From Sphaerochaetaceae bacterium (GTDB lineage: Bacteria; Spirochaetota; Spirochaetia; Sphaerochaetales; Sphaerochaetaceae), in assembly GCA_028532915.1 (NCBI GenBank), contig JAQQAI010000011.1:1-55605 (forward strand): 55,605 nt of DNA, written 5' to 3'. Both the position numbers and the translations under genes were made by a program. Shown here piece by piece: positions 1 through 55,605 of this stretch (its first letter is position 1; each line of letters opens with the position of its first letter). The notes under the pieces were generated by a model, which saw only the letters and a list, made by a program, of their open reading frames with translations, ran no database searches and was not told where the DNA came from.

Positions 1-117
1 TTCATCGTATCATACCTTTCATCGCAGGCTTTATATATAATTCCTCCTTGAGTATTGATCTTATCCTAAAGGTAATCCATTCTCTGTGTACTTTCAAGGA
101 ACGACAGCTATTACTGT
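1..117 (-). other. left edge, possible 5' end of a minus-strand gene
   Basis: On the minus strand a strong ribosome-binding-site-like AAGGAGGAA lies at 41-49. No ATG sits at a normal distance from it. The ATG codons at 20-22 and 11-13 hit a stop within a few codons, and the ATG at 3-5 is about 35 bases away. A gene leaving the window to the left is possible but cannot be shown. Confidence 0.25.
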
Positions 118-129
118 ATGAACTTTCTC

Positions 130-159
130 TTTACCCTGATACCGTTTTGCATCTATAGT
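130..159 (+). promoter_or_regulatory. promoter candidate for the acyltransferase gene
   Basis: TTTACC (130-135), an 18-base spacer and TATAGT (154-159). The predicted transcription start falls at about 166, the first base of the chosen ATG, so the message may be leaderless. Confidence 0.4.
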
Positions 160-165
160 GAAACG

Positions 166-834
166 ATGAATATTATTGAAAGAATTACGAATGCTTCGTT
201 TCGTCTTGTATATCGAATTTTCTTCAAGTTCGACAGAAAGGAACTTGATAAGGTTCCCCACAAAGGCCCTCTTCTTCTCATCGCCAATCATACCTCTTTT
301 CTGGACGGTCCGCTGATGTATGTGTTTCTCAGACCGAGAAACACAATAGCTATGGCGAAAAAAGAGCTGTGGAACCACTGGTTCACCAGAAATATCATGA
401 AACTGTGGAAGTGCATCCCGGTAGACAGGGAAAACATGACGAGAGAAAGTATGCAGGCCTCCCTGAAGGTATTGAAGGAAAAGAACATTCTGGCTATCGC
501 TCCGGAAGGAACCAGAAACAGGGAGGGGATCCTCCAGATGGGAAAATCGGGAGTTGCCTTCATCGCCTACAAGGAAAAAGTCCCCATGATCCCGGTAGCG
601 ATTCTGGGATTCGAAAAGTTCTCAGAGAATATCAGAAGATTCAGAAGGACTCCCCTGTTTGTCAAAGTAGGCAGACCGTTTTCGATAGTGAAGACCGAAG
701 GCCGTCTCGATGCAGACGGAAGAGAAGAGCTCATGGAAGAGATCATGCTGCATCTAGCAGCTCTTCTGCCCGAGAAGAACCGGGGATTCTATCGCGGAAA
801 GAATCGCCCCTATATTCTCACTTCCGCAGACTAA
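166..834 (+). CDS. plsC: 1-acyl-sn-glycerol-3-phosphate acyltransferase (PlsC family)
   Basis: Membrane-associated acyltransferase expected to convert lysophosphatidic acid to phosphatidic acid in phospholipid synthesis. The 222-residue product shows the family's catalytic NHTSFLD (an NHx4D box) near residue 42 and the EGTRNREG substrate-binding block near residue 113. Spacing and total length fit short bacterial PlsC proteins. An upstream in-frame ATG at 118 would add 16 hydrophobic residues. I prefer 166 because family members begin shortly before the acyltransferase fold and because a -10-like TATAGT ends 6 bases before it. No Shine-Dalgarno sequence precedes 166. The gene is convergent with the next one and ends at a 10-bp hairpin. 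The exact acyl acceptor is not visible in the sequence. Confidence 0.88.
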   Translation: MNIIERITNASFRLVYRIFFKFDRKELDKVPHKGPLLLIANHTSFLDGPLMYVFLRPRNTIAMAKKELWNHWFTRNIMKLWKCIPVDRENMTRESMQASLKVLKEKNILAIAPEGTRNREGILQMGKSGVAFIAYKEKVPMIPVAILGFEKFSENIRRFRRTPLFVKVGRPFSIVKTEGRLDADGREELMEEIMLHLAALLPEKNRGFYRGKNRPYILTSAD

Positions 835-836
835 AA

Positions 837-861
837 CAGGTCAGACCGAATGTCTGACCTG
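837..861. terminator. hairpin between convergent genes
   Basis: Perfect 10-bp stem, CAGGTCAGAC (837-846) with GTCTGACCTG (852-861), and a 5-base loop. On the minus strand it is followed by TTTTAGT, so it is a better terminator for the lipoprotein gene; it may also stop plsC transcripts. Confidence 0.6.
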
Positions 862-883
862 CACAACTCAAACTAACTTTGGA

Positions 884-1411
884 TTATTGAACTGTCTTGT
901 TTCCGCTAACCTCGGAGTTCTCATCCATCGTAAAGCTGTCCATATACTCCTGGTTCGCAAAGTAGATATCACCGTCAACGGTTCCATCGACAAGATGGAA
1001 TCCATTTGCCTCGACGTAGACATCACCTTTGAACGTTCCGCCCTGTATACGGGTATTCTCGCTTCTTACGGTCATCTTTGGTGCACTGACAGTATAGCGT
1101 TCAACGATCACCCTGTTCTCATCCTGAGCGTAGAATGCGAGCTTTCTGTATATATCATCATTGTGTGTGAACTGTCCGTCGATGACGAAAGGCTCTTCGA
1201 GTGACAGGTCCTCCAGCACTGCAATGATCCATGTTCCCTCGGCACTTACAGCATTCAAGAATGCTGAAGCGTCATCAACGATCGACGCTGTAGTGACAGC
1301 ATCGGGTTCTTCTGCGACACTCACTGTGACTTCTTCCTTTTTGGAACAGCCTGAGACAATGAGAACTATTGAAAAAATTGCAATCAGCAATATTAGATAT
1401 TTTCTATTCAT
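884..1411 (-). CDS. putative lipoprotein of unknown function
   Basis: The 175-residue product starts with a lipoprotein signal peptide: charged MNRK, a hydrophobic stretch and the lipobox VSGC with Cys22, so it should be lipid-anchored in an envelope membrane. The mature part is acidic. Its last 60 residues contain short repeating beta-strand-like units (GGTFKGDVYV, DGTVDGDIYF), which suggest a small right-handed beta-helix. I recognise no family. A GGAGG six bases upstream of the ATG fixes the start, and an extended -10 element lies just upstream. It is monocistronic and convergent with plsC. Confidence 0.75.
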   Translation of the reverse strand: MNRKYLILLIAIFSIVLIVSGCSKKEEVTVSVAEEPDAVTTASIVDDASAFLNAVSAEGTWIIAVLEDLSLEEPFVIDGQFTHNDDIYRKLAFYAQDENRVIVERYTVSAPKMTVRSENTRIQGGTFKGDVYVEANGFHLVDGTVDGDIYFANQEYMDSFTMDENSEVSGNKTVQ

Positions 1412-1437
1412 GAATATCCTCCGACTGAAGAATACAG

Positions 1438-1446
1438 ATTATAACA
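1438..1446 (-). promoter_or_regulatory. extended -10 promoter for the lipoprotein gene
   Basis: On the minus strand TGTTATAAT (TGn followed by a perfect TATAAT at 1443-1438). No good -35 is present, as is common for extended -10 promoters. It is 27 bases from the start codon. Confidence 0.5.
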
Positions 1447-1530
1447 AATATTTGCAACACTTATATTTTTAAACTGATTCTATTTACCTGGAATATTCGA
1501 ATCAGATTCTACCGATCTACAGTCTATCGT

Positions 1531-3111
1531 ATGATGAAGGATGAACAATCACAGACCGATCGTCAGATAGAAAATATTCTTCAAAAACGATTCCATCTCG
1601 ACTCACTCTACCCGTTTCAACAGCTAGTCATCCGTGACATTCTGGAACAGGAGGGATTATATGGAGAAGAGTATGTGCGCAAAGGGCCTGCGGGAACTGT
1701 AGTCATCCTCCCTACAGGAAGTGGAAAGAGTGTGTGTTTCACTCTTCCTGCAATGATCATCAAAAGTGTGACAGTGATCATCTACCCTCTTCTTTCTCTT
1801 TTGGGGGATCAGATGAGGAGAATGAAGGAACTGGGAGAACACCCTGCAGTATTGAAAGGCGGACAGACCGAGCAGGAGAGGGAATATCAGTTCAGCAGTA
1901 TCATCCGGGGAGATACCCATATCATACTTACCACTCCCGAGATGCTGGAAGATAAAAGGATTTTAGAAAGGCTTGGTCAGCTGACGATCTCCCTTATCGT
2001 AGTGGACGAAGCACATGTGATAGCTCAGTGGGGACTGACATTCCGCCCATCCTACATTCGGCTCAGAGAAAGTCTTCAGCAGCTCAGATGCAATCATATC
2101 CTTGCCTTCACCGCCACGAGCGACGATAGGATTACCTCCGTGATAAACTCCATTCTTCTTCCTCACGGGCAAATGAATATCATCAGAGGGAACACTGACC
2201 GTGAGAATATCTATTATCAGGTATGTGTAACCCTTTCGAAGATGAACACACTGTACAATATCGTTAAGAATCCCCGGATGAGACCTGCGATCGTCTTCTT
2301 CCGCTCGAGAAAAGGATGTGAGCAGACAGCTGTCGATCTTATCTTCAGGCTGAGAATGCCGATTGTACGCCCTTATCATGCGAAACTTGACAGAGCAGAG
2401 CGTGAGGCTACCGAGAAGTGGTTTTTCGACCATCCAGACGCAGTCTTGTGTGCCACCAGTGCCTACGGGATGGGTGTGGACAAAAAAGATATCAGAAGCG
2501 TGATCCACTGGGATCTTTCCGAGGATGCTCCGGCCTTCCTTCAGGAATCAGGGAGAGGCGGAAGAGATGGGAGACAGTTCTATTCATTCACTCTCATCAC
2601 TCCCCTTTCGCACGACCATACCACACCGCTGCAATCGGTGTTTTACGATTCGAGTCGATGCCGCAGAGAAAGACTTATGGAATTGATGGGCACTCCGATC
2701 GAAGCCTGCAGCGGCTGCGATGTGTGCAACGGTACATTCTATCCAAAACCGGCTGGTCAACACGAGATTCTCCGTGCGGTGAAATCAAGGCCGCTGCACT
2801 TTACTGTATCAACTCTTGCACATCATCTTGGCGGCACATCTTATAGACCCGTCGATACCCGGCTTCCCTTCTATAGTGTCTTTTCATCCTGGACATATGA
2901 AGAGATATACGAGGCGGTGGAAACTCTCATCCGGTGCGGTATGTTATCGAGATTTCGCAGGGGTCTCCTCCTTTACAATTATCCTCTTCTTACGAAAATG
3001 ATGAAGAGATTCCCTGTGATTTTGAAAAATACTACCGATGTCAATCGAATATACGACGGATGTACGATAGAAAACGACTCCTCTTCCACCCTAATCTCAA
3101 AGAAGAAATAA
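1531..3111 (+). CDS. recQ: RecQ-family ATP-dependent DNA helicase
   Basis: Superfamily-2 3'-5' DNA helicase for replication-fork repair and recombination. The 526-residue product shows helicase motif I PTGSGKS, the DEAH box (VVDEAHVIAQWG) with a RecQ-like aromatic-rich loop, motif III FTATS, motif VI QESGRGGRDGR, and a RecQ zinc site formed by one Cys followed by the CSGCDVCNG cluster. A short winged-helix-like region follows; no HRDC domain is seen. Two Met codons (1531, 1534) are possible. Neither has a Shine-Dalgarno sequence, and a TACAGT lies at 1518-1523. It heads a probable operon with the small ORF and the DUF6544-like gene downstream. Confidence 0.9.
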   Translation: MMKDEQSQTDRQIENILQKRFHLDSLYPFQQLVIRDILEQEGLYGEEYVRKGPAGTVVILPTGSGKSVCFTLPAMIIKSVTVIIYPLLSLLGDQMRRMKELGEHPAVLKGGQTEQEREYQFSSIIRGDTHIILTTPEMLEDKRILERLGQLTISLIVVDEAHVIAQWGLTFRPSYIRLRESLQQLRCNHILAFTATSDDRITSVINSILLPHGQMNIIRGNTDRENIYYQVCVTLSKMNTLYNIVKNPRMRPAIVFFRSRKGCEQTAVDLIFRLRMPIVRPYHAKLDRAEREATEKWFFDHPDAVLCATSAYGMGVDKKDIRSVIHWDLSEDAPAFLQESGRGGRDGRQFYSFTLITPLSHDHTTPLQSVFYDSSRCRRERLMELMGTPIEACSGCDVCNGTFYPKPAGQHEILRAVKSRPLHFTVSTLAHHLGGTSYRPVDTRLPFYSVFSSWTYEEIYEAVETLIRCGMLSRFRRGLLLYNYPLLTKMMKRFPVILKNTTDVNRIYDGCTIENDSSSTLISKKK

Positions 3112-3124
3112 TAAAGGAGTCAAT

Positions 3125-3280
3125 ATGTTCGAAAGCAATTACGAAATCGAAAAGATCATCCAGTATCAAAGAGAGAAGATCATCTCACAGATGACTTCAC
3201 TCAATCATTCAGAAAGGAAAAATAGAAACAATCCCCTGCGTTCACTGTTCCTGTTACTGCTTCCCGGGAGGCATTCATGA
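3125..3280 (+). CDS. small hypothetical protein, 51 aa
   Basis: A short ORF directly after recQ. It has a strong Shine-Dalgarno sequence (AAAGGAGT, 3113-3120) four bases before its ATG, and its TGA overlaps the next gene's ATG in an ATGA at 3277-3280. The product starts MFESNYEIEKIIQYQREK and ends in a run of leucines and basic residues (FLLLLPGRHS). It is basic with no recognised family. The ribosome-binding site and the translational coupling are the main evidence that it is real. It may serve mainly to couple translation of the following gene. Confidence 0.55.
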   Translation: MFESNYEIEKIIQYQREKIISQMTSLNHSERKNRNNPLRSLFLLLLPGRHS

Positions 3281-4098
3281 AAAGTGTACTTATCGTATTT
3301 ACAGTCACATTCATTCTGACGATGATCACATCGATCATTGCGAACAGGACTGTGAATAGATCATTAAAGATAAAAGAGGAAACTGTACTGTCTTCATCAA
3401 AACCGGAGAAATCGACTTTCCGCAAAGGTGATATCGAATCGCTGCCTCCGGTCGTGAAAAGGTATTTCAGTCTTGTGCTGACAGATGGACAACGATACAT
3501 CGAATCCGTGTCGTTGCAGCATTCGGGAACCTTCAGAGCCGATCTGGATGGGAGATGGATGAATATCCGGGGAAAGCAGGTGTTCACCGCCGGAACCCCG
3601 CAGTTCCACTGGACAGGAAAGACCGCTCTTTTTACAGCTTCAGACAGCTTCACCGGAGGAAAAGGTGAGCTGAGAGTCTATCTGTTCGGATCATTTCCCA
3701 TCGTTAGAACAAAGGGACCTGCAACCGATCAGGGGGAACTTCTGCGGTGGTTGGGAGAAAGTGTCTGGTTTCCGACGAATCTGCTCCCTTCTGACTACCT
3801 GCACTGGTCTTTCATCGATGAAAAGAGAGCTCTCCTTGTCTTCACATTTGATGATCTCGAATTGAAGTACATCGTTACATTCAACGAACGTGGAGAGATC
3901 TGCCGATTTGAGACACAGCGCCATATGGGGGATGAGGGTCTACATACATGGATCGGAAAGGTGGGTGATTACCGAAAGGTTGACGGAATGCTGATACCCA
4001 TGCATCTCGAAGCGACCTGGGTCCTGAATGGAAAGGAGCTTCCCTACGCGAGATTCGATATTGAGAAGATCACTTTCGAGCCGGATAATTTCTATTGA
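3277..4098 (+). CDS. membrane-anchored DUF6544-like protein
   Basis: The 273-residue product has one N-terminal membrane segment (about residues 4-24), then a soluble, largely beta-rich domain. The pattern LPPVVKRYF near residue 60, followed by a GxFR...W-rich core and a C-terminal DFEKITFE-like strand, resembles uncharacterised DUF6544/DUF6920-type proteins; this match is from memory and approximate. The start overlaps the stop of the 51-aa ORF, so it is translationally coupled. The TTGACA of the next promoter covers its stop codon. No enzymatic motif is visible. Confidence 0.7.
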   Translation: MKSVLIVFTVTFILTMITSIIANRTVNRSLKIKEETVLSSSKPEKSTFRKGDIESLPPVVKRYFSLVLTDGQRYIESVSLQHSGTFRADLDGRWMNIRGKQVFTAGTPQFHWTGKTALFTASDSFTGGKGELRVYLFGSFPIVRTKGPATDQGELLRWLGESVWFPTNLLPSDYLHWSFIDEKRALLVFTFDDLELKYIVTFNERGEICRFETQRHMGDEGLHTWIGKVGDYRKVDGMLIPMHLEATWVLNGKELPYARFDIEKITFEPDNFY

Positions 4099-4124
4099 CA
4101 TATCCTTTTTCCTCTATTTAATAT
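4095..4124 (+). promoter_or_regulatory. promoter for the CPBP protease gene
   Basis: Perfect TTGACA (4095-4100), an 18-base spacer and TAATAT (4119-4124). It overlaps the stop codon of the preceding gene and lies 33 bases before the next ATG. Confidence 0.55.
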
Positions 4125-4157
4125 AATCATAAAACCATAACAATAAAGGCTCTTATA

Positions 4158-4961
4158 ATGCGATTCAATAGATTGACGGCATTTTTTTTCATGACATTCA
4201 CGATCACCTGGCTGTGTTGGTTTCCGATGATGATCTTAAATGAAGACATCATCATCCTTCGCATCGCAGGAACCTTTTCCCCTCTGTTCAGTTCCATTGC
4301 GATCGTATTGTCGACGGAGAGAAAAGACGGTCTCATTCGTCTTCTCAGACCGAATCTACAGTGGAGATTTCCTCTGCGGTATTATCTTTTCGCTCTGTTT
4401 TCCACAGCCGCATTCTCCCTTGTTTCAATCGGAATCTACACTCTACTCGACCGAGAGCCTCTCGTTTTCAATGATATAAAGAAAATCTATCTGATCATTG
4501 TCGTTTTCATGTATGTCCTTTTTACCAGCGTACTTGGTGAAGAGACAGGCTGGAGAGGCTTTGCACTGCCGATCCTTCAAAACCGGTTCGGTCCTCTCAA
4601 GGCAAGTGTGATCCTCGGTCTCATCTGGGGAATGTGGCATCTGCCTCTCTTTCTTATTCAAGGGAATTTTCATTCACACATCCCCTTTCTCCTCTTCCTT
4701 GTTCAGGAAATAGCTCTTTCGATCGTCATCACATGGCTGTACAACAGCACCGCCGGTTCGCTTCTGATAGTTCATATATTCCATAGTGCGAGCAACACGA
4801 CTGTCGGAGTGCTGCCGATTCTTCCCTATCCTCCCCGAAATGACCTTCTGCCGCTGTATCTCATCTGCTCGCTTCTGATCCTCTTCAGCCTCTTTCTGAT
4901 ACTCACGAACAGACTCGATTCATCTTCCAATAAAAAGGAGATAGTAACCGATGAAGTATAA
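4158..4961 (+). CDS. CPBP family intramembrane metalloprotease
   Basis: Polytopic membrane protein of the CAAX protease/bacteriocin-processing (Abi, Rce1-like) family, 267 residues with about seven hydrophobic segments. The family motifs are intact: the glutamate motif EETGWRG near residue 128, the histidine motif WGMWHLP near residue 156, and the third motif HIFHSASN near residue 211. These residues bind the catalytic metal. The substrate is unknown; no bacteriocin gene is nearby. A weak AAAGG lies 8 bases upstream of the ATG. The 3' end overlaps the next gene by 11 bases, so the two are probably co-transcribed. Confidence 0.87.
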   Translation: MRFNRLTAFFFMTFTITWLCWFPMMILNEDIIILRIAGTFSPLFSSIAIVLSTERKDGLIRLLRPNLQWRFPLRYYLFALFSTAAFSLVSIGIYTLLDREPLVFNDIKKIYLIIVVFMYVLFTSVLGEETGWRGFALPILQNRFGPLKASVILGLIWGMWHLPLFLIQGNFHSHIPFLLFLVQEIALSIVITWLYNSTAGSLLIVHIFHSASNTTVGVLPILPYPPRNDLLPLYLICSLLILFSLFLILTNRLDSSSNKKEIVTDEV

Positions 4962-6405
4962 GAACCTGTTTCTCATTCTCATTTTCATTTTGAGCTCACT
5001 GGTGCTTGTCATTTCCCCTCTTTCTTTCGAAAAGGCACCAATAGATTCTGCAGATCAATGGATATCCTATATGGATCAGCACATACCGGTTCTGATGAAA
5101 CGGCATGGAGTTCCGGGTCTCATCCTCGCTGTGATTCACGATGGAGAACTTTCGAAGATATCCTCATACGGATATGCCGATAAGGAAAATGGCATACCGA
5201 TGACCGTCGACACCCCGTGCCGGATGGAATCGATCTCGAAATCGGTGACAGCCTGGGGTGTGATGAAACTTGTGAGCGACTATGATCTCGATATCGACGC
5301 ACCGGTTGCCACCTATCTGAATTCATGGGAGTTCCCTGATTCTCCCTATGATGAGAACAAGGTCACCGTGAGAAATCTTCTCGATCAGTCATCAGGAATG
5401 CCTCTCGGACCCATAGGGGTACTCTACGATCCGAAAGAACCGACGCCGGCGCTGAGAGAATGTCTGACAGAGGCCGCAGTCCTTTTCAAAGATCCCGGAA
5501 CATCATTTTATTATTCGAACGTGAATTACAATATTCTCGAACTGCTGATCGAAGAGGTTTCCGGAATCTCCTTTTCACAATATATGAGAGAGAACATCCT
5601 CGAACCGCTGTCGATGGATCACTCAAGCTATGACTGGGATGAAAATTGGGATCCTCAGGTTCCCAACAGTTACGATGCGGCAGGAAAGGCGATCCCGGTA
5701 TATATCTACCCCGATAAAGGATCAGGAGGATTGTTCTCGACAGCAGAGGATATAGCTTCATTCGTACTTGAAGGAATGGATCCTGTAATTCTTGATTCAC
5801 AGACGGTTGAGAATATCTATAAGGAACATGTGAAAATGAGCGGCTATTACGGTGCCATCTATGACGGGTACGGTTTCGGCCATTTCATCGAAGAGACCAA
5901 AGACGGGAAAAAGATCGTCTCTCACGGAGGTCAGGGTTCAGGCTGGATGAGCCATTTCTACAGCATCTATGATGAGGGCGAAGCGATAGTCATGATCGCA
6001 AACAGCCAGAGAGCCTGGCCGCTGTTTTCTGAGATCCTGACCGACTGGAGCCGCCTCACAGGCTTTCAACCTGTAGGAATGAGTCTTATCCGAAAAGCTG
6101 CTATTTTGGTAAGAATCGTAATTGTCGTCATTATCGAGATTCTGGCTGTCGCTGTGACTGTCATCGCAAAAAAGAGGAGACAACTTTCTTTGAAGGGTGA
6201 AAGATGGACTGCTTCGCGGATTCTATCGCTGGCAGGAGGAATCATATTAGCCGGCAGCCTGATTTACATCGGAAATATGGATTATTTCTTCCTCGATTCG
6301 GTGCTGCCGTCGGAAATCCCCATACTGAAGGGGGTCCTGGCAGTGAGTGCTGCGGTACTTGTGTTTATTGCTGTCTTCCCTGAAAAGAGAACCAGAAAAG
6401 GATAA
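4951..6405 (+). CDS. serine hydrolase, beta-lactamase/PBP-like, membrane-anchored
   Basis: The 484-residue product has an N-terminal signal/anchor segment, an extracytoplasmic class C-like domain, and a C-terminal region with three hydrophobic segments (about residues 390-480). The catalytic SxxK is SISK near residue 94, the YxN motif is YSN near residue 190, and the third motif is HGG (SHGGQGSGW) in place of KTG, as in many esterase and D-aminopeptidase relatives. It more likely acts on cell-wall peptides or small esters than as a true beta-lactamase. The start is supported by AAGGAG at 4935-4940, and translation is coupled to the CPBP protease gene. Confidence 0.85.
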   Translation: MKYKNLFLILIFILSSLVLVISPLSFEKAPIDSADQWISYMDQHIPVLMKRHGVPGLILAVIHDGELSKISSYGYADKENGIPMTVDTPCRMESISKSVTAWGVMKLVSDYDLDIDAPVATYLNSWEFPDSPYDENKVTVRNLLDQSSGMPLGPIGVLYDPKEPTPALRECLTEAAVLFKDPGTSFYYSNVNYNILELLIEEVSGISFSQYMRENILEPLSMDHSSYDWDENWDPQVPNSYDAAGKAIPVYIYPDKGSGGLFSTAEDIASFVLEGMDPVILDSQTVENIYKEHVKMSGYYGAIYDGYGFGHFIEETKDGKKIVSHGGQGSGWMSHFYSIYDEGEAIVMIANSQRAWPLFSEILTDWSRLTGFQPVGMSLIRKAAILVRIVIVVIIEILAVAVTVIAKKRRQLSLKGERWTASRILSLAGGIILAGSLIYIGNMDYFFLDSVLPSEIPILKGVLAVSAAVLVFIAVFPEKRTRKG

Positions 6406-6462
6406 ATCTGAACTTTCAAAGAAAGAATTACTCAATTGAGGCGGTGCTGATGTATTTCAACC

Positions 6463-6795
6463 TTAATTCCAGTCAAAATAATCGAGCAGGGTAATCTCGA
6501 GTGTTTCAAGGATGTGTTTCTGTTTCTTGGGAAGTTCAAAGATGGTACTTTTGTATTGACCGGAGTTCCTGATTCTTGTCAGTGTCTTCATCTCCAATAG
6601 AAGTTTTTGCACCATGTAATCCCGGATCAATGAGCTTTCTCTCATTCTCCTGCGTATCGCACTCATCAAGATGAGCGAGATGAACTGGACAAACAATCTA
6701 CCGTCAACCGTCGCAAAAGAGTGCATCCTCAGTCGTTTAGTTGATCGCAGGGGTTTTACTGAATATGCCTGCAGACGCTCATTTAATAAACCAAG
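6463..6795 (-). pseudogene. IS1634-like transposase, C-terminal remnant
   Basis: The frame open from about 6795 to 6463 encodes roughly the last 110 residues of a DDE transposase. The segment KRLRMHSFATVDGRLFVQF, then an LLLEMKTLTRIR block and the ELPKKQKHILETLE tail, fits the C-terminal end of IS1634-family transposases, which are about 550 residues long. The catalytic D and E residues and everything upstream are missing, and a stop codon closes the frame just beyond 6795. No terminal inverted repeats were found. This is a decayed element between the hydrolase gene and the proXVW operon. Confidence 0.7.
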
Positions 6796-6867
6796 AGGCT
6801 GTCAAGGGCTTAAAGCACTGACCAGTCATTATTCACTTTGAATAATACAATTTCAGGTAGTTAAGGA

Positions 6868-6898
6868 TAAAAGCGCACCCGTCTTTCATGACAGGTGC
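6868..6898 (-). terminator. terminator after proW
   Basis: Stem GCACCCGTC (6875-6883) with GACAGGTGC (6890-6898), one internal mismatch and a 6-base loop, followed on the minus strand by GCTTTTAT. It sits just after the last gene of the betaine operon. Confidence 0.6.
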
Positions 6899-6911
6899 AT
6901 CTTCTTCATCA

Positions 6912-7769
6912 TTATTTTGAATCTTTTTCCCTACTCTCGCTGAACGAGTGCGTGATTCTGTCGATGATGATCGCAAGGAAGACGATTGAGATACCGGCTT
7001 CGAAGCCTCTTCCCACCTCGATCCTGCTGATTGCTAGAAGAACTTCCATTCCGAGTCCTTTCGCCCCGATCATCGATCCGATGACGACCATGGCGAGTGC
7101 CATCATCGTAGTCTGGTTGATTCCGACCATGATGGATGGTTTTGCCAAAGGAAGCTGAACATCGAACAAAATCTGTCTTGGGGTTGCACCGAAAGCCTTT
7201 GCGGCTTCGACAGCTTCCACATCGACTGTCCTGATACCCACGTTCGTAAGCCTGATCACAGGTGGAACTGCATAGATGATCGTTGCGAACATTGCAGGGA
7301 CCTTTCCCATTCCGAAGAACATGAGCGCGGGAATAAGATAGACGAAGGAAGGCATCGTCTGCATTCCGTCGAGTATCGGTTTCAAGATCCTTTCGGTCCG
7401 ATCGCTTCGGGCCATCTGTATTCCCATGGGAAGACCTATGAGAAGTGCAAATACGACCGAAGAGATGACCAGTGCCAAAGTCCTCATCGAAAGTTCCCAG
7501 TAACCGAAGGTACCGATGATCAGCATAAGAATCATGAACAGTATTCCGGTCTTCAGTGACCTGATCAGTTTCCATCCTGCCAGTCCTACCAGCAGGATGA
7601 TGACGAACCAGGGAAGGAACAGAAAGAGGTTCTCGAAGGCCATCACAACCTTCAAAATGATCATCCCTATGAAATCGAAGAAGCCGTCAAGATAGACCAG
7701 CAGCCAGTCCATGATCTTGTCGATACCCTGAGCCAGGGGAATCTCGACTATTTCCGGAAATTTAAACAT
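6912..7769 (-). CDS. proW: glycine betaine/proline ABC transporter permease
   Basis: Inner-membrane permease of a quaternary-amine importer, 285 residues with about six membrane segments. The binding-protein-dependent permease loop (EAAKAFGATPRQ, near residue 177) that contacts the ATPase is clear. The start is ATGTTTAAATTT, preceded by AAGGAGG inside the end of proV, and overlaps the proV stop by 8 bases. A longer reading frame beginning at 7802 would lack this ribosome-binding site. It is the last gene of proX-proV-proW and is expected to bring in compatible solutes for osmoprotection. Confidence 0.9.
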   Translation of the reverse strand: MFKFPEIVEIPLAQGIDKIMDWLLVYLDGFFDFIGMIILKVVMAFENLFLFLPWFVIILLVGLAGWKLIRSLKTGILFMILMLIIGTFGYWELSMRTLALVISSVVFALLIGLPMGIQMARSDRTERILKPILDGMQTMPSFVYLIPALMFFGMGKVPAMFATIIYAVPPVIRLTNVGIRTVDVEAVEAAKAFGATPRQILFDVQLPLAKPSIMVGINQTTMMALAMVVIGSMIGAKGLGMEVLLAISRIEVGRGFEAGISIVFLAIIIDRITHSFSESREKDSK

Positions 7770-8982
7770 CAGAGCCTCCTTCGTTGTTCGAAATCGACTC
7801 AAAAATATGGTCGTTCGTGATTCTGCCGAGCAGTTTGTTCTTTTCGTCTACTACAGGAATCGGATAGGGATTTTTCGGTGCTATAGAGAAAAGATCCTCG
7901 ATGAGAACATCCTCTGTAACTGTATCGACGACCTCGATCGATGATGTGGGAATCGTCTTGAATCTCTCTTCTCCCGATAGAAGGCGTTCAAGTTCCTTTG
8001 CTGTTATGACTCCGAGAAAACGCTGTTTCTGATCTACTACATAGCCGATCTTCTTCTTTTCCCTTCTCATCAGCGTAAGGGCAGTCTTAGGACCTTCCCA
8101 TACATAGGTAATAACAGGAACTTCACTCATGATGCTGCCAGCTGTCAGTACCTTTGCCGGAGAGGCGTCCTGAACGAACTCCTGCACGTAATCGTCTGCC
8201 GGCTGTGTGACGATGTCTTCAGGTGTCCCTACCTGAACGACTTCGCCGTTTCGCATGATCGCGATCTGGTCACCCAGTTTCAATGCTTCATGAAGGTCAT
8301 GAGTCACGAAGATGATCGTCTTTTGCAGCTTCGACTGCAGTTCGACCAGTTCATCCTGCATCTGTCTTCTGATCAGAGGGTCAAGACCGCTGAACGGTTC
8401 GTCCATGAGAAGAATCTCGGGATCGTTGGCGAGAGCTCTCGCAAGACCTACACGCTGCTGCATTCCGCCGGAGAGATTTGTCGGGTAGTAATCCTCCCAC
8501 CCTTTCAGTCCTACAGTCTCCAGAACCTCCCGGGCTTTGGCATATCTGACTTCTTTGGAAACACCCCGGACTTTCAGTCCGTATGCGGCATTGTCCAGCA
8601 CCGTCAGATGAGGAAGCAGTCCGTAATGCTGAAAGACCATCCCGAAGGTCTTCCTTCTGAATTTCATCAGCTGGTCCGCATTCATTCTGGTAATATCGTC
8701 ACCGTTGATGGTGATGGAACCTTTCGTACTTTTGATCAGTCTGATCAGAGCACGTATCAATGTCGATTTTCCGCTTCCGGAGAGTCCCATAAGAATATAG
8801 AACTCTCCCTTTCTGATTTCAAGATTAATGTCTCGCATTCCGACGACACAGCCTGTCTCATTCTGGATTTCCTCTTTGGTCTTATCCTGAAGGCCCTTCT
8901 GAAAGACTCTTTTTGGATCTTTCCCGTATACCTTCCACAAGTTCTTGATGATTATCTGTACGTCATTTGGTTTGTCTGCCAT
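7762..8982 (-). CDS. proV: glycine betaine/proline ABC transporter ATPase with CBS domains
   Basis: The 406-residue ATPase has Walker A GLSGSGKST (near residue 69), signature LSGGMQQR, Walker B ILLMDEP, and the ProV/OpuAA-type N-terminal extension of about 45 residues before the Walker A strand. The last ~120 residues form two CBS modules, which in OpuA sense ionic strength and gate transport. The start has GAGGA 8 bases upstream. Gene order, with a binding protein upstream and a permease overlapping downstream, matches osmoprotectant uptake operons. Confidence 0.93.
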   Translation of the reverse strand: MADKPNDVQIIIKNLWKVYGKDPKRVFQKGLQDKTKEEIQNETGCVVGMRDINLEIRKGEFYILMGLSGSGKSTLIRALIRLIKSTKGSITINGDDITRMNADQLMKFRRKTFGMVFQHYGLLPHLTVLDNAAYGLKVRGVSKEVRYAKAREVLETVGLKGWEDYYPTNLSGGMQQRVGLARALANDPEILLMDEPFSGLDPLIRRQMQDELVELQSKLQKTIIFVTHDLHEALKLGDQIAIMRNGEVVQVGTPEDIVTQPADDYVQEFVQDASPAKVLTAGSIMSEVPVITYVWEGPKTALTLMRREKKKIGYVVDQKQRFLGVITAKELERLLSGEERFKTIPTSSIEVVDTVTEDVLIEDLFSIAPKNPYPIPVVDEKNKLLGRITNDHIFESISNNEGGSDV

Positions 8983-8992
8983 GTAATTCCTC

Positions 8993-9946
8993 TTATAGTG
9001 CCTCTAATGCAGTTTTGACTCTCTGTTCAACATCAAAGGACACCCATGAGGTCCACACATCTTCCTTGTTCTCAAGGAACCAGATAGCCGTTTCCTGAGT
9101 AGACCAGCCGTTCTCATCCATGATCGACAAAAATTCGTTGTTGTCATCTACGGAAGTGTTATACGCTTTGAGAATCTCTACCACATCGGGAGCTTTCTCC
9201 ATCATAGATTCGTTGACCAGAATATTTACCAGAGCGGTGTCGAATTCACTTCCTTCAAGACGAACCATGTCAAGACGTCCAAGGATCGCTGTAGGTGCCC
9301 AGTAGTATCCTACCCATGGTTCGCTTTTCTTGTATGCTCCGACCATGGTTCCTGCCAATGTCGATCCGGATCCGGTAACTCCCAGATTGAAAGTCTCTCC
9401 GAGATTGTTGTCATCGAAAATCTTTTCGGAGATCTTCATCTGCGACCAACCGGCAACGCCTCCGTAGATCAGTCCTTTCGACTTATCTTCAGGGTCGGTG
9501 AAAAGGTGGGCATACTTGGGAAGGTCCGCAACACTTTTCAGATCCGGAGCTGCAGCATCGGGGCCTTCAACCAGATAACGTGGAACCCACCATCCCTGAG
9601 GAGCATCGGGCATGTTCTGTCCGAGGTCTACGATAGTACCTGATTCGATCCCCTTGCGGTATACCTCGGGAAAGTTGGAATGCCAGGATTCCATATCGAC
9701 ATCGATATCACCCTGCATAAGTCCGTTGAGGATCGGCAGAGTATCTCCGGGCATGTAATCAGCCGTATATCCATCCAGACCGTTTTCGATGATGAATGCA
9801 GCGATTCTGTTGTGAACCTGCACACTGTCCCATGAAACATCTGCAAAAATGATGGTCTGATTCTCGGTTTCCGCTTCCCCGTTCGCGAAGACACTGTAGG
9901 AAACGAGAAGTAAAAAAGTTAACGCAATAATGCTGATTTTCTTCAT
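8993..9946 (-). CDS. proX: glycine betaine/proline ABC transporter substrate-binding protein
   Basis: The 317-residue product has a typical signal peptide (MKKISIIALTFLLLVSYSVFA) without a lipobox cysteine, so it should be a free periplasmic protein. It belongs to the ProX/OpuAC family. Tryptophans in DVSWDS, ESWHSNFPEVY and GWWVPRY could form the aromatic cage that binds quaternary ammonium groups. The start chosen has AGGAG nine bases upstream; an in-frame ATG ten codons earlier lacks one. A promoter lies at 9984-10013, and the gene heads the operon. Confidence 0.9.
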   Translation of the reverse strand: MKKISIIALTFLLLVSYSVFANGEAETENQTIIFADVSWDSVQVHNRIAAFIIENGLDGYTADYMPGDTLPILNGLMQGDIDVDMESWHSNFPEVYRKGIESGTIVDLGQNMPDAPQGWWVPRYLVEGPDAAAPDLKSVADLPKYAHLFTDPEDKSKGLIYGGVAGWSQMKISEKIFDDNNLGETFNLGVTGSGSTLAGTMVGAYKKSEPWVGYYWAPTAILGRLDMVRLEGSEFDTALVNILVNESMMEKAPDVVEILKAYNTSVDDNNEFLSIMDENGWSTQETAIWFLENKEDVWTSWVSFDVEQRVKTALEAL

Positions 9947-9983
9947 AAATTTTTTCTCCTTTTTCATATTGTTCATGCGAATA

Positions 9984-10013
9984 ATGGTACGGAATAAAGT
10001 TTAATCATGTCAA
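9984..10013 (-). promoter_or_regulatory. proXVW promoter
   Basis: Minus-strand TTGACA (10013-10008), an 18-base spacer and TACCAT (9989-9984). The predicted start is near 9977, giving a 5' leader of about 30 bases. Confidence 0.6.
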
Positions 10014-10330
10014 GCAAATCACCTTTATTGTTAAATCATGCACCTTTGATAATTGATTTAAATTTTTATATTGCAACACATTATACAAATAATAAAATTT
10101 TATGTGTTTTTCTGAATTTCATGGAAAATGTGGGAATTTACAGGTTTTTTCAAAAATTGGCACGAAAATTGTGGATTCAAAATCCGGTGCCATCTCATGA
10201 TTTTTTGACTAATTTCAAGGAGTCAAAAAGTTACTTTTCTGCATCAAATCCACTGCAGATCAAGAGGCTGTTTCATCCTGAAAACACACCTGTTCATCAG
10301 CTGAAATATTAATGAATACAGGTCAATAAA

Positions 10331-10366
10331 AAAAAGGTGGTGTTCTTGAAAGAACGCCACCTTTTT
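10331..10366. terminator. bidirectional rho-independent terminator
   Basis: A-rich arm plus GGTGG (to 10340) pairs with CCACC plus a T-run (10357-10366); an inner GTTCT/AGAAC stem has a TGAA loop. There are A and T tracts on both sides. It terminates the DUF1566 lipoprotein gene on the minus strand and could work in either direction. Confidence 0.85.
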
Positions 10367-10381
10367 TTCTCGTACTTGTGA

Positions 10382-11128
10382 TTAGAACATACGCACCGGG
10401 CGAATCTGATATGAACTGTCTTTACTTGTGGGAGTGATTACATTCACATAGAAATTAATCGCCAGAGCCTTGTCAGCATCAGCTTCCGTCGAACTCCAGT
10501 ACTTGGCCATCTCGATATCTCCGATATTATATTCTTTCTGCAGTTTTCTCATGAGAGTCAGCTCATCTTTCGCAGGAAGGTACCAGTCCTCGTATCCGTT
10601 GATGGTTGCGAACTCGCACAGAAGAGCTGCGACAGAACCATCGTTGGTTTCACCGTATGCTTGAGGGTTGAAACCGTATATTCCCCGTTCGGGATACTGC
10701 TCGATCAGTTTGTCATGAAATTCAACGATCCGGACGGTATTCTCTGCACCGCTACCTGCTGCAGTCTCTGTGGCCGCAGGAACGACTTCGTATCCTTTCG
10801 CACCCCATTGGACTGATGGATCACGGGCGCCGCCGTACCATCCGTAGGGGGCCATCTCAAGGTATCGCCAGCCGTCTGAGTAGACTCCTTTATCGTAGAA
10901 TACCCATCCGCCTGCGGGACCTTGATCTCCCAACTGATAGGCGACAGTATCTTGCTGATCGTCTTGACTTTCCTGGGGACCCTGCTCATCAGTGCCGTCA
11001 AGTGACTCTGATTGCGAGAGCAGATCATCCAGAGTCCTGTCCACTTCCATCATGAATCCCGCACATCCTGAAAACAGGAAAATAAGGCAGGATACCGCCA
11101 GTATGAGAACCGGGGTTCTTCTTTTCAT
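10382..11128 (-). CDS. DUF1566 (Lcl-type) domain lipoprotein
   Basis: The 248-residue product has a lipoprotein signal peptide with lipobox FSGC near residue 22, a Ser/Asp/Gln-rich linker, and a DUF1566-type domain from about residue 75: GGWVFYDKG at its start, EDWYLPAKDEL in the middle, KYWSSTEAD, and a closing QIRPVR. Such domains are common in spirochaete surface lipoproteins; their role is unknown. GGAGG lies five bases before the ATG. An in-frame GTG two codons earlier is less likely. It is followed by a strong terminator. Confidence 0.85.
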   Translation of the reverse strand: MKRRTPVLILAVSCLIFLFSGCAGFMMEVDRTLDDLLSQSESLDGTDEQGPQESQDDQQDTVAYQLGDQGPAGGWVFYDKGVYSDGWRYLEMAPYGWYGGARDPSVQWGAKGYEVVPAATETAAGSGAENTVRIVEFHDKLIEQYPERGIYGFNPQAYGETNDGSVAALLCEFATINGYEDWYLPAKDELTLMRKLQKEYNIGDIEMAKYWSSTEADADKALAINFYVNVITPTSKDSSYQIRPVRMF

Positions 11129-11231
11129 ATACACCTCCTCGGATTGACTTCAGTATAAAGGCTACCCGAATCTGTGTATATAAAATATCCATTTTAGACT
11201 CTTTTCTTATCTGTTATTGGCAGGAAGTTTA

Positions 11232-12032
11232 CTAATGATATCCTTCCCGGGCTATCTGCCGTCTTTTGATAATTAGCGTGATGATGATAGTTATTCCTAT
11301 CGCACACGAGCATACGAGTGCCGCCAGAGCGATCAGAGAGCTTTCTTCGCCAGGGACACTCATCCGCTTTCTGTAGATGCCCATGATGCCCCATATTCCG
11401 ACCAGGGGAAACCAGATATCCTTCCTGTGCAAAGCGACCAGTATATTGACGATCGCGGCAAGAATAAGAACAGGTATCGCCCACAATGTTGATACTTGTT
11501 CGCCCGGATTCCATCCCAGGCTCACAAGAAGTGATGTGATATTCGCCACCGTGGCTATGGTCACCCATCCGTAGTAGAGACTGATGGGGAATCTGACACA
11601 TATATTAAATGAAAGAGGTCCCGCTATCTCGTGGATTCTCGAATGAAGGATAGACAGGAAATAGAGGAGAAGCAGCATGACAACCAGAGAAAGGGTGATT
11701 ATATAGTAATGCCAGCTGAGGATCCACAGGCCATTGAGGATGTTCGAGAAAATCAGATACGGTCCGTAGACTTTTATGTACCGCTCCTTATCTTCGAAAC
11801 GGACTATGATCCACTGATAGACGATACTGATGAACAGAGCAAGATAGATCACTATCCAGATGAGAAACGTCAATCCGTCCGGTACGAGAAGGTTCGTCAG
11901 TGAACCTGAGACATCCGCTGTTCTGACACCGTTGATGGGAAGGATGTTGGCAAGAGAATTGACAGTCACCATCCCTATAAAGGTCAGTGTATTGAGAAAG
12001 ACAAGGATCCGGACTGTGATATTGCGGTTCAT
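11232..12032 (-). CDS. TspO/MBR-like (tryptophan-rich sensory protein-like) membrane protein
   Basis: The 266-residue product has seven or eight hydrophobic segments. The stretch LANILPINGVRTADVSG, followed by PDGLTFLIWIVIY and later GWVTIATVAN, resembles the longer bacterial relatives of TspO/MBR proteins, which bind tetrapyrroles. Length exceeds classical TspO (about 160 residues), so function should not be assumed. The start has AGGAG ten bases upstream; an ATG 16 codons earlier has none. It is preceded by the rha operon terminator and may have its own promoter. Confidence 0.65.
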   Translation of the reverse strand: MNRNITVRILVFLNTLTFIGMVTVNSLANILPINGVRTADVSGSLTNLLVPDGLTFLIWIVIYLALFISIVYQWIIVRFEDKERYIKVYGPYLIFSNILNGLWILSWHYYIITLSLVVMLLLLYFLSILHSRIHEIAGPLSFNICVRFPISLYYGWVTIATVANITSLLVSLGWNPGEQVSTLWAIPVLILAAIVNILVALHRKDIWFPLVGIWGIMGIYRKRMSVPGEESSLIALAALVCSCAIGITIIITLIIKRRQIAREGYH

Positions 12033-12090
12033 TGTGAGACGCTCCTGATTCCATCTTATCAATTCAGAGGATAAAAACAAGGGAAAAAGT

Positions 12091-12114
12091 TCCCTCCCCT
12101 GAAAAAGGGAGGGA
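12091..12114 (-). terminator. terminator of the rha operon
   Basis: Perfect 8-bp stem TCCCTCCC (12091-12098) with GGGAGGGA (12107-12114). On the minus strand it is followed by ACTTTTTCCC. It lies 30 bases after the rhaM stop. Confidence 0.7.
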
Positions 12115-12143
12115 TTGAAACTGAAATCTTCTTAATTGGTTCC

Positions 12144-12458
12144 TTAGGGAAGATAGAACACCTCGTCGAGATCGATTGTAACAGGTGAGTCGTCCTCATT
12201 GGTCTCCATGATGTCTTTCATATATGTCCACCACCTGCGGACGACCGGATTATCTGCAAGGTCCTGGGAACCTTCGCGTGACGTGGTTTTCTGGACGGCG
12301 AATAATGTCGAGCTCTCCTTATGGAGGAAAATCGAATAATCATAGACTCCTTCCTCTTTGAGAAGAGCTTTCATCTCTTCCCAGATCTCATCATGCCGGC
12401 GTTTGTATTCATCTTCGCATCCTTTCTTGAGTTTCATAAGAAATGCTTTTCTATACAT
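12144..12458 (-). CDS. rhaM: L-rhamnose mutarotase
   Basis: Interconverts the alpha and beta anomers of L-rhamnose, supplying the form used by the isomerase. At 104 residues it has the family's exact length. RKAFLMKLKKGCEDEYKRRH near the N-terminus carries the catalytic-region His, and the paired tryptophans of VVRRWWTYMKDIM are typical. Its ribosome-binding site GGGAGGG lies in the 18-base gap after the permease gene. It is the last gene of the rha operon. Confidence 0.93.
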   Translation of the reverse strand: MYRKAFLMKLKKGCEDEYKRRHDEIWEEMKALLKEEGVYDYSIFLHKESSTLFAVQKTTSREGSQDLADNPVVRRWWTYMKDIMETNEDDSPVTIDLDEVFYLP

Positions 12459-12476
12459 CTTGCAACCCTCCCTTAT

Positions 12477-13532
12477 TCATTGGTTCTGGAATGAGGCCTG
12501 AGCCTGCTGGAAAAGCAGTTTCCGCCTTGCCTTGTATCCGTCGAGCAGCCTCGGCAGAAGAACGGCGACTATGAGAAGTGATCCGATCACGATCGTCATG
12601 ATCGTTCCCGAAAGCTTCAGAAGACCCATTCCGAATTTCAGATATCCGACGAGGAAAGATGCGATGACCACACCATAGAGAGAGCCTTTCCCTCCCGTGA
12701 TCGACACACCGCCGAGAACGACCAGAGTGATCACTTCCAGATCCCATCCGGTGGCAATATTGCTCCTGGCGCTCAGAATCCGGCTGGTCAGAAGAATACC
12801 GGCGATTCCGGAAAACAGACCCATAATAGTGAAGTTCATGATTCTGATGCGATCGACTTTTATACCGCTGAATAAGGCCGCCTGTTTGCTGTTCCCGATG
12901 GCATAGACTCTTCTGCCGTATTTCGTCTTATGAAGGATGATACCCATTACCACAGCAAGGCAGATGTACAGGACAAGTTCGAAAGGAATCACGGTCCCTT
13001 TGATGAATTCCTGTCCGAAAAAGCCGAATCTTTCGGGATACGATGTCATTGCCCTCTCTTCCAGCGCTGCCTGAGCGATCCCGCGATAGATCGACTGGGT
13101 TGCCAGAGTCACTGCGATAGGAGGCATGTCGAAAATGGTGATCAGCAGTCCGTTCACAAAACCCGCCGCGATACCTACAGCAAGGCCGATGAGTATCAGA
13201 GAGACAGTCGAGAGTCCGAAAGAGCTTGCGGTTCCTACCGAATAGGCGACAAGCGCTATGATCGAGGCGATGGAGATATCGATATCACCGCACATGATGA
13301 TAAAAATCATCGGTAGAGCCATGATGGCCTTCTCGGAAAACTGGAAGGAGGCGTTCATCAGGTTGAAGTAGTCCAGGAAATAGGGGCTGAGATTACTGAA
13401 AAAGATCACCATCAGGACGAAGATGATTCCCAGAAGCATTTCCCATTTCGTAAACAGTTCTATGAGTGTGTTTTTGAGACTCTTTTCCTGGATAAGTCTC
13501 GTCTTTGCTACCAGATCAGGTTTGTTATCCAT
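12477..13532 (-). CDS. rhaQ: rhamnose ABC transporter permease (second)
   Basis: Inner-membrane permease of the ribose/rhamnose type (BPD_transp_2 family), 351 residues with about nine membrane segments after a ~35-residue cytoplasmic N-terminus. The family loop GNSKQAALFSGIKVDRI is at about residue 213, and GGVSITGGKGS follows. Its start overlaps the stop of the first permease by one base (TAATG). Its position between rhaP and rhaM is the conserved order seen in rhamnose importers. Which permease is called P or Q follows convention only. Confidence 0.85.
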   Translation of the reverse strand: MDNKPDLVAKTRLIQEKSLKNTLIELFTKWEMLLGIIFVLMVIFFSNLSPYFLDYFNLMNASFQFSEKAIMALPMIFIIMCGDIDISIASIIALVAYSVGTASSFGLSTVSLILIGLAVGIAAGFVNGLLITIFDMPPIAVTLATQSIYRGIAQAALEERAMTSYPERFGFFGQEFIKGTVIPFELVLYICLAVVMGIILHKTKYGRRVYAIGNSKQAALFSGIKVDRIRIMNFTIMGLFSGIAGILLTSRILSARSNIATGWDLEVITLVVLGGVSITGGKGSLYGVVIASFLVGYLKFGMGLLKLSGTIMTIVIGSLLIVAVLLPRLLDGYKARRKLLFQQAQASFQNQ

Positions 13533-14536
13533 TATGAGGCCCTCCGTTGTGACAGTAACTTCTTCATCTTACGTTGATCGACGACAGTATTGATTATAAG
13601 TGCGATCAGTACCACAAGTCCCTGTACCAGCACCTGATAGAAGGTGGACAAATACATGACAGGCAGTGCATTGTTGAGAACTCCGAGAAAGAGTGCACCG
13701 AGGACGACTCCGGGTATAGCCCCCGCACCGCCTGCGAAATTGACTCCTCCGAGAACACATGCGGCCACAGCCTGCATCTCGAATCCTGTAGCCATCTCAT
13801 TGACGGCAGAGGCATAACGAGCCGTCCACAGCGACCCGGCGAACCCGAAAGATATCCCGCTGAGAATAAATACGAGGAATCGGATCTTCTTCTCGTTGAC
13901 ACCGACGAACTGTGCCGCAGTGGCGTTACCTCCGATCGCGTAGATCTCACGACCGCTTCTGGTGAACCGGATGAAATAATACGAAAGAGCGATGATGATC
14001 AGTGCCATCCAGATCAGTGCCGAGATACCGAGGAATCTGGTTCGCGGAAAACTGATGAATTTGGTAGTCATCTCGTGAGCTGTGACCCAGGTACCCTTGC
14101 TCAGAACGAAGGTGAATCCGCGGTAGATGCTCATCGTCCCCAAAGTAGTGATGATGGGAGGGATCTTGCCGAAAGCTACCAGCGCTCCGTTGACAGCTCC
14201 CATCACGGCTCCGATGGCGATCCCGAGAAGAAGGATGATGAAGATCGGGGTTCCCGGGTATGCTTCGTTGAGCATCCCGCTAGCCATACCGCTGAAAGCG
14301 ATCACCGATCCTACAGAAAGATCGATACCGTTTGAAAGGATGACGAAGAATTCCCCTATCGCTACGATCGAGAGAATAGAGATATCATTGAGTAACCTGT
14401 CGATGTTCGTTATCGAGAGGAACTGCGGAGACCTTATCTGAATAGGAATGAGAATGACAAGCAGAAGAATCACAAGTGATGCCTCCCTCCGGTCGATTAT
14501 CATCTTTCCCAATGATTTGATTTTACTCTTATCCAT
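13532..14536 (-). CDS. rhaP: rhamnose ABC transporter permease (first)
   Basis: BPD_transp_2 family permease, 334 residues and about nine membrane segments. The EAA-like loop GGNATAAQFVGVNEKKI lies near residue 218, and GGVNFAGGAGA follows. Its start overlaps the stop of the ATPase gene by 8 bases, so translation is coupled. It forms the transmembrane pore together with the next permease. Confidence 0.87.
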   Translation of the reverse strand: MDKSKIKSLGKMIIDRREASLVILLLVILIPIQIRSPQFLSITNIDRLLNDISILSIVAIGEFFVILSNGIDLSVGSVIAFSGMASGMLNEAYPGTPIFIILLLGIAIGAVMGAVNGALVAFGKIPPIITTLGTMSIYRGFTFVLSKGTWVTAHEMTTKFISFPRTRFLGISALIWMALIIIALSYYFIRFTRSGREIYAIGGNATAAQFVGVNEKKIRFLVFILSGISFGFAGSLWTARYASAVNEMATGFEMQAVAACVLGGVNFAGGAGAIPGVVLGALFLGVLNNALPVMYLSTFYQVLVQGLVVLIALIINTVVDQRKMKKLLSQRRAS

Positions 14537-16040
14537 TCACGATCTCCTTATACTCGCCTAATGCACATCTCATTATCTTCTCACTGTCAAGTTCCGATCT
14601 GTCGAACAGGGCTGTCAACTCTCCTTCATGCATGACGGCGACTTTGTCGCTCATCCCCAGAATCTCGGGGAGCTCTGAAGAGACGAGGATGACACACAGA
14701 CCGTCTTTCGCAGCCTGTGCGACAAATTCATGGACTGCAGCTTTTGTCGCCACATCGATTCCCTTGGTCGGTTCATCAAGGATGAGAATCCTCGGGCCGG
14801 ATGCGATCCATTTCGCCAGTACGACCTTCTGCTGATTACCTCCGCTGAGCGTATCCGCATCGACTTCGTAACCGGCTGCCTTGATCTCCATCTTCTCACC
14901 AAAATTGCGGGCGACCTCTTTTTCTTTCTTTCTGTTGGTGAATCCTCTGGTGCATAAAGAGTCTAAAAGAGGTAGGGTGATGTTGTCGGAAATACTCATC
15001 TCCAGGATCACTCCCTGCTGCTGACGGTCTTCAGGAACCAGTGCTATACCCCGGGCCATCGCATCGCTCGGATGGCGCGGGTTGAACAACGATCCATCGA
15101 GATAGACCTCTCCTCCGCTTTTTCTGTCTATGCCGAATATCGTTCTCACGACTTCGGACCGTCCGGCTCCGACCAGACCGAAGAATCCGAGGATCTCTCC
15201 TTCATGCAATGAGAAGGATATGTCGGAAAAAGCTCCGAGCTGACTGAGGTGTTCCACCTTGAGGACCTCTTTTCCCGATGAGGGAGTTCTCTGAGGATAC
15301 ATATGCTCGATCGAACGTCCTATCATCATCTTCACGATATCATCTGTGGTCACGTCTTTGAGATAGCCCTCGTTGATGTACTGACCATCACGTAAGACAG
15401 TGAAGTAATCGCAGATCTCGAAGATCTCCTCGAATTTATGGCTTATGAAGATGATCGCCTTCCCTTCACTTTTAAGCTGACGGACTATTCTGTAAAGGTC
15501 CTCGACCTCCCGGGAGGTAAGAGCACTGGTCGGTTCATCCATGATGACGACCTTCGCGTTGAGAGAAAGAGCTTTCGCTATTTCGACCATATGACGTTGA
15601 GCCACTGAGAGATTCTTCACGAGGGTGTCGGGACTGATCGACAATTCGAGACGTTTGAGGAGCTTCTCCGTCTCTTCTTTCATCTTCTTCCAGTTGATCT
15701 TTTTGGTCCTCTCATTTCTCAGATGATGACCCATGAATATGTTCTCTGCTACAGAAAGTTCAAGAAACATCGAGGCTTCCTGATGTATCGCGACTATTCC
15801 TGCATCCTGAGAATCAAGAGCATTCTTGAAATGAATAGGTTTCCCTTCCATGGTGATCTCTCCCCCGGTAGGGAAATACACACCGGTAAGGATCTTTACA
15901 AGCGTTGATTTGCCCGCACCGTTCTCACCTATCAACGCATGGACCTGTCCCTCTCTGATATTGAGATGAACGTTGTCCAGTGCCTTGATTCCCGGAAAGA
16001 ACTTCGTGAGGTTACGGATCGTAACTATCGGTTCACTCAC
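14529..16040 (-). CDS. rhaT: rhamnose ABC transporter ATPase
   Basis: Double ABC cassette of the sugar class, 503 residues. Cassette 1 has Walker A GENGAGKST (near residue 38), an LSVAQRHMVEIAKAL signature region and Walker B VVIMDEPTSAL. Cassette 2 has the degenerate Walker A GLVGAGRSE normal for this family, the signature LSGGNQQKVVLAKW and ILILDEPTKGID. The start codon is GTG, with AAGGAG seven to eight bases upstream. A perfect stem-loop separates it from the binding-protein gene and may lower its expression relative to that gene. Confidence 0.9.
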   Translation of the reverse strand: MSEPIVTIRNLTKFFPGIKALDNVHLNIREGQVHALIGENGAGKSTLVKILTGVYFPTGGEITMEGKPIHFKNALDSQDAGIVAIHQEASMFLELSVAENIFMGHHLRNERTKKINWKKMKEETEKLLKRLELSISPDTLVKNLSVAQRHMVEIAKALSLNAKVVIMDEPTSALTSREVEDLYRIVRQLKSEGKAIIFISHKFEEIFEICDYFTVLRDGQYINEGYLKDVTTDDIVKMMIGRSIEHMYPQRTPSSGKEVLKVEHLSQLGAFSDISFSLHEGEILGFFGLVGAGRSEVVRTIFGIDRKSGGEVYLDGSLFNPRHPSDAMARGIALVPEDRQQQGVILEMSISDNITLPLLDSLCTRGFTNRKKEKEVARNFGEKMEIKAAGYEVDADTLSGGNQQKVVLAKWIASGPRILILDEPTKGIDVATKAAVHEFVAQAAKDGLCVILVSSELPEILGMSDKVAVMHEGELTALFDRSELDSEKIMRCALGEYKEIVNG

Positions 16041-16113
16041 TGTGAGTCTCCTTTTCTTTAGTTTCGTTTAACTTCCACGCAACGTCCCTCATAAGGAAGA
16101 AGATCACGAAGAA

Positions 16114-16137
16114 GTCCGACGCCTCCCGGCGTCGGAC
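16114..16137 (-). promoter_or_regulatory. stem-loop between rhaS and rhaT
   Basis: Perfect 10-bp GC-rich stem GTCCGACGCC (16114-16123) with GGCGTCGGAC (16128-16137) and a TCCC loop. No T-tract follows on the minus strand. Such a hairpin after a binding-protein gene usually protects the upstream message end or attenuates transcription into the ATPase gene. Confidence 0.65.
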
Positions 16138-16153
16138 AGTTGAGCAGTAGTCT

Positions 16154-17167
16154 CTAGAATATAGCAGCGTACTGTTCGATATTTTCGGCATTGAATACGA
16201 ACGGTGTACCCATTACGGCTATACCTTTGTCTTCAACAAGGACTTCACCCATCTTTCCAGCATCGAAGGTCGTACCTACAGCACCGTCGGCTTTGTCGGT
16301 GATCAGAGCTTCGAGGATGTATGTCGAGGTGTATCCGAGATCGATCGGATTCCACAGAGCCATCTGGCCCACTGTTCCGTCGAGGATGTAGCCTTTCATC
16401 TCTGAAGGAAGGCCGAGACCTGTCACTTCCACAACACCTGATTTGCCTTCATCTTTGACAGCCTGGGCGGTAGCGAGCAGACCTACTGTGGTAGGACAGA
16501 TGATCGCTTTGAGATCGGGATATTTGTTCATCAGAGCAACAGCTTCTCTGTAGCTCTTATCGGGAGCATCATCACCGTATACTACTTCGACAAGTTCCAT
16601 GTCATTGTATGCGTCTTCCTTGATCTCTTCTTTCATCCAGCTGATCCATGCGTTCTGGTTGGTAGCCTGGGCTGAAGCTGAAAGGACTGCGACGTCGCCC
16701 GAATAATCGGCGAGTTCCGCTGCAAGCTGAACCTGCTGGCGGCCGATGAGTTCTGCCTTCGAAGGTACCAGATCGACGATTCTTCCGCCTTCGTTGATAC
16801 CCGAGTCGAAGCTGATGACCTTGATTCCGGCAGCCATTGCTTTTTTGGTCACAGGAATGAGTGCATCCGCATCATTTGCCGATATGGCGATACCATCGAC
16901 ACGCTGAGCAATCAGAGTTTCGATGATCTCGATCTGACCTTCAGCGGTTGTCTGAACAGGACCCATATAGGTCGTGTTGATGTTTCCCAATTCCTCTGCA
17001 GCCTGCTTGCTTCCTTCGAAACATGCGTCAAAGAATCCGTTTCCCATGCTCTTTACGAGAATGACGATTTCATAGGAATCCTTTTCAACAGGTTCCTGAG
17101 CACCCTGTGCGAACAAGCCGGTACTCACTACGAGAACAATCAGTAGTAACATGCCAATCTTTTTCAT
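16154..17167 (-). CDS. rhaS: rhamnose ABC transporter substrate-binding protein
   Basis: Periplasmic sugar-binding protein of the RbsB-like fold, 337 residues. The signal peptide MKKIGMLLLIVLVVSTGLFA is followed by AQGAQEP, with no lipobox. The mature protein shows LVKSMGNGFFDACFEGSKQA (strand and helix 1) and QRVDGIAISANDADAL, characteristic of periplasmic-binding-protein-like domain 4. AAAGGAG precedes the ATG. Substrate is inferred from the neighbouring isomerase, aldolase and mutarotase. The symbol follows the transporter naming and must not be confused with the AraC-type activator RhaS. Confidence 0.9.
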   Translation of the reverse strand: MKKIGMLLLIVLVVSTGLFAQGAQEPVEKDSYEIVILVKSMGNGFFDACFEGSKQAAEELGNINTTYMGPVQTTAEGQIEIIETLIAQRVDGIAISANDADALIPVTKKAMAAGIKVISFDSGINEGGRIVDLVPSKAELIGRQQVQLAAELADYSGDVAVLSASAQATNQNAWISWMKEEIKEDAYNDMELVEVVYGDDAPDKSYREAVALMNKYPDLKAIICPTTVGLLATAQAVKDEGKSGVVEVTGLGLPSEMKGYILDGTVGQMALWNPIDLGYTSTYILEALITDKADGAVGTTFDAGKMGEVLVEDKGIAVMGTPFVFNAENIEQYAAIF

Positions 17168-17238
17168 TTGACCTCTCCTTTTTACGGTTTTCTCCGTTTT
17201 TTCTATACTAACAACACGAATGTTGCTTATTACTTTTT

Positions 17239-18339
17239 TTACGCCAGAATCTTTGAACGGTAACTCTCGACTTCCCAGGTCTTGATGAAATCGATGAATG
17301 ATTTTTCCATGAATTTGGGACCTCCGAAACTTGTGGTGAACACGGCCACCTTCACACTGTCGAGAAACAACGTCCGTGCACTCTCATTGACCGAGAAGAC
17401 ACCCAGCTGCTGTACAGCGATAATCTTCGGATCCTTTTCATATCTCTTTTGATATTCCCCGATACGCACGGCAAGTTCTTTTTTCAGATCATCTTTTTTG
17501 AAGATCGAAGAGTCGACCCACATCGGTGCGACACCGCTGTAGACGATATGATCGGGAGTAAAGGAAGAAGAGAGAGGGTAGAAACTCTCTTCGTCCTTCA
17601 GAAACGAACCGAGTTCGTGATTCATCAGAAAGAGCCAGGAGGGATCATCTCCGAGAGCCTTCTGGAACTGCTCGACTTTAGCACTATGTACCCGTACGGC
17701 AGAGAAATTGGGTTTGCGCACGACATAATGATCCAGTGTCGACATGATGTGCTCATAAGTCTGATCTATCTCTTCTTTGGAATCCCCTGCGACGAAGACT
17801 CCGTGATTCTGAAGGAAGATAACCTTCGGCTGTCGGGGATGAGTCTCGAGATATACGCGCTGAGCATCGCGGACTGTCTTTGCCAGTATGAATCCGGGAT
17901 TGACGATATCTATCCAGAGAGCATCGGGGAACATCGATTTCATCCCCTCCTCTCCAAGTTGAGAACAGGTGAGACCATTGACCATTGCCGGATGAAGGTG
18001 CACAACGAAACGGTATTCGATGATGGCATGAAGCAGAGCTTCGACACTCGGCCTCTGCGTCTCTCCTTCCAGTCTCGCATCCATCATTGCCTGCAGAACG
18101 AGTTTCTCTCTTTCTGCCGGATCTTCGGGGAACTTCATCTTCCACATGTCATTGAGAGCTTCGGTCGACATCCTGACGAATCCATCCTCTTCGATGGTTG
18201 ACAGAGCGTGTCCTGAAGCTTTCACATATAGGACTCCATCCTCTTTGAGGGAGGTATTTCCCCCGCCTTTCACCACAAACCGTTCATCAGAACCATACAC
18301 CCTGGACATCTCAAGCAGATCACTCACATTCTGATTCAT
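17239..18339 (-). CDS. rhaD: rhamnulose-1-phosphate aldolase, class II aldolase domain only
   Basis: Zinc class II aldolase expected to split L-rhamnulose 1-phosphate into dihydroxyacetone phosphate and L-lactaldehyde. The 366-residue product has the glycine-rich phosphate site KGGGNTS near residue 24, zinc ligands His115 and His117 in HLHP, and His179 in QNHG. It resembles the N-terminal half of the bifunctional aldolase/short-chain dehydrogenase used in many rhamnose operons, but ends where the dehydrogenase half would begin. It starts one base after the rhaA stop, with AGGAG upstream. Confidence 0.8.
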   Translation of the reverse strand: MNQNVSDLLEMSRVYGSDERFVVKGGGNTSLKEDGVLYVKASGHALSTIEEDGFVRMSTEALNDMWKMKFPEDPAEREKLVLQAMMDARLEGETQRPSVEALLHAIIEYRFVVHLHPAMVNGLTCSQLGEEGMKSMFPDALWIDIVNPGFILAKTVRDAQRVYLETHPRQPKVIFLQNHGVFVAGDSKEEIDQTYEHIMSTLDHYVVRKPNFSAVRVHSAKVEQFQKALGDDPSWLFLMNHELGSFLKDEESFYPLSSSFTPDHIVYSGVAPMWVDSSIFKKDDLKKELAVRIGEYQKRYEKDPKIIAVQQLGVFSVNESARTLFLDSVKVAVFTTSFGGPKFMEKSFIDFIKTWEVESYRSKILA

Positions 18340-18340
18340 A

Positions 18341-19597
18341 CTACCTTCTCCTGTTCAATTCTTTTTTCTCATATTCGACGATCTTTTCGATAACCGAAAA
18401 ATCATCGTCTTTGTTCTCTAATTCCAGCCAATGATCATACACATCTCCGAACGGAAGAGTTGAAAGAGCCTCATAGGTGGCAAGCTTCTCATACCCGCGT
18501 CCATCCTTTTCAAGAGTGACGAGAGTGTCGACAGGCTCGAGCAGCGCTGTAAGCAGAGCTTTCTGGAAGGCTCTCACCCCGGTGACATATGCTCCGATCC
18601 TGTTGATCGACGCGTCGAAGAAATCGAGTCCGATATGGACATTATCTATTTTCCCTGTACGGAGTAATTCCCTAGCTACATTCTTCACCTTGTCGGTAAG
18701 GATCACTACATGGTCGCTGTCCCAGTGTACAGGTCTGGAAATGTGAAGGAGAAGCTCATCATCGAACAGCAGGATTGATGAGATCTTGTCGGAGACATCC
18801 TCCTCGGTATGAAAATGTCCCATATCGATACAGAGCATCTTGTTGTTTCGGCTTGCATAGTTCATATAGAATTCATGCGATCCGACGACGAACGACTCGC
18901 TTCCGATACCGAAAAGTTTCGTTTCCACTGCGTCTCTCATAAACTCTCGCGGATACTCCTGTTCGAAAATCTCGTCGAGTGACTCTTTGAGAATCTTGCG
19001 GAATCCGAATCTGTCGAACGTCACATCCTTTGCTCCGTCCGGGATCCATGTGTCCAGAATACAGGGAGTGCCGAGCTGCCGGCCGATGTAGGCCGCAATC
19101 TTTCTGCACCGCTTGGCATGCTCGATCCAGAAAGCTCTGATCTCAGGGTCCTTGCTTGCGAGAGTATAGCCGTCTTCTGCTTTCGGATGGGAGAAGAAGG
19201 TACCATTGAAATCGATTCCCACACCCATCTTCTTCGCCCATTGTATCCAGGTATCGTAATGGGAAGGTTCGATCTGGTCGCGGTCGACGAACTCGCCTTT
19301 GAAATCACCGTAACTAGCATGGAGATTGAGCCGCTTGGTGCCGGGAACGAGAGAGAAGACCTTCTCCAGATCTTTCTGCAGTTCTTCAATTGACCTGGCT
19401 TTTCCGGGATAGTTTCCCGTTGTCTGAATCCCTCCGCCTGACAAGGATGCATCCGGAGTCTCGAAACCTCCAACATCGTCTCCCTGCCAGCAGTGGATGC
19501 TTATCGGCAGCCGGGCTACATGTGAAATGGCTTCATCAGTGTCCACACCGATCTTTCTGTATGCTTCTCTGGCTCTTTCGTATCTTGTCAGTTCCAT
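18341..19597 (-). CDS. rhaA: L-rhamnose isomerase
   Basis: Cytoplasmic Mn/Zn-dependent isomerase converting L-rhamnose to L-rhamnulose; 418 residues, the usual family length. HCWQGDDVGGFE near residue 35, GGIQTTGNYPGKAR and RLNLHASYGDF match the RhaA signature. Metal-binding residues lie in the GIDFNGTFFSHPK and CIDMGHFHTEEDV segments. GGAGG sits five bases before the ATG. It is the first gene of the rha operon and faces the AraC regulator across a 102-base divergent promoter region. Confidence 0.95.
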   Translation of the reverse strand: MELTRYERAREAYRKIGVDTDEAISHVARLPISIHCWQGDDVGGFETPDASLSGGGIQTTGNYPGKARSIEELQKDLEKVFSLVPGTKRLNLHASYGDFKGEFVDRDQIEPSHYDTWIQWAKKMGVGIDFNGTFFSHPKAEDGYTLASKDPEIRAFWIEHAKRCRKIAAYIGRQLGTPCILDTWIPDGAKDVTFDRFGFRKILKESLDEIFEQEYPREFMRDAVETKLFGIGSESFVVGSHEFYMNYASRNNKMLCIDMGHFHTEEDVSDKISSILLFDDELLLHISRPVHWDSDHVVILTDKVKNVARELLRTGKIDNVHIGLDFFDASINRIGAYVTGVRAFQKALLTALLEPVDTLVTLEKDGRGYEKLATYEALSTLPFGDVYDHWLELENKDDDFSVIEKIVEYEKKELNRRR

Positions 19598-19661
19598 AGG
19601 TCCCTCCGTCTATTTTCTACTGAATCTACGATAACTCTATCCCAGCTGCGCCCACCGTGCC

Positions 19662-19690
19662 TTGACAAAATTATCATATTTTAGCACAAT
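19662..19690 (+). promoter_or_regulatory. promoter of the AraC regulator gene
   Basis: Perfect TTGACA (19662-19667), a 17-base spacer and CACAAT (19685-19690). The predicted start is about 19697, only about three bases before the ATG, and no Shine-Dalgarno sequence is present. The same 102-base region must carry the rhaA promoter on the other strand, for which no clear boxes were found. Confidence 0.5.
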
Positions 19691-19699
19691 TTATTCATT

Positions 19700-20581
19700 A
19701 TGAAACTCAAGCTGCTCTCTTCAGATTTCTTCTATTCTCCAGATTTCGCACTCAAAGTCATAGACAGAGATCCCGAGCTGCCCTACCCTCTCCATTCTCA
19801 CGATTTTTATGAACTGGTCATCATCGTCAGCGGCAAGGGAGAACATTTCACCGAAGGTAACTCGTTCTCCCTGTTTCCCGGAAATGTGTTCGTGGTGACT
19901 CCCGGACTGGAACACGGCTACAAGAATGTCGAGAATCTCCATCTGTACAACATTCTCTTCACCAACAGAATATTTATCGATTCCTTTCCAGATCTGCGCA
20001 ACATGCCCGGCTATCATGCACTGATGACCATCGAGCCCAATTACAGAAACGATCAGATGCTCGATTATTTCATGCAGCTCACACCAGCACAGATGGGAAA
20101 GATACTTCCTCTCATTGAACAGATGCAAGCTGAATGTGACTCTATCGAAAGCGACGACGGGTCCGAATCACTTGCCATGGCGATGATGATACAGCTGCTG
20201 GTCATTCTGTTCCGTATCTATGCGCAACAGCCCAGAAAGGACAACTACACGATACTGAGAATGGCCGATGCGATCAGTTTCCTCGAGTCGAACATCGACC
20301 GGTCGGTATCGATAAAGGAACTGATGGAGCTTACGAACATGTCGGTGAGCACTCTCAACAGGCATTTTCAGGCTGCAACGGGGCTCTCTCCGGTCGAATA
20401 TCATATACAGCTCAGGATCGAGCAGGCCTGCCGTTACATCAGAACCGGTGATTATTCGATGGGAGAGATAAGTGAGGCTACAGGTTTCAGCGATGCCAAC
20501 TATTTCAGCAGACAATTCAGGAAAGTGATGGGAATGAGTCCCAGAGAATACAAAAAAAACAAAATACATTGGTATACATAG
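19700..20581 (+). CDS. AraC-family transcriptional regulator of rhamnose genes
   Basis: The 293-residue regulator has an N-terminal cupin sugar-sensing domain (LHSHDFYELVIIVSGKGEH at about residue 33, HGYKNV further on) and a C-terminal double helix-turn-helix (about residues 195-290, with SISTLNR-like first recognition helix MSVSTLNRHFQAATG and the conserved GFSDANYFSRQFRKVMG). Divergence from rhaA indicates it controls the rha operon in response to rhamnose, as RhaS/RhaR do. The galactokinase gene follows 26 bases downstream and is probably co-transcribed. Direct targets are inferred. Confidence 0.85.
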   Translation: MKLKLLSSDFFYSPDFALKVIDRDPELPYPLHSHDFYELVIIVSGKGEHFTEGNSFSLFPGNVFVVTPGLEHGYKNVENLHLYNILFTNRIFIDSFPDLRNMPGYHALMTIEPNYRNDQMLDYFMQLTPAQMGKILPLIEQMQAECDSIESDDGSESLAMAMMIQLLVILFRIYAQQPRKDNYTILRMADAISFLESNIDRSVSIKELMELTNMSVSTLNRHFQAATGLSPVEYHIQLRIEQACRYIRTGDYSMGEISEATGFSDANYFSRQFRKVMGMSPREYKKNKIHWYT

Positions 20582-20607
20582 AATACCTCTGTATTCAGGA
20601 GATTATG

Positions 20608-21891
20608 ATGAATCAATTAGCCGGAATCACTCAAACAGATACGTTCACAGAACGTCTTGAGCAGCTGTATGGAACCTTTTCACCTCTGGAATATCAGAAA
20701 CAACGGTATCAGGCTCTCATCGAAACCCACCTTTCGTATATAGAAGGGGAACAGGTGATTCAAAGCGGTCTGTTCAGCACATCGGGAAGAACCGAACTGG
20801 GAGGAAACCATACCGACCATAATCACGGAAAAGTCATCGCAGGTTCGATCAATCTTGACACTATCGCAGCCGTTTCGACCGTATCCACATCACTTGTAAA
20901 GCTCATCTCTCCCGGATTTCCCGATGTCGTCGTCGACATCTCCTCGGTGGAATACAGGAAGGAGGAGGAAGGGACTACCGACTCACTGGTCAGGGGAATA
21001 GCAGATGCCTTCTTAAAAAGAAATCTGAGAATCGGAGGACTTGTCATCCATACGTCCACAAACGTTCTCAAAGGTTCCGGCCTCTCCTCTTCCGCAGCGA
21101 TCGAAGTGCTCATCGGAACGATCTTCAACTCCATGTATAATGAAGAAGTTCTCGATCCGGTAGAACTGGCGATCATCGGACAGTACGCCGAAAACAACTA
21201 CTTCGGAAAACCTTCAGGCCTCATGGACCAGATAGCCTGTGCTGTCGGCAATGTGGTCAGCATAGATTTCAAAGAAGCCTCAAAACCTTCGGTCTCGTCG
21301 ATACCCGTGGATTTCACGTCTCATGGTTACCAGCTGATGATCGTCGATACCAAAGGAGACCATGCATCACTTACCGGTGACTATGCATCCATCCCGGCGG
21401 AGATGAAAAGCGTTGCCCGCTATTTTGGAAAAGAGGTTCTCAGGGAAGTCAGTCTGGAGAGTTTTCTTCAAAAGCTCCCGGTAATAAGAGAAAAAATCGG
21501 CAGCGACAGAGCCGTTTTGAGAGCCTTCCACTTTCTCAAAGAGAATGAACGGGTCGAGACGATGGAGAAAGCATTGCGCAATGACGATATCGCTCTCTAT
21601 CTTGAAATGGTCAGAGAATCGGGACTTTCCTCGTTCAACTACCTGCAGAACATCTATTCACCCGACAATCCCGCAGTGCAGCCGATAGCAGTAGCACTGG
21701 CCGTCTGCGACCATCTTCTCAAAAAAGAGGGGGCTGCACGTGTTCATGGCGGAGGATTCGCAGGTACCATTCAGGTCTATGTCCCTGTCGCGATGAAAGA
21801 GACCTTCACTATGGAGATGGAAAAGCTCTTCGGCAAGGGTTCGGTGACAGAACTGACCATCCGGGCGCTGAGCACCTGCAGAGTCATCTGA
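20608..21891 (+). CDS. galK: galactokinase-type GHMP kinase
   Basis: ATP-dependent sugar 1-kinase, 427 residues. The galactokinase signature appears as SGRTELGGNHTDHNHG near residue 49, the GHMP ATP-binding loop as GSGLSSSAAIE near residue 150, and the catalytic Asp lies in GLMDQIA. The GRTE/GGNHTDH form is a variant found in some anaerobes and spirochaetes. The likely product is galactose 1-phosphate. It follows the rhamnose regulator, but GHMP kinases are not known to replace rhamnulokinase. The start at 20608 has AGGAG six bases upstream; ATG at 20605 is too close. Confidence 0.85.
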   Translation: MNQLAGITQTDTFTERLEQLYGTFSPLEYQKQRYQALIETHLSYIEGEQVIQSGLFSTSGRTELGGNHTDHNHGKVIAGSINLDTIAAVSTVSTSLVKLISPGFPDVVVDISSVEYRKEEEGTTDSLVRGIADAFLKRNLRIGGLVIHTSTNVLKGSGLSSSAAIEVLIGTIFNSMYNEEVLDPVELAIIGQYAENNYFGKPSGLMDQIACAVGNVVSIDFKEASKPSVSSIPVDFTSHGYQLMIVDTKGDHASLTGDYASIPAEMKSVARYFGKEVLREVSLESFLQKLPVIREKIGSDRAVLRAFHFLKENERVETMEKALRNDDIALYLEMVRESGLSSFNYLQNIYSPDNPAVQPIAVALAVCDHLLKKEGAARVHGGGFAGTIQVYVPVAMKETFTMEMEKLFGKGSVTELTIRALSTCRVI

Positions 21892-21900
21892 TCCCAGATT

Positions 21901-22170
21901 TCACTTCTGGATCTTGTCCAGAATCTGAAGGATCTCACCGATCTTCTCATCCACATCTGATTCCTCCTTCCCGAAAGAATCTTTCACGCAGGAGGTCAGA
22001 TGTGCATGAAGGACTTCATTGTTGGTCTTTTTCAACAGGGCTATGACGGCCAGCAGCTGGTATGAGATATCGATACAGTAACGGTCGTCATCCACCATCC
22101 TGATAATCCCCTCGAGCTGTCCCTTCGCAGTTTTCAGCGAAGTCATCACTTTCTTATGATCAGCTTTCAC
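21901..22170 (-). CDS. csoR: CsoR-family copper-sensing repressor
   Basis: Small all-helical metal-sensing repressor, 89 residues. The Cu(I) ligand set C-H-C is present: Cys in RYCIDISYQ, His in HAHL and Cys in TSCV. It should bind the GC-rich palindrome upstream of copA and release it when copper binds. The start codon is GTG, with GGGAGAT overlapping the end of copA. It is co-transcribed with copA (3-base gap), giving autoregulation. It ends 9 bases from the convergent galK stop. Confidence 0.92.
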   Translation of the reverse strand: MKADHKKVMTSLKTAKGQLEGIIRMVDDDRYCIDISYQLLAVIALLKKTNNEVLHAHLTSCVKDSFGKEESDVDEKIGEILQILDKIQK

Positions 22171-22173
22171 GTT

Positions 22174-22389
22174 CTATCTCCCTGTGATCGAAGTCACTTC
22201 ATATCCCGCTTCGGCGACTTTACTTCTGAGCAGGTCATCATCAAGGTGCGACTCACTGGTGACTGTGGCCCTTTTGTCTTCGAGCGACACTGTGACGGTG
22301 CATCCTCCGATGGATTCCAGAGCCTTCTTCACATGGCTGACACAGTGATCGCACATCATTCCATTCACATTTAATTCTTTAGTATTCAT
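22174..22389 (-). CDS. possible internal start producing a free CopZ-like chaperone
   Basis: Within copA, an in-frame ATG at 22389-22387 (Met765) is preceded by AAGGAAGG (22404-22397) with 7 bases between. Translation from here would give a 71-residue protein with the GMMCDHC metal site, the same size as stand-alone CopZ chaperones. This is seen in the sequence; use of the start is inference. Confidence 0.4.
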   Translation of the reverse strand: MNTKELNVNGMMCDHCVSHVKKALESIGGCTVTVSLEDKRATVTSESHLDDDLLRSKVAEAGYEVTSITGR

Positions 22390-24681
22390 ATTCTTACCTT
22401 CCTTTATAACTACGGTCTCTTTCTTGTCCCGTTTGAGTCTCAATGCATTTGTGACGACGAATATACTCGACAGGCTCATCGCGAACGCTGCGAACATCGG
22501 AGAGAGTTTCACGGCGAACGCGGGATAGAAAACCCCTGCGGCGAGAGGGATTCCCGTCACATTGTAAAACAGCGCCCAAAACAGATTCTCTTTGATGATC
22601 CTCATCGTCCTTCTGCTCAGATCTATGGCTGTCACCACATCGCTCAGATCATCTTTCACCAGGAGGATATCTCCCGATTCCACTGCGATATCGCTGCTGC
22701 CGTGAAGTGCGATACCGACATCGGCTCTCATCAAAGAAGGAGCATCATTCACCCCGTCTCCCACCATAGCGACTACCCGCCCTTCATTCTGCAGAGAGGA
22801 TATTATCCTCTCTTTTCCATCAGGCAGGACTCTTGCATGATATTCATCTATGTTCACCTGCTGTGCTACAGCCTGTGCACTCTGTTGAGAATCCCCGGTG
22901 AGCATAATGATCCTGTATCCTCTTTTCTTCAAATTCTCGACAGTGACGGCACTGCTCTCCTTCAGTGTATCGGAGATCACTATTGAACCTATATATTCAC
23001 TTTCCTGTCCGAAATGGACCACGATATTCCCATCTTTCTCGTACTCTTTCACTTCCTGAGGGACAACGACAGAATGCCCGAGGAGAAACTCATCGGTCCC
23101 GCCGAAAGTATGGATACCTTTGATGAGTGCCTCGATACCCTTTCCTGTTACCGATTTCGCATTCGCCGATGTTTCGATAGATATATCATGAGCGAGAGCA
23201 TGATTCAAAATAGCCTTCGCGATCGGATGTTCGCTGTTGTTCTCGACAGAAGCTGCGGCCGAAAGGAAAGCTCTTTCATCATCAGAGTGCGCAGGCAGAA
23301 CATGCTTCACAAGAAGGTTTCCTTTAGTGATCGTTCTGGTCTTATCAAAAACTATCGTATCTACTTTGGCCAGAGTCTGCAGCGCCTGCGACTGCCTGAT
23401 CAGAATTCCTTTTTCACCCGCCTTTCCCATCGCTACCATCACTGCAGTCGGTGTAGCCAGACCCAGTGCACACGGACAGCTGATGACCAGTACCGAAATA
23501 CCGAAGGCCAGAGCTTCATCAACCGATGAGGAGGCGAACAGCCAGACCAAGGTGGTGATCACGGCAAGAAGGATCACGATCGGAACGAAATAGAGACTGA
23601 TGGTGTCGGCAAGTTTCGCTATCGGAGCTTTCGACGTGCTCGCCTGCTCCACAAGCTGTACGATCTGGCTGAATGTCGTATCCTTGCCGACCCGGGTAGG
23701 TCTTACCTGCACATATCCTGTCGTATTGACCGTTGAGGAGAATACGGTAGAACCTTCACTCTTGTCGACAGGGAGACTTTCTCCGCTCAGAGATGATTCA
23801 TCTACACTCGTTTCCCCTTTTATGATGATTCCGTCGACAGGGAATCTCCCTCCGGGTCGTACGACGACCACATCGGCGGTAGTAACCTCTTCTATTTTGA
23901 CTTGAACCTCTTTGCCGTCTCTCAGAACAGATGCAGTATCACTTTGGAGTTCAAGAAGCTTCTCGATGGCTCTTGAGGCCCTGCCCTTTGCGAGAAACTC
24001 GAGATATTTCCCGGTGAGAACGAACGTGAGGATCATAGCCGATGACTCGAAATAGAGAGAACGGCGAAGAAGAGAAAGTGAAACGAGATCCCTTTCATAG
24101 AGAGCGAAAGAGATCTGGAACAGGGTGATCACTCCGAATGCCATCGCGGCGAGAGACCCGATCGCTATCAGAGAGTCCATCGTGGGTTTTCTCTTGAGGA
24201 GAGTCCTGATTCCCGAACGCAGTGTCTTCTGGTTCACAAACAGGACACAGAGGGCAAGAAGGAACTGAACGAAGGCAAAGGAGAATGTCCCCCCGGATCC
24301 CTTCAGTGCAGCAAACATCGGAAGATGCAGCATATCGCCCATCGCTATGTAGACGAGAGGAACCGAGAAGGCTATCGAGGTCAGAAGTGTTCTCTTCCTT
24401 GCCTGTTTCTCCATCCGATAATCATCCTGAAACGATCTTTTCGGCGGGCCCACACTGTCTTTTTGGACAGCAGATGCACTGTATCCGGCATTTTTGATCC
24501 GTTCGATTATCTGTTTCTCATCAAGCTCCCCTTCATTTTCATCGTAATTGAAAGAGAGCGAGTTATGAAGAAGACTCACCGTGATGTTCGAAACGCCCTG
24601 TATATCTTCTATACTCTTTTCGACGTGGACCGAGCATGCCGAGCAGCTCATCCCTTCGACAGTATATTCTTTTTTTATCAT
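22174..24681 (-). CDS. copA: copper-translocating P1B-type ATPase fused to a CopZ-like domain
   Basis: The 835-residue copper exporter starts with a heavy-metal-binding domain (GMSCSAC, residues 10-16), then eight expected membrane segments with the CPC site (about residue 402), actuator SGES (299-302), HP motif (SEHP), MLTGD and GDGVND. The phosphorylation motif reads DKTRT (446-450) instead of DKTGT. A second metal-binding domain (GMMCDHC) forms residues 765-835 and looks like a fused copper chaperone. The start MIKKEY is preceded by the G-rich operator half-site. It heads copA-csoR, controlled by the CsoR operator at 24694-24709. Confidence 0.9.
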   Translation of the reverse strand: MIKKEYTVEGMSCSACSVHVEKSIEDIQGVSNITVSLLHNSLSFNYDENEGELDEKQIIERIKNAGYSASAVQKDSVGPPKRSFQDDYRMEKQARKRTLLTSIAFSVPLVYIAMGDMLHLPMFAALKGSGGTFSFAFVQFLLALCVLFVNQKTLRSGIRTLLKRKPTMDSLIAIGSLAAMAFGVITLFQISFALYERDLVSLSLLRRSLYFESSAMILTFVLTGKYLEFLAKGRASRAIEKLLELQSDTASVLRDGKEVQVKIEEVTTADVVVVRPGGRFPVDGIIIKGETSVDESSLSGESLPVDKSEGSTVFSSTVNTTGYVQVRPTRVGKDTTFSQIVQLVEQASTSKAPIAKLADTISLYFVPIVILLAVITTLVWLFASSSVDEALAFGISVLVISCPCALGLATPTAVMVAMGKAGEKGILIRQSQALQTLAKVDTIVFDKTRTITKGNLLVKHVLPAHSDDERAFLSAAASVENNSEHPIAKAILNHALAHDISIETSANAKSVTGKGIEALIKGIHTFGGTDEFLLGHSVVVPQEVKEYEKDGNIVVHFGQESEYIGSIVISDTLKESSAVTVENLKKRGYRIIMLTGDSQQSAQAVAQQVNIDEYHARVLPDGKERIISSLQNEGRVVAMVGDGVNDAPSLMRADVGIALHGSSDIAVESGDILLVKDDLSDVVTAIDLSRRTMRIIKENLFWALFYNVTGIPLAAGVFYPAFAVKLSPMFAAFAMSLSSIFVVTNALRLKRDKKETVVIKEGKNMNTKELNVNGMMCDHCVSHVKKALESIGGCTVTVSLEDKRATVTSESHLDDDLLRSKVAEAGYEVTSITGR

Positions 24682-24693
24682 ACGCGTACCCCC

Positions 24694-24709
24694 CACCCCC
24701 TAGGGGGTG
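24694..24709. promoter_or_regulatory. CsoR operator
   Basis: Perfect 16-base palindrome CACCCCCTAGGGGGTG, flanked by a further C-run. It matches the G-tract/TA-centred operators of CsoR repressors. It lies immediately after the copA -10 box and ends 12 bases before the copA ATG, so bound repressor would block both initiation and the ribosome-binding region in the DNA. Confidence 0.8.
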
Positions 24710-24716
24710 TATGAAT

Positions 24717-24745
24717 ACGTTAACGATATCTTCGCAGCATGTCAA
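24717..24745 (-). promoter_or_regulatory. copA-csoR promoter
   Basis: Minus-strand TTGACA (24745-24740), a 17-base spacer and TAACGT (24722-24717). The predicted start, near 24710, is at the edge of the CsoR palindrome. It lies between the thrC stop and copA. Confidence 0.6.
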
Positions 24746-24761
24746 GACCGGACAGAGAGGT

Positions 24762-26027
24762 TCAAAAGATAGATCTGTAATCGCAGTTCACCCGTTTATA
24801 ATGCTGCTCTTTTAGCAGCAGCTGTTTGAGTGAGGGAGGTATCTCGACAGGCAATCCCACGATAGGCTCGACTATCGTCTCGAATTTTGCAGGATGGGCC
24901 GTGGAGTAGACGATCGTCGGACTGTCTATAGCCCCGGTCTCTCTGACATACTCGCCTGTGGCGGTATGAGGACATATGATATAGTCATGATCCCTGTATA
25001 CTCTTTCTATTGTCTTTTTTATCGTTTCATCGTCGACACAGGCGGCGCTGACCATCTTTGAAAAGCTTTCATAATCATCATAGAGGTGAAACAGCCGTTC
25101 CATATTGCTCGGATCTCCCACGTCCATCGCGTTTGCCAATGTCGCTACCGAGGCTCTTCCTCTGTAGGAGCCGTTCTCAAGATAATCCAGTATCGTTCTG
25201 TTGCTGTTGAGCGCAAGGGTGATCTTTTGAATCGGAGCACCCATCGTCATAGCCCAATAGGAAGCACAAGCATTTCCGACATTCCCGCTGGGAATGATCA
25301 TGACAGGTTTTTCTCCTGTCGTCTGATACATCTGCAAAGAGGAACTGAAAGCGTAGACCATCTGGGGAAGGAGTCTTCCCAGATTGATGCTGTTGGCGGA
25401 GGTAAGGCCTTCTCTTGCAGCAAGCTCTTTATCGACAAAAGCATCTTTCACCATCTTCTGACAGTCGTCGAACGAACCGGCTACGGCGTAGGCTTCGATA
25501 TTATTCTGATAACAGGTGAGCTGGCTCTGCTGGCGAGAAGAGACCCTTCCTTCGGGAAACAGCACTTTAACATCGATATGTTCGCGGTTATGGAAGGCGG
25601 CTGCTACAGCCCCCCCCGTATCTCCGCTGGTAGCGACCAGAATAGTCAGTCTCCCCCCCTTTTTCGAGAGGATACGCTCGAGTGAAGCGGCAAGAAAACG
25701 GGCACCGAAATCCTTGAAGGCCGCTGTCGGTCCCCAATAGAGTTCAAGAACTGCTTCTCTGTCGTTGTAAAGATGGAGAGGTACAGGAAAGTTGAACGCA
25801 TCGCAGCACATCTCGTACAGCTCATCTTCCAGAAGATCTCCTTCGAAATAGGGAGCGAGGATGAAATGGGCCAATTTGGGAATGTCACTGAAGTGAGGGG
25901 CCTTTTCGATATCTATTTCGGGAATAGACGACGGAACGAACAATCCTCCGTCGGGAGCCAGGCCCTGAAGTATAGCCTCCGATGCACTCACTTTCGTCTT
26001 TGAATCTCTGGTACTGACAAAATACAT
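24762..26027 (-). CDS. thrC: threonine synthase
   Basis: PLP-dependent enzyme converting O-phosphohomoserine to threonine; 421 residues. The PLP lysine lies in AFKDFGARF near residue 99, and SGDTGGAVA and IPSGNVGNA are the cofactor phosphate-binding loops. The N-terminus MYFVSTRDSK is typical. It follows the homoserine dehydrogenase gene by 20 bases on the same strand. No homoserine kinase (thrB) gene is in the window. No terminator separates it from copA. Confidence 0.93.
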   Translation of the reverse strand: MYFVSTRDSKTKVSASEAILQGLAPDGGLFVPSSIPEIDIEKAPHFSDIPKLAHFILAPYFEGDLLEDELYEMCCDAFNFPVPLHLYNDREAVLELYWGPTAAFKDFGARFLAASLERILSKKGGRLTILVATSGDTGGAVAAAFHNREHIDVKVLFPEGRVSSRQQSQLTCYQNNIEAYAVAGSFDDCQKMVKDAFVDKELAAREGLTSANSINLGRLLPQMVYAFSSSLQMYQTTGEKPVMIIPSGNVGNACASYWAMTMGAPIQKITLALNSNRTILDYLENGSYRGRASVATLANAMDVGDPSNMERLFHLYDDYESFSKMVSAACVDDETIKKTIERVYRDHDYIICPHTATGEYVRETGAIDSPTIVYSTAHPAKFETIVEPIVGLPVEIPPSLKQLLLKEQHYKRVNCDYRSIF

Positions 26028-26047
26028 ACTCTTCTTTCTCCCTGAAT

Positions 26048-28450
26048 TTATAGACTTGCGCCGAGATAGGCGCTCACTCTCAACAGATCGGCGAACACTC
26101 CGCCGGCGGTTACCGCCGGTCCTGCGCCGGGGCCCTGGATCACCAGAGGCTGGGTGCTGTAGCGTTCGGTGGTGAAGGCGACAACGTTATCGGTCCCCCT
26201 GGATCTGGCGAACGGATGAGATGCATCATAGGCGGCAAGTTCCACCTGACAGATCCCGTCCTCACCGATCCTGCCCACATAACGAAGCCGTTTGCCTTCT
26301 TTATCAGCTTCTTTATACATTGACAGAAGATTTTCGTCCATCAGTTCCATTCTCTCCATGAACTCATCGAGAGGTACATCTCTGAGCTCTTCGGGAACGA
26401 GAGAAGCAACATCCAGATCGCTCAGCTCCACCTTATAACCCATCTCTCTTGCAAGGATGACGGTCTTTCGTGCCACATCCATCCCCGACAGATCGTCACG
26501 GGGATCGGGTTCGGTGAAGCCCATATCCTTTGCCTCTCTCACCAGAGTACTGAACGGCACAGACCCGTCATATCTGCTGAACAGATAGGCAAGTGTCCCC
26601 GATACGATCCCTTCTACCGAACGGATGCGGTCACCTGTCTGAATCAGATCCTTGAGAGTTCCGATCACAGGCAGTCCTGCACCGACGGTGGTTTCGTACA
26701 TGAAATGCTTGCCGTACCTGCGGGCAGTCTCCATCAGTTTCTCGTAAATCGGATAGGGAGCAGTTCCCGCCTTCTTGTTGGGGGTGATGATGTGAATACC
26801 CTTCTCGATCCAGGAGATGTAGTGGTTGGGAAGTTCGTTGCTCGTTGTGCAGTCTATCAGGACAGAATGGGGGAAATAGGAGGCACTCACATGTTTTACC
26901 AGCAGATCATAGTCTATCGGGACCGATTCGGTTTTGAACCGCTGTTCCCAATTATCCAGATCTATACCGGCTTCATCGATGAGCATCACGGTGGTATTGG
27001 CGATCGCTCTGATACGGATATCGACACCGAAGTCGCTTTTCAGTCTGGCAGCTTCCATGCCTATCTGATCGAGCAGAGTCCCCCCGATGTTTCCCGGACC
27101 GAACACCCCGACACTCAATGCCTGATTCGACAGGAAGAATCCCGCATGGAGGGCTCTTAATGCCCTTTTGCTGTCTTTTTCCAGAATGACTGCACTTATA
27201 TTGCGTTCCGATGATCCCTGAGCTATCGCCCTGACATTGACATGAGCTTTTCCGAGAGCTCCGAAGAAGGTCCCGCTGATACCGGGAACACCGGTCATAT
27301 TTTCTCCGACGGCGGCAAGGATAGCACATCCGTACTCGCTCTCTATATTGGTGATCCTGTGCTGCTCTATCTCATGGGCGAATGTGGAATGGGCTATGGC
27401 CTTGGCCAGAGAAGCCTGTTCGCTCGGAACGGCGAAACATATCGAATATTCGCTTGAAGCCTGAGAGATGAGAACAACAGAGATATCTGCATCATTCATC
27501 GCAGCGAACAACCGCATCGAGATTCCGGGAACTCCGATCATTCCCGCACCTTCCACATTGATCAGAGCCACATCACGGATGACAGAGAATCCCTTCACGA
27601 CCCTTTTGCCTGCCCTCCCCTCGGTCTCATCGATCACAGTCCCCCTGTCATCGATATGAGCAAAGGATCTCAAGTGTAGTGAAACGCTCTTGTCCATGAT
27701 CGGAACCATGTTCTGAGGATGAATGACCGGGGAACCGAAGAAACTCAGTTCGGTCGCTTCGGCGTAGGTGAGAGATCTGATCACAGAAGCTCCGGGGACA
27801 TCCTGAACATCGGCTGTGGTGACCAGAGACGACGGATTCCAGAACGTGAGGGAGGATGCATGGATCCTGTTGGCGATGAGAGCTCCGGCATATTCGCTGC
27901 TTCGGTCGTTCTTCTTCACATCACTCTGCTTCAGTTCTCCGCAGAGGATGAAGGTCGATTTCGACCCGAGCAGGCTGTCACTCTTGGCAAGGAACTCTTC
28001 CTGACTCATAATTACCGCGTCGATCTTTTCCTGCTGCAGCAGTTCATGAAGAAGGAGAGAGACCCAGCGGGCCAGGAGGGTATCAAGGAAGCGCACCGCT
28101 CCTTCGGAGATGTCCCCGACGAGCCAGATCGCCCTCAGAAGGTCCTCGACTGCGTTGAACCCGTTTTTGATCTCATTGAGGATCGTCTGGCGGGATGAAG
28201 GGCTCACCCGCTTTTCGATGAGAGAGACCCAGGATTCAGTATGCATCTCCATCATCGACCACAGCCTCTCATCATGAGCCTGTGCGGCATCAAGCAGCCT
28301 TTTGAGCTCCAGAGTCTCATCACAGAGGGGAGAGACAACGAAAACAAGATCACTTTCTGCGTTCTCGGATCTCAATCGAGCGAATTTATCTCCGCTCCCA
28401 TTTTCGATTATCATATTACCTTCAATAGCGTGCACTTCAATCTTATTCAC
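26048..28450 (-). CDS. homoserine dehydrogenase fused to a degenerate aspartokinase domain (ThrA-like)
   Basis: The 800-residue product has ThrA architecture: aspartokinase-like region (1-275), two ACT regulatory domains (about 290-435, with VEGAGMIGVPGIS and GENMTGVPGIS), and homoserine dehydrogenase (445-800, with GPGNIGG for NAD(P), TPNKKA and TTVGAGLP). The kinase region lacks the catalytic KFGGTS motif at its N-terminus, and the usual WTDVDGV and GRNGSD-type segments read WNPSSLV and NDRSSEY. The dehydrogenase should work; the kinase probably does not. The start is GTG with AAGGAG five bases upstream, and an in-frame stop just before it rules out a longer N-terminus. Confidence 0.88.
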   Translation of the reverse strand: MNKIEVHAIEGNMIIENGSGDKFARLRSENAESDLVFVVSPLCDETLELKRLLDAAQAHDERLWSMMEMHTESWVSLIEKRVSPSSRQTILNEIKNGFNAVEDLLRAIWLVGDISEGAVRFLDTLLARWVSLLLHELLQQEKIDAVIMSQEEFLAKSDSLLGSKSTFILCGELKQSDVKKNDRSSEYAGALIANRIHASSLTFWNPSSLVTTADVQDVPGASVIRSLTYAEATELSFFGSPVIHPQNMVPIMDKSVSLHLRSFAHIDDRGTVIDETEGRAGKRVVKGFSVIRDVALINVEGAGMIGVPGISMRLFAAMNDADISVVLISQASSEYSICFAVPSEQASLAKAIAHSTFAHEIEQHRITNIESEYGCAILAAVGENMTGVPGISGTFFGALGKAHVNVRAIAQGSSERNISAVILEKDSKRALRALHAGFFLSNQALSVGVFGPGNIGGTLLDQIGMEAARLKSDFGVDIRIRAIANTTVMLIDEAGIDLDNWEQRFKTESVPIDYDLLVKHVSASYFPHSVLIDCTTSNELPNHYISWIEKGIHIITPNKKAGTAPYPIYEKLMETARRYGKHFMYETTVGAGLPVIGTLKDLIQTGDRIRSVEGIVSGTLAYLFSRYDGSVPFSTLVREAKDMGFTEPDPRDDLSGMDVARKTVILAREMGYKVELSDLDVASLVPEELRDVPLDEFMERMELMDENLLSMYKEADKEGKRLRYVGRIGEDGICQVELAAYDASHPFARSRGTDNVVAFTTERYSTQPLVIQGPGAGPAVTAGGVFADLLRVSAYLGASL

Positions 28451-28516
28451 ACCGTCTCCTTCATAAACACATCATAGGTGATATCGATATTTTTTTCACG
28501 ATATCTCGAAAACTTT

Positions 28517-28548
28517 AAAAAAAAAGAACCCGCACAGGGTTCTTTTTT
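28517..28548 (-). terminator. rpmB terminator
   Basis: Stem AAGAACCC (28524-28531) with GGGTTCTT (28537-28544) and a 5-base loop, extended by A/T pairs. On the minus strand a nine-base T-run follows. It lies between rpmB and the ThrA-like gene. Confidence 0.85.
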
Positions 28549-28574
28549 CTTCGTACTCAAAAAGACATAAAAGG

Positions 28575-28805
28575 TCAAACCACCTTCTGAACCCTGCCGC
28601 TGCGCAAACAACGCGTGCACACTTTGATCGTGCGCGGAGTACCATTGATGAGTGTCTTTACTGTTACGATATTTGGACGGAAGGTTCTCTTCGTAGTAAC
28701 ACCGATATGCTGTCCTACACCACCATTCTTCTTCGCCTGACCTTTGCGGGTGACATTATTTCCTGCAACCGTTCCTTTTCCACAAATATCACATCTACGT
28801 GCCAT
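28575..28805 (-). CDS. rpmB: 50S ribosomal protein L28
   Basis: The 76-residue basic protein of the large ribosomal subunit begins MARRCDICGKG and contains NVTRKGQAKKNGG and the C-terminal VKVCTRCLRSGRV-like block. Two Cys pairs (CDIC, CTRC) suggest the zinc-binding form. AAGGTGG lies eight bases before the ATG. A frame extending ten codons upstream is not needed. A TATAAT at 28840-28835 on the minus strand could be its -10 box. It is followed by a strong terminator. Confidence 0.96.
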   Translation of the reverse strand: MARRCDICGKGTVAGNNVTRKGQAKKNGGVGQHIGVTTKRTFRPNIVTVKTLINGTPRTIKVCTRCLRSGRVQKVV

Positions 28806-28995
28806 GATTATTTCCACCTTATCCTTAGCATTCAATTATATGGGAGATTCGTTGTGACCTTTATCATCAAAATGAGCAGCATGATAGATATGGCAACAAA
28901 TCATAAATCCGCAACTCACGAAACCTTATCAGATTATCAGGAGTATGTAAATAGCTTACAGCAGTTGAACTATGAAAAAAATGCTCTAACGCTTC

Positions 28996-29025
28996 TTGCT
29001 TTCCCGATCGCATTTCTTCTACAAT
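28996..29025 (+). promoter_or_regulatory. promoter candidate for the gene at 29033
   Basis: TTGCTT (28996-29001), an 18-base spacer and TACAAT (29020-29025). The predicted start is near 29032, at the ATG itself. Confidence 0.4.
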
Positions 29026-29032
29026 GACATTC

Positions 29033-29539
29033 ATGGATAACAGCGGGGTAACGTTCCTTTCTTCACAGATCATCTCTCTCAATCCCGCAAAACGGGCAAG
29101 AAACGAGATACATGAGCTTCAGAACAGATTGTTTCTCTCAGAAAGCCTTCTCGATCCTGTCATTCTTCCCCCCTCTATCATAACAGGAGTGTTCCCTTCT
29201 GGAGAAGAGAGCCTTTCGCTGCCGTTCATTGAAAAATCTGAGGAAGATCTCACTTTCGACAAGGTTGTTGAACACGAAGGGCGGTGGTATCTCACCAGTG
29301 ACAGGCTCAACGAATCGGTCATGTACAAGACTATGAAAGAAAGGGGATCCGATGCCCCTGCCGGTTTCCCCATCCATCCTTTCGGAGGCTTCGGTCTCGG
29401 CAGAAACAGGCCGCAACGCATCTTTCCCATAACCGTTTCTGACTGGAGTGTCGTACATGTTCATCTCACTGTTGCGGTTCAAAAGGGATCGATCGTTCAT
29501 TCGTTCTACAGAATTTTAAGAGAGATACATCTTAAATGA
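29033..29539 (+). CDS. hypothetical protein, 168 aa
   Basis: No family recognised. The product has no signal peptide or membrane segment and is rich in charged and aromatic residues, with a glycine/proline stretch HPFGGFGLGRNRP near residue 115. Codon use resembles the neighbours. It is transcribed divergently from rpmB. An ATG at 29024 lies inside the putative -10 box, so the ATG at 29033 is preferred; there is no Shine-Dalgarno sequence. A leaderless message is possible. Confidence 0.6.
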   Translation: MDNSGVTFLSSQIISLNPAKRARNEIHELQNRLFLSESLLDPVILPPSIITGVFPSGEESLSLPFIEKSEEDLTFDKVVEHEGRWYLTSDRLNESVMYKTMKERGSDAPAGFPIHPFGGFGLGRNRPQRIFPITVSDWSVVHVHLTVAVQKGSIVHSFYRILREIHLK

Positions 29540-29549
29540 ATTGGCCCTA

Positions 29550-29579
29550 TTGGCAAATGTTCTGAATTATGTCTACAAT
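29550..29579 (+). promoter_or_regulatory. promoter of the PotD-like gene
   Basis: TTGGCA (29550-29555), an 18-base spacer and TACAAT (29574-29579), about 60 bases before the start codon. Confidence 0.5.
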
Positions 29580-29639
29580 ATGCCGGTTATGCGACACTTT
29601 TCACATAATCACCACACTATTTCAGACAGGAGGTAGAAA

Positions 29640-30710
29640 TTGAGAAAGAGATTTTCCATTTTACTGATTCTTGCCGTTTTATGTACTATCAGCATGGTAT
29701 CATGTTCGAAATCAGAAAGTGATGATACCGTAACCGCACAAGAGGGTAAACGTAAACTTTATATATATAACTGGACTTATTACACTCCCGATTCCATCAT
29801 CGAACAGTTCGAGGAAGAATTCAATGTCGATGTGATCATCGATAACTACGCCTCGAACGAGGCTATGTTCGCCAAGCTCAAGGCATCCCAGGGCGGCTAC
29901 GATATTGTCGTCCCCTCGGCAGATTACACCTCGATCATGATCAAACTCGATATGCTGGAGAAACTCGATCATTCGAAGATTCCGAATCTGCAGTATCTCA
30001 CACAGAAAGCCAGGACATTATCCGGGCAGTACGATCCCGATTTTTCCTACTCTGTCCCCTACTTCATCGGTGCGGCCGGAATCGCGGTCAATACTGATAA
30101 GGTGAGCGACTACGAAAAGGACTGGACTATCTTTGCAGAAGAAGAGCTTGCAGGAAGAATGCAGCTTCTCGACGATATGAACGAGGTGATGGGAATCGCT
30201 TTGAAGACTCTCGGCTATTCGGTCAACAGCGTCGATATCGCAGAACTCGAGGAGGCAGGAAACCTGATCAATTCGCAGTGGAAGCCCAACATCGTCAAAT
30301 TCGATGCAGAAGGATTCGGCAAGGCCTTCAGTCAGGGCGAGTTCTGGGTATCGCACGCTTATCCCGAGGTTATTTTCGAAGAACTGCCCCAGCAGATGTG
30401 GGAAAGCGTCGACTTCTTTCTTCCTGAGACAGGCGGACCGCTGTACATCGATTCGATGGTAATACTCAAAGGAGCAGAAAACAGCGATATCGCACATGAA
30501 TTCATCAATTTCTTCCACCGTCCTGAAATTTATGCGCTCTTTCTTGACGAATTCTTTTATCCGTCAAGTGTCAACGAGGCGGCAGCCGAGTTCAGAACCA
30601 CCGAAGCATATTACAGCAATGAGGATCTTCTGAATTATGAACTGAAAGTGGACCTCGGGGAAGACCTGGAAAAATACAATAAAGTCTGGCAGACCATCCG
30701 ATACCAGTAA
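29640..30710 (+). CDS. PotD-like polyamine-binding lipoprotein
   Basis: Extracytoplasmic substrate-binding protein related to PotD/PotF, 356 residues. The lipobox MVSC gives a lipid-anchored Cys near residue 22. KLYIYNWTYYTPDSIIEQFE and YDIVVPSADY are the conserved start and hinge segments of spermidine/putrescine-binding proteins. The start codon is TTG with AGGAGGT six to seven bases upstream. No potABC genes are adjacent; instead an MFS transporter gene follows 57 bases later. It may serve a transporter encoded elsewhere or act as a sensor. Confidence 0.82.
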   Translation: MRKRFSILLILAVLCTISMVSCSKSESDDTVTAQEGKRKLYIYNWTYYTPDSIIEQFEEEFNVDVIIDNYASNEAMFAKLKASQGGYDIVVPSADYTSIMIKLDMLEKLDHSKIPNLQYLTQKARTLSGQYDPDFSYSVPYFIGAAGIAVNTDKVSDYEKDWTIFAEEELAGRMQLLDDMNEVMGIALKTLGYSVNSVDIAELEEAGNLINSQWKPNIVKFDAEGFGKAFSQGEFWVSHAYPEVIFEELPQQMWESVDFFLPETGGPLYIDSMVILKGAENSDIAHEFINFFHRPEIYALFLDEFFYPSSVNEAAAEFRTTEAYYSNEDLLNYELKVDLGEDLEKYNKVWQTIRYQ

Positions 30711-30767
30711 GTCTGACGGAAAATACAATAGATCCCGGTAATACTCACATAAAAGAAGGTAACTTAA

Positions 30768-31982
30768 TTGCACGCTTCAGCCAAGGTTTTTCGCCCATCG
30801 GATAAGGTCAGATATTTCCTGACGATAGTCATCATCATCGGACTGACACAGGGACTATACAGGGGTGTTCAGGATAACTATCTCGCCCAGGTGGTGCATA
30901 TCAACGAATTCGAACGGGGAATCGTAGAATTCTTCAGAGAACTTCCGGGACTTCTTCTCGTGTTCATCTTGGCAGTGATGTACAGATTCAGCGAATCGAA
31001 GGTATTCAAGATCGGTGCCGCTATCATGTTGAGCGGATCGGTAGGACTTCTTCTTGCCGGTACCGGCGATGTGATAGTAGTCACGTTCATGGTTCTGTTC
31101 TCCCTCGGAGAGCACATCGCGATGCCGGTGAGATCTACCATCACGCTGCATCTTGCAGAAGAAGGAAAGCAGGGAGCGGCGCTGGGGGTCACCTCGATGA
31201 TCCTTCATGGAGGAAAGATCTTCGGCTTCATCGTCGTCAGCGGCCTGTTCATCCTCTTTCCTAAATTGGGAATAACCGAACACGAGGCGACAGGATTCAA
31301 GATCATCTTCGCTATCTCGTCACTTCTCATGCTCGCTGCGGTGCTCATCGGATTCGCACTGAAAGACGAAGGAAAAGAGGTTAGACGCGACAGAATCTAT
31401 TTCAGCAGAAAATTCGCAAAGTACTACGGACTGGAGACCTTCTACGGTGCAAGGAAACAGATATTCCTCACTTTTGCCCCCTACGTGCTGATACTTAAGT
31501 ATGGGGCCTCGACTTCGATGGTCTCATTCCTTCTCGCCCTCTGTGCAGTGTTCGGAATGTTGTTCAGTCCTCTCATCGGCCGGCTCATCGACAAAATCGG
31601 CTACAAGGTCATCATGATAGCGGATACTCTGATTCTGATTGTCGTATGTATGCTGTACGGGTTTTCCCACAGAATATTTCCCATGAATATCGCATTCATC
31701 GTTGTGAGCATCAATTACGTCCTCGATTCGATTCTCACTCTTGGATCCCTGGCGACGAACGTCTACGTTCAGGACATCGCTGATACTCCTGAAGAGATGA
31801 CTTCGACATTATCCACCGGGATATCGGTGAACCATTTCATCAGTATCATCATCGCCTTGCTCGGCGGACTCATCTGGCAGAAAGTGGGAGTAGAGGCACT
31901 GTTTACGCTGGCAGCTCTGTTAGGTATCGCGAACTCCCTGTTCGCAGCATCGATAAAGGTGCCTCCAAAGAGTTCTTTATAA
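30768..31982 (+). CDS. MFS transporter
   Basis: Major facilitator superfamily permease, 404 residues with about twelve membrane segments. The loop after segment 8 contains GRLIDKIGYKV, the MFS motif-A-like GxLxDxxG pattern in the second half. Substrate is not predictable. The start codon is TTG with AGAAGGT seven bases upstream, as unusual as the TTG of the preceding PotD-like gene, with which it is probably co-transcribed. Confidence 0.8.
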   Translation: MHASAKVFRPSDKVRYFLTIVIIIGLTQGLYRGVQDNYLAQVVHINEFERGIVEFFRELPGLLLVFILAVMYRFSESKVFKIGAAIMLSGSVGLLLAGTGDVIVVTFMVLFSLGEHIAMPVRSTITLHLAEEGKQGAALGVTSMILHGGKIFGFIVVSGLFILFPKLGITEHEATGFKIIFAISSLLMLAAVLIGFALKDEGKEVRRDRIYFSRKFAKYYGLETFYGARKQIFLTFAPYVLILKYGASTSMVSFLLALCAVFGMLFSPLIGRLIDKIGYKVIMIADTLILIVVCMLYGFSHRIFPMNIAFIVVSINYVLDSILTLGSLATNVYVQDIADTPEEMTSTLSTGISVNHFISIIIALLGGLIWQKVGVEALFTLAALLGIANSLFAASIKVPPKSSL

Positions 31983-32074
31983 TCACATTTCAGCCATTTA
32001 TCTTGACACATTCTCAAATTTTTTATTGCACGATCATATGATGTGACACATAATTAGTACAAAGGAGTGCTAAT

Positions 32075-33256
32075 ATGAAGAAAGTTGTCCTAACCATCGT
32101 TATGATCGTATCGTTCTCTCTCTTTTCCGTTATATCGGCTGAGAGTTCTCAGTCTCTGTACACCCTGAATGTTCCCTATTCATATCAGTCGCTGTATCTT
32201 TCAGGACAACTGGGAAGTTCAGAGGTGATACAGATCGAGATCGACACCTCCGCCCCTGTGACCTTCCGTGCCGACATCGGAATCGACGGCGACTATGATT
32301 TCATTTCGAACACCGAAGATACGAAGCTCGAACTGTCAAGTGCCGGAACCTATGCACGTGTTGGATCAAGCGGGATCCAAATCAATGCCGCCGGAGACGG
32401 AGAATACAAGACTTACTCACTTTCTATAGGGCCGTTTGACGGATTTTACGGGTTCGGCGGCTCAGCATGGGTCTATCTCAATGTCCCCTTCCCGGGAACA
32501 ACGACATTCAACACGAGCATAAGACCTTATGCGACGGCAGGTATCGGAAGGCTATATTCCATCGCGAGTGTGAAACAGGTAACAAACATGCTCGAATATC
32601 TGGACCTGGAAGTTACCGACGAGAAAGTACTCGAGATAGCGACATATATGGAAAAACGAAATGAATTTCTCAACACCTATACTGATGACTATGCCTCTTT
32701 GTTCATCGACTATATCAGAGGTCTGACAGAGAAATACGGGATGGAGGGAAAGGAACTCGAGCTGATATATGCAACATTGTCTGAGCAGCTCGATTTCGCT
32801 CTGCAGCGCTACAACGGCCTTGAATACGGATGGGAAGCCTATGTGCAGGCATCTCCCGGTCTGTTCTTCGAAACGTCGACCACCAACACGTTCTCATTCG
32901 ATTTCGCCCTCGAGATAGGAGGGAAATGGGCAATGCTGATGGCGGATGAGACTGTCTATGTCGAAGCCGCCGCTTCAGTGACTCCGACCGTGAACACCTC
33001 GGCGACACAACTTTTCTATGTGCTTGCCGATGCCGATCTTATCGCGCGGTATTTCTTTCCCTCACCGAGGATGTGGGTAGACTCACAACTGTCGCTGAAT
33101 TTCAACCCGCTGAATTTCACCACATTCGACCTTGATATCGAAGGAGAGTTCAATTATCTCATTCAACCGAACTTTACTGCTTTCGCAGGAGCGAGAATGA
33201 TCAATACCTTCGACAAACTGGCGCTATTCGCCGGAGCGAACATGAGATTGTTCTAG
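32075..33256 (+). CDS. secreted protein, outer-membrane beta-barrel candidate
   Basis: The 393-residue product has a cleavable signal peptide (MKKVVLTIVMIVSFSLFSVISA) and no lipobox. Its mature part alternates polar and aromatic residues in barrel-like strands and ends in MRLF, a terminal phenylalanine typical of outer-membrane barrels. A helical stretch near residues 165-250 (EYLDLEVTDEKVLEIATYMEK and onward) interrupts the strands. AAAGGAG precedes the ATG. A TTGACA at 32003-32008 may be its -35. A UUCG-loop terminator follows. No specific family recognised. Confidence 0.7.
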   Translation: MKKVVLTIVMIVSFSLFSVISAESSQSLYTLNVPYSYQSLYLSGQLGSSEVIQIEIDTSAPVTFRADIGIDGDYDFISNTEDTKLELSSAGTYARVGSSGIQINAAGDGEYKTYSLSIGPFDGFYGFGGSAWVYLNVPFPGTTTFNTSIRPYATAGIGRLYSIASVKQVTNMLEYLDLEVTDEKVLEIATYMEKRNEFLNTYTDDYASLFIDYIRGLTEKYGMEGKELELIYATLSEQLDFALQRYNGLEYGWEAYVQASPGLFFETSTTNTFSFDFALEIGGKWAMLMADETVYVEAAASVTPTVNTSATQLFYVLADADLIARYFFPSPRMWVDSQLSLNFNPLNFTTFDLDIEGEFNYLIQPNFTAFAGARMINTFDKLALFAGANMRLF

Positions 33257-33261
33257 ATGAG

Positions 33262-33286
33262 GGCTCCTTCGGGAGCCTTTCCTTTT
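33262..33286 (+). terminator. UUCG-loop terminator after the barrel gene
   Basis: GGCTCC (33262-33267), a TTCG tetraloop and GGAGCC (33272-33277), then TTTCCTTTT. It lies directly after the stop codon, so an ATG at 33257 cannot be the start of the next gene. Confidence 0.85.
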
Positions 33287-33322
33287 GCTTTTTGTAGAAG
33301 AATCATTTATCTTTGTATTCAT

Positions 33323-33925
33323 ATGAACACTCAAAATGAAATCAACACAGATTCCCATATCCAGTATTACTCGTTCAGAGAGTATTACAAAGCCCTTCTT
33401 CTGATCTATAAGTCGATTCCCGTCCTGAGAAAGAACAAGAAGGAGCATTATATCTCGGAGCAGTTCATCGAACGCATCATGCTTGCTGTAACTGAAGTCA
33501 ACGGATGTGCCGTCTGTTCCTACGCCCATACGAAGATGGCATTGAAACAGGGAGTCTCCTCCGATGAGATCGAAGGTTTTCTATCAGGGAACGACGCATA
33601 CATCTCACCAGATGAAGCAAAAGCCATCCTGTTCGCACAGCACTACGCATCCGAAAAAGGTGAATACGACAAAAATGCCTTCAGGACCGTCCTGGATGAA
33701 TACGGACAGCAGAAGGCTTCGGTGATACTTGCGGCTATCAGAATGATCATGGTCGGTAATATCAGCGGGATTCCACTCAGTGCCTTCAGCTCAAGGCTTA
33801 AAGGGAAGCCCTATACACACAGTTCCGTGGCGTACGAACTGGGAATGATCCTCTCTACCCTCGTACTGCTGCCGGTCTCTTTCATCCATTCTCTTTTTAT
33901 TATCGGGAAAAAGGAATTACGGTAA
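33323..33925 (+). CDS. AhpD-like carboxymuconolactone decarboxylase family protein
   Basis: The 200-residue product carries the redox motif CAVCSYAH near residue 68 (CxxCxxxH), typical of AhpD-type peroxidase-coupled thiol proteins. Helices around it match the family (VTEVNGCAVCSYAHTKMAL). The C-terminus adds a hydrophobic segment (LGMILSTLVLLPVSFIHSLFI), so it may be membrane-attached, which is unusual. The start follows the terminator and has no clear ribosome-binding site. The partner peroxiredoxin is not in the window. The DMT transporter gene follows after 6 bases. Confidence 0.78.
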   Translation: MNTQNEINTDSHIQYYSFREYYKALLLIYKSIPVLRKNKKEHYISEQFIERIMLAVTEVNGCAVCSYAHTKMALKQGVSSDEIEGFLSGNDAYISPDEAKAILFAQHYASEKGEYDKNAFRTVLDEYGQQKASVILAAIRMIMVGNISGIPLSAFSSRLKGKPYTHSSVAYELGMILSTLVLLPVSFIHSLFIIGKKELR

Positions 33926-33931
33926 GATCAG

Positions 33932-34840
33932 ATGACCAAGAGCAACCTGAGGTCATCCTCCGTTCTGTCATATATCAAACTGGCTCTGGCGACTACGATC
34001 TGGGGCGGAGCCCTGTCGGCCGGAAGGATAGTCGGAACGACTGTTCCTCCCTTCACGACAAGCTGTATCCGCTTCATCATAGCGCTTGTGATCATGGCGC
34101 CGTCACTGTATCTGACTGAAAAGGAGTTTCCCCGACCGACAAAGAAAGAATTCCTGATCATACTGCTTCTCTCGGTCGCGGGGATGGGGATGTTCAACGT
34201 ACTCCTATTTACAGCACTGAAGACCACCACCGCGATCAGAAGTTCCATCATGCTCGCCTTCACTCCGGTTATCGTCACTGTCGCAGCGTTCTTCATCTAT
34301 AAAGAGAAGATAAATATCGTCATGGGCATCGGGATCGTTCTTTCTACCATTGGCGCTGTACTGACGATCACAAGAGGTGATCTCGCCTCTGTGCTTTTTG
34401 AAGGTCTCGCCGTCGGTGACATCTATATGATCTGTGCGGTGATCTGCTGGGCAGGCTATTCACTTATCATCAAGAAGGCTGTATCGCGTCTATCACCGCT
34501 GGCGGTCCTCACCTACGCCTCTGTCATCGGAGTCATCCTCCTTTTACCCTTCACGTTCTTCGAAGGTGGATGGCAGACACTGGCTCATCTTGATTTGAAA
34601 CTGACAGCGAGCCTTCTCTATCTGGGGCTGTTTGCCGCAGGCTTCTCATATCTGTGGTATTTTCAGGGAATCAAGAAGGTAGGGTCATCCGTCTCTTCGG
34701 TCTTTCTGAATCTTGAACCTGTCGCAGCGATCACCATAGGAATCCTGCTGCTGGGAGAACAGCTCACAGTGCCACTTGCGGCCGGAGCACTTCTGGTCAT
34801 CAGCGGACTATTCCTGACAGCCTACAGAAAGAAAAAGTAA
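33932..34840 (+). CDS. EamA/DMT-family transporter
   Basis: Inner-membrane drug/metabolite transporter with two EamA repeats, 302 residues and ten membrane segments. ATTIWGGALSAGRIVG near residue 16 opens repeat 1, and AVICWAGYSLIIKKAV near residue 165 opens repeat 2. Such proteins export amino acids, nucleosides or other metabolites; the substrate is unknown. It starts 6 bases after the AhpD-like gene, so the two form an operon. It ends one base from the convergent pseudouridine synthase gene. Confidence 0.85.
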   Translation: MTKSNLRSSSVLSYIKLALATTIWGGALSAGRIVGTTVPPFTTSCIRFIIALVIMAPSLYLTEKEFPRPTKKEFLIILLLSVAGMGMFNVLLFTALKTTTAIRSSIMLAFTPVIVTVAAFFIYKEKINIVMGIGIVLSTIGAVLTITRGDLASVLFEGLAVGDIYMICAVICWAGYSLIIKKAVSRLSPLAVLTYASVIGVILLLPFTFFEGGWQTLAHLDLKLTASLLYLGLFAAGFSYLWYFQGIKKVGSSVSSVFLNLEPVAAITIGILLLGEQLTVPLAAGALLVISGLFLTAYRKKK

Positions 34841-36118
34841 TCAGAAAGGAGCCTCTGTCGCAAATTCCATCCGTCGCCCGTTCACAGGGTGAGTGAACGA
34901 GAGAGTCGCTGCATGGAGCATCAAACGTTCATCTGCGATCTTTCGACCGTACAGCCGGTCTCCGATGATCGGATGGCCCAGTCCCCGCGGATGGGAAGAG
35001 TGGACACGAAGCTGATGAGTGCGACCCGTATGAGGAGTGAACTCCATCCGTGTTGCCATGACGGATTCACAGTACTGTTCGACCCGTATTCTTCTGAAAT
35101 CGGTGATTCCCATCTTTCCCTTTTTCTCGTCAAGAATCTGATACGGTCTGTTATCAACATCGAGACGGAACGCAAGAGAGATCGTTCCCTCTTGCCTCTC
35201 GACGATCCCTTCGAGCAGAGCAATATAACTCTTGTCGATCTCACGATTCATGAACTGGATTGACAATCCGCGCTGGGCCTCCTTCGTCAATCCTAGAACG
35301 AGCAGTCCCGACGTATCCATATCGAGACGGTGTACAGAAGGAGATTCTATCGACCACGGGATGAGGGCTTTTACTCTTGAGACGACACAGTCCTGCTTGT
35401 CGGCCCCTATGCCTGGAACCGAAAGAAGTCCGGAAGGTTTGTTCACGACGATAATATGTTCATCGACATACAGAACCTGCAGTTTGATCATGGCAGGCAG
35501 GACAAGAGCGCACCTGCTGTCGCACGGCCGGTAGAATGTATGAGAGGTCTTTGTCTTAGACCTGTTGGGTGATCCGTAGAAAAACTCGACCATACTCACA
35601 GGCCGCAATCCCCTTCTGAAGGCCTCGTTCAGCAGTTTCACACCACAGCAATCTCCGGTCCCCGAGGGAATAGAGGACCCTTCGCACAGTTCGACCAGAG
35701 GTTTTCTAACACCGTCTATCGTATGAATGAGATGAAGAGAATGTACATGCTTCTGAGTTTCGATGCTTACCCTTCTGGCTTCTTTTGATCTGCCTTCGGC
35801 GAGAAGTGCCCGTATCGTTTCGGCAGAAGTATCGACGACCCGGCGGTATTCGGTCTCATCGTAGGCAGGAGGAGACCACCCCGGGATGTTCGCGGTATTC
35901 GAGTACTCTCCGCTGAAGGCTTTCAGGGAGACGATCTCGCCTCTTCTTTCGTCAACAGCGACGAGAACACCGAACATCATACCCCCGTACTTCTCGAAAA
36001 GTGGCTGTGTGGATATGCTCTTTTCTCCCTCCCAGTCAAGACAGCGGTGAGTATCCAGACAGTACATGAGCTCTCTCGCATATACTTTTGCGATCGTTGA
36101 AGGGAGGATCTCATTCAT
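34841..36118 (-). CDS. RluA-family pseudouridine synthase with N-terminal extension
   Basis: Converts a specific uridine in rRNA or tRNA to pseudouridine. The 425-residue product has the catalytic Asp in HRLDMDTSG near residue 266 and the RluA-type TGRTHQLRVH near residue 365. The first 200 residues form an extra domain ending in SGTGDCCGVKLLNEAFRRGL and RCALVLP, as in the longer RluA relatives of some gamma-proteobacteria. Paired cysteines there may bind metal. It follows the small exported protein gene by 9 bases on the same strand. Confidence 0.87.
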   Translation of the reverse strand: MNEILPSTIAKVYARELMYCLDTHRCLDWEGEKSISTQPLFEKYGGMMFGVLVAVDERRGEIVSLKAFSGEYSNTANIPGWSPPAYDETEYRRVVDTSAETIRALLAEGRSKEARRVSIETQKHVHSLHLIHTIDGVRKPLVELCEGSSIPSGTGDCCGVKLLNEAFRRGLRPVSMVEFFYGSPNRSKTKTSHTFYRPCDSRCALVLPAMIKLQVLYVDEHIIVVNKPSGLLSVPGIGADKQDCVVSRVKALIPWSIESPSVHRLDMDTSGLLVLGLTKEAQRGLSIQFMNREIDKSYIALLEGIVERQEGTISLAFRLDVDNRPYQILDEKKGKMGITDFRRIRVEQYCESVMATRMEFTPHTGRTHQLRVHSSHPRGLGHPIIGDRLYGRKIADERLMLHAATLSFTHPVNGRRMEFATEAPF

Positions 36119-36127
36119 ATGAACAAT

Positions 36128-36661
36128 CTAATCTCTGATCTGCTGCATGAGCCGGTCGTTGAAATCATCTGCGACCATCTGCGCCACATTCGAGGGATAG
36201 CGGTTTGTCAAAGACATATAGGTCCCGACAGAGAAGACTATTCCTCCCGCACCCGTCAATACGGCTCCGAGCACGTCATTGTAGGGATGTTCATCCTCAT
36301 GCATAGAAGAGAGAAGCAGAGAACCTGCGACCATAGAAGCAAGGCCTCCGACTATCATCTGAACTTTTCTCTTATGATATTTTGCGGCTTCCCTCGCCTC
36401 TTCTTCATACCCTGCGATCTCGAAGAATTTCGGTTCGCTTATCTTATTGAAACCCTGGTACCCTATCCAGTAATCATAATCGATACCCGTGTACCATCCG
36501 TGATCGTCCATATATCCGTATGAACCCGATTTGGTCTTGAAACTGAGCTTGCTGCGTGTGAATTCGGCCATCTCACTTTCACTCAGCGGTGCCGATTTCG
36601 CAAATATGAACTGGGTGGAGACTGTGAGGATCAGCAAACATGCAACAATTTTCTTCATCAT
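36128..36661 (-). CDS. small exported protein of unknown function
   Basis: The 177-residue product has a signal peptide (MMKKIVACLLILTVSTQFIFA) and a hydrophobic pair near residues 105-150 (MIVGGLASMVAGSLLLSS and VLTGAGGIVFSVGTYMSL) that could form a membrane hairpin. An aromatic stretch near residue 50 (WYTGIDYDYWIGYQGF) is notable. The start has AAGGA nine bases upstream; longer frames read antisense into the neighbouring promoter. A clear promoter lies at 36725-36753. It may be co-transcribed with the downstream pseudouridine synthase. Confidence 0.72.
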   Translation of the reverse strand: MMKKIVACLLILTVSTQFIFAKSAPLSESEMAEFTRSKLSFKTKSGSYGYMDDHGWYTGIDYDYWIGYQGFNKISEPKFFEIAGYEEEAREAAKYHKRKVQMIVGGLASMVAGSLLLSSMHEDEHPYNDVLGAVLTGAGGIVFSVGTYMSLTNRYPSNVAQMVADDFNDRLMQQIRD

Positions 36662-36724
36662 CTTCTTCATTCCTTTTTGCATCATTAGTCGGAACCGAGT
36701 GAGTCTCACGTTCCGGCGGATCTT

Positions 36725-36753
36725 AGTGTACCAAGGGAAGAAAAAGTTGTAAA
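36725..36753 (-). promoter_or_regulatory. promoter of the small exported protein gene
   Basis: Minus-strand TTTACA (36753-36748), a 17-base spacer and TACACT (36730-36725). The predicted start is about 36718. Confidence 0.65.
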
Positions 36754-36799
36754 GGAATAAACAATCCTCTGCGCCGCGGTAGGTAAAACTGGGCAAATC

Positions 36800-36808
36800 T
36801 GATACACT
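36800..36808 (+). promoter_or_regulatory. extended -10 promoter of the M24 peptidase gene
   Basis: TGATACACT (TGn plus TACACT). The predicted start near 36815 makes the GTG at 36816 unlikely as start codon and supports ATG 36831. Confidence 0.45.
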
Positions 36809-36830
36809 ATGACTAGTGGAGATAAGAAAA

Positions 36831-38156
36831 ATGAACATTACTTCCCCGATGAGACTGCAGAAGCTTTTCGCCCTGCACGATGAGATATTGCAGAAAAGAC
36901 TTGAGACCGTACTGCCGCAGGTAATGGATGAGTGCGGCATCGATATGTGGATCGTGATCGGTGACGAGTACAACGAAGGACCGGTCGTCCGTTCACTTCT
37001 TCCGAGTGCCTTCTTCCATGCCCGACGTACAGCGGCTTTCATCTTCACACGGAAAAACGGTGTAACAATGAAGATGATAGCAAGCAAGCCCGATTTTTCC
37101 ATCGACAGGTTCTATACGCCGGTTCTGCTCAAACCGAAAGGCCTCGACTGGGAGACCTTCTATACCACATTCGCCACGAAATACGATATCGAGAAAATAC
37201 GGGAAATGGAAGAAGAGGATCTGTTCGGATGCATAGGACGACTCATCAGGGAAAACGATCCCGACCGTATCGCACTGGACTTTTCACAGACCACTCCGTT
37301 CAGCGACGGATTGAGCTGGACAAACTATGAAAAGCTGTGTGCCCATATCCATATGAAACATCAAAAACGGTTCGTCAGTGCCGAAGATATATCGGTCAGA
37401 TTTCTCGAAACGAGAATCGATGAGGAAATAGCACTCATGCAGCAGATCGTGATGGTCAGCCGTGAGATCGTGAAAGAATGCTATTCCACCGAAGTGATCA
37501 TCCCCGGTGTGACCACTACCGGAGAGGCGCGGTTCCATCTGATGGAAAGAGCGACGAATCTGGGTATGCCTCCATGGTTCGATGCGACGATGTGGATACG
37601 GAGAAAAGGAGACTCTCACATCGACGATGACAATGCCGTCATTAAGAAGGGAGACATACTCCACTGTGATTTCGGGGTCATCTACGGAAATCTGTGCAGC
37701 GATATCCAGGAAATGGCGTATGTGAAAGATGATGATGACGAACAGCTGATCGAAGAGCTTGACACGATACACCGAACCTGCATGAGATTTCAGGATATCG
37801 TGATCGAACAATTTTCTGAAGGGAGAAGCGGCAATGAGATCCTGGCCCGCTCTCTCGCTCAGGCGAAGAGCGAAGGGATCGCTAAACCTATGCTCTACAG
37901 CCACCCTATCGGGCTGTTCGGACATGGTCCGGGGCCGACTATCGGCAGTTTCACCAACCAGCAGTATGTCGAAGGCGGCGGAGAGAGAACCGTTCATGAC
38001 AGGACATGTTATGCTCTCGAACTGAACATAAGAGAAAAGGTCGCATCATGGGACGACCTTGAGATCATGTGGGGTCAGGAGATCGATATTCTGTTCAAAG
38101 ATGGCAAGGCCAGATACTTCGCCGGAAGACAGACAGAACTACATATCATCGCCTGA
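36831..38156 (+). CDS. M24-family metallopeptidase (Xaa-Pro aminopeptidase-like)
   Basis: The 441-residue product has a creatinase/prolidase-like N-terminal domain and a pita-bread C-terminal domain. All five metal ligands can be placed: Asp in HCDFGV, Asp in CSDIQE, His in LFGHGPG, Glu in ALELNI and Glu in GQEIDI. It is less similar to the two other M24 proteins in the window than those are to each other. GGAG precedes the ATG by nine bases. Its 3' end overlaps the convergent aminotransferase gene by 18 bases. The substrate is unknown. Confidence 0.82.
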   Translation: MNITSPMRLQKLFALHDEILQKRLETVLPQVMDECGIDMWIVIGDEYNEGPVVRSLLPSAFFHARRTAAFIFTRKNGVTMKMIASKPDFSIDRFYTPVLLKPKGLDWETFYTTFATKYDIEKIREMEEEDLFGCIGRLIRENDPDRIALDFSQTTPFSDGLSWTNYEKLCAHIHMKHQKRFVSAEDISVRFLETRIDEEIALMQQIVMVSREIVKECYSTEVIIPGVTTTGEARFHLMERATNLGMPPWFDATMWIRRKGDSHIDDDNAVIKKGDILHCDFGVIYGNLCSDIQEMAYVKDDDDEQLIEELDTIHRTCMRFQDIVIEQFSEGRSGNEILARSLAQAKSEGIAKPMLYSHPIGLFGHGPGPTIGSFTNQQYVEGGGERTVHDRTCYALELNIREKVASWDDLEIMWGQEIDILFKDGKARYFAGRQTELHIIA

Positions 38157-39362
38157 AGCTTTCTTCCTGAGAGCTTCTGCGATCGAGGTAAAGACCTTTT
38201 GAGCCTTCGTATCATCTTTGAATACACTCGTCACTATCCTGATGTGGCCTTTCCCCATCTCACCGTAAATGGACCCGTCGTTCACAAGGACATTCGCCTC
38301 TTTCAGCAGATATGAGGCTATCTCGTCTCCCGTTCCCAGTTCACTCACATCGAGCCAGGTGAGTATCCCGCTTTCCGAAGGTCTGAGTTTCACCTTCGGG
38401 ATCTTCGAGAAGACCGAATAGGCAAGATTCCTTCTTTTTTTGTGACACCCGGTGAGATAATCGAGGTATTCAGTCTCCTTTATAGCCGCAACAGCTCCGA
38501 TCGATGTGATTGTTGCTGCTGCCCCGAGGACATTGACGGCAGCGGCATAATACTTATCCATGATCTTCTCGTGGGCATAGATATAACCGATTCTGAAACC
38601 GCTGAGTCCCAGTCCTTTCGAGATCGAGCATACTGTGACCGTCCGCTCCCACATTCCTTTGAGGGTACAGGGGCTTACGAACTCGATATCGTCGAAGATA
38701 TGGTCTTCGAATGCCTGATCACACACCAGAATAAGGTCATGGGCGATGATGAACCGGCTCAGTTCTTCAAGGTTCTCCCTTCTGAACACAGTGGTAGTGG
38801 GATTGTTCGGATGGGTGATCACAACCATCTTGGTCCGGTCGGTCACTCTCTTTTCGAATTCGGCGATATCGAAGGCGTAATTGTTCTCTCTGTCGAGAGG
38901 GACTGCAACGACCGAGGCGTTCAGGATTTGCGGATCGAGAAAGTTGTTCGGATAGCTGGGATCGATGACCATCACTTCATCACCGGCTTCGAGAAAGGGC
39001 ATCATCGCATACAGCAGCCCCGAATCGGATCCGGGAGTCACAATGACATTACGCGACGGGTCTAGATCAAGACCTGTCCTGGCAAGGACCCTCTCTGCAA
39101 TAGCCTCTCTGAGAGGTTTTGCACCGATGGGCATGCTGTAGTGAGACGGAAATCCTTCTTCTATCGCTTCTATCATGACCTTCTTGACAGATTCGGGTAT
39201 GGACGGATCGGGAAAGAACGGATCTGCCCAGGCAAGGATATCGACACCTTTCTCGATCAGATTCCCGGCACCTTCGCCCACATCGGCTTTGGTGACCGTT
39301 GAAAACAACCCACCGTCAAGAGAACGGAACACACTGTTCATTTTTGCTGTGATATCACTCAT
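38139..39362 (-). CDS. fold-type I aminotransferase
   Basis: PLP-dependent class I/II aminotransferase, 407 residues. The PLP lysine lies in SISKGLGLSGFRIGY near residue 241; THPNNPTTTVF and PSYPNNF are cofactor and substrate regions. It probably transaminates an amino acid released from imported peptides. The start ATG shares one base with the stop of the DauR-like gene (TAATG); frames reading further upstream run over that gene. Last gene of the 14-kb operon. Confidence 0.85.
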   Translation of the reverse strand: MSDITAKMNSVFRSLDGGLFSTVTKADVGEGAGNLIEKGVDILAWADPFFPDPSIPESVKKVMIEAIEEGFPSHYSMPIGAKPLREAIAERVLARTGLDLDPSRNVIVTPGSDSGLLYAMMPFLEAGDEVMVIDPSYPNNFLDPQILNASVVAVPLDRENNYAFDIAEFEKRVTDRTKMVVITHPNNPTTTVFRRENLEELSRFIIAHDLILVCDQAFEDHIFDDIEFVSPCTLKGMWERTVTVCSISKGLGLSGFRIGYIYAHEKIMDKYYAAAVNVLGAAATITSIGAVAAIKETEYLDYLTGCHKKRRNLAYSVFSKIPKVKLRPSESGILTWLDVSELGTGDEIASYLLKEANVLVNDGSIYGEMGKGHIRIVTSVFKDDTKAQKVFTSIAEALRKKASGDDM

Positions 39363-40036
39363 TATGCTTCCTGTTTTTTCTGCTTTTTCTTCTGCAGGTA
39401 TCTGTAGATCGTCTGACTCGATACTCCGAGGACATTGGCAACCGAGTTGACGGCACCTTTGAACTTGAAGACCCCTTTTGCATCCATCTCTGCGATGATC
39501 TTCCGTTTCTGGGCAATCGAAGAGTCGAGCAGAGACAGTCCGTGTTCGAGAGTAACCTGCTCGATGATCTCCTTCACGATATCGTCGACGACACCGTCGA
39601 ACCTTTCTGTGCTCTTGTTCTGACTGATAGCCGAGATATTCGTCTGATTCATCATCAACAGGTCTTCGACCGACCGGTGCATCCTCAACAGATCGGTTAT
39701 ATCGATATTGACACACAGAAGGCCGATGACCTCACCCTTATCATCCTTGATGAAATAGGTGGATGAACGGAGGATCTTATCACCGTTCTTTGTAGTTCCG
39801 GTATAGTTGGTAACACTGTCCTTTTTCAGATACTCTTCTTTCTGAAGCAGTTCGAGAGCATAGTTCGTTATCGATCCGCCGACAGTCCTTCCTGTGATAT
39901 GACCGTTGACAATATAGCAGATGGAATGACTGAAATCCGATACATCATGAATCAAAACTTCACACGTCTTTCCGTTGATCGCCGCGATGTAGTCGGCGAT
40001 CGGGAAATATCGTGCGAGTTCGTCTCTGGTCTTCAT
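39362..40036 (-). CDS. DauR/YheO-type regulator (PAS-like plus HTH)
   Basis: The 224-residue product has an N-terminal YheO-like PAS domain (about residues 5-115, with CEVLIHDVSDFSHSICYI and GLLCVNIDIT) and a C-terminal DauR-like helix-turn-helix (about 170-215, with FKGAVNSVANVLGVSSQTIYRYL). DauR represses D-arginine catabolic genes in Pseudomonas; here the ligand is unknown. AAGGA lies eight bases before the chosen ATG. It is embedded in the peptide/amino-acid operon it probably controls. Confidence 0.83.
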   Translation of the reverse strand: MKTRDELARYFPIADYIAAINGKTCEVLIHDVSDFSHSICYIVNGHITGRTVGGSITNYALELLQKEEYLKKDSVTNYTGTTKNGDKILRSSTYFIKDDKGEVIGLLCVNIDITDLLRMHRSVEDLLMMNQTNISAISQNKSTERFDGVVDDIVKEIIEQVTLEHGLSLLDSSIAQKRKIIAEMDAKGVFKFKGAVNSVANVLGVSSQTIYRYLQKKKQKKQEA

Positions 40037-40040
40037 CTTT

Positions 40041-40421
40041 TCATCCTTTGACGCAGACGGCATCGATCTCCACACCTACGTCCTTTGGAAGGCGTGAGAC
40101 CTGGACGGCAACACGTGCAGGAGTATGATCTTTGAAGAACTGTGCATACACCTCGTTTACAGCGGCGAAGTCGTTCATATCGCGGAGGAACACCTGACAT
40201 TTCACGATATCGGTAATCTCGAATCCGGCTTCTTTCACGATGGCCTCGATATTACGCAGCGACTGTGCGGTCTGCTCTTTTATATCTTCACTGACGAGAG
40301 TCATCGTCTCTGCGACAAACGGGATCTGTCCCGAGATGTAGAGTGTATCATTTGCCAGATAAGCCTGTGCGTACGGTCCGATTGCAGCGGGAGCATCCTT
40401 TGATGCAATGATCTTTTTCAT
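40041..40421 (-). CDS. ridA: RidA-family enamine/imine deaminase
   Basis: The 126-residue product deaminates reactive enamines such as 2-aminoacrylate that PLP enzymes release. The catalytic Arg is in PARVAVQVSRLP near residue 103, followed by VEIDAV; AIGPYAQA near residue 14 and YISGQIP are conserved. Its place between the transporter genes and two PLP-enzyme genes suggests it detoxifies their intermediates. The next gene begins 4 bases after its stop. Confidence 0.92.
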   Translation of the reverse strand: MKKIIASKDAPAAIGPYAQAYLANDTLYISGQIPFVAETMTLVSEDIKEQTAQSLRNIEAIVKEAGFEITDIVKCQVFLRDMNDFAAVNEVYAQFFKDHTPARVAVQVSRLPKDVGVEIDAVCVKG

Positions 40422-40448
40422 AATTTTCTCCTATAGTTCATATGATTT

Positions 40449-41420
40449 TCATGCGTAAAAACAACTTGCATATTGATTTTCACCTACGGGGCGAAGAAGA
40501 GGTTTCTGCTCGCGGCACTTGTCGGTGGCGACAGGGCAGCGGGTCGAGAAAGGACATCCTTTCGGAAGATTCATAGGATTGGGAATCTCTCCTTCCAGGA
40601 TCACCCTCTCCTGTCTGTTTCTCGGATTCCCTTTGCTGATCGAACCGATGAGCGATCGTGTGTACGGGTGTTTCGGATCCGAAAAGAGTGTATCGGAGGG
40701 AGCTATCTCCATAATCTGACCGAGATACAGAACCATGATCCTGTCGCTGATGAATTTCACCACTCTCAGATCATGAGAGATGAACAGGTAGGTCAGATTG
40801 AACTGTTTCTTCAGCTTCTGCAGAAGGTTGATGATCTGGGCCTGTACCGAAACATCCAAAGCGGAAACAGACTCGTCGCATACAAGCAGCTGCGGGTTCA
40901 AGGCTATACCTCTGGCGATGACGATCCTCTGCCGCTGTCCACCGCTGAATTCATGAGGATAGCGGTTCATCACATCGGGTGACAGTCCTACGATATCGAG
41001 AAGGTGGGCGACTTTATCCTCTTTCTCTTTGGAGCTCATCTCTTTGTGGAAGTTATCGAGAGGTTCGACGATGATATCTCTGATGGTCATCTTCGGGTTC
41101 ATCGAACTGTAGGGGTCCTGGAAGATATACTGCATATCCTTTCTCAGTTCCCTCAGCTGCCTCGAATCGTAGCTCATGATATTCTCGCCGTTGAAATAGA
41201 TGTCTCCGCTTGTCGGCTCCCACAGTCTCAATAGCGACCTTCCAAGAGTACTTTTACCGCAGCCGCTCTCTCCGACGATCCCCAGAGTCTCCCCTTTTGA
41301 GACTGTGAAGGACACATCGTCTACAGCTTTGACATAGACCTGTTTCTCTTTGTTCAATGATTTTTTGAGAACAAAATGTTTACACAGATGTTCTACCGAA
41401 AGAATCTGATCATTTGCCAT
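40449..41420 (-). CDS. dppF: peptide ABC transporter ATPase (DppF/OppF type)
   Basis: 323-residue ATPase with Walker [10 protein letters not shown] near residue 53, signature FSGGQRQRI and Walker B LLVCDES. The C-terminal oligopeptide-transporter motif has the cysteine set [14 protein letters not shown], which in this family can bind an Fe-S cluster. Walker B ends in DES instead of DEP, a common variant. Its start overlaps the end of dppD by 11 bases. Confidence 0.9.
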
Positions 41421-42405
41421 CGTTACGCTCCTCTTTATTACCTTCGAACAGAAAACATTTCACCTGCTGCTGCCCGACTGTGTAAACGCCGGGAGATTGA
41501 GTCTCACATTTTTTCATTCTGTGCGGACATCTGGGATGGAAATAACACCCTCCCGGACGCTGGGTGATACTCGGGACTCCTCCCTGAATGGTGGGAAGTT
41601 CTCCTTTGTGGTCTTCCAGAGTCGGCATGGTTGCCAGCAGACCTTTCGTATAGGGATGCTGCGGATTTTCGAAGATGTCGACGACAGGTCCCCGTTCTAT
41701 GATCTGGCCGCAGTACATGACGATCACATCGTCGGCGATATCGGCGACCACGTTCAGATCGTGTGTGACGAACAGTATAGAGGTCTTGAAAGTACTCTTG
41801 AGCTGTTCGATCAGATTGAGTATCTGCGCCTCGATGGTTACATCGAGTGCGGTAGTCGGTTCGTCGGCGATCATGATCTTGGGTCGGGTCACCAGGGCCA
41901 TGGCGATCATGACACGCTGCCTCATCCCGCCGCTGAGTTCATGGGGAAATTGTTTTATCCTCTGTTCGGGGGAGGGAATACCGACCTGCTTGAGCGTATC
42001 AAGCGCGATCTCATAGGCTTCCTTCTTACCGGTTCCCTGATGCTCGATGATACTTTCGGTAATCTGATCTCCGATTTTCAAAATCGGATTCAGCGCGGTC
42101 ATCGGTTCCTGAAAGATCATGGAGATCTTCTTTCCGAGGATATTGTGCTGAACCTGAGAGGAGCTCATGTTCAGGATGTTCTCATCATCCACATAGATCT
42201 CACCGCTGCTGATATGCCCGTTCTCGGCAAGCAGCTGCATGATGGCTAAAGAGGTGACGCTCTTTCCGCTTCCAGACTCTCCGACGATCGCGAGGGTCTT
42301 CTGTTCCTCAAGGGTGAAGCTGATATTGTCTACAGCGTTGAACACACCCTCTTCTGTTCTGAATCTGACACTCAGATCCTCTACTCTCAAAATTGTCTTG
42401 CTCAT
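41410..42405 (-). CDS. dppD: peptide ABC transporter ATPase (DppD/OppD type)
   Basis: 331-residue ATPase with Walker A GESGSGKS near residue 38, signature LSGGMRQRV, Walker B IMIADEPTTALD and the C-terminal CYFHPRCPHRMKKC cysteine motif. The start has AGGAG upstream; an ATG 12 codons earlier overlaps the permease gene and has no ribosome-binding site. Pairs with the DppF-type ATPase to power the permeases encoded upstream. Confidence 0.9.
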   Translation of the reverse strand: MSKTILRVEDLSVRFRTEEGVFNAVDNISFTLEEQKTLAIVGESGSGKSVTSLAIMQLLAENGHISSGEIYVDDENILNMSSSQVQHNILGKKISMIFQEPMTALNPILKIGDQITESIIEHQGTGKKEAYEIALDTLKQVGIPSPEQRIKQFPHELSGGMRQRVMIAMALVTRPKIMIADEPTTALDVTIEAQILNLIEQLKSTFKTSILFVTHDLNVVADIADDVIVMYCGQIIERGPVVDIFENPQHPYTKGLLATMPTLEDHKGELPTIQGGVPSITQRPGGCYFHPRCPHRMKKCETQSPGVYTVGQQQVKCFLFEGNKEERNDGK

Positions 42406-42418
42406 CTGTTCAGATCTC

Positions 42419-43294
42419 CTACTGACGCGAGTCGAAGGCATCTCTGAGACCGTCTCCGACGAAATAGATAGCGAGAACCAGCAGAAGGTTCACCACTCCG
42501 GGGGGAATCCAGATCCAGGGCATATCCCTCAAGACCAGAAGTTTCTGTGCATCCATCAGCATATTCCCCCAGCTGGGTGTCGGCTGCTGTACTCCGACTC
42601 CCAGAAAGCTCAATGAAGCTTCCATCAATATAGCCTGAGCCGTTCCGATCGTAACCTGCACCATGATCGGGGCAAGGATGTTCGGAAGTATATGTTTCAC
42701 GATGATCTTCAGGTTCGAAGTGCCGCACGCACGCGCGGCAGCTATGTAATCGAGTTCCTTGACCCTGAGCACCTCGGCTCTCACCAATCGTGCCGTACTC
42801 GTCCAGCTGACGAAACCGATTGCGAAAATAACGATCCAGATCGAAGGATCCATGATCGTCGAGATCGAGATCAGCAGAAACAGAACGGGAAACGAGATGA
42901 CGATATCGACAAGACGCATGAAGATATTGTCGATGATCTTGCCGAAATACCCCGACAGCAGTCCTATGACCGTGCCGATGACAGTCGAGATGGAGACTGC
43001 AAGAAGCGCCACCATCATCGTCACTCTTGCACCGTAGACGAGGCGGGAGAAGACATCTCTGCCCAGACTGTCGGTTCCGAGAAGGTGTTCCGAAGAGGGA
43101 GCTGCGTATTTGTCGTATACGTTCTGACCTTCGACGAAGAAGAACTCGGATGGTTCATGAGGGGCAATCAGGGGAGCAAACAAGGCCATGATCACAAAGA
43201 ACAACGTGACGGCAAAACCGATGACCGCAAGGCGGTTACGGGTAAATCTTCTGTATGCGAAATCGTAAAAGCTGTTTTTCTTGAACACAGTCAT
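42419..43294 (-). CDS. dppC: peptide ABC transporter permease (DppC type)
   Basis: 291-residue inner-membrane permease with about six membrane segments. The N-terminal OppC-like segment (YRRFTRNRLAVIGFAVTL) and the EAA loop YIAAARACGTSNLKIIVKHI near residue 183 are clear, as is LLGTDSLGRDVFSRLVYGAR. It starts 7 bases after dppB. Confidence 0.9.
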   Translation of the reverse strand: MTVFKKNSFYDFAYRRFTRNRLAVIGFAVTLFFVIMALFAPLIAPHEPSEFFFVEGQNVYDKYAAPSSEHLLGTDSLGRDVFSRLVYGARVTMMVALLAVSISTVIGTVIGLLSGYFGKIIDNIFMRLVDIVISFPVLFLLISISTIMDPSIWIVIFAIGFVSWTSTARLVRAEVLRVKELDYIAAARACGTSNLKIIVKHILPNILAPIMVQVTIGTAQAILMEASLSFLGVGVQQPTPSWGNMLMDAQKLLVLRDMPWIWIPPGVVNLLLVLAIYFVGDGLRDAFDSRQ

Positions 43295-43301
43295 AATCTC
43301 C

Positions 43302-44261
43302 TTAGTTACGGATTCGAGGGTCTACGACGGCATAGAGGATATCACTTGTGAGATTCCCCAGCAGCACTAACGTGGCGGTTATCAAATTCAGAGCCATGAT
43401 AATACCGTACTCTCTGTCCTGAATAGCCTTGATCCCGAGCTGTCCCATGCCGGGCCAGTTGAAAATACTTTCGGTGATATACGCTCCGCTGAAGAGAAAC
43501 GGTATCGAAAGACCGAATATCGTCACGACCGGAATGAGGGCATTGCGGAATGCATGCTTGTAGAGGATCACCTTGTTCCTCAAACCCTTCGCCCGCGCTG
43601 TTCTGATGTAGTCTTCCTTGAGTACATCGAGCATGTTGGAGCGGGTGAACCTGGAGACGCTTGCGATATTCCCGAGAGAGAGAACGATCGCAGGAAGTAT
43701 CAGATGGTGGAGAATGTCGGTGAAATAGGCGAATCCAGTATATCCGGCACGGATATTCTCCATCCCGCCGGACGGGAATATCCCCAGAACGAGGGCGAAC
43801 AGATAGATCACCAGCAGTCCGAAGAAGAACGAGGGAATGGCTACTCCCACCAGAGAGAGGAAGGTAAGCGAATAATCAAGTCTCGAGTTCTTCTTCACCG
43901 CGGCGATAACCCCCACAGGAATCCCTACCACGAACGAAAGGACGAAGGCGCTCAGAGTGAGAATGATCGTATTGGGAAGACGTTCCATGATCAGAGCGCT
44001 TATCTGATGGTTTCCGCTGTATGTATACCCGAAATTCCCTCTTACAACCTCTCCGATCCATTTGAAATACTGGACATGGAGAGGGTCGTTCAGCCCGAGA
44101 GCATCCCTGCTTGCCTCCAGATCCTCCATACTGATGGACGGATTCACGAAGTTCGCAAGCGGGTCACCGGGTGAGAGTTTCATTATTCCGAACGATAATA
44201 TGGTAATTCCGATGATGACCGGAATCGACATCACCAACCGTTTCGCAATGTACTTAAGCAT
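43302..44261 (-). CDS. dppB: peptide ABC transporter permease (DppB type)
   Basis: 319-residue permease with six membrane segments. MLKYIAKRLVMSIPVIIGI opens it, PGDP is conserved near residue 32, and the EAA loop YIRTARAKGL lies near residue 216. AAGGAG precedes the ATG. First of the four transporter genes downstream of the peptidase pairs; the binding protein is encoded further upstream in the same operon. Confidence 0.9.
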   Translation of the reverse strand: MLKYIAKRLVMSIPVIIGITILSFGIMKLSPGDPLANFVNPSISMEDLEASRDALGLNDPLHVQYFKWIGEVVRGNFGYTYSGNHQISALIMERLPNTIILTLSAFVLSFVVGIPVGVIAAVKKNSRLDYSLTFLSLVGVAIPSFFFGLLVIYLFALVLGIFPSGGMENIRAGYTGFAYFTDILHHLILPAIVLSLGNIASVSRFTRSNMLDVLKEDYIRTARAKGLRNKVILYKHAFRNALIPVVTIFGLSIPFLFSGAYITESIFNWPGMGQLGIKAIQDREYGIIMALNLITATLVLLGNLTSDILYAVVDPRIRN

Positions 44262-44277
44262 CAGCTATCTCCTTGAT

Positions 44278-45456
44278 TTAGTGTATCAGAAAGAGGCTCT
44301 TCTGCCTCTTCGACAAAAAGAGAGCCCCGTCTCTGGTCACGAGTGCATTGTCTTCACTTATGATGGCCGGTCCCTCTTCGTACAGGATCGTAGGTTCTAT
44401 GGCGAAGACCATCCCCTCTTCGATCCTGCCGAGAGCATCAGAACCGTATTTCTTGTTCGGTGGGGCGAGGATGACGCCTCCGTCATGGACGGCACGGCCA
44501 ACCTGATGCCCTACTGCATGGAATATATTCTGATAACCGGCATCGAGAATGTGCTGTCTGGCGGCATGATCGACCTCCTGTCCCGTTGATCCGGGAACAA
44601 GAACTTCCATGGCTTTATCCACGGCCTCACAGATCGTCTCGAAAGCCCGCTGCATCGAGTCTGAGGCTCTTGTCTCCCCTTCTTTCAGGACATAGCAGGT
44701 ACGGGCGATATCGCTGTTGTATCCCATATACTCCACCGAGAAGTCGAAAATCAAATAATCTCCCTCACGGATTCGGGACTCTCCCGGCGGTCTGTGAGCG
44801 ATATTGTGTCTCATCACGATCGGCGGAGTGAGACTTCCGGTGATACCGTTGACCACATTCCTTTTGATCATCCCCTCTACGAACAGGTTTCCGATCTCGA
44901 TCTCGCTCATCCCCTTTTTCAGCTGAGCGAAGACCTCATCGTAGATCTCAAGCGTGATATCGATCGCTTTCTGTATATAGGAGACCTCCTGGGGTGACTT
45001 GATGCTTCTCAGTCTCTGCAGGAACTTCTCACTCGAACAGATTCTGTTCTCATATCTTTGACCGAGCATCTTCAGAAGAGACCGGTAGGAGCCGACAGTA
45101 AGACCGTCTGCAAGATGGTTGGTCTCGGAAAAGTTCAGTGCTATCATTTCGGGGGTGAACCTGTCGAGAAGCATCCTGACTTTGCTGGTCATATCATGAG
45201 ATCTGTAGGTGATCACTTCATCGAACAGGCCGCTTTCGACCACATCCTGGGCATCGATCGAACTTGTGACGGCGATGCATGTATCGGGTGTGATCATGAT
45301 GAGTGCATCTCCTACGATGGACAGGCCGAACAGGAGGGGCATGCACGGATCGCTTCCTTCTTTCGTTCTGATGATATAGCAGTCTATGCCCGACTCTTTC
45401 AGGTAGACTTTCGTCTGCTCTATCTTCTCTTTATGTAACTGATAAGATTCATTCAT
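44278..45456 (-). CDS. M24-family peptidase (pair B)
   Basis: 392-residue creatinase/Xaa-Pro peptidase-like protein. The metal ligands are Asp in FDFSV, Asp in NSDIAR, His in GHQVGRAVHDGG, Glu in IEPTI and Glu in SEDNA. The shared GLTVGSYRSL and GHQxGRxVHDGG segments show it is a close paralogue of the M24 gene at 46708-47892. It starts one base after the stop of the adjacent M20 gene, so the two form a unit. Likely cleaves Xaa-Pro-type or other modified dipeptides; specificity unknown. Confidence 0.85.
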   Translation of the reverse strand: MNESYQLHKEKIEQTKVYLKESGIDCYIIRTKEGSDPCMPLLFGLSIVGDALIMITPDTCIAVTSSIDAQDVVESGLFDEVITYRSHDMTSKVRMLLDRFTPEMIALNFSETNHLADGLTVGSYRSLLKMLGQRYENRICSSEKFLQRLRSIKSPQEVSYIQKAIDITLEIYDEVFAQLKKGMSEIEIGNLFVEGMIKRNVVNGITGSLTPPIVMRHNIAHRPPGESRIREGDYLIFDFSVEYMGYNSDIARTCYVLKEGETRASDSMQRAFETICEAVDKAMEVLVPGSTGQEVDHAARQHILDAGYQNIFHAVGHQVGRAVHDGGVILAPPNKKYGSDALGRIEEGMVFAIEPTILYEEGPAIISEDNALVTRDGALFLSKRQKSLFLIH

Positions 45457-45457
45457 C

Positions 45458-46711
45458 TCATTCTCCTTGAAGTGTCTGCAGTACGTCTGTGAACATCGCT
45501 GTTCCCCTGACGATGGTATCTCTGTCTATCCTTTCATCTGTCTGATGGACCAATGTGAGAATCTCTTTGAAACCGATGGTTGAGGATACGGGAGAAAACC
45601 CGTACACATCACAGCCATACTGTCCCAAAAACCTTCCGTCCGTCCTCCCCAGTGCGAATACCGGAAGTATCTCGAACGGTCCGAAATAAGAAGGAAGGAG
45701 GCTGCTCAGAGAATGATACACAGCAGTTTCGGTACTGCTGATGAATCCCGGCAGAAAATCTGTAATCTCCCACGTCACATCAAGATCCTTGATGATATCG
45801 TTCAGGATGCGTTTGGCATCTTCTATCGTCTTGCCCGGCAGAAGCTGCAGGGCGAACGAGAATTCGATATGATGCGGAAGCACGTTGATCTGCCGGCCGA
45901 TATCGTAAGTGTTGAGGATGATCGCATCATGACAGTTATAATGGGAAAAATGAGAAAGGAACATCTCCTCTGTTCCATCTGACATAATCCGGTCGAAAAG
46001 GTCACTCACCCCGTTCTCCTCTTTCGGGAACTCATAGGAGCTCAACCGGTCGATGAGTTCCGTGAAGATATCGACAGCCTTGTGTTCACTTATGAATGAT
46101 GAAGGTCCGCTGTCTCCGTCTATGGCGACTTTCACATCACAACGCCCTTTCTCTCCGAGCGTGCACAGATAGTACCCCCGGTTCTTATTCTCAATATAAA
46201 AACCGCCCCCTTCGTTGATGACCATCGCACCTTTGAACTGCTGTTCGTAGCGGTCGGCTATCTGTTTCATGCCGAATTCACTACCCTTCTCCTCATCAGC
46301 TGTTGCAACGAAATAGAGGGGACGATCCAGAGAGGACTCATCGGTGTTGATAAATGCTCCCAGTTCCATCGCAGTGAGATGCTTGGTATCTACCGTTCCC
46401 CGGCCGTAGATAACAGAATCGATCTCGTCGGCAGCAAATGGAGGATGAGACCATATCTGGCCTTCAGTACTGACAACGTCGAGATGAGAAATAAAGACAA
46501 CAGGAGCCTTTCCGTTTTGCGGTCCCTTTTCGGCGATGATGTTCGCTCTGTTTTCACCCGTCTCGATGACGGTATACTCAATACCGAATTCATCGAAGAT
46601 CTTGCCTATATAGGAGCACATCAATTTCTCGTTTCCGGGCGGATTGGTCGTATTGATTCTGATCATATCCTTGAATATCGATACGATCCGCTGTTCTGAT
46701 ATTCTCATCAT
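45458..46711 (-). CDS. M20-family peptidase (pair B)
   Basis: 417-residue zinc amidohydrolase of the ArgE/DapE/CPG2 family. Zinc and catalytic residues lie in SHLDVVS, GRGTVDTKH, DEEKGSEFG and INEGGGF. It lacks a signal peptide and is therefore cytoplasmic. Its ATG overlaps the stop of the upstream M24 gene (ATGA). It is a paralogue of the M20 gene at 47879-49162, sharing the RINTTNPPGNE opening. Confidence 0.85.
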   Translation of the reverse strand: MMRISEQRIVSIFKDMIRINTTNPPGNEKLMCSYIGKIFDEFGIEYTVIETGENRANIIAEKGPQNGKAPVVFISHLDVVSTEGQIWSHPPFAADEIDSVIYGRGTVDTKHLTAMELGAFINTDESSLDRPLYFVATADEEKGSEFGMKQIADRYEQQFKGAMVINEGGGFYIENKNRGYYLCTLGEKGRCDVKVAIDGDSGPSSFISEHKAVDIFTELIDRLSSYEFPKEENGVSDLFDRIMSDGTEEMFLSHFSHYNCHDAIILNTYDIGRQINVLPHHIEFSFALQLLPGKTIEDAKRILNDIIKDLDVTWEITDFLPGFISSTETAVYHSLSSLLPSYFGPFEILPVFALGRTDGRFLGQYGCDVYGFSPVSSTIGFKEILTLVHQTDERIDRDTIVRGTAMFTDVLQTLQGE

Positions 46712-47892
46712 GACCGCGACCTTCTGATGTAGTAGAGTTCCATCTGCCGCTCACTGAGAACTTTTGCTCCCTGCGGTGTCATCACGATATCCTCCTCGAC
46801 GATGAAAGAAGGCTTTCCGTCATCCTGAATGACTGTCGGTTCGATCGCATAGACTTCTCTATCTCTGACTTTCTGCCGTACGGCAGGACGGTCGGGATGG
46901 TCATAGCTGAGTGCGGTTCCCCCGTCATGCACCTGACGGCCGAGCTGATGGCCGCTCGCGTGACGGATAGTAGGATAACCTGATTGCTCTATCACATCTC
47001 TGCCGAGCTTGTCGACCTCCCATCCTTTCATCCCCGGCCTGATGCCGTCAATGATGGTTGAGACCGCTTTCAGTGTCGTCTCGAATGCTCTCAAAGACTG
47101 TTCATCGGCAACTTCTTCTCCTTCGGGAAGAACATAGAAGGAACGGGCGATGTCACTGCAGTAGCCGTTGTATCGTACGGAAAAATCCACAACGAGGATA
47201 TCGTTATCCTGAAGGATGTTCGCCGGATTCGGTTTTCTATGGGCCAGACCGCATCTCACGATACATATCAGAGGATAGCTGTACGGCTCATCGAATGCGT
47301 TGACAACACCCTGTTCTCTCATTCCCTTCACGAACAGCTCGCCGATGTCGGTCTCGCTCATGCCGACTGTGATCTCGTCTCTAACTTTCTTGTAGATGGT
47401 ACAGGTCTTGCGAACCGCGATCGATATCTGTTCGATCTCATAGTCACTTTTGATTGCCCTCAGATCCTGAATGAACGTTTCACTCGAGACTTCAATCTCT
47501 TTGAGAGTTTCCTTTCCGATGATGTTCTGCAGTTTCATATACTGACCGACAGTCAGTCCGTCGATGAGGTAATCGTGCTCACTTATGTTCAATGCGAGGC
47601 GCTTTACATTCAATGAATCAAAGAGTTCCTTGAAGGAGGCATCGAAATCATCGTTTGATTCGATCACTTCGAAGATTCCCATCTCAGTGTACATATTCGC
47701 ATCGGTACGTCCGGTGAGAACATAATGCTTTCCATCCGAACGAAAGAAAAAAGCGGTCTGCGCGACAACGTGGGCGGGAATCAGCAGAGGGAGGACCGTA
47801 TCGGAATCCTCCCGGGAGAGAATCAGGTAGGTGTCGATATTCTGCTCGTTCAACTTCTGTGTAAGCTGTACTATCTTCTCATTGTTGATCAT
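46708..47892 (-). CDS. M24-family peptidase (pair A)
   Basis: 394-residue M24 protein. Metal ligands lie in VDFSV, CSDIAR, GHQLGRQVHDGG, IEPTV and EEDIV. AGGAG lies six bases before the ATG, and the start overlaps the upstream M20 gene by 14 bases. With that gene it forms the first M20-M24 pair. The product should be cytoplasmic. It starts with a creatinase-like N-terminal domain that may set specificity. Confidence 0.85.
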   Translation of the reverse strand: MINNEKIVQLTQKLNEQNIDTYLILSREDSDTVLPLLIPAHVVAQTAFFFRSDGKHYVLTGRTDANMYTEMGIFEVIESNDDFDASFKELFDSLNVKRLALNISEHDYLIDGLTVGQYMKLQNIIGKETLKEIEVSSETFIQDLRAIKSDYEIEQISIAVRKTCTIYKKVRDEITVGMSETDIGELFVKGMREQGVVNAFDEPYSYPLICIVRCGLAHRKPNPANILQDNDILVVDFSVRYNGYCSDIARSFYVLPEGEEVADEQSLRAFETTLKAVSTIIDGIRPGMKGWEVDKLGRDVIEQSGYPTIRHASGHQLGRQVHDGGTALSYDHPDRPAVRQKVRDREVYAIEPTVIQDDGKPSFIVEEDIVMTPQGAKVLSERQMELYYIRRSRS

Positions 47893-49162
47893 GTGTTTCT
47901 CCTTTTAGGTAGCCCGACACCAGTTCCCCGATCACATCATGACAGAACGCGATCGAGTCGAGCGAGATTCTTTCATCGATACCGTGAATGAGCGGAAGGA
48001 TATGCGTGAAAGGCTCTGTCTTCACAAGCGGGGCGAATCCGAAGATATCGCAACCGAGCGGTTTGAGGAACTTCCCGTCATTCGACCCCGGCGTGACGAA
48101 TGGAAGCAGCGAGACGATCGAAGGATCTGCCTTCTGCAGTGATTGAAGCATCTTCTCTTTGAAGTTCTCGTCGGGAAACGATTCGTATCCTTTCGAGAAC
48201 TTCAGAAGGGAGATCTCTACAGGAAGGTCTTCGAGTGCCTGTTCGACTTTTCTCAAAAAAGAATCCTTCTCGACATCAGGAAGGAGTCTGCAGTCAAAGT
48301 CTGCAGATGCTCTGACCCCCGTTTCGAGTTCGGGGTTCCTTGCTCCTCCGTGAATCAGTGTCGCTGTCATGATCGATCTGCTCATCGTCTCGATCAGTCT
48401 CTTCGTGGCTTCGTCTGTACATGAACCGAAGATCGCCGAAAGAGATGTGGCCGTCGCTGAATGGACCGAATCGACATTCAGGTTCTGGATTCTTCTGACA
48501 GCTTCTATCAGATGACGATCGTGGCTCAGATCGGGAAAATACGGATTGAAAGTCCCGCTCTGTCTCACTTTCACCCGCAGGCGGCAGACCGATTTCTGTC
48601 CTGTCTCATACAGATAGTGGCACTGTCCGCTCTGATCATAGAGAGCGAAGCCGCCACCCTCGTTGAGAACGATCCTGTTCGAAAGCCGTTCTCTCATTCC
48701 CTCTTCTTCAAGAAGCATCTCAAGTCCGGAAGAACTGCCTCTTTCTTCATCTGAGGTGAAGATAAAGGTAATGCCTCTGGAAAATGTAGATACCTGCTGT
48801 GAGAGTTCTTCCATCAGAGCCATCGCGCATGCGATGAAATATTTCATATCGAGTGCACCGCGTCCATACATGACGCCGTCAACGATCTTTCCTTCCAGGG
48901 GATCATATTTCCAGTCGGACCGTTCGGCAATCACGGTATCCAGATGCCCCAGGAGGATGAGATCGTCTTTCGTCTGCGGTCCGAGATGTATGACGATGTT
49001 GCCTCTGTTGCCGTCATAGGTGAACAGCTGTGAGTCGAGCTTCAGGCAGTCAGCGTGTTCTTTGATGTACAATGCCGCCGCCAGTTCATTTCCCGGCGGA
49101 TTCTGCGTATCGATTCTGATGAGGTCCTGAAGGAACTCAATACTTGTCTTTCGTGGGTTCAT
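47879..49162 (-). CDS. M20-family peptidase (pair A)
   Basis: 427-residue zinc peptidase/deacylase-like protein. Motifs are LGHLDTV, GRGALDMKY, SDEERGSSSG and LNEGGGF. It begins with RIDTQNPPGNE, as pair B does. AGGAG lies five bases upstream of the ATG. It follows the binding-protein gene after a 76-base gap that contains a perfect 14-bp hairpin. Cytoplasmic; the substrate is probably a peptide or N-acyl amino acid imported by the transporter encoded here. Confidence 0.85.
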   Translation of the reverse strand: MNPRKTSIEFLQDLIRIDTQNPPGNELAAALYIKEHADCLKLDSQLFTYDGNRGNIVIHLGPQTKDDLILLGHLDTVIAERSDWKYDPLEGKIVDGVMYGRGALDMKYFIACAMALMEELSQQVSTFSRGITFIFTSDEERGSSSGLEMLLEEEGMRERLSNRIVLNEGGGFALYDQSGQCHYLYETGQKSVCRLRVKVRQSGTFNPYFPDLSHDRHLIEAVRRIQNLNVDSVHSATATSLSAIFGSCTDEATKRLIETMSRSIMTATLIHGGARNPELETGVRASADFDCRLLPDVEKDSFLRKVEQALEDLPVEISLLKFSKGYESFPDENFKEKMLQSLQKADPSIVSLLPFVTPGSNDGKFLKPLGCDIFGFAPLVKTEPFTHILPLIHGIDERISLDSIAFCHDVIGELVSGYLKGETHDQQ

Positions 49163-49176
49163 ACCCTCTCCTGAAA

Positions 49177-49206
49177 TACATACGGCAGAAGATTCTGCCG
49201 TATGTA
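49177..49206 (-). promoter_or_regulatory. stem-loop after the peptide-binding protein gene
   Basis: Perfect 14-bp inverted repeat TACATACGGCAGAA (49177-49190) with TTCTGCCGTATGTA (49193-49206) and a two-base centre. No T-tract follows on the minus strand. It probably protects the 3' end of the binding-protein message or partly terminates transcription. Confidence 0.7.
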
Positions 49207-49238
49207 ATAGTTAGTATGTATCAGGTCGGATATTCCGA

Positions 49239-50945
49239 CTATTTCAGATACCACAGATGAGAGTTCATCGTATAACCGCGGGTATCGGGAGTCAATCCGC
49301 CGATATTGTTACCGGCTACGATCGTCTCTGTCTTTCCTGCATAGGTGAACCAGGGAAGGTCTTCGGTCAGCTGTTCCGAGATCTTGTTCAGAATAGCTGC
49401 ACGGGCTTCCTGATCGGTCGTAACAGCCTGTTCGGCGAACCATTTCTGCACATCTTCGTTCTCATAATGATAGAAGTTCCAGAACGGATCATCGACGAAG
49501 TACTGTGCATATTCGTCAGGGTCTGATTCCTGGGCGAATCCGAGCAGGTATGCATCGAAGTTGGCATCACTTGCTGCCGTCTCTTTGTCGTAGGCTGAAG
49601 AGTTGGCAAGGTTACCGTTCGCGTCACTCTTTCTGAGCAGCACGTCGATGAGTGCACCGAAGTCCACAAGTTTCAGATTCACATCGACACCGGCTTTCTT
49701 CCACTGTTCCTTGAAGATTGCTGCCTGGGCTGAGCTGGATTCCGCATAGAACATCTCGATCGAAAGAGGTTCGCCGCCTTTTTCGTAGATACCCGTCGAG
49801 CTGTTCATCGTATAGCCGACAGATTCGATCATGCTCTTCGCTTTCTCAACATCGTAGGTATAGGGATTGTCGTTGGCACTGTCTGCAGGAGTTCCTTTGG
49901 GGAACACGGAGTCGTGAGCGTAACCGGTAACACCGTAGGCACCGTCAACGAGTGCATCTTTGTTCGTCGCATATGCGAGAGCCTGACGGATCGTCTTGTT
50001 GAACACAGGCCGGTCACCCTTCGTGTCTTCAGCTCTTCCCGGTCCTGTAAGGAAACCGACATAGTCGACACTGGCCATAGGATAGGTGTAGAGAGTGAAG
50101 TTGGGATCATCTTTGAAAGTATTGTATCCTTCCTCTTCTACTTCCAGCATATCGATCTCGCCTGTCTGAAGCTGAGTGGTCAAAGCGACCAGTTCACCGA
50201 ATTTGACGATGATTGAATCGACTTTGGGTTCACCTTTGAAGTAGGAAGCATTCTTCTCGAGTGAGATAGAAGTACCTACTTTCCATTCGGTCACTTTGAA
50301 AGGACCGGTTCCGACAGGTGCAGAATTATATGGCTCTTTTTCCAGCTCGCCGATGTTGAAGTCTTTGATGTAATGTTCGGGAAGGATCTGGATGTACAGA
50401 CCGGGCAGGAATGTTGCACTCGGGTGTTTGATTTTGATGGTGACAGTCATTTTGTCATCACTGAGTGTGATACCGCTGATATCACCTTCGGGATTTTCTT
50501 TGAACTCGTCTACACCGACGATCTGGTCGACACGGTCGACGCCGCCTGCGTAATCGGGATGTGCAAGCATCTTCAAAGTGGCGACCACGTCATCACCGTC
50601 GAATTTCTCCCCATCATGCCAGGTGACGTTCTTTGCCAGATTGAAGGTATAAGTGACCTGGTCATCTGCTATCGAGAACGATTCGGCCAATGAACCTACT
50701 ATCATGCCATCTTCGTCCGGTTCAACGAAATTGTCGAACACCATATTGGTGACGATCGAATCCTGTCTGCTCGGGAAGTAGAGAGGGTTCAATGTTCTGG
50801 GAGCACTGTTGCTGCCGATAATGATAGGACCGCTGCTCTGTGCGGTATCCGTGGTGCTTTCCGCATTACCTCCGGCGAAAACCATCGCAGGCAGTGCGAG
50901 AAGGAGCATCGCTGTTATCAGCAGGAATCCGTTCAATCTCTTCAT
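49239..50945 (-). CDS. peptide ABC transporter substrate-binding protein (family 5)
   Basis: 568-residue periplasmic OppA/DppA-like protein with signal peptide MKRLNGFLLITAMLLLALPA and no lipobox. SBP_bac_5 features include NLAKNVTWHDGEKFDGDDV near residue 105 and VGTGPFKVTEW near residue 190. GGAGG lies eight bases before the ATG; an ATG 16 codons earlier lacks a ribosome-binding site. Feeds the DppBCDF-type importer encoded 5 kb further downstream in the same operon. Confidence 0.9.
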   Translation of the reverse strand: MKRLNGFLLITAMLLLALPAMVFAGGNAESTTDTAQSSGPIIIGSNSAPRTLNPLYFPSRQDSIVTNMVFDNFVEPDEDGMIVGSLAESFSIADDQVTYTFNLAKNVTWHDGEKFDGDDVVATLKMLAHPDYAGGVDRVDQIVGVDEFKENPEGDISGITLSDDKMTVTIKIKHPSATFLPGLYIQILPEHYIKDFNIGELEKEPYNSAPVGTGPFKVTEWKVGTSISLEKNASYFKGEPKVDSIIVKFGELVALTTQLQTGEIDMLEVEEEGYNTFKDDPNFTLYTYPMASVDYVGFLTGPGRAEDTKGDRPVFNKTIRQALAYATNKDALVDGAYGVTGYAHDSVFPKGTPADSANDNPYTYDVEKAKSMIESVGYTMNSSTGIYEKGGEPLSIEMFYAESSSAQAAIFKEQWKKAGVDVNLKLVDFGALIDVLLRKSDANGNLANSSAYDKETAASDANFDAYLLGFAQESDPDEYAQYFVDDPFWNFYHYENEDVQKWFAEQAVTTDQEARAAILNKISEQLTEDLPWFTYAGKTETIVAGNNIGGLTPDTRGYTMNSHLWYLK

Positions 50946-51029
50946 TTGCTTTTCCTCCATTAGAAAATTTCTTTCTATCCATAATAGGTTCATCCGTAAA
51001 GACAGACCTGATTAAGATCCATATTACTG

Positions 51030-52223
51030 TTAAAGAGTCTCGAGCCACCTTTCCAGACGGTCGAGAGCTTCGCGCAGAATGGCCGCACTTGTTGCGAAAC
51101 AGATTCTGACATACCCTTCCGCACCGGGACCGAAGAACCGGGAGACTCCCGGAACCACGGCGAGTTTCCCTTCATCTTTGAGCCTCTGTGTGAACTCGGT
51201 TGAGCTCAGACCGGTCTTCGTGATATCGACGAAGAACATATAGGTCGCCTGAGGCCGCAGGCAGCTCAGATTCTTCATTCTGTTGATCCGCTCATATCCG
51301 TAATCTCTGTTGGCTGTCAGATGTGTAAGGAAGGCTTCGACCCAGTACCGGCTTTTATCAAGGGCGGCCTGTGCTCCGATCTGCGACAGAGAACTGATGC
51401 CGCCGGCTGTCGTAAGAACCTGGGATTTCTCCACTATCGTCTCGAAGATCTTCTCATCATGTGCATAGACCGCTCCGGCACGAAGGCCGGCGACCCCGAA
51501 GCTCTTGGAGAAACCGAAGACACTGAGCGTCTTTCTGTTGCGCTCTTTTCCCAGAGAGAGGATGGAAGTGAACTTCGACTCCTTGTACACGATATCGGAC
51601 CAGATCTCATCGTTCATGATGTAGAGATCATATTTGTTCGCGAGAGACAGGATATGTTCGAGATCCTCTGGAGTATAGACTATCCCGAGAGGGTTGTGCG
51701 GATTACACAGACAGATCATCTTCGTTTTTGCCGTGATATATTCTTCGAGGTGGTACAGATCGATTCTGTTGTTTACCACACGTGCCGGGAACAATGAGAT
51801 CGAGGCTCCGGCGGCCAGAGAAGATTCTCTGAACAGATAATCGACCGGATCGAATACGATAACCTCATCGCCTTTATCGAGTACGCTTTCGGCTATGATA
51901 TACATGCCTCTCGCTGCGCTGTCGATGGGAAGAACCAGTGAAGGATCCACATTCTCGTTCTTGTATGTGTTGAGGTAATCGGCGACCGATTCTTTGAAAG
52001 ACTGAAGTCCGCTGTGAGGGGTATATGACAGATATCCGTCCTGAAGGTAATCGATGATTGACTGCGTGATCTCCTTTGCGACAGGGAAATCGGGATCGGC
52101 GGCGGTGAGAGGGATTACACCCTCATCTACCTCAGCCCATCTGCCATTATAGGCTTTCTGTCTCAGCGCATTAAGATTCACATTGGAATCATCGAAAAGA
52201 TTATCAGTACTATTGTTATTCAT
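51030..52223 (-). CDS. MalY/PatB-type PLP enzyme (cystathionine beta-lyase/aminotransferase)
   Basis: 397-residue fold-type I PLP enzyme. The PLP lysine is in FGFSKSFGVAGLRAG near residue 233; PLTAADPDFPVA near residue 38 and CNPHNPLG near residue 166 are typical of the MalY/PatB group, which often cleave C-S bonds by beta-elimination and yield 2-aminoacrylate. That fits the ridA gene in the operon. The first gene of the 14-kb operon, read from the promoter at 52255-52283. Start is ATG with AAGG six bases upstream; an in-frame TTG two codons earlier is less likely. Confidence 0.85.
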   Translation of the reverse strand: MNNNSTDNLFDDSNVNLNALRQKAYNGRWAEVDEGVIPLTAADPDFPVAKEITQSIIDYLQDGYLSYTPHSGLQSFKESVADYLNTYKNENVDPSLVLPIDSAARGMYIIAESVLDKGDEVIVFDPVDYLFRESSLAAGASISLFPARVVNNRIDLYHLEEYITAKTKMICLCNPHNPLGIVYTPEDLEHILSLANKYDLYIMNDEIWSDIVYKESKFTSILSLGKERNRKTLSVFGFSKSFGVAGLRAGAVYAHDEKIFETIVEKSQVLTTAGGISSLSQIGAQAALDKSRYWVEAFLTHLTANRDYGYERINRMKNLSCLRPQATYMFFVDITKTGLSSTEFTQRLKDEGKLAVVPGVSRFFGPGAEGYVRICFATSAAILREALDRLERWLETL

Positions 52224-52254
52224 ATACAACCTTTTTTATTCAATAATTTGCATA

Positions 52255-52283
52255 AATATACACCAAGGATAAAAGAGTGTCAA
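52255..52283 (-). promoter_or_regulatory. promoter of the peptide/amino-acid operon
   Basis: Minus-strand TTGACA (52283-52278), a 17-base spacer and TATATT (52260-52255), near consensus. The predicted start is about 52248, giving a 25-base leader. AT-rich DNA upstream of the -35 could act as an UP element. Confidence 0.8.
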
Positions 52284-52406
52284 TTATTTCTTAATTTTCG
52301 CATAATATAATAATTTTTTCTCATTTTTTACCTAAATGCATTCTCAAAATCTCCCTTTTCATCAGTTTTCTTCGCGAATTAAAGAAAATGCCTCAAAAAA
52401 AACGGG

Positions 52407-52435
52407 TTGCCATACGTTTCGACACCAAGTAAGAT
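52407..52435 (+). promoter_or_regulatory. promoter of the Gfo/Idh/MocA gene
   Basis: TTGCCA (52407-52412), a 17-base spacer and TAAGAT (52430-52435), 24 bases before the ATG. Confidence 0.55.
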
Positions 52436-52459
52436 TGCGGCATAATGAGGAGTTTTATT

Positions 52460-53428
52460 ATGAATATCGGAATAATCGGAGCCGGAGGCATCGCAAAGAA
52501 GATGGCCCGGACTGTGAACGAGATGGATGATGCTGTTCTGTATTCGATCGCATCACGCTCAATTGAAAAAGCAGAAAGTTTCGCCGGGGAATTCGATGTC
52601 GAGAAAGCATACGGATCCTACGAGCAGCTTGTATCGGATGACAAGGTCGATCTGATATATGTCGCAACCCCCCACTCTCACCATTTCGAGCACATGAAAC
52701 TGGCTCTGGAACATGATAAACCGGTTCTCTGTGAAAAGGCATTCACAGTGAATGCGAAACAGGCAAAGGAGATTCTTCAGATCTCCAAAGAACGCAATGT
52801 TCTCGTCGCAGAGGCGATCTGGACCCGGTATCTTCCTTCACGGAAGATGATTGATGATCTTATCGATTCGAAGATCATAGGAGAGGTTAAAAGTGTCACC
52901 GCCAATCTCGGGTACGTGATAGATCATGTTCCCCGTCTCGCCCAGCCATCCCTTGCCGGCGGGGCCCTGCTGGATGTCGGAGTCTATACGATCAATTTTG
53001 CGATGATGGTTCTGGGTAATGCATATGAGAACATCTTCAGCGCGGCGACTTTCACCGAAACGGGCGTCGATGCACAAAACAGCATCACGCTGACTTATCC
53101 GAAAATGGTCACAGCTATACTTCACTCTTCCCAGCTGGCATTAACCGATCGCCGCGGAATGATCTTCGGTACAAAAGGATTCATCGAGGTCGAGAACATC
53201 AACAATCCCGAAAGAATCAGAGTCTTCGACAAAAACTACGAACTATTACAGGATCTTCAGGTCCCGCCGCAGATCACAGGATTCGAATATCAGGTGAGAG
53301 CCTGTATGGAAGCGATCAGAAAGGGATCTGTCGAATGCGAACAGATGCCCCACAGTGAGATCCTCAAGGTCATGGAGACGATGGACATGATCAGGGCTCA
53401 GTGGAACATGACCTATCCGTTCGAATAG
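52460..53428 (+). CDS. Gfo/Idh/MocA-family NAD(P)-dependent oxidoreductase
   Basis: 322-residue dehydrogenase with an N-terminal Rossmann fold (GIIGAGGIAKKMA) and the family's EK motif written CEKAFTVN near residue 89. The region RYLPSRKMIDDL and GGALLDVGVY near residue 172 resemble dihydrodiol dehydrogenase-like members. GAGGAG lies seven bases before the chosen ATG; an ATG five codons earlier has none. Transcribed divergently from the peptide operon. The substrate, probably a sugar or cyclitol, is unknown. Confidence 0.88.
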   Translation: MNIGIIGAGGIAKKMARTVNEMDDAVLYSIASRSIEKAESFAGEFDVEKAYGSYEQLVSDDKVDLIYVATPHSHHFEHMKLALEHDKPVLCEKAFTVNAKQAKEILQISKERNVLVAEAIWTRYLPSRKMIDDLIDSKIIGEVKSVTANLGYVIDHVPRLAQPSLAGGALLDVGVYTINFAMMVLGNAYENIFSAATFTETGVDAQNSITLTYPKMVTAILHSSQLALTDRRGMIFGTKGFIEVENINNPERIRVFDKNYELLQDLQVPPQITGFEYQVRACMEAIRKGSVECEQMPHSEILKVMETMDMIRAQWNMTYPFE

Positions 53429-53437
53429 ACTTTTCCT

Positions 53438-53466
53438 GTCACGTCGCAGGTCCCCTGTGACGTGAC
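53438..53466. repeat. long imperfect palindrome after the oxidoreductase gene
   Basis: GTCACGTCGCAGG (53438-53450) pairs with CCTGTGACGTGAC (53454-53466), a 13-bp stem with one G-T pair and a 3-base loop. The plus strand has no T-tract afterwards. It may be a weak terminator or a protein-binding site. Confidence 0.6.
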
Positions 53467-53707
53467 TGAAGGAATCTTTGAATATCTTTCATCTCGAAAG
53501 AAATGGTATCTGAAGAATAATCCGTATGACGCAATAGAGTCCTTTTGAAGAACCTCATGGACATTAAAATGCAATCATAATCAGATTGTACTTAAAATGT
53601 CCTATGCTTATCACTATCTTTTTGTATATAATAAGAAATAAAGCATTATCTGTTCAGTCGGCTTTTCATTCAAAACCGCATATCAGGTATAGAAGGATAG
53701 AATACCT

Positions 53708-54820
53708 ATGGATGATTTCAGGATACATTCTTATAGAGTCAGCGAACAAGCGGTGAGCGAATATGAGAATTCTCTGAAAAAACTTCTTGCAATGGTCGAC
53801 AAGGGGATGACTTTGCTCATCAACGACAAGGACCTCATAGGCACGAACCCTCTTTCTGTGATGTATGATAATCACCACAATCATGCGAAACTGCTTTTGA
53901 CCGTTCTGACATTCAATGACTTCAATATGCTTGAAAATATCCTGCCGTGGGTAATCAGAAACTATTCCATAAAAGGATTCACCGAAGAGTATTTTTCACA
54001 AGTGCTCTCTCAGTGGCAGAATGCGATCACAAAATACCTCACTGCCCCGAGTGCCGGCGAGATCCTTCCGGTTTACAGATGGATGGCTTCCAAAGTGGAA
54101 TATCTGTATCGTAACAGCGAAGTCATATCCGCCCCTGCAGAGAATGCCCAATCTCTTGTGAACAACATCCGGGACTCTAGGGTGAGAACATTCACGGGAC
54201 TGCTGGTTACCGGAAAGCACGACGAATCGATGGACTTGATAATGTCTCTCGCAAAGAACAGAGAATCGCTTAAAGAGATCTACACCGACATCATCCGGCC
54301 TTCGATGTATGAGATCGGCGGACTTTGGGAGACCGATAAGATATCAGTCGCACACGAACATCTTGCAACATCGATCGTCTTGAGAATCATCACCCATTTC
54401 TACAGTGATTTCGTGTACACTGAACCCACAAAGGGAAAGATCCTGGTGACAGCTGCCGCTGATGAACATCACGAAGTAGGAGCGAGGATGATCGCCGACC
54501 TTCTCGAGATGGAAGGGTGGGATGTATCATATCTGGGGGCTGATATCCCGACCGATGATCTGATACGGATGCTCGATTCTGTGAGACCTGACATCCTCTC
54601 CATCTCCGTGACGATGGCATTCAATCTTCTCCAGGTGAAAGACCTCATCACTGCTGTCAGAAGGAAGCCTCGTTTCAATCAGGTGAAAATTCTGGTAGGA
54701 GGACATGCTCTGATCCATGCAGACAAAGCCCGTAATATGCTGGGAGCCGACAGAATCGGAATGACCGCCGTCGATACTCTCAAGATCATGACACAATGGT
54801 GGGAAGAAGAAATACAATGA
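53708..54820 (+). CDS. cobalamin-binding sensor protein, CarH-like
   Basis: The 370-residue product has an unrecognised N-terminal region (1-150), a helical B12-binding cap domain (about 157-235) and a Rossmann-type cobalamin-binding domain (243-370). The lower-ligand motif is E-x-H-x-x-G (Glu253, His255, Gly258). The cap contains Trp207 followed after nine residues by Glu217-His218, the W-x9-EH arrangement of adenosylcobalamin photoreceptors such as CarH. There is no DNA-binding domain. A perfect TATAAT at 53627-53632 may be its -10. Its stop overlaps the diguanylate cyclase start (ATGA), so the two are probably functionally coupled. Confidence 0.82.
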   Translation: MDDFRIHSYRVSEQAVSEYENSLKKLLAMVDKGMTLLINDKDLIGTNPLSVMYDNHHNHAKLLLTVLTFNDFNMLENILPWVIRNYSIKGFTEEYFSQVLSQWQNAITKYLTAPSAGEILPVYRWMASKVEYLYRNSEVISAPAENAQSLVNNIRDSRVRTFTGLLVTGKHDESMDLIMSLAKNRESLKEIYTDIIRPSMYEIGGLWETDKISVAHEHLATSIVLRIITHFYSDFVYTEPTKGKILVTAAADEHHEVGARMIADLLEMEGWDVSYLGADIPTDDLIRMLDSVRPDILSISVTMAFNLLQVKDLITAVRRKPRFNQVKILVGGHALIHADKARNMLGADRIGMTAVDTLKIMTQWWEEEIQ

Positions 54821-55605
54821 TAGATAACATCATACCCAGAAAGATTTTCGAACTGTATCATAATCAGTTCAGCGATATGCCCTTAATGGTTGTCGACCTT
54901 GACGGAATCATCACCTACTGCAACAAAGCCCTCATAAGGAGACTGCGTCTGCCTGAAACTCCAAAAAGGAAAGAAATGAGTTCGCTGATACAATTGGACC
55001 TGTCGATGACCGATCCCCTGTTCGAAGATATCGACAGCCGCATCACTGTCAATCTCATCTCTACCTCCATCGTCTCCAACGGAGAACATATTCACATCAG
55101 AGGACATGTCTTCTATGATGGAAATCAGTATGTCATTATATTCAATACATATAAACAGGATTATGAACAGATACTCGAACAGGTGAATCAGCTGAACGCT
55201 CAGATGTCCTCGATCACGAGAGATTCGGTCAAACAATACAAGCTGAAAAGCCGTCAGGCTGAAAAGAATCTTGATCTGGCTCTGCATGATCAGCTTACAA
55301 AACTGGCAAACCGACGTCTGTTCATACAGATTCTGTCGAAGGCAATGGCTGCGGTATCCGAGAAAGATTCAAAACTCTCAGCCGGAATCATCCTGTTCGA
55401 TATCGATAATTTCAAAGATGTGAATGATAATTACGGTCACGACAGCGGAGATCAGGTACTGATAAAACTATCAAGAACAGTCGAGAACACAATAAGAAAA
55501 CACGATACACTTTCCAGATACGGAGGAGAAGAATTCATCATTCTCGTTTACTGCGATGCGCTCGATGAACTGGCAAAAATGGCCGAGAAAATCCGTCATA
55601 CGGTG
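54817..55605 (+). CDS. PAS-like/GGDEF diguanylate cyclase, truncated by window edge
   Basis: Open frame of 263 codons running off the right end. Residues about 15-110 look like a PAS-type sensor domain (MPLMVVDLDGIITYCNKAL). A coiled-coil-like helix (about 115-150) follows, then a GGDEF domain starting at HDQLTKLANRRLF near residue 160, with FDIDNFKDVNDNYGHDSGD and the active-site GGEEF at residues 236-240. The substrate-binding and catalytic residues are intact, so it should make cyclic di-GMP from GTP. No membrane segment is seen. Starts inside the stop of the cobalamin sensor gene. Confidence 0.9.
   Translation, partial: MIDNIIPRKIFELYHNQFSDMPLMVVDLDGIITYCNKALIRRLRLPETPKRKEMSSLIQLDLSMTDPLFEDIDSRITVNLISTSIVSNGEHIHIRGHVFYDGNQYVIIFNTYKQDYEQILEQVNQLNAQMSSITRDSVKQYKLKSRQAEKNLDLALHDQLTKLANRRLFIQILSKAMAAVSEKDSKLSAGIILFDIDNFKDVNDNYGHDSGDQVLIKLSRTVENTIRKHDTLSRYGGEEFIILVYCDALDELAKMAEKIRHTV

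Follow-up and report, generated by a model that had tools for sequence, protein, structure and literature searches.

Introduction

Photocobilins such as SasPcob and AbDPcob (PDB 8J2W/8J2X/8J2Y) join a B12-binding domain, with a Trp and Glu-His (W/EH) cap and a His ligand, to a globin of the phycobiliprotein type (PMC10979010). In AbDPcob a GGDEF domain is fused to these and is light-activated: adenosylcobalamin (AdoCbl) binding lowers the diguanylate cyclase (DGC) activity relative to the apo form, and light raises it more than 10-fold; isolated photocobilin domains also act in trans on a separate DGC (PMC10979010). D270 of SasPcob holds biliverdin rings A-C and Trp296 contacts the D ring; AbPcob, without the bilin Asp, is still called a photocobilin, and substitution at that site weakens binding. 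Photoglobins (Schneider et al. 2022, as cited in PMC10979010) and BBAG-2 globins (PMC10151467) are bilin-type globins associated with a B12-binding domain, fused or adjacent, and photoglobin-B12 proteins with the B12 domain at either chain end are mentioned (PMC10979010); such proteins and their GGDEF fusions are already known. CarH of Thermus thermophilus (PDB 5C8A/5C8D) has a B12 fold with the motifs Wx9EH and ExHxxG coupled to a MerR domain, and His132, next to its Trp, gives bis-His ligation; proteins proven to respond to light can have Gln, Tyr or Arg in its place. The signature of light-responsive B12 domains (SignatureFinder) is GxxW, EH, GxxH, GxxxP (PMC11796333). Our literature search found no paper on a split, overlapping sensor-cyclase pair, on the partner motif or on the NHxNH globin clade described below, and partial overlap with Schneider et al. 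2022 is possible.

Results

A globin-B12 protein with reversed domain order

The window, the stretch of 55,605 nucleotides that was analysed, is the whole of contig C11 of a 2.64 Mb genome assembled in 96 contigs. The probable sensor gene (53708..54820, forward strand, as are all window features below) encodes 370 aa, and the ORF, the Pfam matches, the AlphaFold2 model (pLDDT 90.5 for the whole sensor) and 24 aligned relatives define an N-terminal globin followed by a CarH/photocobilin-type B12-binding domain. The latter comprises a four-helix cap with W207-x9-E217-H218 (residues 165-229, 54200..54394; B12-binding_2, PF02607, E 1e-11) and a B12-binding Rossmann domain with E253-x-H255-x-x-G258 and G277-x3-P281 (residues 243-348, 54434..54751; B12-binding, PF02310, E 6e-20). 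Its best structural match is 8J2W (Z 25.1, rmsd 2.0, 206 residues aligned), followed by CtMerR (22.8) and CarH (about 19.6-19.7), and photocobilins are also the best solved relatives by sequence profile (E 2e-49). The NCBIfam CarH model gave 57 bits against a cut-off of 400, and the Pfam scan detected no HTH domain in the sensor, which has a globin where CarH has its MerR DNA-binding domain.

The initial annotation had proposed a cobalamin sensor with a CarH-type Trp207-x9-Glu217-His218 cap and an E-x-H-x-x-G motif in this ORF, and had noted the missing DNA-binding domain; both motifs and the absence were confirmed. The likeness to CarH holds for the cap motif, but photocobilins are closer solved relatives (Z 25.1 vs 19.7), and the B12 fold and cap had been recognised while the globin that forms the N-terminal half was overlooked. 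With a predicted phycobiliprotein-type globin at residues 10-137, the sensor looks less like CarH minus its DNA-binding domain than like a photocobilin whose domain order is reversed. It differs from the described photocobilins in the N-terminal position of the globin, in an Asn at the equivalent of Asp270 and in genomes without heme oxygenase. No cobalamin riboswitch was present in the window at the Rfam gathering threshold, the promoter scan gave no convincing site immediately 5' of the sensor gene and a terminator scan of 53300-55605 found nothing; PHROGs gave no match, and the viral contigs searched gave no relative.

Conservation of the cap and cobalt-ligand residues

Relatives were gathered by overall similarity, not by motif, from 61 relatives of the genome, 393 genomes of the phylum and one genome collection scan, with an additional search of 395 genomes in the phylum of a Desulfobacteraceae hit. 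The resulting alignment holds 24 sensors from spirochaetes and Desulfobacterota: 14 close (NHxNH-type) orthologues and 10 sister-clade members. Thirteen residues named here are invariant in all 24: W81, G204, W207, E217, H218, E253, H255 and G258, and also E267, W271, S300, G331 and G332. Since W207, E217, H218, E253, H255 and G258 are identical in every one of these similarity-found relatives, the Wx9EH match is more than chance; lack of conservation of Trp207 and Glu217-His218, which the initial annotation had named as grounds for abandoning its reading, was thus not encountered. In the corrinoid methyltransferase and MetH homologues that these searches also returned, the B12 motif is DxHxxG and the cap position has no Wx9EH; one 986-aa MetH ORF (L035) has a Wx9EH match somewhere along its length.

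The B12 domain of the sensor carries, as photocobilins do, the Trp and EH of the cap and the lower His, and it contains the CarH motifs Wx9EH and ExHx2G...S...GG, the stretch up to GG exceeding the published x22-27 by one residue. Three of the four signature elements are present (G204-G-L-W207, E217-H218, G277-x3-P281); in place of GxxH the sensor reads D252-x-x-H255, and among its relatives this first position is D, N, G or S. The site of CarH His132 is occupied by Glu208.

Other Wx9EH proteins were encountered. Within the class of the window genome, a Cro/CI-type HTH_3 domain is fused to a Wx9EH B12 domain directly 5' of a DNA photolyase gene (L012:1228-3566), which resembles the layout of CarH but with another type of DNA-binding domain and a neighbour related to light; two further HTH_3-B12 proteins with Wx9EH (L013:1477-2376, L017:1384-2286) adjoin a tocopherol-cyclase-like gene and an acyl-ACP thioesterase gene. 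An ordinary CarH-like regulator, a MerR-B12 protein with Wx9EH, is encoded in the same genus as the window (L034:1057-2085), which makes B12 photoregulation plausible in that genus.

The N-terminal globin and possible chromophores

Residues 10-137 (53735..54118), with N55-H56-x-N58-H59 and W81, are predicted with high confidence to form a globin of the phycobiliprotein/photoglobin type, as found in photocobilins in the same chain as the B12 domain. Modelled alone, residues 1-145 reached an AlphaFold2 pLDDT of 93.9, and the structural matches were smURFP (Z 14.9), allophycocyanins (13-14), RsbR-N (13.3) and the photocobilin globin (12.3), heme globins scoring nearly as high. Allophycocyanin, smURFP and the RsbR N-terminal globin share the fold (Z 13-15) but only about 10-14% identity with the sensor, in which Met52 replaces the covalent-bilin Cys. 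A profile of 26 such globin domains matched a phycobilisome core protein (E 1.7e-6) and the photocobilin globin (E 0.005), and 4 of the 26 members matched PF00502 (best E 1e-7); the profile of the NHxNH clade alone (A3) gave no significant PDB match. The two globin clades matched each other in a profile-profile comparison (hhalign, probability 87.5, E 4e-6), and this match, together with the model and the wider profile (A5), is the basis of the assignment. A heme globin was considered, as that fold matches too, and rejected: the F helix of the model (72-88) has no His in the window protein, and ordinary proximal-His heme binding is therefore unlikely.

In the alignment N55 falls on the Asp of CxRD and on D270 of SasPcob, M52 lies at the bilin Cys position and the invariant W81 at SasPcob Trp296, the SasPcob correspondence using a numbering offset of 5 derived from the EH motif. 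Asn55 stands at the place of the bilin-holding Asp in all 14 close orthologues, among which N55, H56 and H59 of the pocket never vary; the sister clade keeps the Asp in 7 of 10 members. The sensor clade is distinguished from photoglobins and BBAG-2 globins by NHxNH in helix E, by the missing bilin Asp and by the lack of a detected heme oxygenase. Globins of this family encoded by separate genes were seen at two loci: a small one beside a stand-alone Wx9EH B12 protein and a PAS-kinase (L039:1444-2659), and a lone small one adjoining a sigma54-type regulator (L041:1435-1908).

Heme oxygenase (PF01126) was detected in none of the 16 genomes carrying this sensor type, which makes a biliverdin chromophore doubtful. 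A HutW-type anaerobic bilin source was below cut-off in all genomes checked, the only hits being sub-threshold radical-SAM paralogues; a non-canonical bilin source is conceivable. The window genome encodes a BtuR-type adenosyltransferase, so that conversion of corrinoid to AdoCbl is plausible from its gene content, and no PduO-type enzyme (PF01923); other corrinoid proteins, MtaC-like and MetH-like, are also encoded.

An overlapping cyclase gene interrupted by the contig end

The sensor stop (TGA 54818-54820) and the cyclase start (ATG 54817) overlap in an ATGA (54817..54820). This overlap with a PAS-like GGDEF gene had been correctly described beforehand, with no mention that the contig end truncates the cyclase. 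The PAS-coiled coil-GGDEF gene (54817..55605) has 263 aa in the window and its remaining 52 aa on contig C42: the end of C11 and the start of C42 (L089) share 109 identical bases (window 55497-55605) inside the GGDEF gene, and the contig end at 55605 is an assembly break within it. The completed cyclase (263 + 52 = 315 aa) has an intact GGEEF catalytic motif and RKHD I-site (both within RKHDTLSRYGGEEF; 55496..55537, approximate to a codon or two) and the GGDEF domain end, that is, a GG[DE]EF site in a complete GGDEF domain, and the orthologous enzyme at L007 is complete too. Pfam gave E 2e-31 for GGDEF and a weak PAS_8 match (21.0 bits, cut-off 21.8).

Partners of the orthologues and a shared linker motif

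A GGDEF gene lies directly downstream of the sensor in 7 of the 14 close orthologues (window, L007, L047, L048, L049, L050, L053), mostly overlapping or abutting it; a histidine kinase (HK) follows in two (L005, L051), response-regulator (RR) and/or kinase neighbours occur in four, all spirochaetes (L036, L037, L038, L040), and the neighbour at L052 was left unassigned. The sensor-GGDEF pair is thus also present in a different spirochaete family (L007) and, at L047-L050 and L053, in the phylum to which the Desulfobacteraceae hit belongs. Sister-clade sensors have GGDEF partners (L009-L011, L065; upstream at L057) or kinase partners (L056; L058 and L064 by sequence resemblance). The tree, with 5 label changes and many open forks, favours neither GGDEF nor kinase coupling as the older state. 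The initial annotation had envisaged a two-protein sensor-GGDEF module, to be given up if orthologues never adjoined GGDEF genes; half of the close ones do, and the pair recurs as proposed, but the output varies, about half having histidine kinases or response regulators instead. At L009-L011, in the family of the window genome, the partner cyclases read AGDEF in place of GGDEF, and their activity is uncertain.

Comparison of the partners revealed a motif in the linker between PAS and GGDEF, LNAQMSSITR in the window (55192..55221, approximate to a codon or two). Its coiled-coil consensus, LNNELxxLxREL, is common to most GGDEF and kinase partners; it is absent from the L009 partner and was not seen in the RR/HK neighbours of the four spirochaete orthologues. 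Among about 14 distinct GGDEF proteins checked in the window genome only the window's cyclase has the motif, and in two further genomes (G817 and G656) 2 of the 19 GGDEF proteins carry it, exactly the two adjoining a Wx9EH gene; as the definition was drawn from the partners themselves, these counts are a check of specificity, not an independent test of discovery. A role of LNNELxxLxREL as a docking element is possible, at the level of a guess.

Discussion

We propose, with somewhat better than even confidence, that the pair is a split photocobilin-type light switch, in which the cyclase, encoded in AbDPcob as part of the sensor chain and here by a separate overlapping gene, is the enzyme most likely controlled by the sensor. 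AdoCbl would be bound base-off between the four-helix cap and the Rossmann domain, with His255 beneath the cobalt and Trp207, Glu217 and His218 above the adenosyl group, roles assigned because of homology to CarH and photocobilins and of complete conservation. Without light, the sensor with its adenosyl group in place, probably as a head-to-tail dimer, would dock on the cyclase translated together with it, at the PAS and coiled-coil linker, and hold the GGDEF dimer in what we infer to be an unproductive register. Green light would break the Co-C bond, the adenosyl group would leave and the cap would shift; the released cyclase would then produce c-di-GMP, with its intact I-site as a brake, and this direction of control is taken from AbDPcob. 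Since no bilin source was found, the N-terminal globin is probably a packing and allosteric element.

Given the precedent of the light-activated AbDPcob, gating by light is the most probable reading. D252 at the Gly of GxxH and the motif missing from the four spirochaete RR/HK neighbours speak against the proposed switch. The conserved cap and ligand residues would equally suit AdoCbl binding in the dark, and the sensor could instead read the cellular AdoCbl supply (or a redox or ligand state), its AdoCbl-bound and empty forms holding the cyclase or kinase differently. BtuR and the other corrinoid proteins of the genome fit this account, as does the lowering of AbDPcob activity by AdoCbl alone relative to the apo form (PMC10979010); we nevertheless give it about one chance in four, as the signature-bearing domains tested elsewhere are light-responsive and AdoCbl is intrinsically photolabile, so that illumination would affect the cell either way.

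A true dual-chromophore photocobilin, in which the globin would hold a linear tetrapyrrole as well and widen the sensed range to red light, appears improbable. The phycobiliprotein type of the globin, the alignment of W81 with the Trp296 of SasPcob that contacts the biliverdin D ring and the full conservation of N55, H56 and H59 in the clade of 14 would suit it, but PF01126 is missing from all 16 sensor-carrying genomes, no HutW equivalog exceeds the cut-off and Asn55 replaces the bilin-holding Asp, a site at which substitution weakens binding in AbPcob. That the two genes are mere neighbours, the role of the B12 protein being unrelated to the cyclase, is very improbable: about half of the close orthologues do have other neighbours (HK, RR), but these are nearly always signal-output proteins, and the overlap and the common partner motif recur across two phyla. 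Extending the split light switch to the whole group, we tentatively suggest, and with less confidence than for the window pair, a split photocobilin system without heme oxygenase, in which a globin-B12 photosensor would act in trans on an interchangeable partner, a DGC or a histidine kinase, by way of a common PAS and coiled-coil transmitter; the globin pocket of the photosensor, with NHxNH, would have been remodelled to take another ligand or to take none.

CarH and a few photocobilins are the main known cases of B12 photoreception, which this pair would extend to a recurrent two-gene module in spirochaetes and Desulfobacterota. The transfer of the signal from a stand-alone B12 photosensor to its partner has been called less clear (PMC10979010); the pair suggests a route for it to another protein, and the short partner motif is a testable candidate for the sensor-partner contact. 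A further question is the function of a phycobiliprotein-type globin where the genome has no heme oxygenase, a matter relevant to the origin of bilin-binding globins. With its sensor and enzyme separable, the pair could be of use in optogenetics and, as it is also found in distant bacteria, control of signalling by light or B12 through separate proteins may be widespread.
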